37,686 nucleotides of DNA from a virus, in the IMG/VR virus record IMGVR_UViG_3300043409_000446, positions 1 through 37,686 of that record, one strand, 5' to 3'. The notes beneath the pieces were generated by a model. It was not told the origin of the DNA and ran no database searches. It saw nothing but the letters and a program-made list of their open reading frames with translations. A program made the position numbers and the translations under genes. Positions 1 to 37,686 of the stretch are shown in pieces; the stretch's first letter is position 1, and the number at the start of each line of letters is the position of its first letter.

Positions 1-551
<551 letters not shown>

Positions 552-555
552 AGCG

Positions 556-639
556 TTACACTCCCAAAAAGTGCGCAAGGGTCAAGATGATGCCGACAAG
601 CACGGCGGCGGCGGCAAGGTCGAAAAGGTCGCGGATCAT
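556..639 (-). CDS. 27-residue membrane peptide
   Basis: ATG at 639 is preceded by AAAAGGAACGCCGC, a good ribosome site. The stop TAA at 558-556 lies 4 bases before the next start (551). The peptide begins MIRDLFD and then has a single hydrophobic stretch of about 18 residues (AAAAVLVGIILTLAHFLGV), so one membrane span with a short charged N-terminus is expected. It is the first gene behind the promoter at 672-700, so it would be translated first on that transcript. I do not recognise a family. Its good ribosome site, its fit between promoter and next gene, and its clean membrane segment argue that it is real. It is too short for any homology judgement by eye. Confidence 0.55.
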   Translation of the reverse strand: MIRDLFDLAAAAVLVGIILTLAHFLGV

Positions 640-671
640 GCGGCGTTCCTTTTGTTGTATTGTACGGGATT

Positions 672-700
672 ATCTTACACTACGTGGCGGGCGCCGTCAA
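672..700 (-). promoter_or_regulatory. Sigma70-type promoter for the leftward early operon
   Basis: On the minus strand, TTGACG (700-695), a 17-base spacer and TAAGAT (677-672) form a near-consensus promoter. It is followed by AAT and then the 27-residue peptide gene. The -35 box is exactly the 6-base loop of a perfect 8-bp inverted repeat (687-694 and 701-708). Confidence 0.75.
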
Positions 701-708
701 GCGCCCGC
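687..708. repeat. Inverted repeat around the -35 box
   Basis: GCGGGCGC and GCGCCCGC are perfectly complementary arms separated by CGTCAA, which is the -35 hexamer read on the other strand. It could be an operator, or the terminator hairpin of the clamp-like gene that ends at 719. There is no T-run, so a terminator role is weak. Confidence 0.6.
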
Positions 709-718
709 GCGGGTTTGG

Positions 719-1375
719 TCATTCGGCTGTTGCGACGCTGGCGCCCGTGACGCTCGCCCATGCCGGCGCGCGCGTCAGGAAATCGCGCTTGATGCGCAGC
801 GGCATGAGCACACCAAACGCCTCAACGGCGCCCGCGTCGCCAAGGTCCACGATTGCCGGGTTGTCGCCGTTGTGCGCAATGTTTGGTTGGGCGTCGCCCT
901 TGCCGCCCGCTAGTATCGCCATTGCGTCACGAAACGCGTCAAAATATTGCGCCTGAAACTGACACGCGACGCCGCTTGGCTCGCTTTGCGGTATCACGCG
1001 GCGCCAGTCTGGGAAGGTTCCATCGACGGCGGCGGCGGCGACAGACCCGCCAGCGTAGTCTACCGCGACCTTGCGTGCGCCGTCGTCACCCACGCTTAGC
1101 GTGACAGTTGCGACGTCGCTCGATTTGCGCGAAAGCTTAATGCGCTTGATAAGGTCAAGCGGCACGATTACGGGCTCAAACGCCTCTGGCGCGTTGTGCA
1201 ACCAATCATGCCGGGCAGCGATAAGCCGGTGGCCGTCAGTCGCGACAAACACGGGACCTGTGGGCGTATGCTGGACGCAAACGCCGTTGAGGTAGTACCG
1301 CGTCTGCTCGGTCCCGGCGGCAATCGCGGCCGCCTTCAGCGCGCGGATATCGATGTCAAATGTGATGTTATGCAT
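719..1375 (-). CDS. DNA polymerase sliding-clamp (beta subunit)-like protein, short form
   Basis: The 218-residue protein has hallmarks of DnaN domains: TRYYLNGVCVQ near residue 25, VATDGHRL near residue 43, a VPLDLIKRIK segment, and DGTFPDWRRVIP near residue 120. Bacterial DnaN is about 370 residues with three domains, so this is a shortened clamp of about two domains. I chose ATG 1375 because AGAGGAG lies 8 bases upstream; the frame is open 16 codons further but without a ribosome site. The likely role is tethering the phage family A polymerase, or interfering with or replacing the host clamp. It is transcribed leftward from the promoter at 1401-1429, next to the origin-like region. Clamp family membership is fairly sure; whether it is an active processivity factor is inference. 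Confidence 0.8.
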   Translation of the reverse strand: MHNITFDIDIRALKAAAIAAGTEQTRYYLNGVCVQHTPTGPVFVATDGHRLIAARHDWLHNAPEAFEPVIVPLDLIKRIKLSRKSSDVATVTLSVGDDGARKVAVDYAGGSVAAAAVDGTFPDWRRVIPQSEPSGVACQFQAQYFDAFRDAMAILAGGKGDAQPNIAHNGDNPAIVDLGDAGAVEAFGVLMPLRIKRDFLTRAPAWASVTGASVATAE

Positions 1376-1400
1376 GTGCTTTGCTCCTCTGTCTCTAACT

Positions 1401-1429
1401 ATCTTACAGTCACAATCTCGCACGTCTAA
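1401..1429 (-). promoter_or_regulatory. Promoter upstream of the clamp-like gene
   Basis: On the minus strand, TTAGAC (1429-1424), 17 bases, then TAAGAT (1406-1401). The -10 context TGTAAGATA is identical to that of the promoter at 672-700. A perfect TTGACA also lies at 1442-1437, but its -10 at 17 bases (GAGATT) is poor. Confidence 0.6.
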
Positions 1430-1458
1430 AAGCCCCTGTCAAACGATCTTTTACAGAT

Positions 1459-1498
1459 ATGGTCAGAAGTGGCCGTAAATGGTCGTGAATGGCCAGAA
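1459..1498. repeat. Four phased 10-bp repeats (iteron-like)
   Basis: The units ATGGTCAGAA, GTGGCCGTAA, ATGGTCGTGA and ATGGCCAGAA follow without gaps, consensus RTGGYC plus four bases. A 10-bp period places each site on the same face of the helix, as for initiator or regulator binding arrays. They lie just upstream of the clamp promoter. Confidence 0.75.
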
Positions 1499-1565
1499 AA
1501 AAAAGACGTTTTGACCACGCGAAAATACGTGCGCAATCAATGAGATAGGGTGGGCTATGTATCAT

Positions 1566-1573
1566 ATGGTCAC
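1566..1573 (+). repeat. Octamer ATGGTCAC, single forward copy
   Basis: This is the exact reverse complement of the three tandem GTGACCAT units at 1665-1688. It sits directly left of the AT-rich tract, so the octamers flank it in opposite orientation. Confidence 0.7.
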
Positions 1574-1605
1574 ATTTTATATATATAATAAGAATTATAT
1601 ATATA
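1574..1605. other. AT-rich tract (possible unwinding element)
   Basis: The 32 bases are A or T except for one G, in a genome that is otherwise GC-rich. The tract is flanked by the octamer repeats and followed directly by a palindrome. Confidence 0.6.
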
Positions 1606-1623
1606 CGTTACGGAGCCGTAACG
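1606..1623. repeat. Palindrome CGTTACGG-AG-CCGTAACG
   Basis: Two perfect 8-base arms are separated by two bases, immediately right of the AT-rich tract. This is a dimer-type binding site or a short cruciform. Confidence 0.7.
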
Positions 1624-1664
1624 ATTGCGCTGGCGCATGTCGACGCGTGGCGACTAAAACCCGT

Positions 1665-1688
1665 GTGACCATGTGACCATGTGACCAT
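1665..1688. repeat. Three tandem GTGACCAT octamers
   Basis: Three perfect 8-bp units follow without spacing. They are the inverse of ATGGTCAC at 1566-1573 and share the ATGGTC core with the 10-bp units at 1459-1498. Confidence 0.85.
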
Positions 1689-1707
1689 AAGTGGCCGCGC
1701 CGTTGCT

Positions 1708-1773
1708 TGGCGCTAGGTGCGCCAGCTCGCGCGCCGTTTCGCCAGGCGCGTCGCCAGGCGCCGGAGCTGGCGC
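1708..1773. repeat. Nested GC-rich inverted and direct repeats
   Basis: TGGCGC (1708-1713) and GCGCCA (1719-1724) form a short hairpin. GCGCCAGCTC (1719-1728) also pairs perfectly with GAGCTGGCGC (1764-1773). Inside lies TCGCCAGGCGC twice (1739-1749, 1751-1761). The two hairpins are mutually exclusive, because they share 1719-1724. Confidence 0.7.
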
Positions 1774-1863
1774 GCGCAAAATAGTTAGCTACAGTGCAAG
1801 ATAATGCTTTACACCTTAGCGCCGGACGTGCGAGGATCAGAAATCGAAACGGGAGACGACGCA

Positions 1864-1983
1864 ATGTTTCATTTTCACCACATCGCGCTATATTACTTTA
1901 TGTGCGCGCGTAACACTTCTTACTATAGCGAGAGAGCGCGCTTAGAAGCTTGGCAATTTATATATGATGATATGATACTATAG
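1864..1983 (+). CDS. 39-residue micro-protein
   Basis: ATG 1864 has GGGAG eight bases upstream, and the frame ends at TAG 1981-1983. A hairpin with a T-rich tail follows at 1998-2016. The product begins MFHFHHIALYYFM and is rich in His, Tyr and Phe, ending WQFIYDDMIL. Codon use is more AT-rich than in the rest of the genome, as often seen in small early genes. A lac-like TTTACA lies at about 1810, but I cannot place a convincing -10 for it. No family recognised. The ribosome site and following terminator-like hairpin support a real gene; length alone would not. Confidence 0.5.
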   Translation: MFHFHHIALYYFMCARNTSYYSERARLEAWQFIYDDMIL

Positions 1984-1997
1984 CCGTAACCTATGAG

Positions 1998-2016
1998 CTG
2001 GCGCCTAGTGCGCCAG
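1998..2016 (+). terminator. Hairpin with T-rich tail behind the micro-gene
   Basis: CTGGCGC, loop CTAGT, GCGCCAG is followed by TCTTTAT. This fits a short intrinsic terminator 15 bases after the stop at 1983. The arms repeat the hairpin at 1708-1724, so it could also be a protein binding site. Confidence 0.5.
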
Positions 2017-2076
2017 TCTTTATGCTGCAATGCAACATAAGACTAGGCTACATTAGAAAGCCCTAATTTAGTAGCA

Positions 2077-2091
2077 GGGGGGGAGGGGGGG
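2077..2091 (+). other. G7-A-G7 tract, potential G-quadruplex
   Basis: Two runs of seven G separated by one A can be read as four GGG runs with single-base loops, a compact quadruplex pattern. It is the only such tract I noticed in the window. Confidence 0.55.
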
Positions 2092-2143
2092 CCTTGCGAA
2101 AGGGCCTGCGTTTACGTAGCCCCAGCGAACATTTTTTATTTTC

Positions 2144-2173
2144 TTGCTGTGAGTTTTGTGCTACACATATTAT
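2144..2173 (+). promoter_or_regulatory. Candidate promoter in front of the tRNA-like element
   Basis: TTGCTG (2144-2149), an 18-base spacer and TATTAT (2168-2173) form a plausible sigma70 promoter. Transcription would start near 2180, about 25 bases before the tRNA-like sequence. Confidence 0.45.
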
Positions 2174-2203
2174 TGCACGCAGGATATTTGTCGCGCAACC
2201 AAG

Positions 2204-2279
2204 TAGGCTGTAGCTCAATGGTAGAGCACCGCTGTACTAGGTACGGCGGGGGTCGTCGGTTCAAATCCCTCCAGCTTCT
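2204..2279 (+). tRNA. Degenerate tRNA-like element with an enlarged anticodon arm
   Basis: The acceptor strands 2204-2210 and 2272-2278 pair at six of seven positions (one G-T). The D arm is standard (GCTC, 7-base loop, GAGC at 2213-2227), and the T loop TTCAAAT at 2260-2266 is canonical. Departures: the T stem GTCGG/CCCTC pairs at only three of five positions. The anticodon arm 2229-2249 is 21 bases instead of 17; with a five-pair stem (last pair T-G) the loop is 11 bases, GTACTAGGTAC, itself self-complementary. No anticodon can be assigned with confidence and no CCA is encoded. It may be a decayed tRNA, an unusual phage tRNA, or a tRNA mimic. Confidence 0.5.
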
Positions 2280-2299
2280 TACTTGCGGCGTGCCGCGTG

Positions 2300-2317
2300 G
2301 CCCCGGCGATACGGGGC
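2300..2317 (+). terminator. Small GC hairpin behind the tRNA-like element
   Basis: GCCCCG, a 6-base loop and CGGGGC form a perfect 6-bp stem, but no T-run follows. It is a weak terminator or RNA processing structure at best. Confidence 0.3.
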
Positions 2318-2322
2318 GCATC

Positions 2323-2351
2323 TTCCCAACCGCAATAAAATAGCCTACACT
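2323..2351 (+). promoter_or_regulatory. Candidate promoter giving a leaderless terminase transcript
   Basis: TTCCCA (2323-2328), 17 bases, then TACACT (2346-2351) would start RNA at or next to the ATG at 2358, which has no ribosome site. An alternative -10, TAAAAT, lies at 2336-2341. Confidence 0.35.
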
Positions 2352-2357
2352 GCCCCC

Positions 2358-2828
2358 ATGACATGGCACACGCTCGCGTTTGAACCCCGCGCCGCGATCA
2401 AGGCGACCGAAGCGCGTCTGGACGCAATCTATGCGGCCGCCAAGAAGGGTCTCAAGGGTGACTCATTGGCCCTCGCCGCTGGCCTGCTGCCTGTCGAGTA
2501 CCGGCGGCTGGCCGAGTTTGACCCGTTGGTCGAGATGGCGGCGCAGAAAGGCCTCGCGGACGCCGAACACCAGCTCAGCAGCTACCTGTACAAAGCCGCC
2601 GAGCAAGGCGACACGAAAGCCGCCATAGACCTGCTCAAGCACCAGCACGGCTGGGTGGCGCGTCAGGCGATTGACGTGACCATCGACCAGACGATCTCCG
2701 TCAAGCGGGCGCTGGAGATGGCGCAGCAGCGCGTCGATGATCTTTACATGATCGACGTGACACCGACGCCAGAAACAGCTATACAGGCGCTGGCGCACGC
2801 AGACCCTTCTGTAAAGGACGAGCCATGA
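2358..2828 (+). CDS. Putative terminase small subunit
   Basis: The 156-residue protein sits at the head of the packaging genes, two genes before the large terminase. Residues about 29-50 (GLKGDSLALAAGLLPVEYRR) look like a helix-turn-helix, followed by a helical segment with EHQLSSYLYKAAEQGDTKAA and a K-Q-HGW stretch. This is the layout of small terminase subunits, which recognise the packaging site and form an oligomeric ring. The C-terminus is acidic. ATG 2358 has no ribosome site; the frame opens earlier at TTG 2283, but that would overlap the tRNA-like region. The stop overlaps the next start by ATGA. Function is assigned from position and architecture, not from strong motifs. Confidence 0.6.
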   Translation: MTWHTLAFEPRAAIKATEARLDAIYAAAKKGLKGDSLALAAGLLPVEYRRLAEFDPLVEMAAQKGLADAEHQLSSYLYKAAEQGDTKAAIDLLKHQHGWVARQAIDVTIDQTISVKRALEMAQQRVDDLYMIDVTPTPETAIQALAHADPSVKDEP

Positions 2829-3544
2829 ACTACGATCCGATGTATGGCTACAACAAACTCAAAGGTATGATGGACGACCCGCAGTTTCGGCAGAACCCCG
2901 AGGCTATGCTGCGCTCGGTCCCGCCCGCAATGCTCAGCACCGTAATCGGCGCGTTGTTCCCGCAAGCCGGGCGAATGTTTAGCGGCGGAACGGGGCAGAT
3001 GGGGCAACAGTTTCCCGACTTCATGTCGTTCTTCGGCCCATCGCAGGCGCAACAGCCGCAGATGGGCGGGCAACAGATGGGCGGACAGCCAATGCAGCAA
3101 CTGGGCGGCAACAGAATTCCCCTGACGACCCCGCCCCCACCCATGAACCCTGCGTTTGTCAATTACCAAACAGCGGCGCAGGCAGAGCAGGCGGCGCAGG
3201 CGTATCAAACGTACCAGCAATCGCAAACGGGCGGGGTAGGAGGGCAAACAATTGGAATGGAGTATCAACCGCCGTCAGGCCCGCAGAAGGGGCCATTGCT
3301 ACTGGGGCGAGAAACAGACTATGGCGTTATTAAGCCACCGTTAGGCCGACAGATGGGGCAGTCAGACTACAGTGGTGGCCCAGGCGGACCGCGCGGGCTA
3401 GGCCGACAGATGGGGCAGTCAGACTACAGTGGTGGTCTAGGCCGACAGATGGGGCAACCAGACTACAGTGGTGGTCTAGGTGGTATGCGCGGCGGCAACG
3501 CGATGGCGCGTCAGTTTAACCGGCGCAGCAGCTACGGGGGCTAG
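2825..3544 (+). CDS. Gln/Gly/Met-rich low-complexity protein between terminase genes
   Basis: This 239-residue protein starts with an ordinary helical segment (residues 1-60). It then turns into low-complexity sequence: repeated QQMGGQ units, a proline run (TTPPPPM), a Gln/Ala/Tyr segment, and a C-terminal Gly-rich tail with three copies of a block reading GRQMGQSDYSGG. It ends in basic residues (QFNRRSSYGG). The start overlaps the previous stop by ATGA. Disordered, repeat-rich proteins at this position are not part of the standard P22 set. I do not recognise the family. It could be a minor virion protein or packaging accessory; only its place between the two terminase genes hints at a role. 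Confidence 0.8.
   Translation: MNYDPMYGYNKLKGMMDDPQFRQNPEAMLRSVPPAMLSTVIGALFPQAGRMFSGGTGQMGQQFPDFMSFFGPSQAQQPQMGGQQMGGQPMQQLGGNRIPLTTPPPPMNPAFVNYQTAAQAEQAAQAYQTYQQSQTGGVGGQTIGMEYQPPSGPQKGPLLLGRETDYGVIKPPLGRQMGQSDYSGGPGGPRGLGRQMGQSDYSGGLGRQMGQPDYSGGLGGMRGGNAMARQFNRRSSYGG
3344..3474. repeat. Three 35-bp direct repeats within the low-complexity gene
   Basis: Copies at 3344-3378 and 3401-3435 are identical. The copy at 3440-3474 differs at two bases (AGT to AAC, with Ser to Pro in the protein). Each encodes the GRQMGQ-DYSGG block. Confidence 0.9.
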
Positions 3545-3550
3545 CGCAAC

Positions 3551-5077
3551 GTGCAGACCACAATCTACAACCCGCAGGACGAGACGGAACTGATGGCGCG
3601 GCTGTGGAGCCCCGCCTTGGCTGACGATCCGCTGAAGTTCGTCCTGTTCGTCTACCCGTGGGGGCAGGACGGCACGCCGCTGGCGAACTTCGCGTCGCCG
3701 CGCAAGTGGCAGCGCAACATCCTGCGCAAGCTGACCGAACACATCAAGGCGAACAAGCCTCTCCAAGAGTTCAAGATGTTCCGGCACGCCACGTCCAGCG
3801 GGCGCGGCATCGGCAAGTCGGCCTTGGTGAGTTGGATCGTCCACTGGATGATCTCGACGCGGATCGGCTCCACAACCATCGTCTCGGCCAACACCGAGAA
3901 CCAGCTCAGCACGAAAACATGGCCGGAACTGACCAAATGGCTCGGCATGGCGGTTAACGCCCATTGGTTCGAGCCCAGCGCGACGCGGGTCGTGCCCGCC
4001 AAGTGGCTCACCGAGGCCGTCAAGCGCGATTTGAACCGCGACACACGCCTCTGGGCGGCGCAGGCGCAGCTTTGGAGCGCCGAGAACCCCGACGCCTACG
4101 CCGGAACGCATAATTTTGATGGTGTTTTGCTCGTGTTTGACGAAGCCAGCGGCATCGACGACACAATTTGGGCCGTCAGCGCTGGATTTTTCACTGAAAA
4201 CACGCCGCACCGCTTCTGGTTGGCGTTTTCCAACCCCAGGCGCAATTCCGGCTATTTTTACGAGTGTTTTCACTCCAAACGCGAGTTCTGGCAGACCGAA
4301 GTCGTCGATGCGCGCACGGTCGAAGGCACCGACAAGCAGGCGTACCAGCAGATCATCGACGAATACGGCCCCGACAGCCACCAGGCGCACGTCGAGGTCT
4401 TCGGGGAGTTCCCCAGCGCCTCGGACGGGCAGTTTATCAGCGCCAGTCTAGTGCAGGACGCCATGTCGCGGCCGGCGTACAAGGATGAGAGCGCCCCCAT
4501 CGTCATCGGCGTCGATCCGGCGCGGTTCGGCAGCGACAGCACCGTCATCGCCATACGGCAAGGGCGCGACATCACCGCCATCCGCAAGTTCAAGGGCGCG
4601 GACACAATGGAGGTCGTCGGGCACGTCATCGGCGTCATCGAGGAGTTCAAGCCTGCGCTGGTCGTCATCGACGAGGGCGGGCTGGGCGCGGGCGTCGTGG
4701 ATCGGCTCAAGGAGCAACGCTACAAAATCCGAGGCGTCAACTTCGGCAACAAAAGCAAGCAGCCTATCATGTGGGGCAACATGCGGGCGCAGATGTGGGG
4801 CGACATGCGCGAATGGCTCAGGACAGCGCATCTGCCGACAGACAGGTTGCTGAAAACGGACCTGACCGGGCCGCTCCAGCAGCCCGACAGCCGGGGCACG
4901 CTGTTCCTCGAAAGCAAGAAGAACATGAAGAAGCGCGGGCTGGCCTCGCCGGACGCCGCAGACGCCATCGCCGTCACCTTCGCGTTCCCCGTAGCACATA
5001 GAGAAGCACACGTTGACCGAACGCGCCGGCAAGCGTATGCTCCCAGTTCCGTTTCGACATCCTGGATGGGTTCCTGA
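3551..5077 (+). CDS. Terminase large subunit
   Basis: This is the 508-residue packaging motor. The N-terminal ATPase has a Walker A at residues 83-90 (SGRGIGKS) and a Walker B GVLLVFDEA ending near D197/E198, followed by the coupling motif AFSNP near residue 226. The C-terminal RNase H-like nuclease has GVDPARFGSD (D322), VVIDEGG (D374) and SPDAADAIAV (D468, D471). Both domains look intact. The protein cuts concatemers and drives DNA into the prohead. The start is GTG 3551. The stop overlaps the next start (TGATG). The P22-like neighbours suggest headful packaging, which would give a circularly permuted genome and fits the circular map. Identity is sure; packaging mode is inference. Confidence 0.97.
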   Translation: MQTTIYNPQDETELMARLWSPALADDPLKFVLFVYPWGQDGTPLANFASPRKWQRNILRKLTEHIKANKPLQEFKMFRHATSSGRGIGKSALVSWIVHWMISTRIGSTTIVSANTENQLSTKTWPELTKWLGMAVNAHWFEPSATRVVPAKWLTEAVKRDLNRDTRLWAAQAQLWSAENPDAYAGTHNFDGVLLVFDEASGIDDTIWAVSAGFFTENTPHRFWLAFSNPRRNSGYFYECFHSKREFWQTEVVDARTVEGTDKQAYQQIIDEYGPDSHQAHVEVFGEFPSASDGQFISASLVQDAMSRPAYKDESAPIVIGVDPARFGSDSTVIAIRQGRDITAIRKFKGADTMEVVGHVIGVIEEFKPALVVIDEGGLGAGVVDRLKEQRYKIRGVNFGNKSKQPIMWGNMRAQMWGDMREWLRTAHLPTDRLLKTDLTGPLQQPDSRGTLFLESKKNMKKRGLASPDAADAIAVTFAFPVAHREAHVDRTRRQAYAPSSVSTSWMGS

Positions 5078-5337
5078 TGGCTAAGAAGTCCGTATCGCTA
5101 TCGGTTGGGCGCGGCGAAAAGCTGCCGGTTAAGCAAGGTGCGGGGCTTACGGATAAAGGCCGGGCCAAGTACAACCGCGAGACGGGCAGCAACTTGAAGC
5201 CCCCGGCCCCTAACCCCAAGAGCGACGCTGATAAGGGGCGCAAGGCCAGCTTCTGCGCGCGGATGGGCGGCGTCGTCGCCAAGTCCAAGAACGCAGAGCG
5301 GGCTAAGGCGTCGATGCGGAGGTGGAATTGTGGCTAA
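5077..5337 (+). CDS. Small basic conserved phage protein (DUF6321-like)
   Basis: The 86-residue protein carries GAGLTDKGRAKYNRETGSNL (residues about 22-41), a PPAPNPKS linker, and a C-terminal KASFCARMGG with a final RRWNC. This pattern matches, from memory, the DUF6321 family, found behind large-terminase genes of many podo- and siphoviruses. Function unknown; the basic charge and conserved position suggest DNA or capsid contact. ATG 5077 overlaps the terminase stop, so translation is coupled. The two following micro-genes are also basic. Confidence 0.8.
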   Translation: MAKKSVSLSVGRGEKLPVKQGAGLTDKGRAKYNRETGSNLKPPAPNPKSDADKGRKASFCARMGGVVAKSKNAERAKASMRRWNCG

Positions 5338-5479
5338 CAAACCGGGGCTGTACGCGAACATTCACGCCAAGAAAGCCCGCATAGCGGCTGGGTCGGGTGA
5401 AAAGATGCGCAAGCCGGACGCCAAGGGCGCTCCGACTGCCAAAGCGTTTAAAGAGTCGGCCAAGACGAGGAAGAAGTAG
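5330..5479 (+). CDS. 49-residue basic phage protein
   Basis: GTG 5330 has GGAGG eight bases upstream and overlaps the previous stop (5335-5337). The frame ends at TAG 5477-5479. The product begins MANKPGLYANIHAKKARIA and continues with lysine-rich sequence containing KMRKPDAKGAPTAKAF, ending KTRKK. I know this type of short protein from the same place in related phages, always unnamed. The extreme basic charge suggests a nucleic-acid binder or a small virion component. Confidence 0.75.
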   Translation: MANKPGLYANIHAKKARIAAGSGEKMRKPDAKGAPTAKAFKESAKTRKK

Positions 5480-5544
5480 TGCCTCTGGCCAAATCGGCGT
5501 CCAAGGACGCTACCAAGCAATCTATGCCTAAGAAGGGCAAATAA
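5479..5544 (+). CDS. 21-residue basic micro-protein
   Basis: GTG 5479 overlaps the last base of the previous stop, and TAA 5542-5544 overlaps the portal ATG (TAATG). The start MPLAKSASKDA resembles the beginning of a longer family of small phage proteins (MPLxKSxSK-) found before portal genes, which are usually 40-60 residues, so this may be a shortened version. It ends in MPKKGK. Its main job here could be translational coupling to the portal. Confidence 0.55.
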   Translation: MPLAKSASKDATKQSMPKKGK

Positions 5545-7694
5545 TGGCTGGTAAGGCGTCCGACCAAAAAGACATGCTGGCGACCATGCGTGACCGCATG
5601 ACCATCGCCATTTCCGCGTACTCCGACAGCCGCGAGGACGAACTTGACGATCTCAAGTTTATGGCCGGCAATCCTGATAACCAATATCAATGGCCGCAAG
5701 ATGTGCTTGGCACTCGTGGCGCCGTACAAGGCCAGACGATCAACGCCCGGCCATGCCTGACCATTAATAAGCTGCCCCAGCACGTCCGGCAGGTGACGAA
5801 TGAGCAACGACAGAACCGACCCACCGGCAAGGTCATTCCCGCAGACGACAACGCCGACGTTGAAGTTGCAGAAATATTCAATGGTGTTGTCCGACACATC
5901 GAGTACTTGTCCGACGCCGATGTGGCGTATGACACCGCCTGCGACAACCAGGTTACTTTTGGAGAAGGCTATATCCGCATCCTCACCGAGTACGCTCGGG
6001 AAGACAGCTTCGATCAGGACATTAAGATAGGCCGCGTCCGCAACTCGTTCTCGGTCTACATGGACCCGATGATCCAAGACCCCTGCGGCTCCGACGCCCG
6101 GTGGTGTTTTATTACGCAGGACATGACCAAAGACGAGTACGAGCGGATGTTCCCGGACGCGGACCCGATTTCGACGCTCTCCAGCGGCGGCGTTGGCGAC
6201 GCCACGTTCGGGCAATGGGTCAGCCAAGAAAGCATTCGCGTCGCGGAATATTTCTATTGCGACTACAAGAAGGCCACGCTCAACCTCTACCCCGGCAATA
6301 TCTCGGCCATGAAGGGCACGCCTCAAGACGCGGCCATGATGCAGATGTTTGGCCAGCCGATCAAGACCCGCGAAGTTGACCAAAAGAAGGTCAAGTGGGT
6401 CAAGACCAACGGCTACGAAGTGCTGGAGGAGCAGGATTGGGCGGGCAAGTACATCCCGGTCGTGCGCGTTGTGGGCAACGAATTTGAAATAGACGGGCAA
6501 ATCCAAGTGTCCGGGCTGGTGCGCAACGCCAAGGACGCGCAGCGCATGTACAATTATTGGGTGAGCCAAGAGGCCGAGATGCTGGCCTTGGCGCCCAAGG
6601 CCCCGTTTATCGGTTACGGTGGGCAGTTCGAGGGTTACGAGAACCAGTGGAAGACCGCCAACACGACCAACTGGCCCTATCTGGAGGTCAACCCGGACGT
6701 GACGGACGGCGCGGGCAGCCCCGTGCCGCTGCCCCAGCGCGCGGCCCCGCCAATGGTGCAGCAGGGCATCATCCACGCCAAGATGGGTGCGTCGGACGAC
6801 ATCAAGGCCACCACCGGGCAGTACGACTCCAGCCTCGGGGCGCAGTCGAACGAGCGGTCGGGTCGGGCCATTCTGGCGCGTGAAAGGCAGGGAGACACGG
6901 GCACCTACCACTACGTGGACAACTTGTCGCGCGCGGTTCGCTACGTGACGCGGCAGCTTGTGGACCTGATACCCAAAATTTACGACACTGAGCGCGTCGC
7001 CCGCATCGTCGGGCTCGACGGCGAGGTCAGCATGGTCAAGATGAACCCGCAGCAGCCCGAGCCTGTCAAGGAGATCAAGGACGAAAGCGGGTTTTTGATT
7101 GAGAAAATTTACAACCCCACCATCGGCCTCTACGACGTGTGCGTCACCACCGGCCCCGGCTACATGACCAAGCGGCAGGAGGCGCTGGACGCCATGTCCA
7201 TGTTGCTGCAGTCCAACCCGGACCTGTGGAAGGTCGCTGGCGACCTGTTCATCAAGAACATGGATTGGCCGGGCGCGCAGGAGATGGCGGCGCGGTTTGC
7301 GCGGATTATTGACCCGAAGGTTATGGAAGGCGACGACCAGTCACCCGAAATGCAGGCGGCCAAGCAGCAGCTTGACGTGCTGACCAAGGAACTGAACCAA
7401 GTCGTCGGGATGCTCCAGAAAGTCGAGCAGTCGATGGAAGCGCAGGGGCTTCAGATCAAGGCATACGACGCGGAGACGAAACGGATCAGCGCCGTACAGG
7501 CGGGCATGACGCCCGAGCAAATCCAAGACATCGTGATGGGCACAATCGCCGCGGCGATGGACACGGGCGACCTTGTGGGCGGCAACCAACCCATGCAAGA
7601 GATGCCGGGCATGGAGATGGGCGAGCCTCCGGGGCCGGAAGGCATGGAGCCTACGGATGAAATGGCTATGATGGGAATGGAGGCTCAGCAATGA
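5544..7694 (+). CDS. Portal protein, P22-like
   Basis: The 716-residue protein matches P22-type portals in length and in recognisable segments. The N-terminal helical region contains LDDLKFMAGN and QVTNEQRQNRP. A middle segment has GYIRI and a YMDPMIQDPCGSDARW motif, and a later one GASDDIKATTGQYDSSLGAQ. The last 60 residues are rich in Met, Gln, Gly and Pro. Twelve copies would form the DNA gate at the unique capsid vertex and contact the terminase and the gp4-like adaptor. The ATG follows the micro-gene stop directly. The C-terminal coiled-coil-like stretch (about 600-650) corresponds to the barrel of P22 portal. Next gene overlaps by ATGA. Confidence 0.93.
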   Translation: MAGKASDQKDMLATMRDRMTIAISAYSDSREDELDDLKFMAGNPDNQYQWPQDVLGTRGAVQGQTINARPCLTINKLPQHVRQVTNEQRQNRPTGKVIPADDNADVEVAEIFNGVVRHIEYLSDADVAYDTACDNQVTFGEGYIRILTEYAREDSFDQDIKIGRVRNSFSVYMDPMIQDPCGSDARWCFITQDMTKDEYERMFPDADPISTLSSGGVGDATFGQWVSQESIRVAEYFYCDYKKATLNLYPGNISAMKGTPQDAAMMQMFGQPIKTREVDQKKVKWVKTNGYEVLEEQDWAGKYIPVVRVVGNEFEIDGQIQVSGLVRNAKDAQRMYNYWVSQEAEMLALAPKAPFIGYGGQFEGYENQWKTANTTNWPYLEVNPDVTDGAGSPVPLPQRAAPPMVQQGIIHAKMGASDDIKATTGQYDSSLGAQSNERSGRAILARERQGDTGTYHYVDNLSRAVRYVTRQLVDLIPKIYDTERVARIVGLDGEVSMVKMNPQQPEPVKEIKDESGFLIEKIYNPTIGLYDVCVTTGPGYMTKRQEALDAMSMLLQSNPDLWKVAGDLFIKNMDWPGAQEMAARFARIIDPKVMEGDDQSPEMQAAKQQLDVLTKELNQVVGMLQKVEQSMEAQGLQIKAYDAETKRISAVQAGMTPEQIQDIVMGTIAAAMDTGDLVGGNQPMQEMPGMEMGEPPGPEGMEPTDEMAMMGMEAQQ

Positions 7695-8053
7695 GCTGCG
7701 AGAAATTCATCGGCAAGCTGTTTCTGGCCCGCGACGTGGCCCATTCGGTCCATCTCAGCACGCGCTCGTTCGCCAAACACTCGGCGCTCAACACGTTCTA
7801 CGACGGCATTATTGACCTTGCGGACGCCTTTGCAGAGGCTTATCAGGGTAAATATGGTCTGATCGGGCCAATCGTCCGTATGACGACACCCAGAAGCGAC
7901 AATATCGTCAAATTCCTTGAGTCGCAAGTCGAGGATATTGACAAGACCCGATTTGAGGTGGTCGATAAGGATTGCACACCGTTGCAGAACTTGATCGACG
8001 AAATCCTCGCTTTGTACTATGCTACCCTTTACAAACTGAAATTCCTTGCGTGA
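7691..8053 (+). CDS. DUF5856-like phage protein
   Basis: The 120-residue protein begins MSCEKFIGKLFLARDVAHSV and contains a conserved-looking KHSALNTFYDGIIDLADAFA block and AYQGKYGLIG. These match, from memory, DUF5856, which I recall as a helical, ferritin- or Dps-like fold present in many phages. The histidines at about residues 18, 21 and 30 with downstream Asp and Glu fit a helical bundle. The start overlaps the portal stop by ATGA. Function unknown; it lies between portal and head proteins. Confidence 0.7.
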   Translation: MSCEKFIGKLFLARDVAHSVHLSTRSFAKHSALNTFYDGIIDLADAFAEAYQGKYGLIGPIVRMTTPRSDNIVKFLESQVEDIDKTRFEVVDKDCTPLQNLIDEILALYYATLYKLKFLA

Positions 8054-8062
8054 GGACTCGTC

Positions 8063-8338
8063 ATGGGCCTGAAATACACCACTAGCTGTCTCGGTTATCA
8101 GCAGATCACATCGTTGTCGAGCGTCAGGACGCTGACCGTGCCCTTGGGCGCCACCCGTGCGCTCATCGCGCCGCTGACGCAGAGCGTGCGCTGGCGTGAT
8201 GATGGCACGCACCCCTCGGCGTCTGTCGGTATGCCTCTGGCTGCGGGTTCGTATCTTAGCTACGACGGCAACTTAAGCAACATCCATTTTATCGAGACAG
8301 CCGCCTCTGCGGAGCTGAACATCACCTATTACGCCTAA
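8063..8338 (+). CDS. Small beta-rich virion protein (putative decoration protein)
   Basis: The 91-residue protein is mostly short beta-type segments: LTVPLGATRALIAPL, VRWRDDGTHPSASVGMPL, and a C-terminal IHFIETAASAELNITYY. Small proteins with the RWRDDG-P-A-GM pattern are frequent in phage head modules and are usually left unnamed. A ribosome site GAGG precedes ATG 8063. A head decoration or minor structural role is inferred from context. Confidence 0.7.
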   Translation: MGLKYTTSCLGYQQITSLSSVRTLTVPLGATRALIAPLTQSVRWRDDGTHPSASVGMPLAAGSYLSYDGNLSNIHFIETAASAELNITYYA

Positions 8339-8351
8339 AGGATGCACGCTG

Positions 8352-9185
8352 ATGACCTTCTCACATTCTCCCGGTCCTGGTGTCACCCTTAGCGGCTCCC
8401 CCGCCGTTGGCGGTTCTAACACGCAGGTTCAGTACAACAACGCCGGCACGTTGGCTGGCGCAGCGGGTGTCACAACTGACGGGACGACGCTGACAGTTAG
8501 CGGGTCGTCTGCGTCAGCCATGCTCCGCGTCACTCAGACTGGCGCGGGCAATGCGCTGCTCGTCGAGGACAGCGCCAACCCAGACGCAACGCCATTTGTT
8601 GTTACGGCGGATGGAACAGCTATTGCTGGTCATACAACGAACTTGAGCGCGGGACTTAGCTACAATTTCCAATCAGCGGGAACATCTGCGCTGGCAGGCT
8701 ATTCCGCTGCCCGGTATTCGGCCAACGTGGGTGCGCCGGTCATTGCTCTTGGGAAATCGCGTAATACGACAGTCGCAGTCGGCGCAATTGTTCAGAGCGG
8801 CGACAGTCTGGGCATTTTTGACTTTCGTGGCGACGACGGGGCGGCTTTTATAACCGCCGCTCAGATCGCCGGAGTCGTAGACGGTACACCCGGACTGAAC
8901 GACATGCCGGGTCGCCTGACGTTCTCCACGACTGCTGACGGGGCTGCGTCTGCTACCGAACGTATGCGCATCACTAACGGCGGCCTTGTTGGCATCGGGA
9001 CGACCCCGACCACAGCCATACTTGATGTTCAATCGACAACGAGGGGCGTTCGTTTTCCCAACATGACTACAGTGCAGAAAAACGCTATTGCCACACCGCA
9101 AGCCGGGACAATGGTTTTTGATACAACACTAGCCAAGCTTTGCTTTTACACCGGCGCGGCGTGGGAGACGATAACGTCACTTTGA
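8352..9185 (+). CDS. Putative fibre/virion protein with C-terminal GVxFPxMTTVQ domain
   Basis: The 277-residue protein has an N-terminal Gly/Ser/Thr-rich repeat region (NTQVQYNNAGTLAGAAGVTT, then TTLTVSG), typical of trimeric fibres. A middle beta-rich part includes ERMRITNGGLVGIGTTPT. The C-terminal 47 residues (RGVRFPNMTTVQKNAI...) resemble the C-terminus of the tail fibre encoded at 12749-14068. This suggests an interchangeable tip or trimerisation module. It precedes the scaffold gene, so it may be a head fibre and not a tail fibre. AAAGGA lies upstream of ATG 8352. Confidence 0.75.
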   Translation: MTFSHSPGPGVTLSGSPAVGGSNTQVQYNNAGTLAGAAGVTTDGTTLTVSGSSASAMLRVTQTGAGNALLVEDSANPDATPFVVTADGTAIAGHTTNLSAGLSYNFQSAGTSALAGYSAARYSANVGAPVIALGKSRNTTVAVGAIVQSGDSLGIFDFRGDDGAAFITAAQIAGVVDGTPGLNDMPGRLTFSTTADGAASATERMRITNGGLVGIGTTPTTAILDVQSTTRGVRFPNMTTVQKNAIATPQAGTMVFDTTLAKLCFYTGAAWETITSL

Positions 9186-9227
9186 CATCTTGCCGTTGCC
9201 ATGAGGCGCGCCCGCATCGAAGAAAGT

Positions 9228-9256
9228 TTGACATCTAGCTTTAGCTTACGTATTCT
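9228..9256 (+). promoter_or_regulatory. Promoter in front of scaffold and coat genes
   Basis: TTGACA (9228-9233), exactly 17 bases, then TATTCT (9251-9256): a near-consensus sigma70 promoter inside the late operon. It would give extra transcription of the scaffold and major coat genes. Confidence 0.7.
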
Positions 9257-9269
9257 ACCGAGCACTCTA

Positions 9270-9286
9270 CTGGTGGAGGTCACCAG
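9270..9286 (+). promoter_or_regulatory. 5-prime leader hairpin before scaffold
   Basis: CTGGTG, loop GAGGT and CACCAG form a 6-bp hairpin in the leader, upstream of the ribosome site AAAGGA at 9293-9298. It may stabilise the message. Confidence 0.4.
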
Positions 9287-9305
9287 GTCCGAAAGGAAAC
9301 CCTAA

Positions 9306-10091
9306 ATGGCTGACGAAGCCCTCGAAGTCCTAGCGGACACAACCGCGCCAGAACCGAATGTCACGGCGACACCGGACCCTGTAGTTACCCAGCCGGAAGG
9401 ACAAGACCCGGAGCCTGCAAAAACTTTCTCGCAAGAGGATTTGGACGCGGCAATCGGTAAGCGCCTTGCAAGAGAACAGCGGAAATGGGAACGAGAGCAA
9501 GCCCAACGGTTTGCGGATGTTCAGGCGAGGCAACAGCCCCTCCCGAACCCTCCCGCCCCAGATGATTTTCAAAGCGCCGACGCTTACGCAGAGGCGCTTG
9601 CAGAGCGTAAAGCTCAGGAGATCGTTGCAAGGCGAGATGCCGCCGGCCAGCAAGCGCAGTTTCTGTCGTCCTATCACGAAAAGGAAGACGGCGCGAGAGA
9701 TCGGTACGATGACTTTGAACAAGTCGCGTACAACCCTTCGCTCCCTGTAACTGACGTGATGGCGCAGACTATTCAGGCATCGGACAACGGCCCAGATATT
9801 ATCTATCATCTGGGCACAAATCCGAAAGAGTCAGCTCGTATCGCAGCACTACCGCAATTCTTGCAGGCGAAGGAGATCGGACGGTTAGAGGCCAAGTTGG
9901 CCGCGACGCCCCCGGTCAAGAGAACGTCAACCGCCCCGGCCCCTATCAATCCGGTCGCGGCCCGCCAGAACGGTGCGCCTGCATACGACACGACGGACCC
10001 AAGGTCCATGAAGTCGATGTCAACAAGCGAGTGGATCGAAGCTGACAGGCAGCGTCAGATCAGGAAAGCCGAGGGTCAGCGCAACCGCTAG
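9306..10091 (+). CDS. Scaffolding protein
   Basis: This 261-residue, highly charged protein lies directly before the coat gene. It has an acidic, Pro-rich N-terminus, a helical segment with ERKAQEIVARRD and a long Arg/Glu/Gln-rich coiled-coil-like stretch (about 45-115: KRLAREQRKWEREQAQRFAD). The C-terminus is basic (DRQRQIRKAEGQRNR), comparable to the coat-binding end of P22 scaffold. It would guide prohead assembly and then leave the capsid. ATG 9306 has AAAGGA upstream. Sequence similarity among scaffolds is low; the call rests on composition and position. Confidence 0.8.
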   Translation: MADEALEVLADTTAPEPNVTATPDPVVTQPEGQDPEPAKTFSQEDLDAAIGKRLAREQRKWEREQAQRFADVQARQQPLPNPPAPDDFQSADAYAEALAERKAQEIVARRDAAGQQAQFLSSYHEKEDGARDRYDDFEQVAYNPSLPVTDVMAQTIQASDNGPDIIYHLGTNPKESARIAALPQFLQAKEIGRLEAKLAATPPVKRTSTAPAPINPVAARQNGAPAYDTTDPRSMKSMSTSEWIEADRQRQIRKAEGQRNR

Positions 10092-10108
10092 GCAACTGAG
10101 GCATCACT

Positions 10109-11314
10109 ATGGCTAACTCCATCCTTACGATTGACATGATTACAAGGAAGTCTCTGGAAATTCTGGAGAACAACCTTGTATTGACCCGTAACATCAACCG
10201 CCAGTACGACGACTCGTTCGCCGCACAGGGCGCCAAGATCGGCACTACGCTGCGCATCCGCCTCCCCGACCGCGCTCTGGTCACGGACGGCGCAGCTCTT
10301 CAGGTGCAGGACGACAACGAGCAGTTCACCACGCTTGCGGTCTCCAGCCAGAAGCATATCGGCGTCAACTTCACAACCGCCGAGATGACCATGCAGCTCG
10401 ACGACTTTGCCGAGCGCGTGCTGAAACCCCGCATTTCGCAGCTTGCGTCGTCCATCGACGCAGACGTGGCGAACGTCTACAAGTCCGTCTACAATTCGGT
10501 TGGCACGCCCGGCACCGCGCCGGCGACTTCCTTGGTCCTTCTGCAAGCCCAGCAGAAGCTCAATGAGTCTGCCGCACCCATGAGCCCCCGCTACGCGACG
10601 GTCAATCCCGCCGCCAACGCTGGCCTTGTGGAAGGTTTGAAGGGGTTCTTCAATCCTACCGACACGATCAGCCGTCAGTTTAAAAGCGGCATGATGGGGA
10701 CGGGCGTCCTTGGTTACGATGAGATCAATATGTCTCAGTCGATCAAGACCCTCACCACGGGCTCCCGCGCGACGGCCGCTACGGTCACAACGACTGTGGC
10801 TACCGAAGGCCAAGCGACGATCAACCTCACCGGAACCGGCTCTCAGACGCTGGCTGTTGGTGATGTGTTCACGATTGCCGCTGTCAACGCAGTCAACCCG
10901 CAGACCCGTGAGTCAACTGGTTCGCTTCAGCAGTTCGTCGTCACCGCAGCCAACACGGCTTCCGGCGGCGCCTACACATCTGTGGCAATCAGTCCTCCGC
11001 TCTACACCGCGGCGCACGCGCTGGCGACTGTTGACGCTTTCCCCGTAGCGTCCGCCGTCGTCACGTTCCTTGGAGCGTTGTCGTCGCAGTACCCGCAGAA
11101 CCTTGTATATTGCAAGGATGCGTTCACCTTCGCAACCGCCGACCTTCTGCTTCCCCAGGGTGTCGATATGGCTTCGCGGCAGGTGCATAACGGCATTTCG
11201 CTCCGCATTGTTCGTCAGTACGACATCAATAACGACCGTATGCCTTGCCGCATCGACGTGCTGTATGGCTTCGCCGCCATTCGCCCGGCGATGGCCTGCC
11301 GTATCTACGGTTGA
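10109..11314 (+). CDS. Major capsid (coat) protein, P22 gp5-like
   Basis: The 401-residue protein opens with MANSILTIDMITRKSLEILE and contains QYDDSFAAQGAKIGTTLRIR and LKPRISQLASSIDADVA, all characteristic of the P22 coat family with the HK97 fold. An insertion-type domain, as in P22, probably spans residues about 222-295 (beta-rich, Thr/Ala/Val-rich, from TTVATEG to FVVTA). The core resumes with NLVYCKDAFTFATADLLLP and ends with DVLYGFAAIRPAMACRI. It forms the icosahedral shell. A GC hairpin follows the gene. Confidence 0.95.
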   Translation: MANSILTIDMITRKSLEILENNLVLTRNINRQYDDSFAAQGAKIGTTLRIRLPDRALVTDGAALQVQDDNEQFTTLAVSSQKHIGVNFTTAEMTMQLDDFAERVLKPRISQLASSIDADVANVYKSVYNSVGTPGTAPATSLVLLQAQQKLNESAAPMSPRYATVNPAANAGLVEGLKGFFNPTDTISRQFKSGMMGTGVLGYDEINMSQSIKTLTTGSRATAATVTTTVATEGQATINLTGTGSQTLAVGDVFTIAAVNAVNPQTRESTGSLQQFVVTAANTASGGAYTSVAISPPLYTAAHALATVDAFPVASAVVTFLGALSSQYPQNLVYCKDAFTFATADLLLPQGVDMASRQVHNGISLRIVRQYDINNDRMPCRIDVLYGFAAIRPAMACRIYG

Positions 11315-11328
11315 TCCTGACCGATCCC

Positions 11329-11350
11329 GGCCCCGGCGTCAGCCGGGGCC
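11329..11350 (+). terminator. Strong GC hairpin behind the coat gene
   Basis: GGCCCCGGC, loop GTCA and GCCGGGGCC give a perfect 9-bp stem 15 bases after the coat stop. No T-run follows, so it may protect the coat message or only weaken read-through. A near copy occurs at 35263-35282. Confidence 0.5.
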
Positions 11351-11380
11351 AATCAACACCCATTCAGAAAGGTTACGAAC

Positions 11381-11794
11381 ATGGCTCTCCCCAATGGCGC
11401 AGGCGGCTATCAGGTTGGCGACGGCAACGTCAACGACCCGATCATCGACCTCATCTCAGCTCCAGTCTCTGTCACTACGACTGCCACTCTCACAGCAGCG
11501 CAAATCCTTGGCGGTTTTATCCTCGCTAACAACGGCATCACAAGCACCGTGACCTACACGCTGCCGACCGTAACGGACCTTGAGGCTGCACTGATTAATT
11601 CTGACCGCATCGGCACGACCTTCTCGTTCCGTGTGGTCAACCTCGGCACCTCGACCGGCACCGCAGTTATTGCGGCGGGCACCGGCTGGACCGTAACGGG
11701 CTCGCTCACCATGACGATCCCGATCACGACTGGCGCGCAAATGGTAGCGCGCAAGTCTGCCGCAGGCGCGTGGACGCTCTACCGCGTACTCTAA
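11381..11794 (+). CDS. Small beta-rich virion protein behind coat (putative capsid decoration)
   Basis: The 137-residue protein starts MALPNGAGGYQVGDGNVND and includes TATLTAAQILGG, YTLPTVTDLEAAL and SFRVVNLGTSTGTAVI, ending ARKSAAGAWTLYRVL. This pattern is familiar in phages and cyanophages directly behind coat genes. It probably forms a beta-sandwich that decorates the capsid. ATG 11381 has AAAGG upstream. The structural role is inferred. Confidence 0.7.
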   Translation: MALPNGAGGYQVGDGNVNDPIIDLISAPVSVTTTATLTAAQILGGFILANNGITSTVTYTLPTVTDLEAALINSDRIGTTFSFRVVNLGTSTGTAVIAAGTGWTVTGSLTMTIPITTGAQMVARKSAAGAWTLYRVL

Positions 11795-11817
11795 AGCCCC
11801 GCGTACTCCAACAAAAG

Positions 11818-11840
11818 GAGGGGGCCTCACAGCCCCCTTT
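11818..11840 (+). terminator. Terminator-like hairpin AGGGGGC/GCCCCCT
   Basis: The stem 11819-11825 with 11832-11838, a 6-base loop and a short T tail fit an intrinsic terminator. It overlaps an AGGAGG sequence at 11816-11821, which has no start at normal distance and is 25 bases from the ATG at 11847. Confidence 0.5.
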
Positions 11841-11846
11841 CACCAC

Positions 11847-12035
11847 ATGGCAGCCATTTACTTGCAGCATCCCCGTCACGGCGCTAAGGTCGCCATATCG
11901 GAGGACGAAGCCGTGTACGACGAGACGGAAGGGTGGACCCGTTATGATCCGGTCTCCGCGCCCCCGCAGCCTGCTAAACTAGAAGACGTTTCTGCCGACC
12001 CGCCGATCCGCCGACGCCGCGCACGTCAGGAGTAA
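11847..12035 (+). CDS. 62-residue conserved phage protein
   Basis: The short protein begins MAAIYLQHPRHGAKVAISED and contains EGWTRYDP; the tail is basic (IRRRRARQE). The pattern of an HP-HG-KVA motif followed by GW-RYDP recurs in phage head modules next to gp4-like genes. Function unknown. No ribosome site lies directly before ATG 11847; instead a strong AGGAGG is hidden in the hairpin upstream, so translation may be structure-dependent or coupled. Confidence 0.7.
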   Translation: MAAIYLQHPRHGAKVAISEDEAVYDETEGWTRYDPVSAPPQPAKLEDVSADPPIRRRRARQE

Positions 12036-12038
12036 CCG

Positions 12039-12749
12039 ATGACCACTGCTGGCGACCAGATCAACGGAGCCCTTCGGCTTCTAGGCTTGCTGGCAGAAGG
12101 TGAAACGCCCTCTGCGGCAATGTCGCAGGACGCCTTGTCCGCGCTCAATCAAATGCTTGACTCCTGGTCCACGGAGCGCCTTGCGGTCTATTCGACGCAA
12201 GACCAAGTGCTGACGTGGCCCGCCAGTACGATCTCACGCACGCTCGGGCCGACAGGCAATCTTGTCGGCAACCGCCCCGTGTTGCTGGACGATGCAACCT
12301 ATTTCCGTGACGCGGCGACAAACGTCTCGTATGGCATAAAATTCATCAACCAAGCGCAATACGATGGCATTGCCGTCAAGACCGTGACCAGCACGTACCC
12401 GCAGGTCATGTTCATCAACATGACCCACCCGGACATTGAAATGTATCTGTACCCGGTGCCTTCGCGGGCGCTGGAGTTCCATTTTATTTCGGTCGAGGAA
12501 CTGACGCAGCCCGCAGGGCTGGCGACGACGCTCTCGTTTCCGCCGGGCTACTTGCGCGCCTTTCGCTACAATCTGGCGACCGAGTTCGCCGCCGAGTTCG
12601 GCGTTGAGCCGTCGCCGCAGGTGCAGCGCATCGCCATGACATCCAAGCGCAACCTGAAACGCATCAATAACCCAGACGACGTGCTGTCGATGCCCTACAG
12701 CATTGTCGCGCGCACGCAGAAATATAACATCTTTGCGGGGAATTACTGA
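12039..12749 (+). CDS. Head-to-tail adaptor, P22 gp4-like
   Basis: The 236-residue protein contains GDQINGALRLLGLLAEGE, ALNQMLDSWSTERLAVYS, and a C-terminal segment with LRAFRYNLATEFAAEFG and KRNLKRIN. These are hallmarks of the gp4 family, which binds below the portal after packaging and starts tail assembly. AGGAGT lies before ATG 12039. P22 gp4 also has a muramidase activity; I cannot confirm such residues here. The stop overlaps the next start (TGATG). Confidence 0.88.
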   Translation: MTTAGDQINGALRLLGLLAEGETPSAAMSQDALSALNQMLDSWSTERLAVYSTQDQVLTWPASTISRTLGPTGNLVGNRPVLLDDATYFRDAATNVSYGIKFINQAQYDGIAVKTVTSTYPQVMFINMTHPDIEMYLYPVPSRALEFHFISVEELTQPAGLATTLSFPPGYLRAFRYNLATEFAAEFGVEPSPQVQRIAMTSKRNLKRINNPDDVLSMPYSIVARTQKYNIFAGNY

Positions 12750-14068
12750 TGACCGGAAGCATAAAAATCTCTGAGCTTTCCGCTGCCACGACACCACTGA
12801 CGGGCGCGGAGACGGTTGCGTTGGTGCAGTCCGGCGTCACCAAAAAGGCAACGGTAACGCAGATTGGCACTGTCGCAGCCACCGACGCCCCGACCGCGCG
12901 CACGTTGGCGAACCGCTTTGCTGATGTCGTCAACGTCAAGGATTTTGGCGCTGTTGGCGACGGCGTAACGAATGACCTCGCAGCGTTTCAGTTAGCGATA
13001 AACGCTGTTTCTTCTGGCGCAACAATTACAATTCCTGGTACAGGAAACTACATTTTGACCGGCTCGCTGACTTACGCAGGTAAGTTTATTTTTTGGAGCT
13101 GTGCTGGTTGCTTAATTAATAGTCTTGTCCCTAGTTTTAATTTGGAGGGGGTGGTCGAAGTCAATTTTGGGAAGTCCCGCCGCGTTGATCGACGCTCAGG
13201 CGCTACCTCAACCGACATTGCGGACGTTAACCAATATCGAAACGCAAACTACACGGGCGGCACGTATGGGTTTGTTAACAGTGGATTTTTGCAGACGGTT
13301 GACGTTTCGGCAGGCGCTATAGCGTTTGAATGGGGTCTTGTCTCCATAATTAATAATTCAGCAACTGCTGGCGAAAATCTAGCTATTTACGGGCAGGGAA
13401 ATAAACTTTCTACTGGCCCAACATGGGCGGGCGTTTTTGAGGCAACTGATAAAACAGGAACCGCTAACCCCATCGCGGGTCTGGTTGGTATAGAGGTAAA
13501 TGTTTTTGCCAACGGAACAGACACCAGTGGAAACCGAGTTGGCGTTGACATAGTAGTCGGTAAAGGTGTGTCTGGAGGGGTATCGTGCGATGCAGGCTAT
13601 GCTGTGCGTATTCTTCCTGCCAACAGCGACTCTGCAAACGGTAAGTTTTACTACGGACTTTACGCCGTTGCCGACAAAAATTATTTTAGCGGGCTTATAG
13701 GTGTTGGAAAAGTAACTCCTGAAGTGGATGTTGACGCTGCAAGGTCCGGCACTTGTCAAATGCGAGTTTTTGAAACCGACGCAAGCGTAGATACGCGGAT
13801 TGCGTCTGCTGGTGGCGCGTCGCTTGTCGGTATTATAGGTACATACTCTAATCATCCGCTTGTCCTTAACGTAAATACCGTTGAGAAAGTTCGCGTAACG
13901 GCGGACAATCTTGAAGTAACATCCACTACGGGTGGCGTTCTGTTTCCCCGCATGACCACGGTGCAACGCGACGCTATCAGCAGCCCCGCCAACGGGCTTG
14001 TCCTCTACAATACGACGACTAACAAACTTCAAGTGCGCGCTGCCGGCGTATGGGTGGATCTGCACTAA
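12749..14068 (+). CDS. Tail fibre/tailspike with pectate-lyase-like beta-helix start
   Basis: The 439-residue protein has a virion-binding N-terminus of about 60 residues (KISELSAATTPLTGAETVAL), then the classic beta-helix entry VNVKDFGAVGDGVTNDLAAF (about 62-81). A long Gly/Asn-rich receptor-binding body follows, and then a C-terminal module GGVLFPRMTTVQRDAI resembling that of the protein at 8352-9185. The body (about 13040-13920) is clearly more AT-rich than the flanks; for example only 19 of 60 bases at 13081-13140 are G or C. This points to a swapped host-recognition domain. No catalytic residues are evident to me. Confidence 0.85.
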   Translation: MTGSIKISELSAATTPLTGAETVALVQSGVTKKATVTQIGTVAATDAPTARTLANRFADVVNVKDFGAVGDGVTNDLAAFQLAINAVSSGATITIPGTGNYILTGSLTYAGKFIFWSCAGCLINSLVPSFNLEGVVEVNFGKSRRVDRRSGATSTDIADVNQYRNANYTGGTYGFVNSGFLQTVDVSAGAIAFEWGLVSIINNSATAGENLAIYGQGNKLSTGPTWAGVFEATDKTGTANPIAGLVGIEVNVFANGTDTSGNRVGVDIVVGKGVSGGVSCDAGYAVRILPANSDSANGKFYYGLYAVADKNYFSGLIGVGKVTPEVDVDAARSGTCQMRVFETDASVDTRIASAGGASLVGIIGTYSNHPLVLNVNTVEKVRVTADNLEVTSTTGGVLFPRMTTVQRDAISSPANGLVLYNTTTNKLQVRAAGVWVDLH

Positions 14069-14160
14069 TGACCCAAGACATGGCCCGCGCCCTGACTGAT
14101 GCAGGATACATAACCGTCGCGGAGTACCTGCGGCTGTGTGAGGAGAATGGGTGGACATGA
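14068..14160 (+). CDS. 30-residue micro-protein between fibre and gp10-like gene
   Basis: ATG 14068 overlaps the fibre stop (TAATG), and TGA 14158-14160 overlaps the start of the next gene. The product begins MTQDMARALTDAGYITVAEY and ends EENGWT. Similar short ORFs of the type DAGY-T-YLRL-GW occur at this place in related phages as I remember them. The tight overlaps on both sides support a real, coupled gene. It may be a minor virion or assembly peptide. Confidence 0.55.
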   Translation: MTQDMARALTDAGYITVAEYLRLCEENGWT

Positions 14161-15677
14161 AAAGTCCGATCCTCGGCAGCGCATACGTCGCCCGCAGCGT
14201 CAACGCTGCGGACAACCGTATGGTCAACCTCTTTCCTGAAATGCTTCAGGAAGGCAAGGAGCCTGCGTTCCTCCAACGCGCGCCGGGGCTTGATCTTCTG
14301 GCGACGGTTGGCGACGGCCCGATCCGGGGGCTGTTCGCTGTGGGGGCTTCTCTCTACGTCGCCTCCGGCAGCGAGCTATACCTTGTCGATGTTAACTACG
14401 CAGCGACGCTGCTCGGCACGTTGGCCAACGACGGCCCCGTGTCGATGGCGTATAACGGCACGCAGATATTCATCGCCTGCGGCGGCCCAAGCTACATCTA
14501 CAACACCAGCACTGCGGTCTACGCGCAGATTACCGACCCCGACTTTCCGGGCGCGACCACCGTCTCGTTCCTTGACAGCTATTTCGTGTTCATCGAGCCC
14601 AACAGCCAACGCATGTGGGTGACAAGCCTTAACGACGGCACGTCTGTTGATCCGCTCGACTTTGCCAGCGCCGAGGGCGACCCGGACGGGCTCGTGTCGT
14701 CAATCACCAACCATTCCGAAGTCTGGATGTTTGGCTCTAATTCTATCGAAGTATGGTACAACGCTGGCACAGCAGACTTCCCCCTTCAACGCATCCAGGG
14801 CGCGTTCAACGAGATCGGCTGCGCCGCCGCGTTCTCGGTCGCCAAACTTGACAACGCCCTGTTCTGGTTGGGCGCTGACGCGCGCGGCAAGGGTATCGTC
14901 TACCGGGCGAACGGCTATACGGGCGTCCGCGTCTCGACGCACGCCGTCGAGTGGCAAATTCAGCAATATACCGACATCTCTGACGCGGTGGCATACACCT
15001 ACCAGCAGGACGGCCACGCTTTTTATGTGTTGTCCTTCCCGTCTGCCAATGCGACGTGGGTCTATGATGTTGCGACGCAAGCGTGGCATGAGCGCGCGGG
15101 CTTCTTTAACGGCAATCTTACGCGCCAGCGCGGGAACTGCCAGACGTTCTTTAACGACCAGAACGTGCTGGGTGATTACCAGAATGGCAACCTTTACGCC
15201 TACAGCCTACAAATCTACGCAGACTACGACCGCCCGCAGAAGTGGCTGCGTTCGTGGCGCGCGCTGCCGCCGGGGCAGAACAACCTCAAGCGCACAATCC
15301 ACGACGCTTTGCAGCTCGACTGCGAGACGGGCGTAGGGCTTGATGGCTACGACGCCGAAGACATCACGTATTTGCTTACGGAAGCTGGCCTAATACTGAC
15401 CACGGAAGACGGCCTGCTGCTTGACGTAGACACGGTTCCGGTTGTCGGGTCCGACCCGAGAGTCATGCTGCGCTGGTCCGACGACGGCGGGCACACATGG
15501 TCAAGCGAACACTGGCTGTCGATTGGGCGGCTAGGTGAGTATGGCTCCCGCGTCATCTGGCGGCGGCTGGGCGCCACTACACAACTTCGTGATCGCGTCT
15601 ATGAGGTGTCCGGCACTGATCCAGTCAAGATCAACATTCTTGGGGCCGAACTGACGTTGAGGCCGACTAATGCTTAG
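14151..15677 (+). CDS. Packaged-DNA stabilisation / tail hub protein, P22 gp10-like
   Basis: The 508-residue protein opens with KSPILGSAYVARSVNAADNR and VNLFPEM. It carries repeated beta-propeller-like segments such as GPIRGLFAVGASLYVASGSE and SEVWMFGSNSIEVWYNAG, as in the gp10 family that plugs the tail and keeps DNA inside. The start is GTG 14151 or ATG 14157; GAGGAG at 14140-14145 fits either. The C-terminal part, with LLTEAGLILTTEDG and a WSDDGGHTWS beta-hairpin, is common in the tail-module version of this family. Overlap with the next gene is 8 bases. Confidence 0.88.
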   Translation: MDMKSPILGSAYVARSVNAADNRMVNLFPEMLQEGKEPAFLQRAPGLDLLATVGDGPIRGLFAVGASLYVASGSELYLVDVNYAATLLGTLANDGPVSMAYNGTQIFIACGGPSYIYNTSTAVYAQITDPDFPGATTVSFLDSYFVFIEPNSQRMWVTSLNDGTSVDPLDFASAEGDPDGLVSSITNHSEVWMFGSNSIEVWYNAGTADFPLQRIQGAFNEIGCAAAFSVAKLDNALFWLGADARGKGIVYRANGYTGVRVSTHAVEWQIQQYTDISDAVAYTYQQDGHAFYVLSFPSANATWVYDVATQAWHERAGFFNGNLTRQRGNCQTFFNDQNVLGDYQNGNLYAYSLQIYADYDRPQKWLRSWRALPPGQNNLKRTIHDALQLDCETGVGLDGYDAEDITYLLTEAGLILTTEDGLLLDVDTVPVVGSDPRVMLRWSDDGGHTWSSEHWLSIGRLGEYGSRVIWRRLGATTQLRDRVYEVSGTDPVKINILGAELTLRPTNA

Positions 15678-16230
15678 CGACACGCGCCTGCCCGCGTCCC
15701 GCGTCCCGATCCTGGTCGATGATCCCAGCCGGACAACGACGCGGGAGTGGTTTCGGTTTTTTGAGGGGCTGTCAACTTTGCTCGGGCTAGGCTTGGGGCG
15801 GTTCTACGACACCACGTCACCGACGTTTGTTGCCGATACGCCGACAATTGTCCCGCTGTCCGTAACCAGCCTTGGGCGCAACATGACGCTGGCGGCTAAC
15901 CGCGTCACGCTGAACAACGCGGGCACGTACCTCCTGACCGCCACGCTGCAATTGTCCAACCCCGACGTCACCAACGCCGACTACTTCATCCTCTGGCTGA
16001 AGCTGAACGGTGCAGACCAGGCTTTCTCGGCCAACCGGGCGGCGGTCGCCGCGTCCGGTTCGGCCTCGCTGACGGCAACGTATTACGTTGATGTGGCGGC
16101 CGGGGCCTATTTTGAGCTATATGGTCTGTCCAAAGCAGGCTATGTTGACATTACGACATTTGCGAGCAGCGGCTCGCCAGCATACCCTGCGGCGCCCGGC
16201 GTCGTTCTGACCGTAACGCAAATCCTGTGA
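15670..16230 (+). CDS. Putative jelly-roll (C1q-like) virion protein
   Basis: The 186-residue protein has an N-terminal helical anchor (TTTREWFRFFEGLSTLLG) that is common in phage fibre or appendage proteins. A beta-rich C-terminal domain follows, with NNAGTYLLTATLQLSN and ANRAAVAASGSASLTATYYV, reminiscent of C1q/TNF-like jelly rolls. It sits between the gp10-like gene and a fibre gene, where P22 encodes its tail needle. It is too short and not coiled enough to call a needle. A role in host contact is inferred. ATG 15670 has GAGG upstream. Confidence 0.65.
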   Translation: MLSDTRLPASRVPILVDDPSRTTTREWFRFFEGLSTLLGLGLGRFYDTTSPTFVADTPTIVPLSVTSLGRNMTLAANRVTLNNAGTYLLTATLQLSNPDVTNADYFILWLKLNGADQAFSANRAAVAASGSASLTATYYVDVAAGAYFELYGLSKAGYVDITTFASSGSPAYPAAPGVVLTVTQIL

Positions 16231-16239
16231 GGACCGACC

Positions 16240-17424
16240 ATGCCCTCCTATAACCTCTCGGCGTTCCAAGGTGGCGTCGGCATCCAGTTGTTCGACAACA
16301 ACGGCGACCCGCTTGCGGGCGGCCTGATCTACACATACACGGCGGGCACGACAACCCCCAAGGCGACGTACACGACGAGCGCGGGCAGCGTAGCCAACGC
16401 CAACCCTATCGTGCTGGACTCGGCGGGGCGCGCGCCCAACGCAGTCTATCAAGAGATCGGCACCGACTACAAATTTATTGTCCAAACGTCGGCGGCGGTC
16501 CTTGTCGGCACCTACGATAACATCCCCTCGATCAACGATCCGTTCAGCTTGTACAGCATTCTGACGGGCGTAACGGGCACGAACACGATCGCGGCCACGG
16601 GCACACCAACGGTCACGTCCTACGCCACGGGCGCGACCTACAGCTTCATCCCCGCGAACACCAACACCGCCGCAGTTACCCTGTCTATCGACGGTTTGAC
16701 GGCCAAGGCGATCAGCAAGAACAACGGCACGGCGCTGTCAGCGGGCGACATTCAAGTGGGCAAGCTTGCCTTAATCGAGTACGACGGCACGCGGTTCCAG
16801 TTGTTGAACAACCTTGTGATAGGCGGCTCGGTTACGAACGCCACCGTCTCGGGTGGCACGATCAGCGGCCTGACGACGCCGTTGCCGGTCGCCAGCGGCG
16901 GCACCGGGCTCGCAACGCTGACACTCAACAACGTCCTGCTCGGCAATGGCACAACGGCGGTAGGGCTGGTTGCCCCCGGCACGTCCGGCAACCTCCTGAC
17001 CAGCGACGGCACGACGTGGGCTTCGACTGCTGCGCCGGTTGAAATACCATCCCAAACGGGCAATTCCGGCAAGCTGTTGACGACAAACGGCACTGCCGTC
17101 TCGTGGGGCACCGACAGCCCTGTGCGCGCGCGGGCATCTATTACAGCGGGCACAAGCGCCACACCGACAATAGGCGCCGGATCGGTCAACATCACCAGCA
17201 TAGCTATGACTGCGGGTGTGTACACGATCACATTTACGACCGCGCTCGCCAGCGCAAACTACCAAATCATAGTGACGAAAAACGGTTCTGGCGCTAACGC
17301 AGACACTATAGTTGAGTCGATGACCAAACTTGTAGGGAGCTGCACGATCACTTGGTTCCGCGCGGGCACGGGCACCGCGCAGTCTGTTGCGGGCTTTGAC
17401 TTTGCCATCTACGGGGGTTGGTAG
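16240..17424 (+). CDS. Tail fibre-like protein
   Basis: The 394-residue protein has the N-terminal module common in podovirus fibres: QLFDNNGDPLAGGLIYTYTA, then NPIVLDSAGRAPNAVYQEIG. A middle region includes GTPTVTSYATGATYSF, followed by the fibre linker LPVASGGTGLATLTLNNVLL and GNLLTSDGTTWAS. The C-terminal 100 residues form a beta-rich tip ending FDFAIYGGW. It probably attaches to the tail and contributes to receptor binding. The stop TAG shares its G with the GTG start of the next gene. Confidence 0.85.
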   Translation: MPSYNLSAFQGGVGIQLFDNNGDPLAGGLIYTYTAGTTTPKATYTTSAGSVANANPIVLDSAGRAPNAVYQEIGTDYKFIVQTSAAVLVGTYDNIPSINDPFSLYSILTGVTGTNTIAATGTPTVTSYATGATYSFIPANTNTAAVTLSIDGLTAKAISKNNGTALSAGDIQVGKLALIEYDGTRFQLLNNLVIGGSVTNATVSGGTISGLTTPLPVASGGTGLATLTLNNVLLGNGTTAVGLVAPGTSGNLLTSDGTTWASTAAPVEIPSQTGNSGKLLTTNGTAVSWGTDSPVRARASITAGTSATPTIGAGSVNITSIAMTAGVYTITFTTALASANYQIIVTKNGSGANADTIVESMTKLVGSCTITWFRAGTGTAQSVAGFDFAIYGGW

Positions 17425-18230
17425 TGACCCTTGCCGATCAGGTCGAAGCCGCCTTTCTGGAGCAGCCGCAGGCTGACTGCCCGGTCACGCACCGCTTCGG
17501 GCCGGGCATCTATGTCCGCGAGGTGCTGCTGCCCCGCGGCGCGTATGTCGTCGGCCACGCTCACAAGACCGTGCATCTCAACATCATGCTGACCGGGCGG
17601 CTGGGACTGTTTGACGACGAGGGCGACGAGACGATCCTGTCCGCGCCGCAGACGTTTGTCGCGGGCATGGGCCGCAAGGTGGCGTACATCTATGAGGATG
17701 TCATCTGGCAGAACATCCACGCGACCACCGAGACGGACGTGGAGAAACTGGAAGACACTTACCTAGACAAGAGCGCCATCTGGCTGGACCATGCCCGACG
17801 TGTCTCGCTCGTAACGGAAAACTATTCCGAAGACAACGAAGATTTTCTGTTGGCCATCGCCGGATACGGGTTTGACGCGCTGACAGTGCGCCAAGTGTCT
17901 GAAAACACTACCGACCTGATGCCATTCCCGCCGGGCGACTACAAGGTTATGGTGGGCGCGTCCAAGATAGAAGGTCGCGGTTTGTTCGCCACCGGGTCGT
18001 TTACGGCTAACGAGCTGATCGCCCCGGCCCGTCTTGACGGGCTGCGCACGCCGGCGGGGCGCTACGTTAACCACAGCAAGACACCAAACGCCGAAATGGC
18101 CCTCAACGGCAACGGCGACGAATACTTGTTCTCGATACGGCCTATCTCCGGTTGCAAGGGGGGTATGCTTGGCGAGGAGATTACTGTAGATTACCGGCAG
18201 GTTCTTGGCCTGGCGCGCAGGAGCAATTAA
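17424..18230 (+). CDS. Cupin-like + SET-domain fusion protein
   Basis: The 268-residue protein has an N-terminal cupin-like beta-barrel (about 20-110: GPGIYVREVLLPRGAYVVGH, with His at 45, 47 and 51). A linker leads to a C-terminal SET-type domain (about 175-265). The latter shows SKIEGRGLFAT, the YVNHS motif (residues 215-218) with KTPNAEM, and GEEITVDYRQ (250-259), which match the substrate and cofactor sites of protein lysine methyltransferases. GTG 17424 follows the fibre stop directly. Phages in this group often carry it beside fibre genes; function unknown. It could modify a virion or host protein. Domain calls are from motif recognition. Confidence 0.75.
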   Translation: MTLADQVEAAFLEQPQADCPVTHRFGPGIYVREVLLPRGAYVVGHAHKTVHLNIMLTGRLGLFDDEGDETILSAPQTFVAGMGRKVAYIYEDVIWQNIHATTETDVEKLEDTYLDKSAIWLDHARRVSLVTENYSEDNEDFLLAIAGYGFDALTVRQVSENTTDLMPFPPGDYKVMVGASKIEGRGLFATGSFTANELIAPARLDGLRTPAGRYVNHSKTPNAEMALNGNGDEYLFSIRPISGCKGGMLGEEITVDYRQVLGLARRSN

Positions 18231-18231
18231 G

Positions 18232-19017
18232 ATGGCAGGTATTGCAGCGGCACTTATCGGCGGCGCGGCGTCCATTGGTGGGGCGCTGCTTGGAAGCAGC
18301 GCGGCTAAAAAGGCGGCGAAGGCGCAGGCGGCTGCGGCGCAGAAGGGTATTGAGTCCCAAGAGCGCATGTTTCAGAAGCAGATCGAGCTGCAAGCGCCGT
18401 TCCGCGAAGCTGGTCTGACATCGCAAAATCGGCTCTTGACGCTGCTTGGCCTGACGGGGGGTGATGCGGGCGCAACTGATTACGGCTCCGCAAACACGCC
18501 GTTCGGCATGGACCAGTTCAACGCCGACCCCGGATATGCGTTCCGCATGTCGGAAGGCATGAAGGCTATTGAGCGTTCGGCGGCGGCCAGAGGCGGCCTG
18601 CTGTCCGGTTCAACCTTGAAAGGCGTCACGCGGTTCGGCCAGGACACAGCATCTGGCGAATACCAGAACGCCTTCAACCGCTACCAGCTAGAGCGGCAGG
18701 CGCGGCTCAATCCGCTCCAAAGCATCATGGGCGCGGGGCAGACGGCGGCAAACCAACTTACCGGAGCCGCAGGGCAGCTTGGGCAGGGGCTGGCGCAGTC
18801 CTACGGCAATCTGGGTCAGGCGCAGGCGTCCTCGTATGTGGGCGGCGCAAACGCCGCGATGCAGGGGCTGCAGGGCGTCAGTGGCGCGGTGCAGGGCTAC
18901 TACAACAACCAGATGATGAACAACCTGTTGCAACAGCGTAACCGGCCTACAGGAACTTTTGACCCCCAAATGTTCCAGTCGAACTATAACCCAATGCCCG
19001 AGTACAATTTCGGCTGA
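18232..19017 (+). CDS. Internal virion / DNA-transfer protein, gp7-like
   Basis: The 261-residue protein starts with a Gly/Ala-rich hydrophobic segment (AALIGGAASIGGALLGSSAA), then helical Ala/Lys/Gln sequence. A conserved-looking FNADPGYAFRMSEGMKAIER block and GLLSGSTLKGVTRFGQD follow, with a Gln/Gly/Asn-rich tail. This layout is typical of podovirus DNA-transfer proteins that leave the capsid with the DNA and form a channel across the envelope. It is the first of three such genes. AGGAG lies 10 bases before ATG 18232. Confidence 0.8.
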   Translation: MAGIAAALIGGAASIGGALLGSSAAKKAAKAQAAAAQKGIESQERMFQKQIELQAPFREAGLTSQNRLLTLLGLTGGDAGATDYGSANTPFGMDQFNADPGYAFRMSEGMKAIERSAAARGGLLSGSTLKGVTRFGQDTASGEYQNAFNRYQLERQARLNPLQSIMGAGQTAANQLTGAAGQLGQGLAQSYGNLGQAQASSYVGGANAAMQGLQGVSGAVQGYYNNQMMNNLLQQRNRPTGTFDPQMFQSNYNPMPEYNFG

Positions 19018-19042
19018 ACAACGTAAGGTTGGGATCGTAACA

Positions 19043-20515
19043 ATGGCTGATTTCGGATTAGCGGCACAGATCGGACGCGGCAACGCCATGCCGGGCGCGC
19101 AACAGCAAGACCCGCAGAACCGCATGTTGCAGATGATGCAGCTCCAGCAGCTCCAGCAGAATATGATGCTAGCGCGCGAGCAGGAAGGCCGCGCTGCGGG
19201 TCTGTATGGGCCGCAGCTTGGTTCCGCCCAACAGCAACTTCTAAATCTACGCAACATGGAAGACCGTGCGGCGGGTCTATACGTGCCTCAATTAGAAGGT
19301 GAAAGGCTAAAAAATATCACCGAGGTAGGACGCCAAGGGCTTTTAAGGCCGCAGACAGATAGCGCAACGCAAGCGGCGGCGTCCGCAACGCGCGGGGGCA
19401 CGGCTGCGCAAGGAGTGCTTGACTACATTCGAACCACGCCGCCAGAGGAACGCACTAAGCCCGAACGGCTAGACGCGCTGCGCGGCACCAATCCCGGCGC
19501 GTATATCGCCCTGACTGACCAAATCAACGCGGCAAACATAGTGAAAGAAAAGGCGCGCACGGAAGAATTTACCTCCGCAAAAGCAAAGTTTGAGTTTGAA
19601 CGGGTAGCGTTGAACGGCATGTCATCATTGTTGCATGCTGTTACCGACCAAGACTCGTATTCCACAATCTACCCAGACTATAAAAAGGTAGACCCTGTAG
19701 GGTCTAAAATTATTGGTCCTGAATACACCCCGAAGAATGTCGCGGCTATGCGCGCGCGTATTCAAGATTTGGGTGACCTTGCGTATGGGCAGGACGCATT
19801 TGGCAACGAGACGGCCACAAACAAGCGCACGGGAAAAATTACCCTGTTGGCTCCCGCCACCCCTGCGAGCCGGTTCGGCAGCCGCGTGCTGACCCAGCCA
19901 GGACTTAACCCCGAGGGGGACGCCGCAACGTATGACGCTGCTCGCACGTTGGGCGCCGCGCCCCCACCGGGCGCCTCGCCGGGGGTGCCGTACACCCCGC
20001 CGGGTATGGGTCCGAAAGCGGCGGCGGCGGGCGCATTGACGACCGCGCAAGAGACGGCTAAGGCGGCAGTCAAGGAGAAAGCACTTCAGCCGCAGATCGA
20101 CGCGGCCATTAAGGAACTGACAGCCGCAGCAGCGCCGGGGGGCTTGATCTCTAAATCCACGGGTAGCGGCATCGGTCGTCAAATTGACCAAGTGGCGGGG
20201 TATTTCGGTACAGCCACACCTGGCGCCGTGGCTGGCGGCCAGCTTGGGCCAATCGCAGATTTGGCGCTCAAGATCGTACCCCGGTTTGAAGGGCCGCAAT
20301 CTGACAAGGACGCTCAGTCCTACAAAGATGCCGCAGGTTCGCTAGCAGACACGTCGATCCCCGTTGAAATTCGGCAGGCGGCGGCCAAGGAGGTTGTGCG
20401 GCTGCTAAAGACGCGGCGCGACCAGTTCACTATGGATGGCGCTACGCCCGCGCCGGGCAAGATCATTAACCGCGCGGCGCCCGCAGGCGTCGTAAATTGG
20501 AACGATCTCGATTAG
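19043..20515 (+). CDS. Internal virion / ejection protein (second of three)
   Basis: The 490-residue protein starts MADFGLAAQIGRGNAM. It has a Gln/Met-rich coiled-coil segment (residues about 25-55: LQMMQLQQLQQNMMLAREQE), mixed helical sequence, a Pro/Ala-rich linker (near 310-335), and Ala/Lys-rich helices to the end. I recognise no enzyme motif. Size, helical content and position between the gp7-like gene and the large Ala/Gly-rich protein fit the P22 gp20/gp16 type of ejection protein. ATG 19043 is preferred over the longer frame because it follows the previous stop and lies behind AAGGTTGGG. Confidence 0.7.
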   Translation: MADFGLAAQIGRGNAMPGAQQQDPQNRMLQMMQLQQLQQNMMLAREQEGRAAGLYGPQLGSAQQQLLNLRNMEDRAAGLYVPQLEGERLKNITEVGRQGLLRPQTDSATQAAASATRGGTAAQGVLDYIRTTPPEERTKPERLDALRGTNPGAYIALTDQINAANIVKEKARTEEFTSAKAKFEFERVALNGMSSLLHAVTDQDSYSTIYPDYKKVDPVGSKIIGPEYTPKNVAAMRARIQDLGDLAYGQDAFGNETATNKRTGKITLLAPATPASRFGSRVLTQPGLNPEGDAATYDAARTLGAAPPPGASPGVPYTPPGMGPKAAAAGALTTAQETAKAAVKEKALQPQIDAAIKELTAAAAPGGLISKSTGSGIGRQIDQVAGYFGTATPGAVAGGQLGPIADLALKIVPRFEGPQSDKDAQSYKDAAGSLADTSIPVEIRQAAAKEVVRLLKTRRDQFTMDGATPAPGKIINRAAPAGVVNWNDLD

Positions 20516-20524
20516 GGGCGGCTA

Positions 20525-22495
20525 GTGGACATTCAGTTACCAGACGGCACGGTTTTGCAAGGCGTCCCAGACGGGACGACTAAAGCCGACATCCTCGCCA
20601 AGTTGCGCTCGAACGGGCGCGACACGGCGGCGATGGGTCTTGAGGACGCCCCGGTCAAGCCAGAGGCGTCGATGCTGGAGGGCGCGGCGCGCGGCGCGGC
20701 CCCCTACGCTCTCGGTATGGGAGGCGGCGCGCTGGTCGGTGGTGGTCTTGGCGCGCTGATCGGCGGCGGGCTGCCCGGCGCCATAGTGGGCGCGTCGCTT
20801 GGCGCGCGTGCGGCGCCTGCGTTGCTGGCGGCGGGCGACATAGGTACGTCCCTCTACAACACTGTCGCCAACCGGTTCGGCTACGGCGCAGCGCCGACAC
20901 CTTCTGACACACTGAAGAACGTCGCCGGTTCGGTCGGCGTCGGCAAGCCCGGCGCACCCGTCACCGAGGCACTAATTGGCGGCGCTCTTGGCGGCGGTTT
21001 GATGGCTGCGGGTCTGCGCGGCGCGCAAGCCGCCAGCCCGGTCACGCAGGGCGTCATCAACGCGATGGCCGCCCAGCCAGGGCTCCAGACTGCTGCTGGT
21101 GGAGCGGGCGCCGCAACCTCTGCCGCCATGCAAGAGTACGGCGGCGTCGAAAACCCCATTGCCCTGCTGCTGGCAAACATGGCTGGCGGCGCGGCTGTTC
21201 CCGCAGGTATCGGCGCGGCTCGTCTTGGGGCCAAGGGCGTCACGGCGGGCGTCAATCGCTTCTCTGTCATGGCTGACCCGGAGGCGGCGGCATGGCTTCG
21301 CTCGGTCGAAGGGCGCGGGCCGGAGGTTGTCGCTGCGCTGCGCGCAAACGCCGATAGCCCCGTGCCCGGCTACAACCGCACGGCGGCGCAAGCGTCCGTC
21401 GAAGCGGGCGCGCCGGGTTTGCAGGCGCTCGGGCGTCAGGTAGGCGAGGTCAGCAGCGCCGCGCCGTATGCCCGCACGCTGGAACAGGAGGGCGCCGTTC
21501 GCGACGCCGTTCGCCGCGTCGGCGGAACGGCGGATGAACTGGCGACAATGAAGAGCGCGCGGTCAGAAGAGGCCACGGCCAACTATGGTAAGTCCGACGT
21601 TGTGCGCGTCGAAGCGGATGACGCGCTGACCGAGATGATGGGTCGGCCGGATATGCGCCGCGCGATCTCGCAGGCCCGGCGGGCGGCAGAGAACAAAGGC
21701 GAGACGTTCGGGACGAAGGCTGAAGATGGGCCGACCACGTACACAGGCGAGGAATTGCACCGTATCAAGGTGGCGCTGGATGATATGATGGAGAACGCGC
21801 CGCAGACCAACGTCGGCACGAACCTCAAGAACAGCATCAAGGGGTTACAGTCCGACTTCATGGAGTGGGTCGGCACCCGCGTTCCCGAGTACGACGTGGC
21901 GCGCAACGTGTTCAAGGCGCAGTCGCAGTTCATCAATCAGGCCGAGGTCGGACGGTTCTTGGAGAAAAAGCTTTTCGGGCCCATCGAAGGCAAGGGCATG
22001 TCGCCCGCGCCGTTTATCAAGGCTATCGACGAACCGCCAGCCAAGATTATTGAGAAAGTGCCTGACCTGACGCCGCAGCAACGCAAGACGCTCTCGGACG
22101 TGACTGCGGAACTGACGCGAGATGTGCAGGCCAAGCGCCTAGCGACGGCGGGCAGCGCCGCCGCGCCAAAGATAACCGCAACGGCAACAGATGTTGCGCC
22201 CGCCAAGCTGAACCTTCTGAACCGCACGTACACCCTTGCGACGGCGTTGATGGACCGTATGCAGGGCGCGCTTAACAAGGAGAACGCCACGCGGATCGCC
22301 GCCGCCATGCTGGAGCCCGAGATGGCCGCAGCGCGGATCGAGGCGGCTGTAGCCCGTCAAGCGAAGTTTGACCGCTTCAAGGTGCAGGGGCCAGATAGCA
22401 TGGGTAAAGGCGCCTTTGCGGCATCGCAAATCCCCGGCATCACGAACGCCATGAGCCCTTACGGGGAATTAAACCGCAACGCGATGGCGCGCTAA
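20525..22495 (+). CDS. Large internal virion / ejection protein (third of three)
   Basis: The 656-residue protein starts at GTG 20525. The N-terminal motif IQLPDGTVLQGVPDGTTKAD with ILAKLRSNG is widely seen at the start of podovirus internal proteins. Residues about 55-110 are a Gly/Ala-rich hydrophobic region able to insert in membranes (GMGGGALVGGGLGALIGGGL). A second such stretch lies near 155-230. The rest is helical and charged. No lytic transglycosylase motif is visible. It probably forms part of the ejection channel. The next gene starts two bases after its stop. Confidence 0.75.
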   Translation: MDIQLPDGTVLQGVPDGTTKADILAKLRSNGRDTAAMGLEDAPVKPEASMLEGAARGAAPYALGMGGGALVGGGLGALIGGGLPGAIVGASLGARAAPALLAAGDIGTSLYNTVANRFGYGAAPTPSDTLKNVAGSVGVGKPGAPVTEALIGGALGGGLMAAGLRGAQAASPVTQGVINAMAAQPGLQTAAGGAGAATSAAMQEYGGVENPIALLLANMAGGAAVPAGIGAARLGAKGVTAGVNRFSVMADPEAAAWLRSVEGRGPEVVAALRANADSPVPGYNRTAAQASVEAGAPGLQALGRQVGEVSSAAPYARTLEQEGAVRDAVRRVGGTADELATMKSARSEEATANYGKSDVVRVEADDALTEMMGRPDMRRAISQARRAAENKGETFGTKAEDGPTTYTGEELHRIKVALDDMMENAPQTNVGTNLKNSIKGLQSDFMEWVGTRVPEYDVARNVFKAQSQFINQAEVGRFLEKKLFGPIEGKGMSPAPFIKAIDEPPAKIIEKVPDLTPQQRKTLSDVTAELTRDVQAKRLATAGSAAAPKITATATDVAPAKLNLLNRTYTLATALMDRMQGALNKENATRIAAAMLEPEMAAARIEAAVARQAKFDRFKVQGPDSMGKGAFAASQIPGITNAMSPYGELNRNAMAR

Positions 22496-22497
22496 TC

Positions 22498-22734
22498 ATG
22501 GACCAACAGACACTTATCAACATTGGCGGCGGCATCATCATAGCTGGTATTGGCTGGTGGGCGCGTGTCATCTGGGAGAGCGTGCAGCGTCTCAAGGACG
22601 ACCTGCATGAGATCGAGGTGGACTTGCCGAAAAGCTACGTCACCAAGGACGACTTCAACATCACGATGAAGCACATTGAAACTATGGTCCAGCGCATCTA
22701 CGACAAGCTGGACGGAAAGGCAGACAAGTCGTGA
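22498..22734 (+). CDS. Single-span membrane protein of the lysis cassette
   Basis: The 78-residue protein has one N-terminal membrane span (residues 7-22: NIGGGIIIAGIGWWAR). A charged amphipathic, probably coiled, C-terminus follows, with LKDDLHEIEVDLPKSYVTKD and KLDGKADKS. Proteins with the PKSYV-KDD block recur next to phage endolysins and are usually unnamed. It may be a holin, antiholin or membrane anchor. The stop overlaps the endolysin start by GTGA, which couples the two. Confidence 0.65.
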   Translation: MDQQTLINIGGGIIIAGIGWWARVIWESVQRLKDDLHEIEVDLPKSYVTKDDFNITMKHIETMVQRIYDKLDGKADKS

Positions 22735-23099
22735 TCGACGCGCGGAGCGAACGCAACCTGATCGGCGTACATCCCGATCTCGTCAAGGTGATCCGCCGCG
22801 CGGCTAAGGCGGGCGGTTTTGTCGTGACTGAAGGGCTGCGCACCAAGGCGCGGCAGGCGCAGCTCGTCAAGGCGGGGGCTTCCCGCACGATGAACAGCCG
22901 CCACATCACGGGCCACGCCATCGACGTAGCCGCCGTGGTCAACGGCGAGGTCCGCTGGGACTGGCCGCTCTACGCCGCCATCGCCAAGATCGTGAAGGCC
23001 GCAGCGAAGGACTTGGGCGTGCCGATCACCTGGGGCGGAGATTGGCCGAAATTTCGAGACGGGCCGCATTTCGAACTTGACAGGAAGGCGTACCCGTGA
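22731..23099 (+). CDS. Endolysin, M15-type L-Ala-D-Glu / D-Ala peptidase
   Basis: The 122-residue protein is a compact single-domain peptidase M15. The zinc site is SRHITGHAIDV (His58, Asp65) and DGPHFEL (His113), with a conserved TEGLRTKARQAQL segment near residue 33 and WGGDWPKF before the last His. It would cut peptide cross-links of the Gram-negative wall. There is no signal peptide, so it needs a holin. The start GTG 22731 and the next GTG 23096 both overlap stops (GTGA). Confidence 0.92.
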   Translation: MIDARSERNLIGVHPDLVKVIRRAAKAGGFVVTEGLRTKARQAQLVKAGASRTMNSRHITGHAIDVAAVVNGEVRWDWPLYAAIAKIVKAAAKDLGVPITWGGDWPKFRDGPHFELDRKAYP

Positions 23100-23173
23100 A
23101 GCTAATCATCCTGCTGCTTCCCTTGGCGCTCGCCGGCTGCGGCGTCATCCGCGATTTGCCCAAATACTGGTAA
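23096..23173 (+). CDS. 25-residue micro-lipoprotein
   Basis: GTG 23096 overlaps the endolysin stop. The product MKLIILLLPLALAGC ends its signal peptide with a textbook lipobox (LALAG followed by Cys15). The mature lipopeptide would be only 11 residues, CGVIRDLPKYW. It lies between endolysin and holin. The cassette also has a separate o-spanin further down, so this is an extra lipoprotein. It is too short to reach across the periplasm. It could be a remnant o-spanin, an entry-exclusion or lysis-timing peptide. The signal peptide quality and GTGA overlap argue that it is made. Confidence 0.65.
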   Translation: MKLIILLLPLALAGCGVIRDLPKYW

Positions 23174-23183
23174 GGAGAACGTC

Positions 23184-23354
23184 ATGGACAAGGATATGTT
23201 CGAACGCCTGTTCCGCACAGCCCTCCAGGTTGTCGGCGCGATCGTCGCCACCCGCTACGTCGGTGAGGAGAACTGGGCCGCTCTGTCGGGCGCGCTACTG
23301 ACGCTCGGCACGACCGGCTGGACGATCTACGCCTCGCGTAAGGCCGTGAAATGA
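23184..23354 (+). CDS. Putative holin (56 residues, two hydrophobic segments)
   Basis: The product begins MDKDMFERLFRTALQVVGAI. It has two hydrophobic segments (about 12-25 and 32-50) separated by a short RYVGEENW loop, and a basic end (ASRKAVK). This fits small phage holins that open the inner membrane for the endolysin. TAAGGAG stands nine bases before ATG 23184. The stop overlaps the i-spanin start by ATGA. Confidence 0.7.
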   Translation: MDKDMFERLFRTALQVVGAIVATRYVGEENWAALSGALLTLGTTGWTIYASRKAVK

Positions 23355-23572
23355 CCGAGGCTCTTGCCATTGGTGGCGCCATACTCGCCATTACCGGCGT
23401 GTTCTTTGGCGTCATTTGGCTTGCCGAACGCAAGGCGCGGGCTGAAGTCAGACAGGAGTTGAACATTGAAGCGATCATACGCCTGCGGTCTGCCATGGAA
23501 GCTGACCGCCGCGCTCGTGAGCGGATTGCTCGTGGCGAGCTGTTCAACGACGATGGGCACAAGCGGGACTGA
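23351..23572 (+). CDS. i-spanin (Rz-like)
   Basis: The 73-residue protein has an N-terminal membrane span (residues 4-24: ALAIGGAILAITGVFFGVIW) and then a highly charged coiled-coil-like periplasmic part (ERKARAEVRQELNIE, AMEADRRARERIAR). This is the layout of inner-membrane spanins. It overlaps the holin by ATGA, and an o-spanin is encoded in another frame within its second half. Together they would fuse inner and outer membranes at the end of lysis. Confidence 0.8.
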   Translation: MTEALAIGGAILAITGVFFGVIWLAERKARAEVRQELNIEAIIRLRSAMEADRRARERIARGELFNDDGHKRD

Positions 23573-23678
23573 GTGTATCGTCTGGACGCCGGTCTCATGG
23601 TCGTCCAAGGATACGCCCCAGACCATCGAAGGCGTCAAGCTGAGCAACGCGCGGCGGAAGGCGTGGTGCAAGAGTTAA
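23466..23678 (+). CDS. o-spanin (Rz1-like), embedded in another frame
   Basis: The 70-residue lipoprotein starts at TTG 23466 inside the i-spanin gene in another frame and continues 106 bases past its end. It has a basic start, a hydrophobic stretch (LTAALVSGLL) and the lipobox LVAS followed by Cys26. The mature part is about 45 residues, with VWTPVSWSSKDTPQTIEGVK and a C-terminal ARRKAWC, typical of Rz1-like proteins. Overlap of Rz and Rz1 is well known. TTG is the only reasonable start that leaves a full signal peptide. Confidence 0.8.
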   Translation: MKRSYACGLPWKLTAALVSGLLVASCSTTMGTSGTECIVWTPVSWSSKDTPQTIEGVKLSNARRKAWCKS

Positions 23679-23679
23679 A

Positions 23680-24225
23680 ATGTTATTTACGGCTTCAGGT
23701 TCAATTCCTAGACACCAATACGTTCAAGTCGATGGGTCGTTCGTTGGCGTAGAGGGACGTGTTTCGGCTGTCTGGTTTGGGCTGCACGCGCACCCTGGCC
23801 GCGCATGGGGCTGCACCGTCATGTTGCAGAGCGGCGCGGTATACCGAAATCTTCCGCCACACGCGATAGCGTTCTGTGAAGACGCCCCCGATTGGACAAT
23901 TGAACAAGCCCAATTGTGGGACTGCTACGGCAATCAGTTTTCCGTGCTGGTGTACGACTTTCTTGATGGCCTTGATGCCGTCGCGCGCATTAACGGCGAA
24001 GACGTGCCGTGCAAGTATCTGTTTACTGCGGTCCCCGTTGGCGACGCCTACACGGCAGAACCTAGCCAAGATAAAGAATTTATGTTTCTGCAAACGCGCA
24101 AAGGGCGGCTGACAATCCAGCCAACAAACCGCGTCTTGTTCACAGACGCCAGCTTTACCGACAAGACACCGTTTTGGCCTTCGCTCCCGCTGACAACGCG
24201 GATATACTCGTCAGAAGCAATCTAG
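23680..24225 (+). CDS. Conserved phage protein of unknown function
   Basis: The 181-residue protein begins MLFTASGSIPRHQYVQVDGS. It contains VEGRVSAVWFGLHAHPGRAW followed by GCTVML, PPHAIAF, QLWDCYGNQFS and LTIQPTNRVLFTDASF. I recall this family from related phages, always behind the lysis genes and never named. The many aromatic residues and the AVWF-HAHPGR-WGC core suggest a compact globular fold. It is the last gene of the rightward late block; the opposing helper genes end 21 bases away, with no clear terminator between. ATG 23680 begins just after the o-spanin stop. Confidence 0.75.
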   Translation: MLFTASGSIPRHQYVQVDGSFVGVEGRVSAVWFGLHAHPGRAWGCTVMLQSGAVYRNLPPHAIAFCEDAPDWTIEQAQLWDCYGNQFSVLVYDFLDGLDAVARINGEDVPCKYLFTAVPVGDAYTAEPSQDKEFMFLQTRKGRLTIQPTNRVLFTDASFTDKTPFWPSLPLTTRIYSSEAI

Positions 24226-24245
24226 CTAACGCGCGGCGCAACGAC

Positions 24246-24437
24246 CTAGCCGACCAGTTCCTTGCGTTCGCGCACCGCGCGGAGCGCCGTGTAGCGCTGA
24301 TGCAGCCGCGTCAGGACCGTCGAGCGCGCCGCGGGCTGGCGGGCCTGCTCCCGCGCCAGCAACGCCTGCACTTCCGCTTCGGTCAGCCGGTAGAGGCAAT
24401 CGTTTAGCGCCCGCCAGCTCAGTTCCTCATCAGCCAT
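24246..24437 (-). CDS. Small Arg-rich phage protein
   Basis: The 63-residue protein (MADEELSWRALNDCLYRL start) has the motif EAEVQALLAREQ, then STVLTRLHQRYTALRAVRER near the end. Short proteins with RLHQR-ALR-RERxEL occur in many phages beside helicases and are of unknown function; they look like small helical nucleic-acid or protein binders. ATG 24437 overlaps the helicase stop by eight bases, so it is translated from the same message. A longer frame begins at 24452 but lies fully inside the helicase gene. Confidence 0.65.
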   Translation of the reverse strand: MADEELSWRALNDCLYRLTEAEVQALLAREQARQPAARSTVLTRLHQRYTALRAVRERKELVG

Positions 24438-25773
24438 CTTTAAGCTCCGCAATTGCTATGTCCGATATGGCGCGCTTGTCCCGCAACGCCAGAAGGATGC
24501 GCTCGTCAATAGTCTTATTACAGATCAGCAGATAACACCAGACCTCATGTAACTGCCCTCCCCGGTGCAGCCGCCCGATTGTCTGCTCGAACAGCTCCAG
24601 CGACCACGGCAGCGAGACAAAAATTATTTTGTTGCCCCCATACTGAAGGTTAAGCCCGTGGCCGGCGCTCTTGGGGTGGATCAACAGCAGTTCGATTTTG
24701 CCCGCGTTCCACCGCTCGACGGCGTTCGGGCTGTCGATGGTCTGCGCCTTCGGGTATCGGCGCTGTAGCTCGGCCAGTTCTTCCTTGTAGTTGTAGACGA
24801 CGATGGTGTTGGCGTGCTGGTTCTCGGACAGGATGTCGTCCAGCAGATCGAACTTGTGCGTCGATAACCAGTGCGGCGTCTGGCGCACGTCGAACTTGCC
24901 GGGGGCCGCGCTGGGCGTTGAGACGGTGCTGTAGACGAAGCCGGACGCCATCTGTTGCAGCTTGTTCGTCATGGCTGCCGCGTTCATGGCCGTGATCGTC
25001 GCGTCGCCCAGCTCGACCAGCAGGTCTTTCTTCATCTTCTCGTAGGGCGCGCGGTCGGGCATGTCGCAGCGCATTTCGACCGTGTGCAGCGGCGGCAGCT
25101 TGTCGGCGTACTCGCCGGGCTCCAGCACAAACGTCGCCGGGCGGATGTCCGCCATGACCTGCTCCAGCGCGCCGCGCCGTGGCGCCCACTCACCAAAGTC
25201 GCGGTTGATGCAGACAAAATACTTTTGCAAAAACGCGCCTTTCGAGCGCCCAAGCAGGTTCTGGTCCACCACCTTGCACTGGCCGAAAACATCCTCTAGG
25301 CCGTTTGATGTGAACGAGCCGGTCAGGCCCCAGCGGAACCGGAAGCGGTCGAGCTGGTCGAGCAACGCCTTGAACCGCTTGCCGGACGGGTTCTTGAGCC
25401 GCGTCAGTTCGTCGAATACGATGCCGTCGAACGACGACAGGTCCGGCAGCGACTGGATGTTGTCGTAGTTGGTGACGACCACCTTGGCGTTGCTGGCGAA
25501 GGCCCGCGCGCGGGCGGCGGGCGATCCGACAGCCACGACGATTGGCATGTCGGGCGTCCACTTGGGGCCTTCGACAGGCCAAACATCGGTGCAGACGCGC
25601 TTGGGCGCCAGCACCAGCCAGCGCCGTGTGTGCCCGTCAAGCAGCATCTGCCGCATGGCCGTCAGCGTCAAAGCTGTCTTGCCTGCGCCCACGGCGGCCA
25701 GCACCATCGCGCGATCATGTTCGTAGAGGAAGTCGGCAGCGGCGTCTTGGTAGTCTCTAAGGGCGAGCGTCAA
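24430..25773 (-). CDS. SNF2-type DEAD/DEAH helicase
   Basis: The 447-residue protein has [20 protein letters not shown] (Q-motif-like), Walker A AAVGAGKTAL (residues 26-35), LVLAPKRV (motif Ia), the Walker B-type VFDELTRLKN, and GLTGSF (motif III). The C-terminal lobe has LLIHPKSAGHGLNLQYGGNK (motif V), and motif VI reads IGRLHRGGQ. Such compact SNF2-like enzymes are common in phage replication modules and translocate on double-stranded DNA. TTG 25773 is the start, with AGGAG seven bases before it, and overlaps the end of the methyltransferase gene by 17 bases. Confidence 0.9.
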   Translation of the reverse strand: MTLALRDYQDAAADFLYEHDRAMVLAAVGAGKTALTLTAMRQMLLDGHTRRWLVLAPKRVCTDVWPVEGPKWTPDMPIVVAVGSPAARARAFASNAKVVVTNYDNIQSLPDLSSFDGIVFDELTRLKNPSGKRFKALLDQLDRFRFRWGLTGSFTSNGLEDVFGQCKVVDQNLLGRSKGAFLQKYFVCINRDFGEWAPRRGALEQVMADIRPATFVLEPGEYADKLPPLHTVEMRCDMPDRAPYEKMKKDLLVELGDATITAMNAAAMTNKLQQMASGFVYSTVSTPSAAPGKFDVRQTPHWLSTHKFDLLDDILSENQHANTIVVYNYKEELAELQRRYPKAQTIDSPNAVERWNAGKIELLLIHPKSAGHGLNLQYGGNKIIFVSLPWSLELFEQTIGRLHRGGQLHEVWCYLLICNKTIDERILLALRDKRAISDIAIAELKDG

Positions 25774-26785
25774 GGAAGGCTCCTACGACTTCGGCCGCGA
25801 CTTGCGGGACGATCGCGTTACCGTAGGCGCGCAGTCGTCCCACTCGGGCGGTAGCCCCATGAGCCAGCGGGAATGTGCCGGGTTCAACTGGCCGCCACTT
25901 TCCATCTCGGCAGTAGAGCCAGTCAGCATCTCGCCAGACGCCGTTAACCGGGCCGGGGTGGTGTAAGCTGCCGTTCGCGGTAGAGAGATCTGTTTCCGCC
26001 CCTCTATGTCCGACTGCCCCGCCTTGGCATCGTAGGCGTTCGGCGTCGGCCAACCCGCCGTTTTCGCTACGATACCCAGCTTCTTGTGCAGCCCACCCAA
26101 GTTGGGATTTCTCGCCTTCGCGGTTGCTTGCCGGGCCTCCCACTGTTCCACCGTCTCGTTGGTGTTCACCGTGTCCGCCACGCACGGCGTCGGCCAACCC
26201 GCCAGCGCCGCGTCGTTCGACAGCGCCCCGCCCGACTGGTTCGGGCCTCCGTTCGTCCCGTCCGTCGCTCTCGGTGTATTCCAGCCTTTCTCCAACAAAC
26301 CAGAGCCGTTGTCTGATATGCGGCGCGCCGAAGCCCGCAGCGCAGAGATCGACCGCCCCGAGGGCGTAACCCGCACCTTCCATGTCAGCGTGTACAAGGT
26401 CGAGCCAACCGAGGCCGTCCTTGCTCGCAACCTGTTCGCCAAAGACGACTGGAGGGCGGCGCTCGCCAATGAGGCGGAAGAAATCGGGCCAGAGGTGGCG
26501 GGCGTCATCGACGCCGCCGCGCTGTCCGGCTGCGCTGAAAGGTTGACAGGGACAGGAGCCGGTCCAGACGGGCCGGTCGTCGGGCCACCCGGCAAGACGC
26601 AAAGCATGGCTCCAGACGCCGACGCCGGCGAAGAAGTGGCATTGGCTGAAACCTTTAAGGTCGTCAGGTTGAACATCGACAATTGAACGGGTATCGACTT
26701 CGCCATCAGCGATTAATCCTTTCGCAATCAGATTGCGCAGCCATTGCGCGGCATATGGTTCGATTTCGTTGTAGTAAGCAGCCAT
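25757..26785 (-). CDS. C5 cytosine DNA methyltransferase
   Basis: The 342-residue enzyme has motif [13 protein letters not shown] (51-62), the catalytic loop [12 protein letters not shown] with Cys80, motif VI as FGEQV (115-119, Asn replaced by Gln compared with the usual ENV), motif VIII QRLWFVG (159-165), and motif [16 protein letters not shown] at the C-terminus. A Gly/Arg-rich variable region (about 170-290) contains GGLADA repeats and would hold the target-recognition part. It would methylate cytosines, probably to evade host restriction. ATG 26785 has GGGGG upstream and overlaps the nuclease gene. The ENV-to-EQV change is unusual but seen in some phage enzymes. Confidence 0.88.
25783..26706 (-). 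CDS. Nested +1-frame ORF within the methyltransferase gene (GWPTP/GLPPEW family)
   Basis: A 307-codon ORF lies wholly inside the methyltransferase gene in another frame of the same strand. It has its own ATG (26706) and AAAGGA ten bases upstream. The product is Ser/Thr/Ala-rich at the start, then has [20 protein letters not shown] with [29 protein letters not shown], repeated [20 protein letters not shown] and [21 protein letters not shown] remember these motifs as recurring in proteins annotated separately in many phages and prophages. GWPTP is the shifted reading of the GLADA codons of the enzyme. Whether it is translated or only a by-product of conserved DNA is open. Confidence 0.5.
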
Positions 26786-27042
26786 GCGTCGATTTCCCCC
26801 TTTGACCATAACAGAGCGTAGTTCTGCCGCAGCGCCTTCAGTTCGTCGGCGTGCAGCTTCTGGAGCGGCGCGAGCCGCCCGCCCTTGGGGCGCTTCAGCT
26901 CCACGAACCATGTCGAGCCGTCCGGCAGGCAGGCAATGCGATCCGCCACGCCGCGCTGCTGCGGCGAGCGGAATTTGAACGTCTTGCCGCCGAGGCGCTC
27001 GACAGACCAGACGAAATATTTTTCGATTTCTTTCTCAAGCAT
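26728..27042 (-). CDS. VRR-NUC domain nuclease
   Basis: The 104-residue protein is a single VRR-NUC domain: LEKEIEKYFVWSVERLGGKT at the start, RGVADRIACLPDGSTWFVEL with the catalytic Asp and the E-L-K motif (FVELKRPKGG), then a Q-KLHADELKALRQ helix. Phage VRR-NUC proteins act on branched or flap DNA. It is the first gene of the leftward group with the methyltransferase and helicase. No ribosome site is clear before ATG 27042, so the message may be leaderless. Confidence 0.88.
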   Translation of the reverse strand: MLEKEIEKYFVWSVERLGGKTFKFRSPQQRGVADRIACLPDGSTWFVELKRPKGGRLAPLQKLHADELKALRQNYALLWSKGEIDAWLLTTTKSNHMPRNGCAI

Positions 27043-27117
27043 GAAGATAGTTGTAGCACCACAGAATGTTTTACGCTAGGGTGTTTCTGCAATCCAGTAA
27101 AAGAAAGGTACAGTGAA
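27043..27117. promoter_or_regulatory. Divergent promoter region between nuclease and replication genes
   Basis: Genes run away from each other on both sides of these 75 bases, so promoters in both directions are expected. Possible boxes are TTGTAG with TACGCT on the plus strand and TTGCAG on the minus strand, but spacing or match is weak. Confidence 0.45.
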
Positions 27118-27579
27118 ATGCTCTGCGATAAGGAACTCAAAGACTTAGGCCTGACAGACGCTGGTGTGCGTCTGGTTCGAGCCGCGAACTGCGAAACGGT
27201 GTACAACTTAAGGACAGTGGGCGACCGCGCACCAAAAGGAACGCACCTCCGCACAATAGAGCAGGTTAAATCGCTTGCCGCTCGACTGGAAAGCCAGCTT
27301 GCGGCGCGTCAAGCAGCGGTTGAGGCTAAAGAGAAAGCGAGCGCGTTCTGGCTACAGCAGCACGCCGAACATATGGCCCTGCGCGTAGATTTTACCCTGC
27401 AAGTCCGCGTTCGACTGCGGGATTTGCCCTGCGGCGAGATAATCCCCGCGGATATGGCCCAGATAGTGTCTGATGTCTTGAAGGATTACTTCCGCGCGCA
27501 CCCTGACGCTCGGTATCGGCGCCCCCGCATCGGCATATCAGGTGTAAAAGAAACACAGGGAGTAAAATACGATGGCTGA
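27118..27579 (+). CDS. Hypothetical early protein at the head of the replication operon
   Basis: The 153-residue protein begins MLCDKELKDLGLTDAGVRLV. It has a Lys/Glu/Gln/Ala-rich helical middle (SLAARLESQLAARQAAVEAK), an ADMAQIVSDVLKDYFRAHPD segment, and a basic end. No enzyme motif is visible. ATG 27118 has AAAGG nine bases upstream; the frame is open further 5-prime but would enter the opposing nuclease gene. It overlaps the next gene by eight bases. As first gene of the replication operon it could be a regulator or recombination helper; this is not supported by motifs. Confidence 0.65.
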   Translation: MLCDKELKDLGLTDAGVRLVRAANCETVYNLRTVGDRAPKGTHLRTIEQVKSLAARLESQLAARQAAVEAKEKASAFWLQQHAEHMALRVDFTLQVRVRLRDLPCGEIIPADMAQIVSDVLKDYFRAHPDARYRRPRIGISGVKETQGVKYDG

Positions 27580-28699
27580 CCACTCAGATATTGTTGGCGG
27601 TTCGACGGCGAAGCGGGTCATCGCGTGCCCCGGTTCGGTGCAGTTGTGCCGTAAGATGCCCGCCAAGCCATCCAGCGTTTACGCAGACACAGGCACGCTG
27701 TTGCACGATGCGATGGCGTCTATCCTCAGCAGCGACGCGCTGCCAACCGACGTGATTGGCAACGAATACCAAGGCATCGAACTCACCCAAGAACTGTACG
27801 ACGAGAAGATTGTCCCCGCGCTCGCGGCGCTCGTCGAGATTGACCCGGAAGGCGTCATGGACATTGGCGTCGAACACATGGTTGGCTTCGGTGATGCCTT
27901 GCCCGGCGTGTTCGGCAGCGCCGACGTGATCGGGCGCATCGGCAACCGCGCGATTGTGCTTGACTGGAAGTTTGGCGACGGCGTGGTCGTCGAAGTTGAA
28001 GAGAACGCGCAGGCGCTGTTCTACGCAGCCGCCGCCATGCGCACGCCCGAAACGGCGTGGGCGTTCGATGGCGTTGCCGAGATCGAGTGCGTTATTGTCC
28101 AGCCGCCGTTTGTCAAGCGGTGGGTGACGACGCCCGCCCGTGTCGCCAAGTTCGAGAAGCAGCTTTTTGCGGCTGTCAAGACGGCGTCGCGTCCCGAAGC
28201 GCCGTTCGCGGCGGGCGATCATTGCCGTTGGTGCGCCGCCAAGCCGATCTGCCCGATCCTGTCGGGCGGCGTTATGCGGGCGCTCCAAACATCGTTGAAA
28301 GCACTTGACGCCGACAATCTTGCCGCTGCCGTGCGCGACGCTGATGTGCTGGAGGACTGGATCAAGGACGTGCGTGCGCTGGCGCATCAGGTGCTGGAGC
28401 AGGGTCTACCCGTGCCGGGCTTCAAGCTGGTGCCCAAGCGCGCCACGCGGCAGTGGATTGACGAAGAGCAGGCGAAGGATGTCCTGAGCGACTTCCTGAC
28501 GCCGGAAGAATTGATGGTGACGAAATTGATTTCGCCCGCGCAGGTTGAGAAGGTGCTGAAGAAGTACAAGATCGACCTGCCAGGCAATCTGGTCGTCGCC
28601 ATCTCATCGGGCAACACGTTGGCCCCGGAGAGCGATCCCCGGCCGGCGGTAATGCAGATCGGCCAACAATTGTCGGCTGCACTTGGAAAGATCGCATGA
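27572..28699 (+). CDS. DUF2800-like, Cas4/RecB-type nuclease
   Basis: The 375-residue protein carries the PD-(D/E)XK core GVFGSADVIG (Asp118) and VLDWKFGDG (Asp131, Lys133), then QALFYAAAA. A four-cysteine iron-sulphur pattern is present: Cys19 (ACPGS) and Cys218, Cys221, Cys227 (GDHCRWCAAKPICP). This arrangement is that of Cas4/AddB-like exonucleases and of DUF2800, frequent in phage replication modules together with a polymerase and an SSB-like protein. It probably resects DNA ends for recombination-dependent replication. The stop overlaps the HNH start by ATGA. Confidence 0.85.
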   Translation: MADHSDIVGGSTAKRVIACPGSVQLCRKMPAKPSSVYADTGTLLHDAMASILSSDALPTDVIGNEYQGIELTQELYDEKIVPALAALVEIDPEGVMDIGVEHMVGFGDALPGVFGSADVIGRIGNRAIVLDWKFGDGVVVEVEENAQALFYAAAAMRTPETAWAFDGVAEIECVIVQPPFVKRWVTTPARVAKFEKQLFAAVKTASRPEAPFAAGDHCRWCAAKPICPILSGGVMRALQTSLKALDADNLAAAVRDADVLEDWIKDVRALAHQVLEQGLPVPGFKLVPKRATRQWIDEEQAKDVLSDFLTPEELMVTKLISPAQVEKVLKKYKIDLPGNLVVAISSGNTLAPESDPRPAVMQIGQQLSAALGKIA

Positions 28700-29181
28700 T
28701 CGACGCCGAGACACTACGCGCGCTATTGAACTACGATCCGGAGACGGGCGTGTTTCGCTGGCGCGTGACGCTTTCTAACCGCGCGCCAGCGGGGTCTGTT
28801 GCGGGGTCTCAGGAGACCCGCGGATATTGGCACATCCGCATAAACAAACGTTTTTACGGTTCGCACCGTTTAGCGTGGCTGTACGTACACGGCGTCTGGC
28901 CAAGCGCGGATGTAGACCACATCAACCGAGACACGGGCGATAATAGACTATCGAATTTGCGCGCCGCAACGCGCACTGAGAATTTGATGAACGCGAAGAA
29001 GTCGAAACGGGCTAAGTGCGTTCTTAAAGGCGTGTCCATCAAGAATGGGCGCTATGTGGCGCGTTTACACGACCGCCGCAAGGAAGTGTACCTTGGTTGT
29101 TTTGCCACCGAGCAGGAGGCGCACGAAGCGTACTGCGCGGAGGCCATAAAGAGATTTGGCGCGTATCACCGCGCCAAATAG
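28696..29181 (+). CDS. HNH endonuclease with AP2-like C-terminus (first copy)
   Basis: The 161-residue protein has a DNA-binding N-terminal part (LNYDPETGVFRWRV), the H of SHRLAWLYVHGVWP (His57), the HNH core VDHINRDTGDNRLSNLR (Asp74, His75, Asn83), and a C-terminal AP2-like three-strand segment (GVSIKNGRYVARL, KEVYLGCFATEQEAHEA). This is a free-standing homing-type endonuclease. It is related to the gene at 31907-32413 in all segments. ATG 28696 overlaps the nuclease stop by ATGA, so it rides on that message without interrupting it. Confidence 0.92.
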   Translation: MIDAETLRALLNYDPETGVFRWRVTLSNRAPAGSVAGSQETRGYWHIRINKRFYGSHRLAWLYVHGVWPSADVDHINRDTGDNRLSNLRAATRTENLMNAKKSKRAKCVLKGVSIKNGRYVARLHDRRKEVYLGCFATEQEAHEAYCAEAIKRFGAYHRAK

Positions 29182-29182
29182 C

Positions 29183-29199
29183 GTGAAGGTAATCTTCAC
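29183..29199 (+). other. Small hairpin GTGAAG/CTTCAC before the SSB-like gene
   Basis: Six perfect pairs with loop GTAAT lie between the HNH stop and the ribosome site AAGGA of the next gene. It could be a processing site or weak attenuator. Confidence 0.35.
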
Positions 29200-29220
29200 T
29201 TAACAGTAAGGAAAACTACA

Positions 29221-29880
29221 ATGGGAAACAATGTTACGTTTGCGAACGCCAACCTTCCGTCAGTCAAGAACCTCGCAGACTCTCTGCGCGGCATTCAGAA
29301 CGACGTAGGTGGGTCCGGGTCCATCATCTTGAAGATGGATCGTGTAGGGACTTGGGTTTACGGCGCGGACCAGACCGAGGTCGAGGAAGATTCGACTTGG
29401 GCGGTCAACCCCTTCTCGTTCGTCCACGGCTATATCGCCTGGGGCGAGGGTGAAGTGCTGGCCGAGAAGATGGCTCCGGTAACGCAGCCGCTGCCCGAAC
29501 TCGACGCCGCGCCCCCCGGCGCCAAGCGTGGGTGGGAGGTGCAGGTCGGTTGCAGCCTCAAGTGTCTCGACGGCGAGGACAAGGGACTGGAAGCCCGCTA
29601 CACCGTCACGTCGGTTGGAGGCAAGAAAAGCATCCAGAAACTTGCGCTCGACATCGCAGCGCAGGTCGATAAGGACCAAACCAAACCCGTGCCGGTGGTC
29701 GTTCTGAAGAAGGAGCACTACACGCACAAGAGCTACGGCCGCATCTACACGCCGCTCTTCGACGTCAAGTCGTGGATCGGCATGGAAGGCCCGGCCGCCG
29801 AGCCTGCCGCAGATGTCTCCCCTGTAGCGGCAGAGGCTCCCACGGAGGAAGCGCCGCGTCGTCGTCGTCGCAGCGTCTAA
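29221..29880 (+). CDS. Putative single-stranded DNA-binding protein
   Basis: The 219-residue protein lies between the Cas4-like nuclease and the DNA polymerase, the usual place of DUF2815/SSB-like genes. It has beta-type segments with aromatics (VGTWVYGADQTEVEEDSTWA, WGEGEVLAEKMAP, GWEVQVGCSLKCLDGEDKGL), a Lys-rich middle, and VVLKKEHYTHKSYGRIYTPL. A Pro/Ala-rich linker ends in a run of five arginines. An acidic tail, usual in true SSBs, is absent at the very end. The call is contextual; it could be another DNA-binding or recombination protein. Confidence 0.55.
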   Translation: MGNNVTFANANLPSVKNLADSLRGIQNDVGGSGSIILKMDRVGTWVYGADQTEVEEDSTWAVNPFSFVHGYIAWGEGEVLAEKMAPVTQPLPELDAAPPGAKRGWEVQVGCSLKCLDGEDKGLEARYTVTSVGGKKSIQKLALDIAAQVDKDQTKPVPVVVLKKEHYTHKSYGRIYTPLFDVKSWIGMEGPAAEPAADVSPVAAEAPTEEAPRRRRRSV

Positions 29881-29889
29881 GTGGTGAGC

Positions 29890-29918
29890 GCGCCCGCCGG
29901 TCGTCCCCCGGCGGGCGC
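29890..29918 (+). terminator. Hairpin GCGCCCGCCGG/CCGGCGGGCGC
   Basis: A perfect 11-bp stem with a 7-base loop starts 10 bases after the SSB-like gene, followed by ATTTCTTA. It is a partial terminator or attenuator that would reduce polymerase expression relative to SSB. Confidence 0.65.
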
Positions 29919-29936
29919 ATTTCTTATGGGGTTCGC

Positions 29937-31910
29937 ATGTCTATCCTCTGGTGTGACTTCGAGACGCGCAGCCGCTGCGACCTGAAGGCCGCCGGCGTCT
30001 ATAATTACGCGCAGGACGCCAGCACGACGGTCCTGTGCATGTCGTGGGCGTTCGATGACGAGCCGGTCGTGACGTGGCTGCCCGGCCAGCCATTTCCGTT
30101 ACGCATCCGAAACCATACCGGCCAGATCAGGGCGCACAACGCCGCCTTCGAACGGCTGATCTTTTGGTACGTCTTGTGCCCCGGCCTTGACCTGCGCGAG
30201 CCGACGCTGGAGCAGTTCTATTGCACCGCAGCACAGGCGCGCGCCAACTGCGCGCCTGGCTCGCTGGAGGACGTGGGCCGCTTCGCTGGCGCGTCGATGA
30301 AGAAGGACCACCGGGGCGGCGCGCTCATCCGCGCGCTGTGCATTCCCCGCGGTGACGGGACGTTCAACGACGCCCCGGCGCTCATGGCCGAGATGGTCGC
30401 CTATTGCGAGCAGGACGTGCGCGCCATGCGGGCGATCAGCAAGACGCAGCGCGAACTGTCCGACGACGAGCTGCACGCCTATCACGTCAACGAGAAGATC
30501 AATGACCGGGGTGTGCGCGTGGATGTTGACCTGTGCCGCGCAGCGGTCAATTATGCGCAGGCCGAACTGGTCGAGATACAGCAGATCGTGCGTGAAGTTA
30601 CGCAGGGCGCCATAACCAGCGTCCGGTCCCCCAAGATGCGTGATTGGGTCCGCGCGCGCGTCGGCCCCGAGGCGCTGAAGCTGATGACGCTGCACAAGGA
30701 CGACGTTGAGAAGTTTAGCATCGACAAGAGCGTGCGCGCAAACTTGCTAGTTCTGGCGCAGGAGAACGCAGATGAAGTGCCCCCCGACGTTGCCGAAGTC
30801 ATCCAATGCGCAGACGACCTATGGGCCTCATCGGTTGCTAAATTCAGCCGTGCATCTGCGCTTGCTGATACGGAAGATCGAAGAGTCCGAGGCGCTTTCG
30901 TGTTCGCAGGAGGCAGCGCCACCGGGCGTGCTTCGGCGTTCGGTCTCCAGGTTCACAATTATCCTCGCAAATGCGCTGCGGACCCTGAAGCGGTGCGTCA
31001 CGCGATGGTGCGCGGGCACGAGATAGTCCCGGCGCACGGCAAGCGCGTCACCGACGTTTTGAAGGGGATGCTGCGGCCCATGATGCTGCCCGACAAGGGC
31101 AAGCATCTGGTCGTGGCCGATTGGTCCAGCATCGAGGGCCGCGTCAATCCGTGGCTGTCGGCGTCGCAGCATGGCGACGCCAAGCTCGACGTATTCAGGT
31201 CCGGCCTCGACCCTTACAAGGTCAACGCTGTGGCGACGTTTCTCGTCAAATATGACGACGTGACCGGCGACCAGCGCCAAGTCGGCAAGGTGCAAGAATT
31301 AGCCTGTGGTTTTGGTGGCAGCGTAGGCGCGTTCGCGTCGATGGGCAAGATTTACGGCATCAATCTACCCGAAGAAATTGCCAAGCGCATGGTTGCGGGC
31401 TGGCGCAAAGCTAACCCTTGGGCCTTGCCGTGGTGGGAGGCACTAGAGGAAGCGTATACCCGAGCGATGCGCAATAAAGGCCACGAATTTAGCGCCGGGC
31501 GCGTAACATACTTGTTCGATGGGCAGCATCTTTGGTATGCTCTACCTTCAGGTCGTGTCCTTTGCTATCCCTTTGCCCGGTTTGACGACGGCGAAATCAC
31601 CTACGCGAAAGCCGCATGGAAACCATCCGCAGATGCTTCGGAATGGCCGCGCGCCCGACTCTGGCGCGGGCTGGCGTGCGAGAACGTCACGCAGGCGGCC
31701 GCCAATGACATCCTGCGCCATTCGCTCAATCAACTGGAGCGCGAAGGCCACGAAGTCGTGCTGCACGTTCACGACGAGATCGTGGAGGAAACAGCGGACC
31801 CGGACGCGGCGCAAGAAGCGATGAAGCGGATTATGTGCACGCCGCCCGACTGGGCTGGCGGTTTGCCGCTGGGCGTCGAGATACACACAATGCAACGGTA
31901 TGGAAAATGA
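29937..31910 (+). CDS. Family A DNA polymerase with 3-5 exonuclease
   Basis: The 657-residue protein has an exonuclease domain with DFET (Asp7, Glu9), AHNAAFE near residue 67 and YCEQDVRAM (Asp160). The polymerase domain has motif A VVADWSSIEGR (Asp395), motif B RQVGKVQELACGFGG (Arg447, Lys451) and motif C HVHDEIVEE (Asp613). There is no 5-3 exonuclease domain. Motif B has Phe-Gly in place of the usual Tyr-Gly. I chose ATG 29937 because it follows the hairpin and begins directly with the exonuclease core; the frame is open upstream into the SSB-like gene. The next gene overlaps by ATGA. Confidence 0.94.
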   Translation: MSILWCDFETRSRCDLKAAGVYNYAQDASTTVLCMSWAFDDEPVVTWLPGQPFPLRIRNHTGQIRAHNAAFERLIFWYVLCPGLDLREPTLEQFYCTAAQARANCAPGSLEDVGRFAGASMKKDHRGGALIRALCIPRGDGTFNDAPALMAEMVAYCEQDVRAMRAISKTQRELSDDELHAYHVNEKINDRGVRVDVDLCRAAVNYAQAELVEIQQIVREVTQGAITSVRSPKMRDWVRARVGPEALKLMTLHKDDVEKFSIDKSVRANLLVLAQENADEVPPDVAEVIQCADDLWASSVAKFSRASALADTEDRRVRGAFVFAGGSATGRASAFGLQVHNYPRKCAADPEAVRHAMVRGHEIVPAHGKRVTDVLKGMLRPMMLPDKGKHLVVADWSSIEGRVNPWLSASQHGDAKLDVFRSGLDPYKVNAVATFLVKYDDVTGDQRQVGKVQELACGFGGSVGAFASMGKIYGINLPEEIAKRMVAGWRKANPWALPWWEALEEAYTRAMRNKGHEFSAGRVTYLFDGQHLWYALPSGRVLCYPFARFDDGEITYAKAAWKPSADASEWPRARLWRGLACENVTQAAANDILRHSLNQLEREGHEVVLHVHDEIVEETADPDAAQEAMKRIMCTPPDWAGGLPLGVEIHTMQRYGK

Positions 31911-32413
31911 AGCCCCACGTAACAGCGGATATAGTGCGGCGGATATTTGATTATGACCCTCATAGCGGATTGTTTATCCGTAAGGAGAGCGCCCGACCTA
32001 GACGGTGGGGTGGCGCTAATGCTGGACACTTACGCCGAGACGGGTACGTTACCATCGTGTGCGAAGGCCGTAAGTTTTTAGCGCATCGCCTAGCGTGGCT
32101 GTGGTTCTACGGTGTGTGGCCGCGCAAGCACTTAGACCACGTAAACAGAGTGAAAAACGACAACAGGATAGACAACTTACGCGAAGTCACGCCAGCGCAG
32201 AACCGGCAAAACTCCACCGTGAGCGGTAAGAGCTTGAGCGGGCACCGCGGCGTATGCTGGCATAAAAAAACCAGTAGGTGGCGCGCGCGGGCGATTATTG
32301 ATGGGCGGCGCGTAGACCTTGGGGAGTTCGAGAACGTGTCGGATGCTGTGGCTGCTCGCGTAGACGCAGAATTGAAACACTACACGCATAGCCCGCTACA
32401 TAACCAGAATTAG
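31907..32413 (+). CDS. HNH endonuclease with AP2-like C-terminus (second copy)
   Basis: The 168-residue protein parallels the one at 28696-29181: IFDYDPHSGLFIRK, AHRLAWLWFYGVWP, the core LDHVNRVKNDNRIDNLR (Asp77, His78, Asn86), then AQNRQNS and an AP2-like GHRGVCWHKKTSRWRARAII with VDLGEF. Like its relative it starts by an ATGA overlap directly behind a replication gene, here the polymerase. The two copies are diverged and not a recent duplication. The expected role is homing between phage genomes by cutting near the polymerase gene. Confidence 0.92.
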   Translation: MKPHVTADIVRRIFDYDPHSGLFIRKESARPRRWGGANAGHLRRDGYVTIVCEGRKFLAHRLAWLWFYGVWPRKHLDHVNRVKNDNRIDNLREVTPAQNRQNSTVSGKSLSGHRGVCWHKKTSRWRARAIIDGRRVDLGEFENVSDAVAARVDAELKHYTHSPLHNQN

Positions 32414-32424
32414 AGGGGGAGACG

Positions 32425-32946
32425 ATGAAGATAGGTTATGCAGACCCACCGTACATAAACTGCGCGCATCTCTATAAGGACCACGCCGACTACGCCGGCG
32501 AAGTGGACCACGCGGCGCTAATCGACCGACTTGAGTCCGAATACGACGGCTGGGTTCTGCACGCCGCTGCGACGCCCGCCTCTATGGCCGTTCTGGCCCC
32601 CCTTGTCGTCAAAACATCTGCGCGGTGGATGACGTGGACGAAGGGTTTCGCGGCGTTCAAGAAAAACGTCTCTGTCGCCTATGCTTGGGAGCCGGTTATC
32701 GTGAAGCCGGCACGCAAGCCTGTCGTGTCGAAGCGGCTCGTCATGCGCGATTGGGTCGAGTGTTCGATCACGCTGCGGCGCGGTTTGACCGGCGCGAAGC
32801 CTGAGAAAGTCTGCCATTGGGCGTTTGAGATGGTTGGCGCACGGCCCGAAGATGAATTGCACGATCTGTTTCCCGGCTCAGGCGCCGTCACCGCAGCGTG
32901 GCGCACATGGCAGGGCCTGTTCACATTGCCGGGGGAGGGCGTCTGA
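32425..32946 (+). CDS. DNA adenine/N4-cytosine methyltransferase, DPPY type
   Basis: The 173-residue protein has the catalytic motif DPPY at residues 7-10 (GYADPPYINC). Near the C-terminus is the cofactor motif DLFPGSGAVTAAW. This order, catalytic motif first, is that of beta-type enzymes. It is short and seems to lack a long target-recognition domain; the middle part (KTSARWMTWTKGFAAFKK) is Trp-rich. GGGGGAG stands before ATG 32425. It may protect phage DNA against restriction or mark it, in addition to the C5 enzyme. The stop shares its last base with the primase start. Confidence 0.8.
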   Translation: MKIGYADPPYINCAHLYKDHADYAGEVDHAALIDRLESEYDGWVLHAAATPASMAVLAPLVVKTSARWMTWTKGFAAFKKNVSVAYAWEPVIVKPARKPVVSKRLVMRDWVECSITLRRGLTGAKPEKVCHWAFEMVGARPEDELHDLFPGSGAVTAAWRTWQGLFTLPGEGV

Positions 32947-35258
32947 TGGAACTGCTTGATTATATCGTAGGGCTTGCCGCCGCCAACGAGGGCGAGACGG
33001 CGCTTATCGTCCGGCAGACGCCGGTCATGCGCAATGGCGAACACCAGCGTCACGCGGATGGTATGCTTGCGTTCACCTATCCGGCGTTCCTGCCGACGCA
33101 CCGCCGGCGCGAAGGCGAGGCTTGGTACATCAACGCGGGTTCCTTCATCGTGGACCGCTTCAAGGACGGCAAACCGCGCGCGATGTCCGCGCATATGGAG
33201 CACACGCTGTTCTTGATGCTTGACGACATTGGCACGAAGTCGAAGGAGCCGCTGTTGCCGCCGACGTGGGTCGTCGAGACGAGCGCGGGGAACTATCAAT
33301 GGTATTACGCCTATTCGGACCAGCCGAAAAAGGGCGAACACGTCGCGCTGTTCAACGCGATGGCCGAGGCGGGCTACGCCGACAAGGGCGCGGGCAACCC
33401 CGTGCGCAACTGTCGCCTGCCGGGCTCGCCTAACTTCAAGCCGGGCAAGGACGCCTTTATCGCCCGTCTCGTGTCGTTCAGCCCCGAACACGAGTACACG
33501 CCGGAACAGATCGCAAAAGCCCACGGCGTCACGCCCGCAGAGGCCAGCGAAGACCACCGCATTACCTTCACCCTGCGCGACACGGGCGGCGACACGGTGC
33601 TGGCGTGGATGAACCAGCACGGCATGGTCCGCAGCGCCGCCAACAGCGAGGGCTGGATGGGCATCATCTGCCCGAACCACGCCGAGCATAGCGACGGCAA
33701 CACCGAGGCGCGCTACAAGCCGCTCGACCGCTCGTTCTGCTGCTACCACGGGCACTGCCAAGACCTAGATAGCAAGACCTTCCTGAAGTGGGTAGCCGAT
33801 AACGGTGGGCCGACCGTGACGCCGGGTCTGCGCGACGAACTGCTATCGGCGCACATGAACGCCGCCATGTCGAAGCTGCGCCCCACTGCGGCGTACCCTG
33901 ACGCGGCCGCCGCAATCGTCCAGGAAGTCGAGCGCAAAGAAATCGGTCGGCTGGACAAGGCCGACTGGTACGAACGCTTCGCCTACCTTCTGTCGGACGA
34001 CTCTTATTTCGATATGAAATATCGCAAGATGTACTCCCGCAATGCGTTCAACGCGATATACCGGCACATCGCCTGCCAATCAGTCCACAACGGGCGGCGC
34101 ATCGAGGCCGCGACATGCTTCGACGAGACGCGGCAGCTTAACGGGGCGCCCATATTCGCCGGCGTTATTTACGCGCCCGGCGAAGGCGTTCTGGTGACGC
34201 GCGACGGCGATGTCTACGGCAACAAGTGGATCAACGCCCGACCGCACACCGACAACCACAAGGGCCGCGACGTGGCCCCCTGGCTGGACCACTGCCGGAC
34301 AATCGTGCCTGACGAGGCTGAGCTGGCGCATTGCCTTGACGTGATGGCGTTCAAGCTGAAAAACCCCAAGGTCAAGATTAACCACGCGGTCTTGCACGGC
34401 GGCGTTGAAGGCTGCGGCAAGGATACAATGTGGGCGCCATACATCTGGTCCGTGTGCGGGCCGGCGCTCAAGAACCGGGGCTTTCTGGACAACGACACGA
34501 TGAGCGGCCAGTGGGGCTATCATCTTGAGTCGGAGATACTGCTGCTCAACGAATTGAAAGAGCCCGAGGCGGTGCAGCGTCGTGCATTGGCGAACCGGAT
34601 GAAGCCGATCATCGCCGCGCCGCCCGAGACGCTGCTGGTCAACCGCAAAGGCCAGCATCCTTACGAGACGCTGAACCGGCTGGCCGTGCTGGCGTTTACC
34701 AATGACTCCGTGCCGATTTCGCTGCCCTCGCAGGACCGCCGCTGGTTTTGTGTTTGGTCGCCCAACGGACGTATGCCCGAAGCGGACGCAACGCGGCTGT
34801 GGAATTGGTACGAAGCTGGCGGTTACGATGCTGTCGGCGCATGGCTGATAGCGCGCGACGTGTCGAAGTTCAACCCCGCCGCCGCGCCGCCGCTGACCGA
34901 ATGGAAGTTGAACATGGTCGAAGACGGCATGAGCATGTCGGAGGGCTTTTTGGTCGAGATGATACGCCAGCGCCGCGGCGAATTTGCGGTGGGCGCTGTC
35001 GCCGCGCCGCTGCACGCGCTAGTTGACCGCCTGCAAGGGTCGGCCCCGGACGGCAAGAAGCTGCACCTCCAGGCGCTGCTGCACGCGCTCGTCGAGGCCG
35101 GCTGGAAAGATCGGGGGCGGATTAAGAGCGCGCTTAACATGTCACCCAAGCGCATTTTCTGCGCGCCCGACATGCTGCGCAAGACCGACTCGGAATTGCG
35201 CAATCTGACGGAGGCGGCCCCTGATCCGAGCAGGGTCAACTTGACCATCGTCAAATGA
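32946..35258 (+). CDS. Primase-helicase (RepB-type primase + DUF5906-like helicase)
   Basis: The 770-residue protein has an N-terminal prim-pol-like part with FLMLDDIG (91-94) and VVETSAGNYQWYYAY (111-118 core). A zinc-binding segment follows (CPNH at 242-245 and CCYHGHC at 265-271), then a linker and a C-terminal superfamily 3-like helicase. The helicase has Walker A GGVEGCGKDT (485-494), an LLNELKEPEAVQRR segment and a sensor-like LAFTNDSVPI. The two domains would prime and unwind DNA for the phage polymerase. ATG 32946 overlaps the preceding stop (TGATG). It is the last gene of the rightward replication block. Confidence 0.9.
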   Translation: MELLDYIVGLAAANEGETALIVRQTPVMRNGEHQRHADGMLAFTYPAFLPTHRRREGEAWYINAGSFIVDRFKDGKPRAMSAHMEHTLFLMLDDIGTKSKEPLLPPTWVVETSAGNYQWYYAYSDQPKKGEHVALFNAMAEAGYADKGAGNPVRNCRLPGSPNFKPGKDAFIARLVSFSPEHEYTPEQIAKAHGVTPAEASEDHRITFTLRDTGGDTVLAWMNQHGMVRSAANSEGWMGIICPNHAEHSDGNTEARYKPLDRSFCCYHGHCQDLDSKTFLKWVADNGGPTVTPGLRDELLSAHMNAAMSKLRPTAAYPDAAAAIVQEVERKEIGRLDKADWYERFAYLLSDDSYFDMKYRKMYSRNAFNAIYRHIACQSVHNGRRIEAATCFDETRQLNGAPIFAGVIYAPGEGVLVTRDGDVYGNKWINARPHTDNHKGRDVAPWLDHCRTIVPDEAELAHCLDVMAFKLKNPKVKINHAVLHGGVEGCGKDTMWAPYIWSVCGPALKNRGFLDNDTMSGQWGYHLESEILLLNELKEPEAVQRRALANRMKPIIAAPPETLLVNRKGQHPYETLNRLAVLAFTNDSVPISLPSQDRRWFCVWSPNGRMPEADATRLWNWYEAGGYDAVGAWLIARDVSKFNPAAAPPLTEWKLNMVEDGMSMSEGFLVEMIRQRRGEFAVGAVAAPLHALVDRLQGSAPDGKKLHLQALLHALVEAGWKDRGRIKSALNMSPKRIFCAPDMLRKTDSELRNLTEAAPDPSRVNLTIVK

Positions 35259-35282
35259 AAAAGGCCCGGCGTGAGCCGGGCC
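35258..35282 (-). terminator. Intrinsic terminator of the leftward early operon
   Basis: The stem GGCCCGGC/GCCGGGCC (35263-35270, 35275-35282) with a 4-base loop is followed on the minus strand by TTTTT (35262-35258). It therefore ends leftward transcription. On the plus strand it has no T-run, though the stem may also slow the primase-helicase transcript. Confidence 0.8.
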
Positions 35283-35358
35283 AAGTCAAGGGTCAGTCAG
35301 AGCGGCGAGAGGAAGTACAAGACCGCCCTGTCATCTCCCGGCTGATGCCGGAAGTTCG

Positions 35359-35628
35359 TTAGCCAACGGACGTAAGCACGTCTTCTATGTCCCGGTAGGC
35401 TTTCAATTCAACATGCTGCGGCAATGTCTGCGGCGCGTCAAGCCTTGCGTGCTCCGGCACGTCAATCTTCTCCAGATACATCAGCGTGCGCGCCGTCATG
35501 TCCACCGCGCGCGCGTCTTCAGCCGAGAAGAACGCCCGCCCGAGCTGATTGCAGCGCAGCAAGACTGCGTTCATACAGGCAGCACGAACCGCGTGTTCGT
35601 CGTTCGTCAATTGTTCAATGTTTCCCAT
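35359..35628 (-). CDS. Hypothetical protein, last gene of the leftward operon
   Basis: The 89-residue protein begins MGNIEQLTNDEHAVRAACMN and contains AFFSAEDARAVDMTARTLMY, ending DIEDVLTSVG. It is mostly helical, with no known motif. ATG 35628 has AAAGGA eight bases upstream; the TTG 15 bases earlier has no site. Downstream of its stop, another frame stays open to 35297 and reads protein-like sequence, so the true C-terminus might be longer if a frameshift occurs. Confidence 0.65.
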   Translation of the reverse strand: MGNIEQLTNDEHAVRAACMNAVLLRCNQLGRAFFSAEDARAVDMTARTLMYLEKIDVPEHARLDAPQTLPQHVELKAYRDIEDVLTSVG

Positions 35629-35708
35629 GGCTTTTCCTTTCAATTGGGCCGTACTTTGCCTCGATCTCCACTAGGGTCGGCCCCTTAGTCTGGTGAAGGG
35701 TAATATTG

Positions 35709-36215
35709 TTAGCGCGTTGGAGCGGTGAGTACCGCACGAACGTCATCCGGGACGCCAAGGGCAATGCCCCACTCACGGCATTCTGCGCGCGACGGCAAAT
35801 CACGGGTACCCATCCCGGCCTGTAGTAGCGCTGCCTCGATAGGTGCGCTGCGTGCGAACCGCTGACAAAGCATCTTGTCCAGCTCTTTAATTCGTTCATC
35901 GTCCGCTTCAAGATCATCATATCGCGCCCCTTCCTTCGCCGTGTTCCAACGAGTTTCAAACACGTTCAGCGAATCGTCGCTGGACATCTCCGCAACGCTC
36001 TGGCGTTGCAAGTCATCTGCGATTTTGCCCGCGTAATTTGATATGTCGCGCCAGTGGCGGCCGTCGTTGTAGCCGCACACGATGCAGGCCAGGCGCGTCG
36101 CGATCAGGTCGAGCGCCTCAATCTGGGCGGGCGGTAGAGGCTTTTTAGGCGCGCGAAATATCTCTTCCAGGTTTGTCGCCGCGTTGGCTGCGGCGCGCTC
36201 GTTCAGGGCGCCCAT
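35709..36215 (-). CDS. Hypothetical early protein (DUF6378-like segment)
   Basis: The 168-residue protein starts MGALNERAAANAATNLEEIF. Residues about 28-65 (ALDLIATRLACIVCGYNDGR then HWRDISNYAGKIA) resemble the helical core of DUF6378-type phage proteins (a R-I-G-HW-DIAGYA pattern). The C-terminal part (RAECREWGIALGVPDDVRAV) is not known to me. ATG 36215 has GAAAGG upstream and overlaps the DnaA-like gene by 13 bases; the longer frame to 36377 lies inside that gene. Confidence 0.65.
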   Translation of the reverse strand: MGALNERAAANAATNLEEIFRAPKKPLPPAQIEALDLIATRLACIVCGYNDGRHWRDISNYAGKIADDLQRQSVAEMSSDDSLNVFETRWNTAKEGARYDDLEADDERIKELDKMLCQRFARSAPIEAALLQAGMGTRDLPSRAECREWGIALGVPDDVRAVLTAPTR

Positions 36216-36463
36216 TGCGTTGCCTTTCTCAAAGACTTGAGGATTGACGTATGGTCGCGCCGGCAGGCGCGGCCAATGCGGGGATAGCTCCAGCCCTTGC
36301 AGTGCAGCATCCAATAGAGCGCATTGCGGGCCGGGCGCCAGCGGTCCGAGCGGTCGGCGCGCACCAGGTCGTGCCACGTCGCGCCGTAGGCGTCGAGAAT
36401 GTACCTGATAGATTGGCGCGTAGCGTCGGATGTATTGCGTGGCATCTCATGGACGGTCAGCAT
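36203..36463 (-). CDS. DnaA domain IV-like DNA-binding protein
   Basis: The 86-residue protein consists of one helical DNA-binding unit. It has ALYWMLHCKGWSYPRIGRAC followed by RRDHTSILKSLRK, which is the signature helix-turn-helix of the DnaA C-terminal domain (G-RDH-T). The ATPase domains of DnaA are absent. ATG 36463 has AAGGGG seven bases upstream. It could bind the repeats at 1459-1688, act as the phage initiator or compete with host DnaA. Motif recognition is good; role is inference. Confidence 0.75.
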   Translation of the reverse strand: MLTVHEMPRNTSDATRQSIRYILDAYGATWHDLVRADRSDRWRPARNALYWMLHCKGWSYPRIGRACRRDHTSILKSLRKATQWAP

Positions 36464-36713
36464 TGTAAACCCCTTGGATGCTCTCGCGCACGGCGCGTTC
36501 GGTCTTGGCGTAGACGAGCTGACCTTGGTGCGTCACACCGCGCCAGCCCGCGGCGTTGCCGCGTGCGTGCCTGCGGCAGATGAGGCTATAATAGCCGACC
36601 GCCTGGCCGCCCAACGTCACGGTGCGCGTACCGTCGCGGTGCTCTATCGTGCGCCACGCGAGAGGCGATAGATCAGGGCCAGAGCCCAAAGCGCCAACTG
36701 TATCATTTGTCAT
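36447..36713 (-). CDS. Hypothetical early protein
   Basis: The 88-residue protein begins MTNDTVGALGSGPDLSPLAW. It has beta-like WRTIEHRDGTRTVTLGGQAV, then GYYSLICRRHARGNAAGWRG, and ends VRESIQGVYNADRP. No known motif. ATG 36713 is preceded by GGTGGAG, and the gene overlaps its neighbours on both sides (11 and 17 bases), so it is part of the leftward operon. Confidence 0.6.
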   Translation of the reverse strand: MTNDTVGALGSGPDLSPLAWRTIEHRDGTRTVTLGGQAVGYYSLICRRHARGNAAGWRGVTHQGQLVYAKTERAVRESIQGVYNADRP

Positions 36714-36819
36714 TATCTCCACCTCTGTGCGTGAGAGCGTTGAGCGCCGCCGCGCCAAGGACGGCGGCAGGCAAGATGACGGTAATCAGGATTGCGACGT
36801 ATTCGGGCTCAATCGTCAT
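36703..36819 (-). CDS. 38-residue membrane peptide
   Basis: ATG 36819 overlaps the upstream stop (ATGA) and TGA 36705-36703 lies within the next gene. The product MTIEPEYVAILITVILPAVL-like start has one hydrophobic segment (residues 8-27) and a polar tail with THRGGDNDK, which suggests a small inner-membrane protein. Overlaps on both sides and the membrane segment support a real gene. Function unknown. With the 27-residue peptide at 556-639 it is the second small membrane peptide of this operon. Confidence 0.6.
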   Translation of the reverse strand: MTIEPEYVAILITVILPAAVLGAAALNALTHRGGDNDK

Positions 36820-37091
36820 AACTTGCCCCGCTTTGACGCAATCTTGAGCGCCGCTTCCAGGGTGATAATCTGACCGTTTAGTTGCGCAATCTCGCGTTCA
36901 AAATACGGAACCCGGTCAGCGTCTTCCTTTACAGCATTGTGGTCTTCCGGGTTGACCGCGTCCGGGTCATAAGCATCAAGCGCCGCTTCGACTTCGTCGA
37001 GGATTGTTGCAGGCACATCGCCGCGCAATATCGCAACTTTGTAGCCCGCAAAATAAACGTCAGCGCCCATGCGGTGGAATGTGTTTGCCAT
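36816..37091 (-). CDS. Hypothetical acidic early protein
   Basis: The 91-residue protein begins MANTFHRMGADVYFAGYKVA. It has a short beta-like start, an acidic middle (DEVEAALDAYDPDAVNPEDH) and a C-terminal coiled-coil-like helix (EREIAQLNGQIITLEAALKI) ending in basic residues. No family recognised. ATG 37091 has GGGAGGA eight bases upstream and follows the previous stop by two bases. Confidence 0.7.
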   Translation of the reverse strand: MANTFHRMGADVYFAGYKVAILRGDVPATILDEVEAALDAYDPDAVNPEDHNAVKEDADRVPYFEREIAQLNGQIITLEAALKIASKRGKL

Positions 37092-37093
37092 TG

Positions 37094-37384
37094 TCAGTCC
37101 TCCCTTGCTTCGTCGCCGATTGCCATACAAAGGTGCACATCCCCATAGACTGACGCGCAAATTGCCTTGAACGTGTCCGCGTTTGTGCTGGCGTCAAAGT
37201 AAATGATTTTGTCCTCGTCCTCCGGGTCATCTGCTACGGCTCCGTAAATATACCAGTCGCCAGCGTCTTCGCCTTCCGGCTCGATTGTCAATTCGCCGGA
37301 CCAGATCGCGCCAGAATAGAGCGGCAAATTTTCCACGCTATAGCTTGTGGCCGCGTAGCGCGGGGCCTGAAAAAAACGGCTCAT
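37094..37384 (-). CDS. Hypothetical acidic early protein
   Basis: The 96-residue protein begins MSRFFQAPRYAATSYSVENL and has GAIWSGELTIEPEGEDAGDW followed by YIYGAVADDPEDEDK, then a helical end (TFKAICASVYGD). It is strongly acidic. Small acidic early phage proteins are sometimes DNA mimics or enzyme inhibitors, but nothing in the sequence proves this. Its ATG overlaps the stop of the Ala-rich gene (ATGA). Confidence 0.7.
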   Translation of the reverse strand: MSRFFQAPRYAATSYSVENLPLYSGAIWSGELTIEPEGEDAGDWYIYGAVADDPEDEDKIIYFDASTNADTFKAICASVYGDVHLCMAIGDEARED

Positions 37385-37686
37385 GATTGCGCCTCAATCA
37401 TGCGTGTGAGAAGGTCCACCACACTGGCGTCTAGGGCGGCGGCGTCGGCGGCGTAGGCGGCGTCGGCGGCGGCGGCGTAGGCGGCGGCGTAGGCGGCGGC
37501 GTCGGCGGCGTCGGCGGCGTCGGCGGCGTAGGCGTCGGCGGCGTCGGCGGCGTCGGCGGCGTCGGCGGCGCGGGCGGCGGTGGCTTCGGCGGCGCGGATG
37601 GCGGTTGCTTTATCGGTTATAGGCGCTAACGCTTCCAGCTTTGCGGCTTCCTCACCCAGGCCCGCCGCGCGTAGCGTTATTGGGGC
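37381..37686 (-). CDS. Ala-rich AAD/AAY-repeat protein, C-terminal part (enters from right edge)
   Basis: The frame is open from the right edge and corresponds to codon 108 onward of the gene that starts at 551. It encodes APITLRAAGLGEEAAKLEAL, then the Ala-Ala-Asp/Tyr repeat, and ends with a non-repetitive tail LDASVVDLLTRMIEAQS. The ending RMIEA is also what I remember for the family. Its stop TGA 37383-37381 overlaps the next start. The repeat order here differs from that at the left edge. Confidence 0.85.
   Translation of the reverse strand, partial: APITLRAAGLGEEAAKLEALAPITDKATAIRAAEATAARAADAADAADAADAYAADAADAADAAAYAAAYAAAADAAYAADAAALDASVVDLLTRMIEAQS
37437..37580. repeat. GCC/GAC/TAC codon triplet repeat tract (right copy)
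   Basis: Same kind of tandem codon repeat as at 1-125 but with a different succession of GTC and GTA units. Read on the minus strand it encodes the AAD/AAY block of the Ala-rich protein. Confidence 0.9.
37567..37686. repeat. Terminal direct repeat, right copy (120 bp)
   Basis: Identical to 111-230. Joining the two copies restores one continuous gene, which indicates a circular map. Confidence 0.9.

Follow-up and report, generated by a model that had tools for sequence, protein, structure and literature searches.

The methyltransferase locus described here very likely encodes a two-subunit C5-cytosine DNA methyltransferase resembling M.EcoHK31I, with the genes of the two subunits superimposed in different frames of the same strand. 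On the sequence evidence, the larger product, alpha, would provide the catalytic part, and the nested product, beta, would supply motif IX and, probably, DNA recognition; we infer that both are translated and that they bind each other. Both frames are under purifying selection, and beta has a conserved start region of its own. The locus lies in a 37.7-kb virus record, analyzed over its whole length (the window), which also contains portal, terminase, major head, DNA polymerase, and primase genes. The two long reading frames are situated where the first-pass annotation had put them: alpha occupies 25757..26785 on the minus strand (342 codons plus stop), and beta occupies 25783..26706 on the same strand (307 codons plus stop) in relative frame +1. 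The locus is flanked on one side by an endonuclease-like ORF at 26728..27042(-), which matched PHROG 93 (endonuclease; E = 2.8e-22), and on the other by a SNF2-type helicase gene at 24430..25773(-), identified from the ORF list and from domain and PHROG searches, which overlaps the end of alpha by 17 nt. A 200-codon antisense ORF (window 26084-26686) is also open across the overlap.

Homologues were selected using the alpha protein only, yielding 160 loci: 80 from IMG/VR and 80 from GTDB genomes. In nearly all of these, the +1 frame was open over almost the whole gene, approximately twice as far as after synonymous-codon permutation; the openness of the +2 frame in the same loci was only that expected by permutation. 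In a G+C-rich gene, codon composition together with conservation of the methyltransferase frame could yield a nested ORF as a by-product. Indeed, high G+C content lengthens off-frame ORFs: permuted genes had a mean open stretch of 150 codons, and for the window alone the observed stretch of 309 codons corresponded to a p value of only about 0.01. Across the homologues, the excess of nested-frame openness was overwhelming. Moreover, stops vanished exactly at the beta start site, which is not expected of a by-product. Among 105 non-redundant loci, nested-frame stops were at or above expectation up to about alpha codon 38. The three 10-codon bins that follow contained 1, 0, and 0 stops versus 22, 10, and 14 expected, and later bins contained none versus 55, 42, and 33 expected. 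In 87% of loci, a start codon accompanied by a Shine-Dalgarno-like 4-mer was present upstream, compared with 27 ± 4% by permutation. In the window, the beta ATG is at 26706-26704 and an AAAGGA ribosome-binding site lies 10 nt upstream, at 26717..26722(-); both elements were first noted from the sequence. Automatic classification of motif frames in all fetched loci recorded 318 nested arrangements, all of which are in relative frame +1, with no example in +2; this figure is not a count of independent cases because many of the loci overlap or are near-identical.

Substitutions in each frame were evaluated in 202 close pairs, with each sequence used in at most three. The ratio of nonsynonymous to synonymous changes in the nested frame, NN/NS, was 1.11 outside the nested gene (alpha residues 1-26) and 1.00 at alpha 41-80, then 0.74, 0.58, 0.46, and 0.44; the alpha ratio, NN/SN, was 0.14, 0.16, 0.31, 0.33, 0.86, and 0.35 along the gene, both sets of values being approximate because the pairs are phylogenetically non-independent and multiple hits were left uncorrected. 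Substitutions that are synonymous in alpha and change beta dropped from 0.55 to 0.17 per site. Beta is under purifying selection from about residue 55-80 onward; the substitution test revealed no amino-acid constraint on its first ~50 residues. Alpha is under purifying selection everywhere except at residues 166-278, where it is nearly neutral. In this interval, the fastest codon position was position 1, the wobble position of the nested frame (0.295/0.173/0.184).

A column-wise two-way test agreed with the substitution test. The beta GWxTPxxxD modules, L85, L93, STLYxLTWK, LRAS, and a 23-residue segment were conserved far beyond what alpha imposes, and the conservation of GLADA in alpha hardly exceeded what beta imposes. 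The first-pass annotation had matched GGLADA repeats in one frame base for base with GWPTP repeats in the other. Indeed, alpha 195-200 and 243-248 share bases with beta 170-174 and 218-222. GLADA did not hold up as an independent motif: in the column-wise test it is a shadow of GWPTP and, given the pattern of selection on both frames, it is therefore a by-product and GWPTP the selected reading. An apparent excess of conservation in the +2 frame follows from nested constraint on shared bases, and that frame is not open; the test concerned was therefore used only for the regional profile.

Based on the permutation across homologues, the stop boundary, and the substitution test, a compositional origin of the nested ORF was rejected. 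It is extremely unlikely in view of the synonymous constraint and wobble pattern of the nested frame, of nested residues conserved far above expectation given the alpha protein, and of the confinement of the effect to the +1 frame. The nested frame is genuine. The proposal of a large dual-coding gene is supported, with no stops from the predicted start on and a nested ratio of 0.44-0.58 over the C-terminal two thirds versus 1.0-1.1 outside the nested gene and at its N-terminus. The overlapping-frame selection test that had been suggested along with this proposal was passed by the nested frame on both stop absence and substitution ratios.

The catalytic part is readily recognized in alpha, which matched PF00145 (E = 1.5e-14, above the cut-off) and PHROG 363 (E = 9.8e-84). 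Its FAGVG, PCQP (with the catalytic PCQ), EQV, and RQR motifs were nearly invariant in 66 homologues. Alpha was compared, using hhalign, with a profile of conventional single-chain C5 methyltransferases from host genomes. Motifs I-VIII aligned with an E value of 1.8e-15, and the best match of the C-terminus was motif X (LRAYGNAIV; E = 0.0022), spanning alpha 317-339 (23 residues; 25769..25837(-)). No motif IX was found in alpha in this comparison. In the AF2 model of alpha, the catalytic domain was confident and matched M.HhaI, residues 184-274 were disordered, and neither an ordered small domain nor a folded target-recognition domain was present.

Beta matched PHROG 1008 (E = 1.6e-36) and PHROG 31772 (E = 7.8e-34), both labelled 'DNA methyltransferase'; searches of Pfam and NCBIfam yielded no family for it. 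In hhalign, the best match of the beta C-terminus was motif IX (E = 0.008 versus RxLTPRExARLqGFPdxF), a match that is short and only moderately significant alone. It spans beta 272-291 (20 residues; 25834..25893(-)), is overprinted on a 14-residue segment of alpha, and draws further support from the column-wise and substitution tests. The GLPPEW block once thought to close the nested product is indeed present, at beta 284-289, and is not terminal but ends 18 residues before the C-terminus. On this assignment, motif IX lies in beta and motifs I-VIII and X lie in alpha. The AF2 model of beta was confident only at residues 80-127, which form a helix and a hairpin, and poor elsewhere (mean pLDDT 59.6). 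The conserved helix and hairpin (beta 81-127; 26326..26466(-)) contain L85, L93, STLYxLTWK, and LRAS, and overlap the motif VI-VIII region of alpha; both frames are constrained there. A PDB sequence search using the beta profile gave no match, and Foldseek using the beta model gave no significant match.

The absence of a fold match and the long N-terminal part of beta, which has no recognized methyltransferase counterpart, would be consistent with beta being a separate protein, either a regulator or inhibitor of alpha or a product of unrelated phage function, rather than an enzyme subunit. This is unlikely, however, as motif IX occurs in beta and is absent from alpha, and as relatives exist in which the beta segment is either in one chain with the catalytic motifs or carries motifs IX and X together. 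Among these independent arrangements, loci L244 and L421 each encode one chain, read in a single frame, with motifs I-VIII, WPTP modules, LxPxxVExLMGFP, and motif X; L244 matched both window alpha (3e-10) and the beta profile (2e-9). In three distinct relatives, L213, L246, and L248, alpha is short (motifs I-VIII) and is only partly overlapped by a beta that contains WPTP modules, IX, and X; the L213 beta matched the beta profile at 1e-21. The early idea that the second product is a partner of the enzyme is strengthened by motif IX in beta and by the single-polypeptide relatives. L244 retains a nested remnant and may therefore be a derived, secondary fusion rather than the ancestral state.

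For two subunits to be made from this locus, ribosomes would initiate at two sites: at 26785 for alpha and, in the +1 frame, at 26706 for beta. Initiation at the second site would be either independent or a re-initiation following the upstream ORF. The upstream endonuclease-like ORF of the window enters alpha in the beta frame and terminates 21 nt short of the beta ATG, which suggests re-initiation. As an upstream ORF in the beta frame ending inside alpha was present at 58 of 154 loci, translation of beta may be coupled to termination of the upstream gene. Programmed ribosomal frameshifting from alpha would instead produce a fused alpha-beta protein. In favor of such a fusion, motifs VIII, IX, and X follow one another along the DNA, in frames 1, 2, and 1, and single-chain relatives (L244 and L421) exist. 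Nevertheless, the beta frame contains no stops as far back as an internal start that has a ribosome site, and this boundary favors independent internal initiation over frameshifting. Moreover, the conserved beta residues 80-131 overlap alpha motifs VI-VIII, both of which one frameshift product cannot hold, and a second shift would be needed to reach motif X. Frameshifting is thus disfavored by the internal start boundary and, overall, very unlikely. Alpha would fold as a catalytic domain providing SAM binding, the catalytic PCQ, motif VIII, and motif X, with no folded small domain, and beta would add motif IX and variable GWxTP modules at the position of the target-recognition domain. Co-translated, alpha and beta would together make a complete enzyme, since beta would fill in both the missing motif IX and the recognition-domain position.

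The GWxTPxxxD modules lie at 25951..26290(-), a segment that corresponds to alpha 166-278, is nearly neutral in the alpha frame, and is disordered in the alpha model. Based on its position and variability, this part of beta is the probable target-recognition region. We lean towards the view that, in this large family of phage methyltransferases, the target-recognition domain, and hence sequence specificity, resides in the GWxTP modules of beta, the matching part of alpha being an unselected linker. If so, specificity would evolve in a frame ignored by most annotation. Public records mostly annotate one of the two frames, or both as 'DNA methyltransferase'; given this habit, specificity predictions from alpha alone would probably target the wrong protein.

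Split methyltransferases are already known, and with M.EcoHK31I as precedent the kind of arrangement is not new. In M.EcoHK31I, motifs I-VIII and X are on the large polypeptide and only motif IX is on the small one; in M.AquI, the small polypeptide carries both IX and X (PMC3404938). The window shares the I-VIII plus X/IX split with M.EcoHK31I, a two-polypeptide C5 methyltransferase recognizing YGGCCR, to which we liken it by motif distribution. The two differ in that the target-recognition domain of M.EcoHK31I is described as part of the large subunit, whereas the selection pattern in the window puts the variable, recognition-like region in beta. In the window, the gene of the second polypeptide lies inside that of the first and is read in another frame; reportedly, the same is true of M.EcoHK31I, whose small-subunit gene Lee et al. 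are said to have placed, in 1995, inside the large-subunit gene in another frame. M.AquI, a two-polypeptide C5 methyltransferase recognizing CYCGRG, resembles the window in that its second polypeptide carries motif IX together with the recognition region (a probable one in the window). In contrast to M.AquI, the window has motif X on alpha and an almost completely nested beta; L213, L246, and L248, with IX and X on beta, have M.AquI-like content. The single-chain enzymes M.HhaI and M.HaeIII have the same motif order along the DNA (I-VIII, recognition domain, IX, X), but in the window two of these elements, the probable recognition region and motif IX, lie in a frame other than that of the remaining ones.

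Some phage records already list this nested product, with the relative frame seen here: as the 'putative Mte8-like protein' of K1ind2 (ADA82427), as gp50, 'g49 internal gene', of Paenibacillus phage Diva, and in Pseudomonas phage PMG1. These records use the labels 'DNA methyltransferase', 'Mte8-like', or 'hypothetical', and a motif IX subunit role is not stated in them. Given these records and M.EcoHK31I, the locus is therefore a further case of a known arrangement. A literature search for Mte8 and for phage internal methyltransferase genes found nothing explanatory. Phage N15 has the same arrangement with only alpha (gene 58) annotated. In the PMG1 record (locus L162, 1381-2142), only the nested frame is annotated, as 'DNA methyltransferase'; alpha is unannotated, and the frame is broken in its N-terminal part. 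The present analysis appears to contribute three things: evidence, at population scale, that both frames are constrained, a view of how labour is divided along the gene, and the assignment of the recognition-like region to beta.

The same-strand overlap is long, about 920 nt, its two products are apparently parts of one enzyme, and it has been kept in phages and prophages of several bacterial phyla. One chain, a partly overlapping pair, and a fully nested pair form a natural series for studying how an enzyme is split into overlapping genes. Some copies deviate from this series. A Nitratireductor prophage copy (L120:2501-4120) contains an insertion of ~195 codons within the overlap, immediately following motif IX; neither frame is interrupted by it, and the nested frame is HNH/zinc-finger-like by eye, with no Pfam match. 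In Mycobacterium phage Llama (L165, 1025-1784), alpha is split over two annotated genes in different frames, and motif IX is in a third. Finally, at L216:2311-3078 and L233:2209-3243, the alpha N-terminus is fused in frame to the beta C-terminus and motif X is in another frame; these are possibly broken copies.
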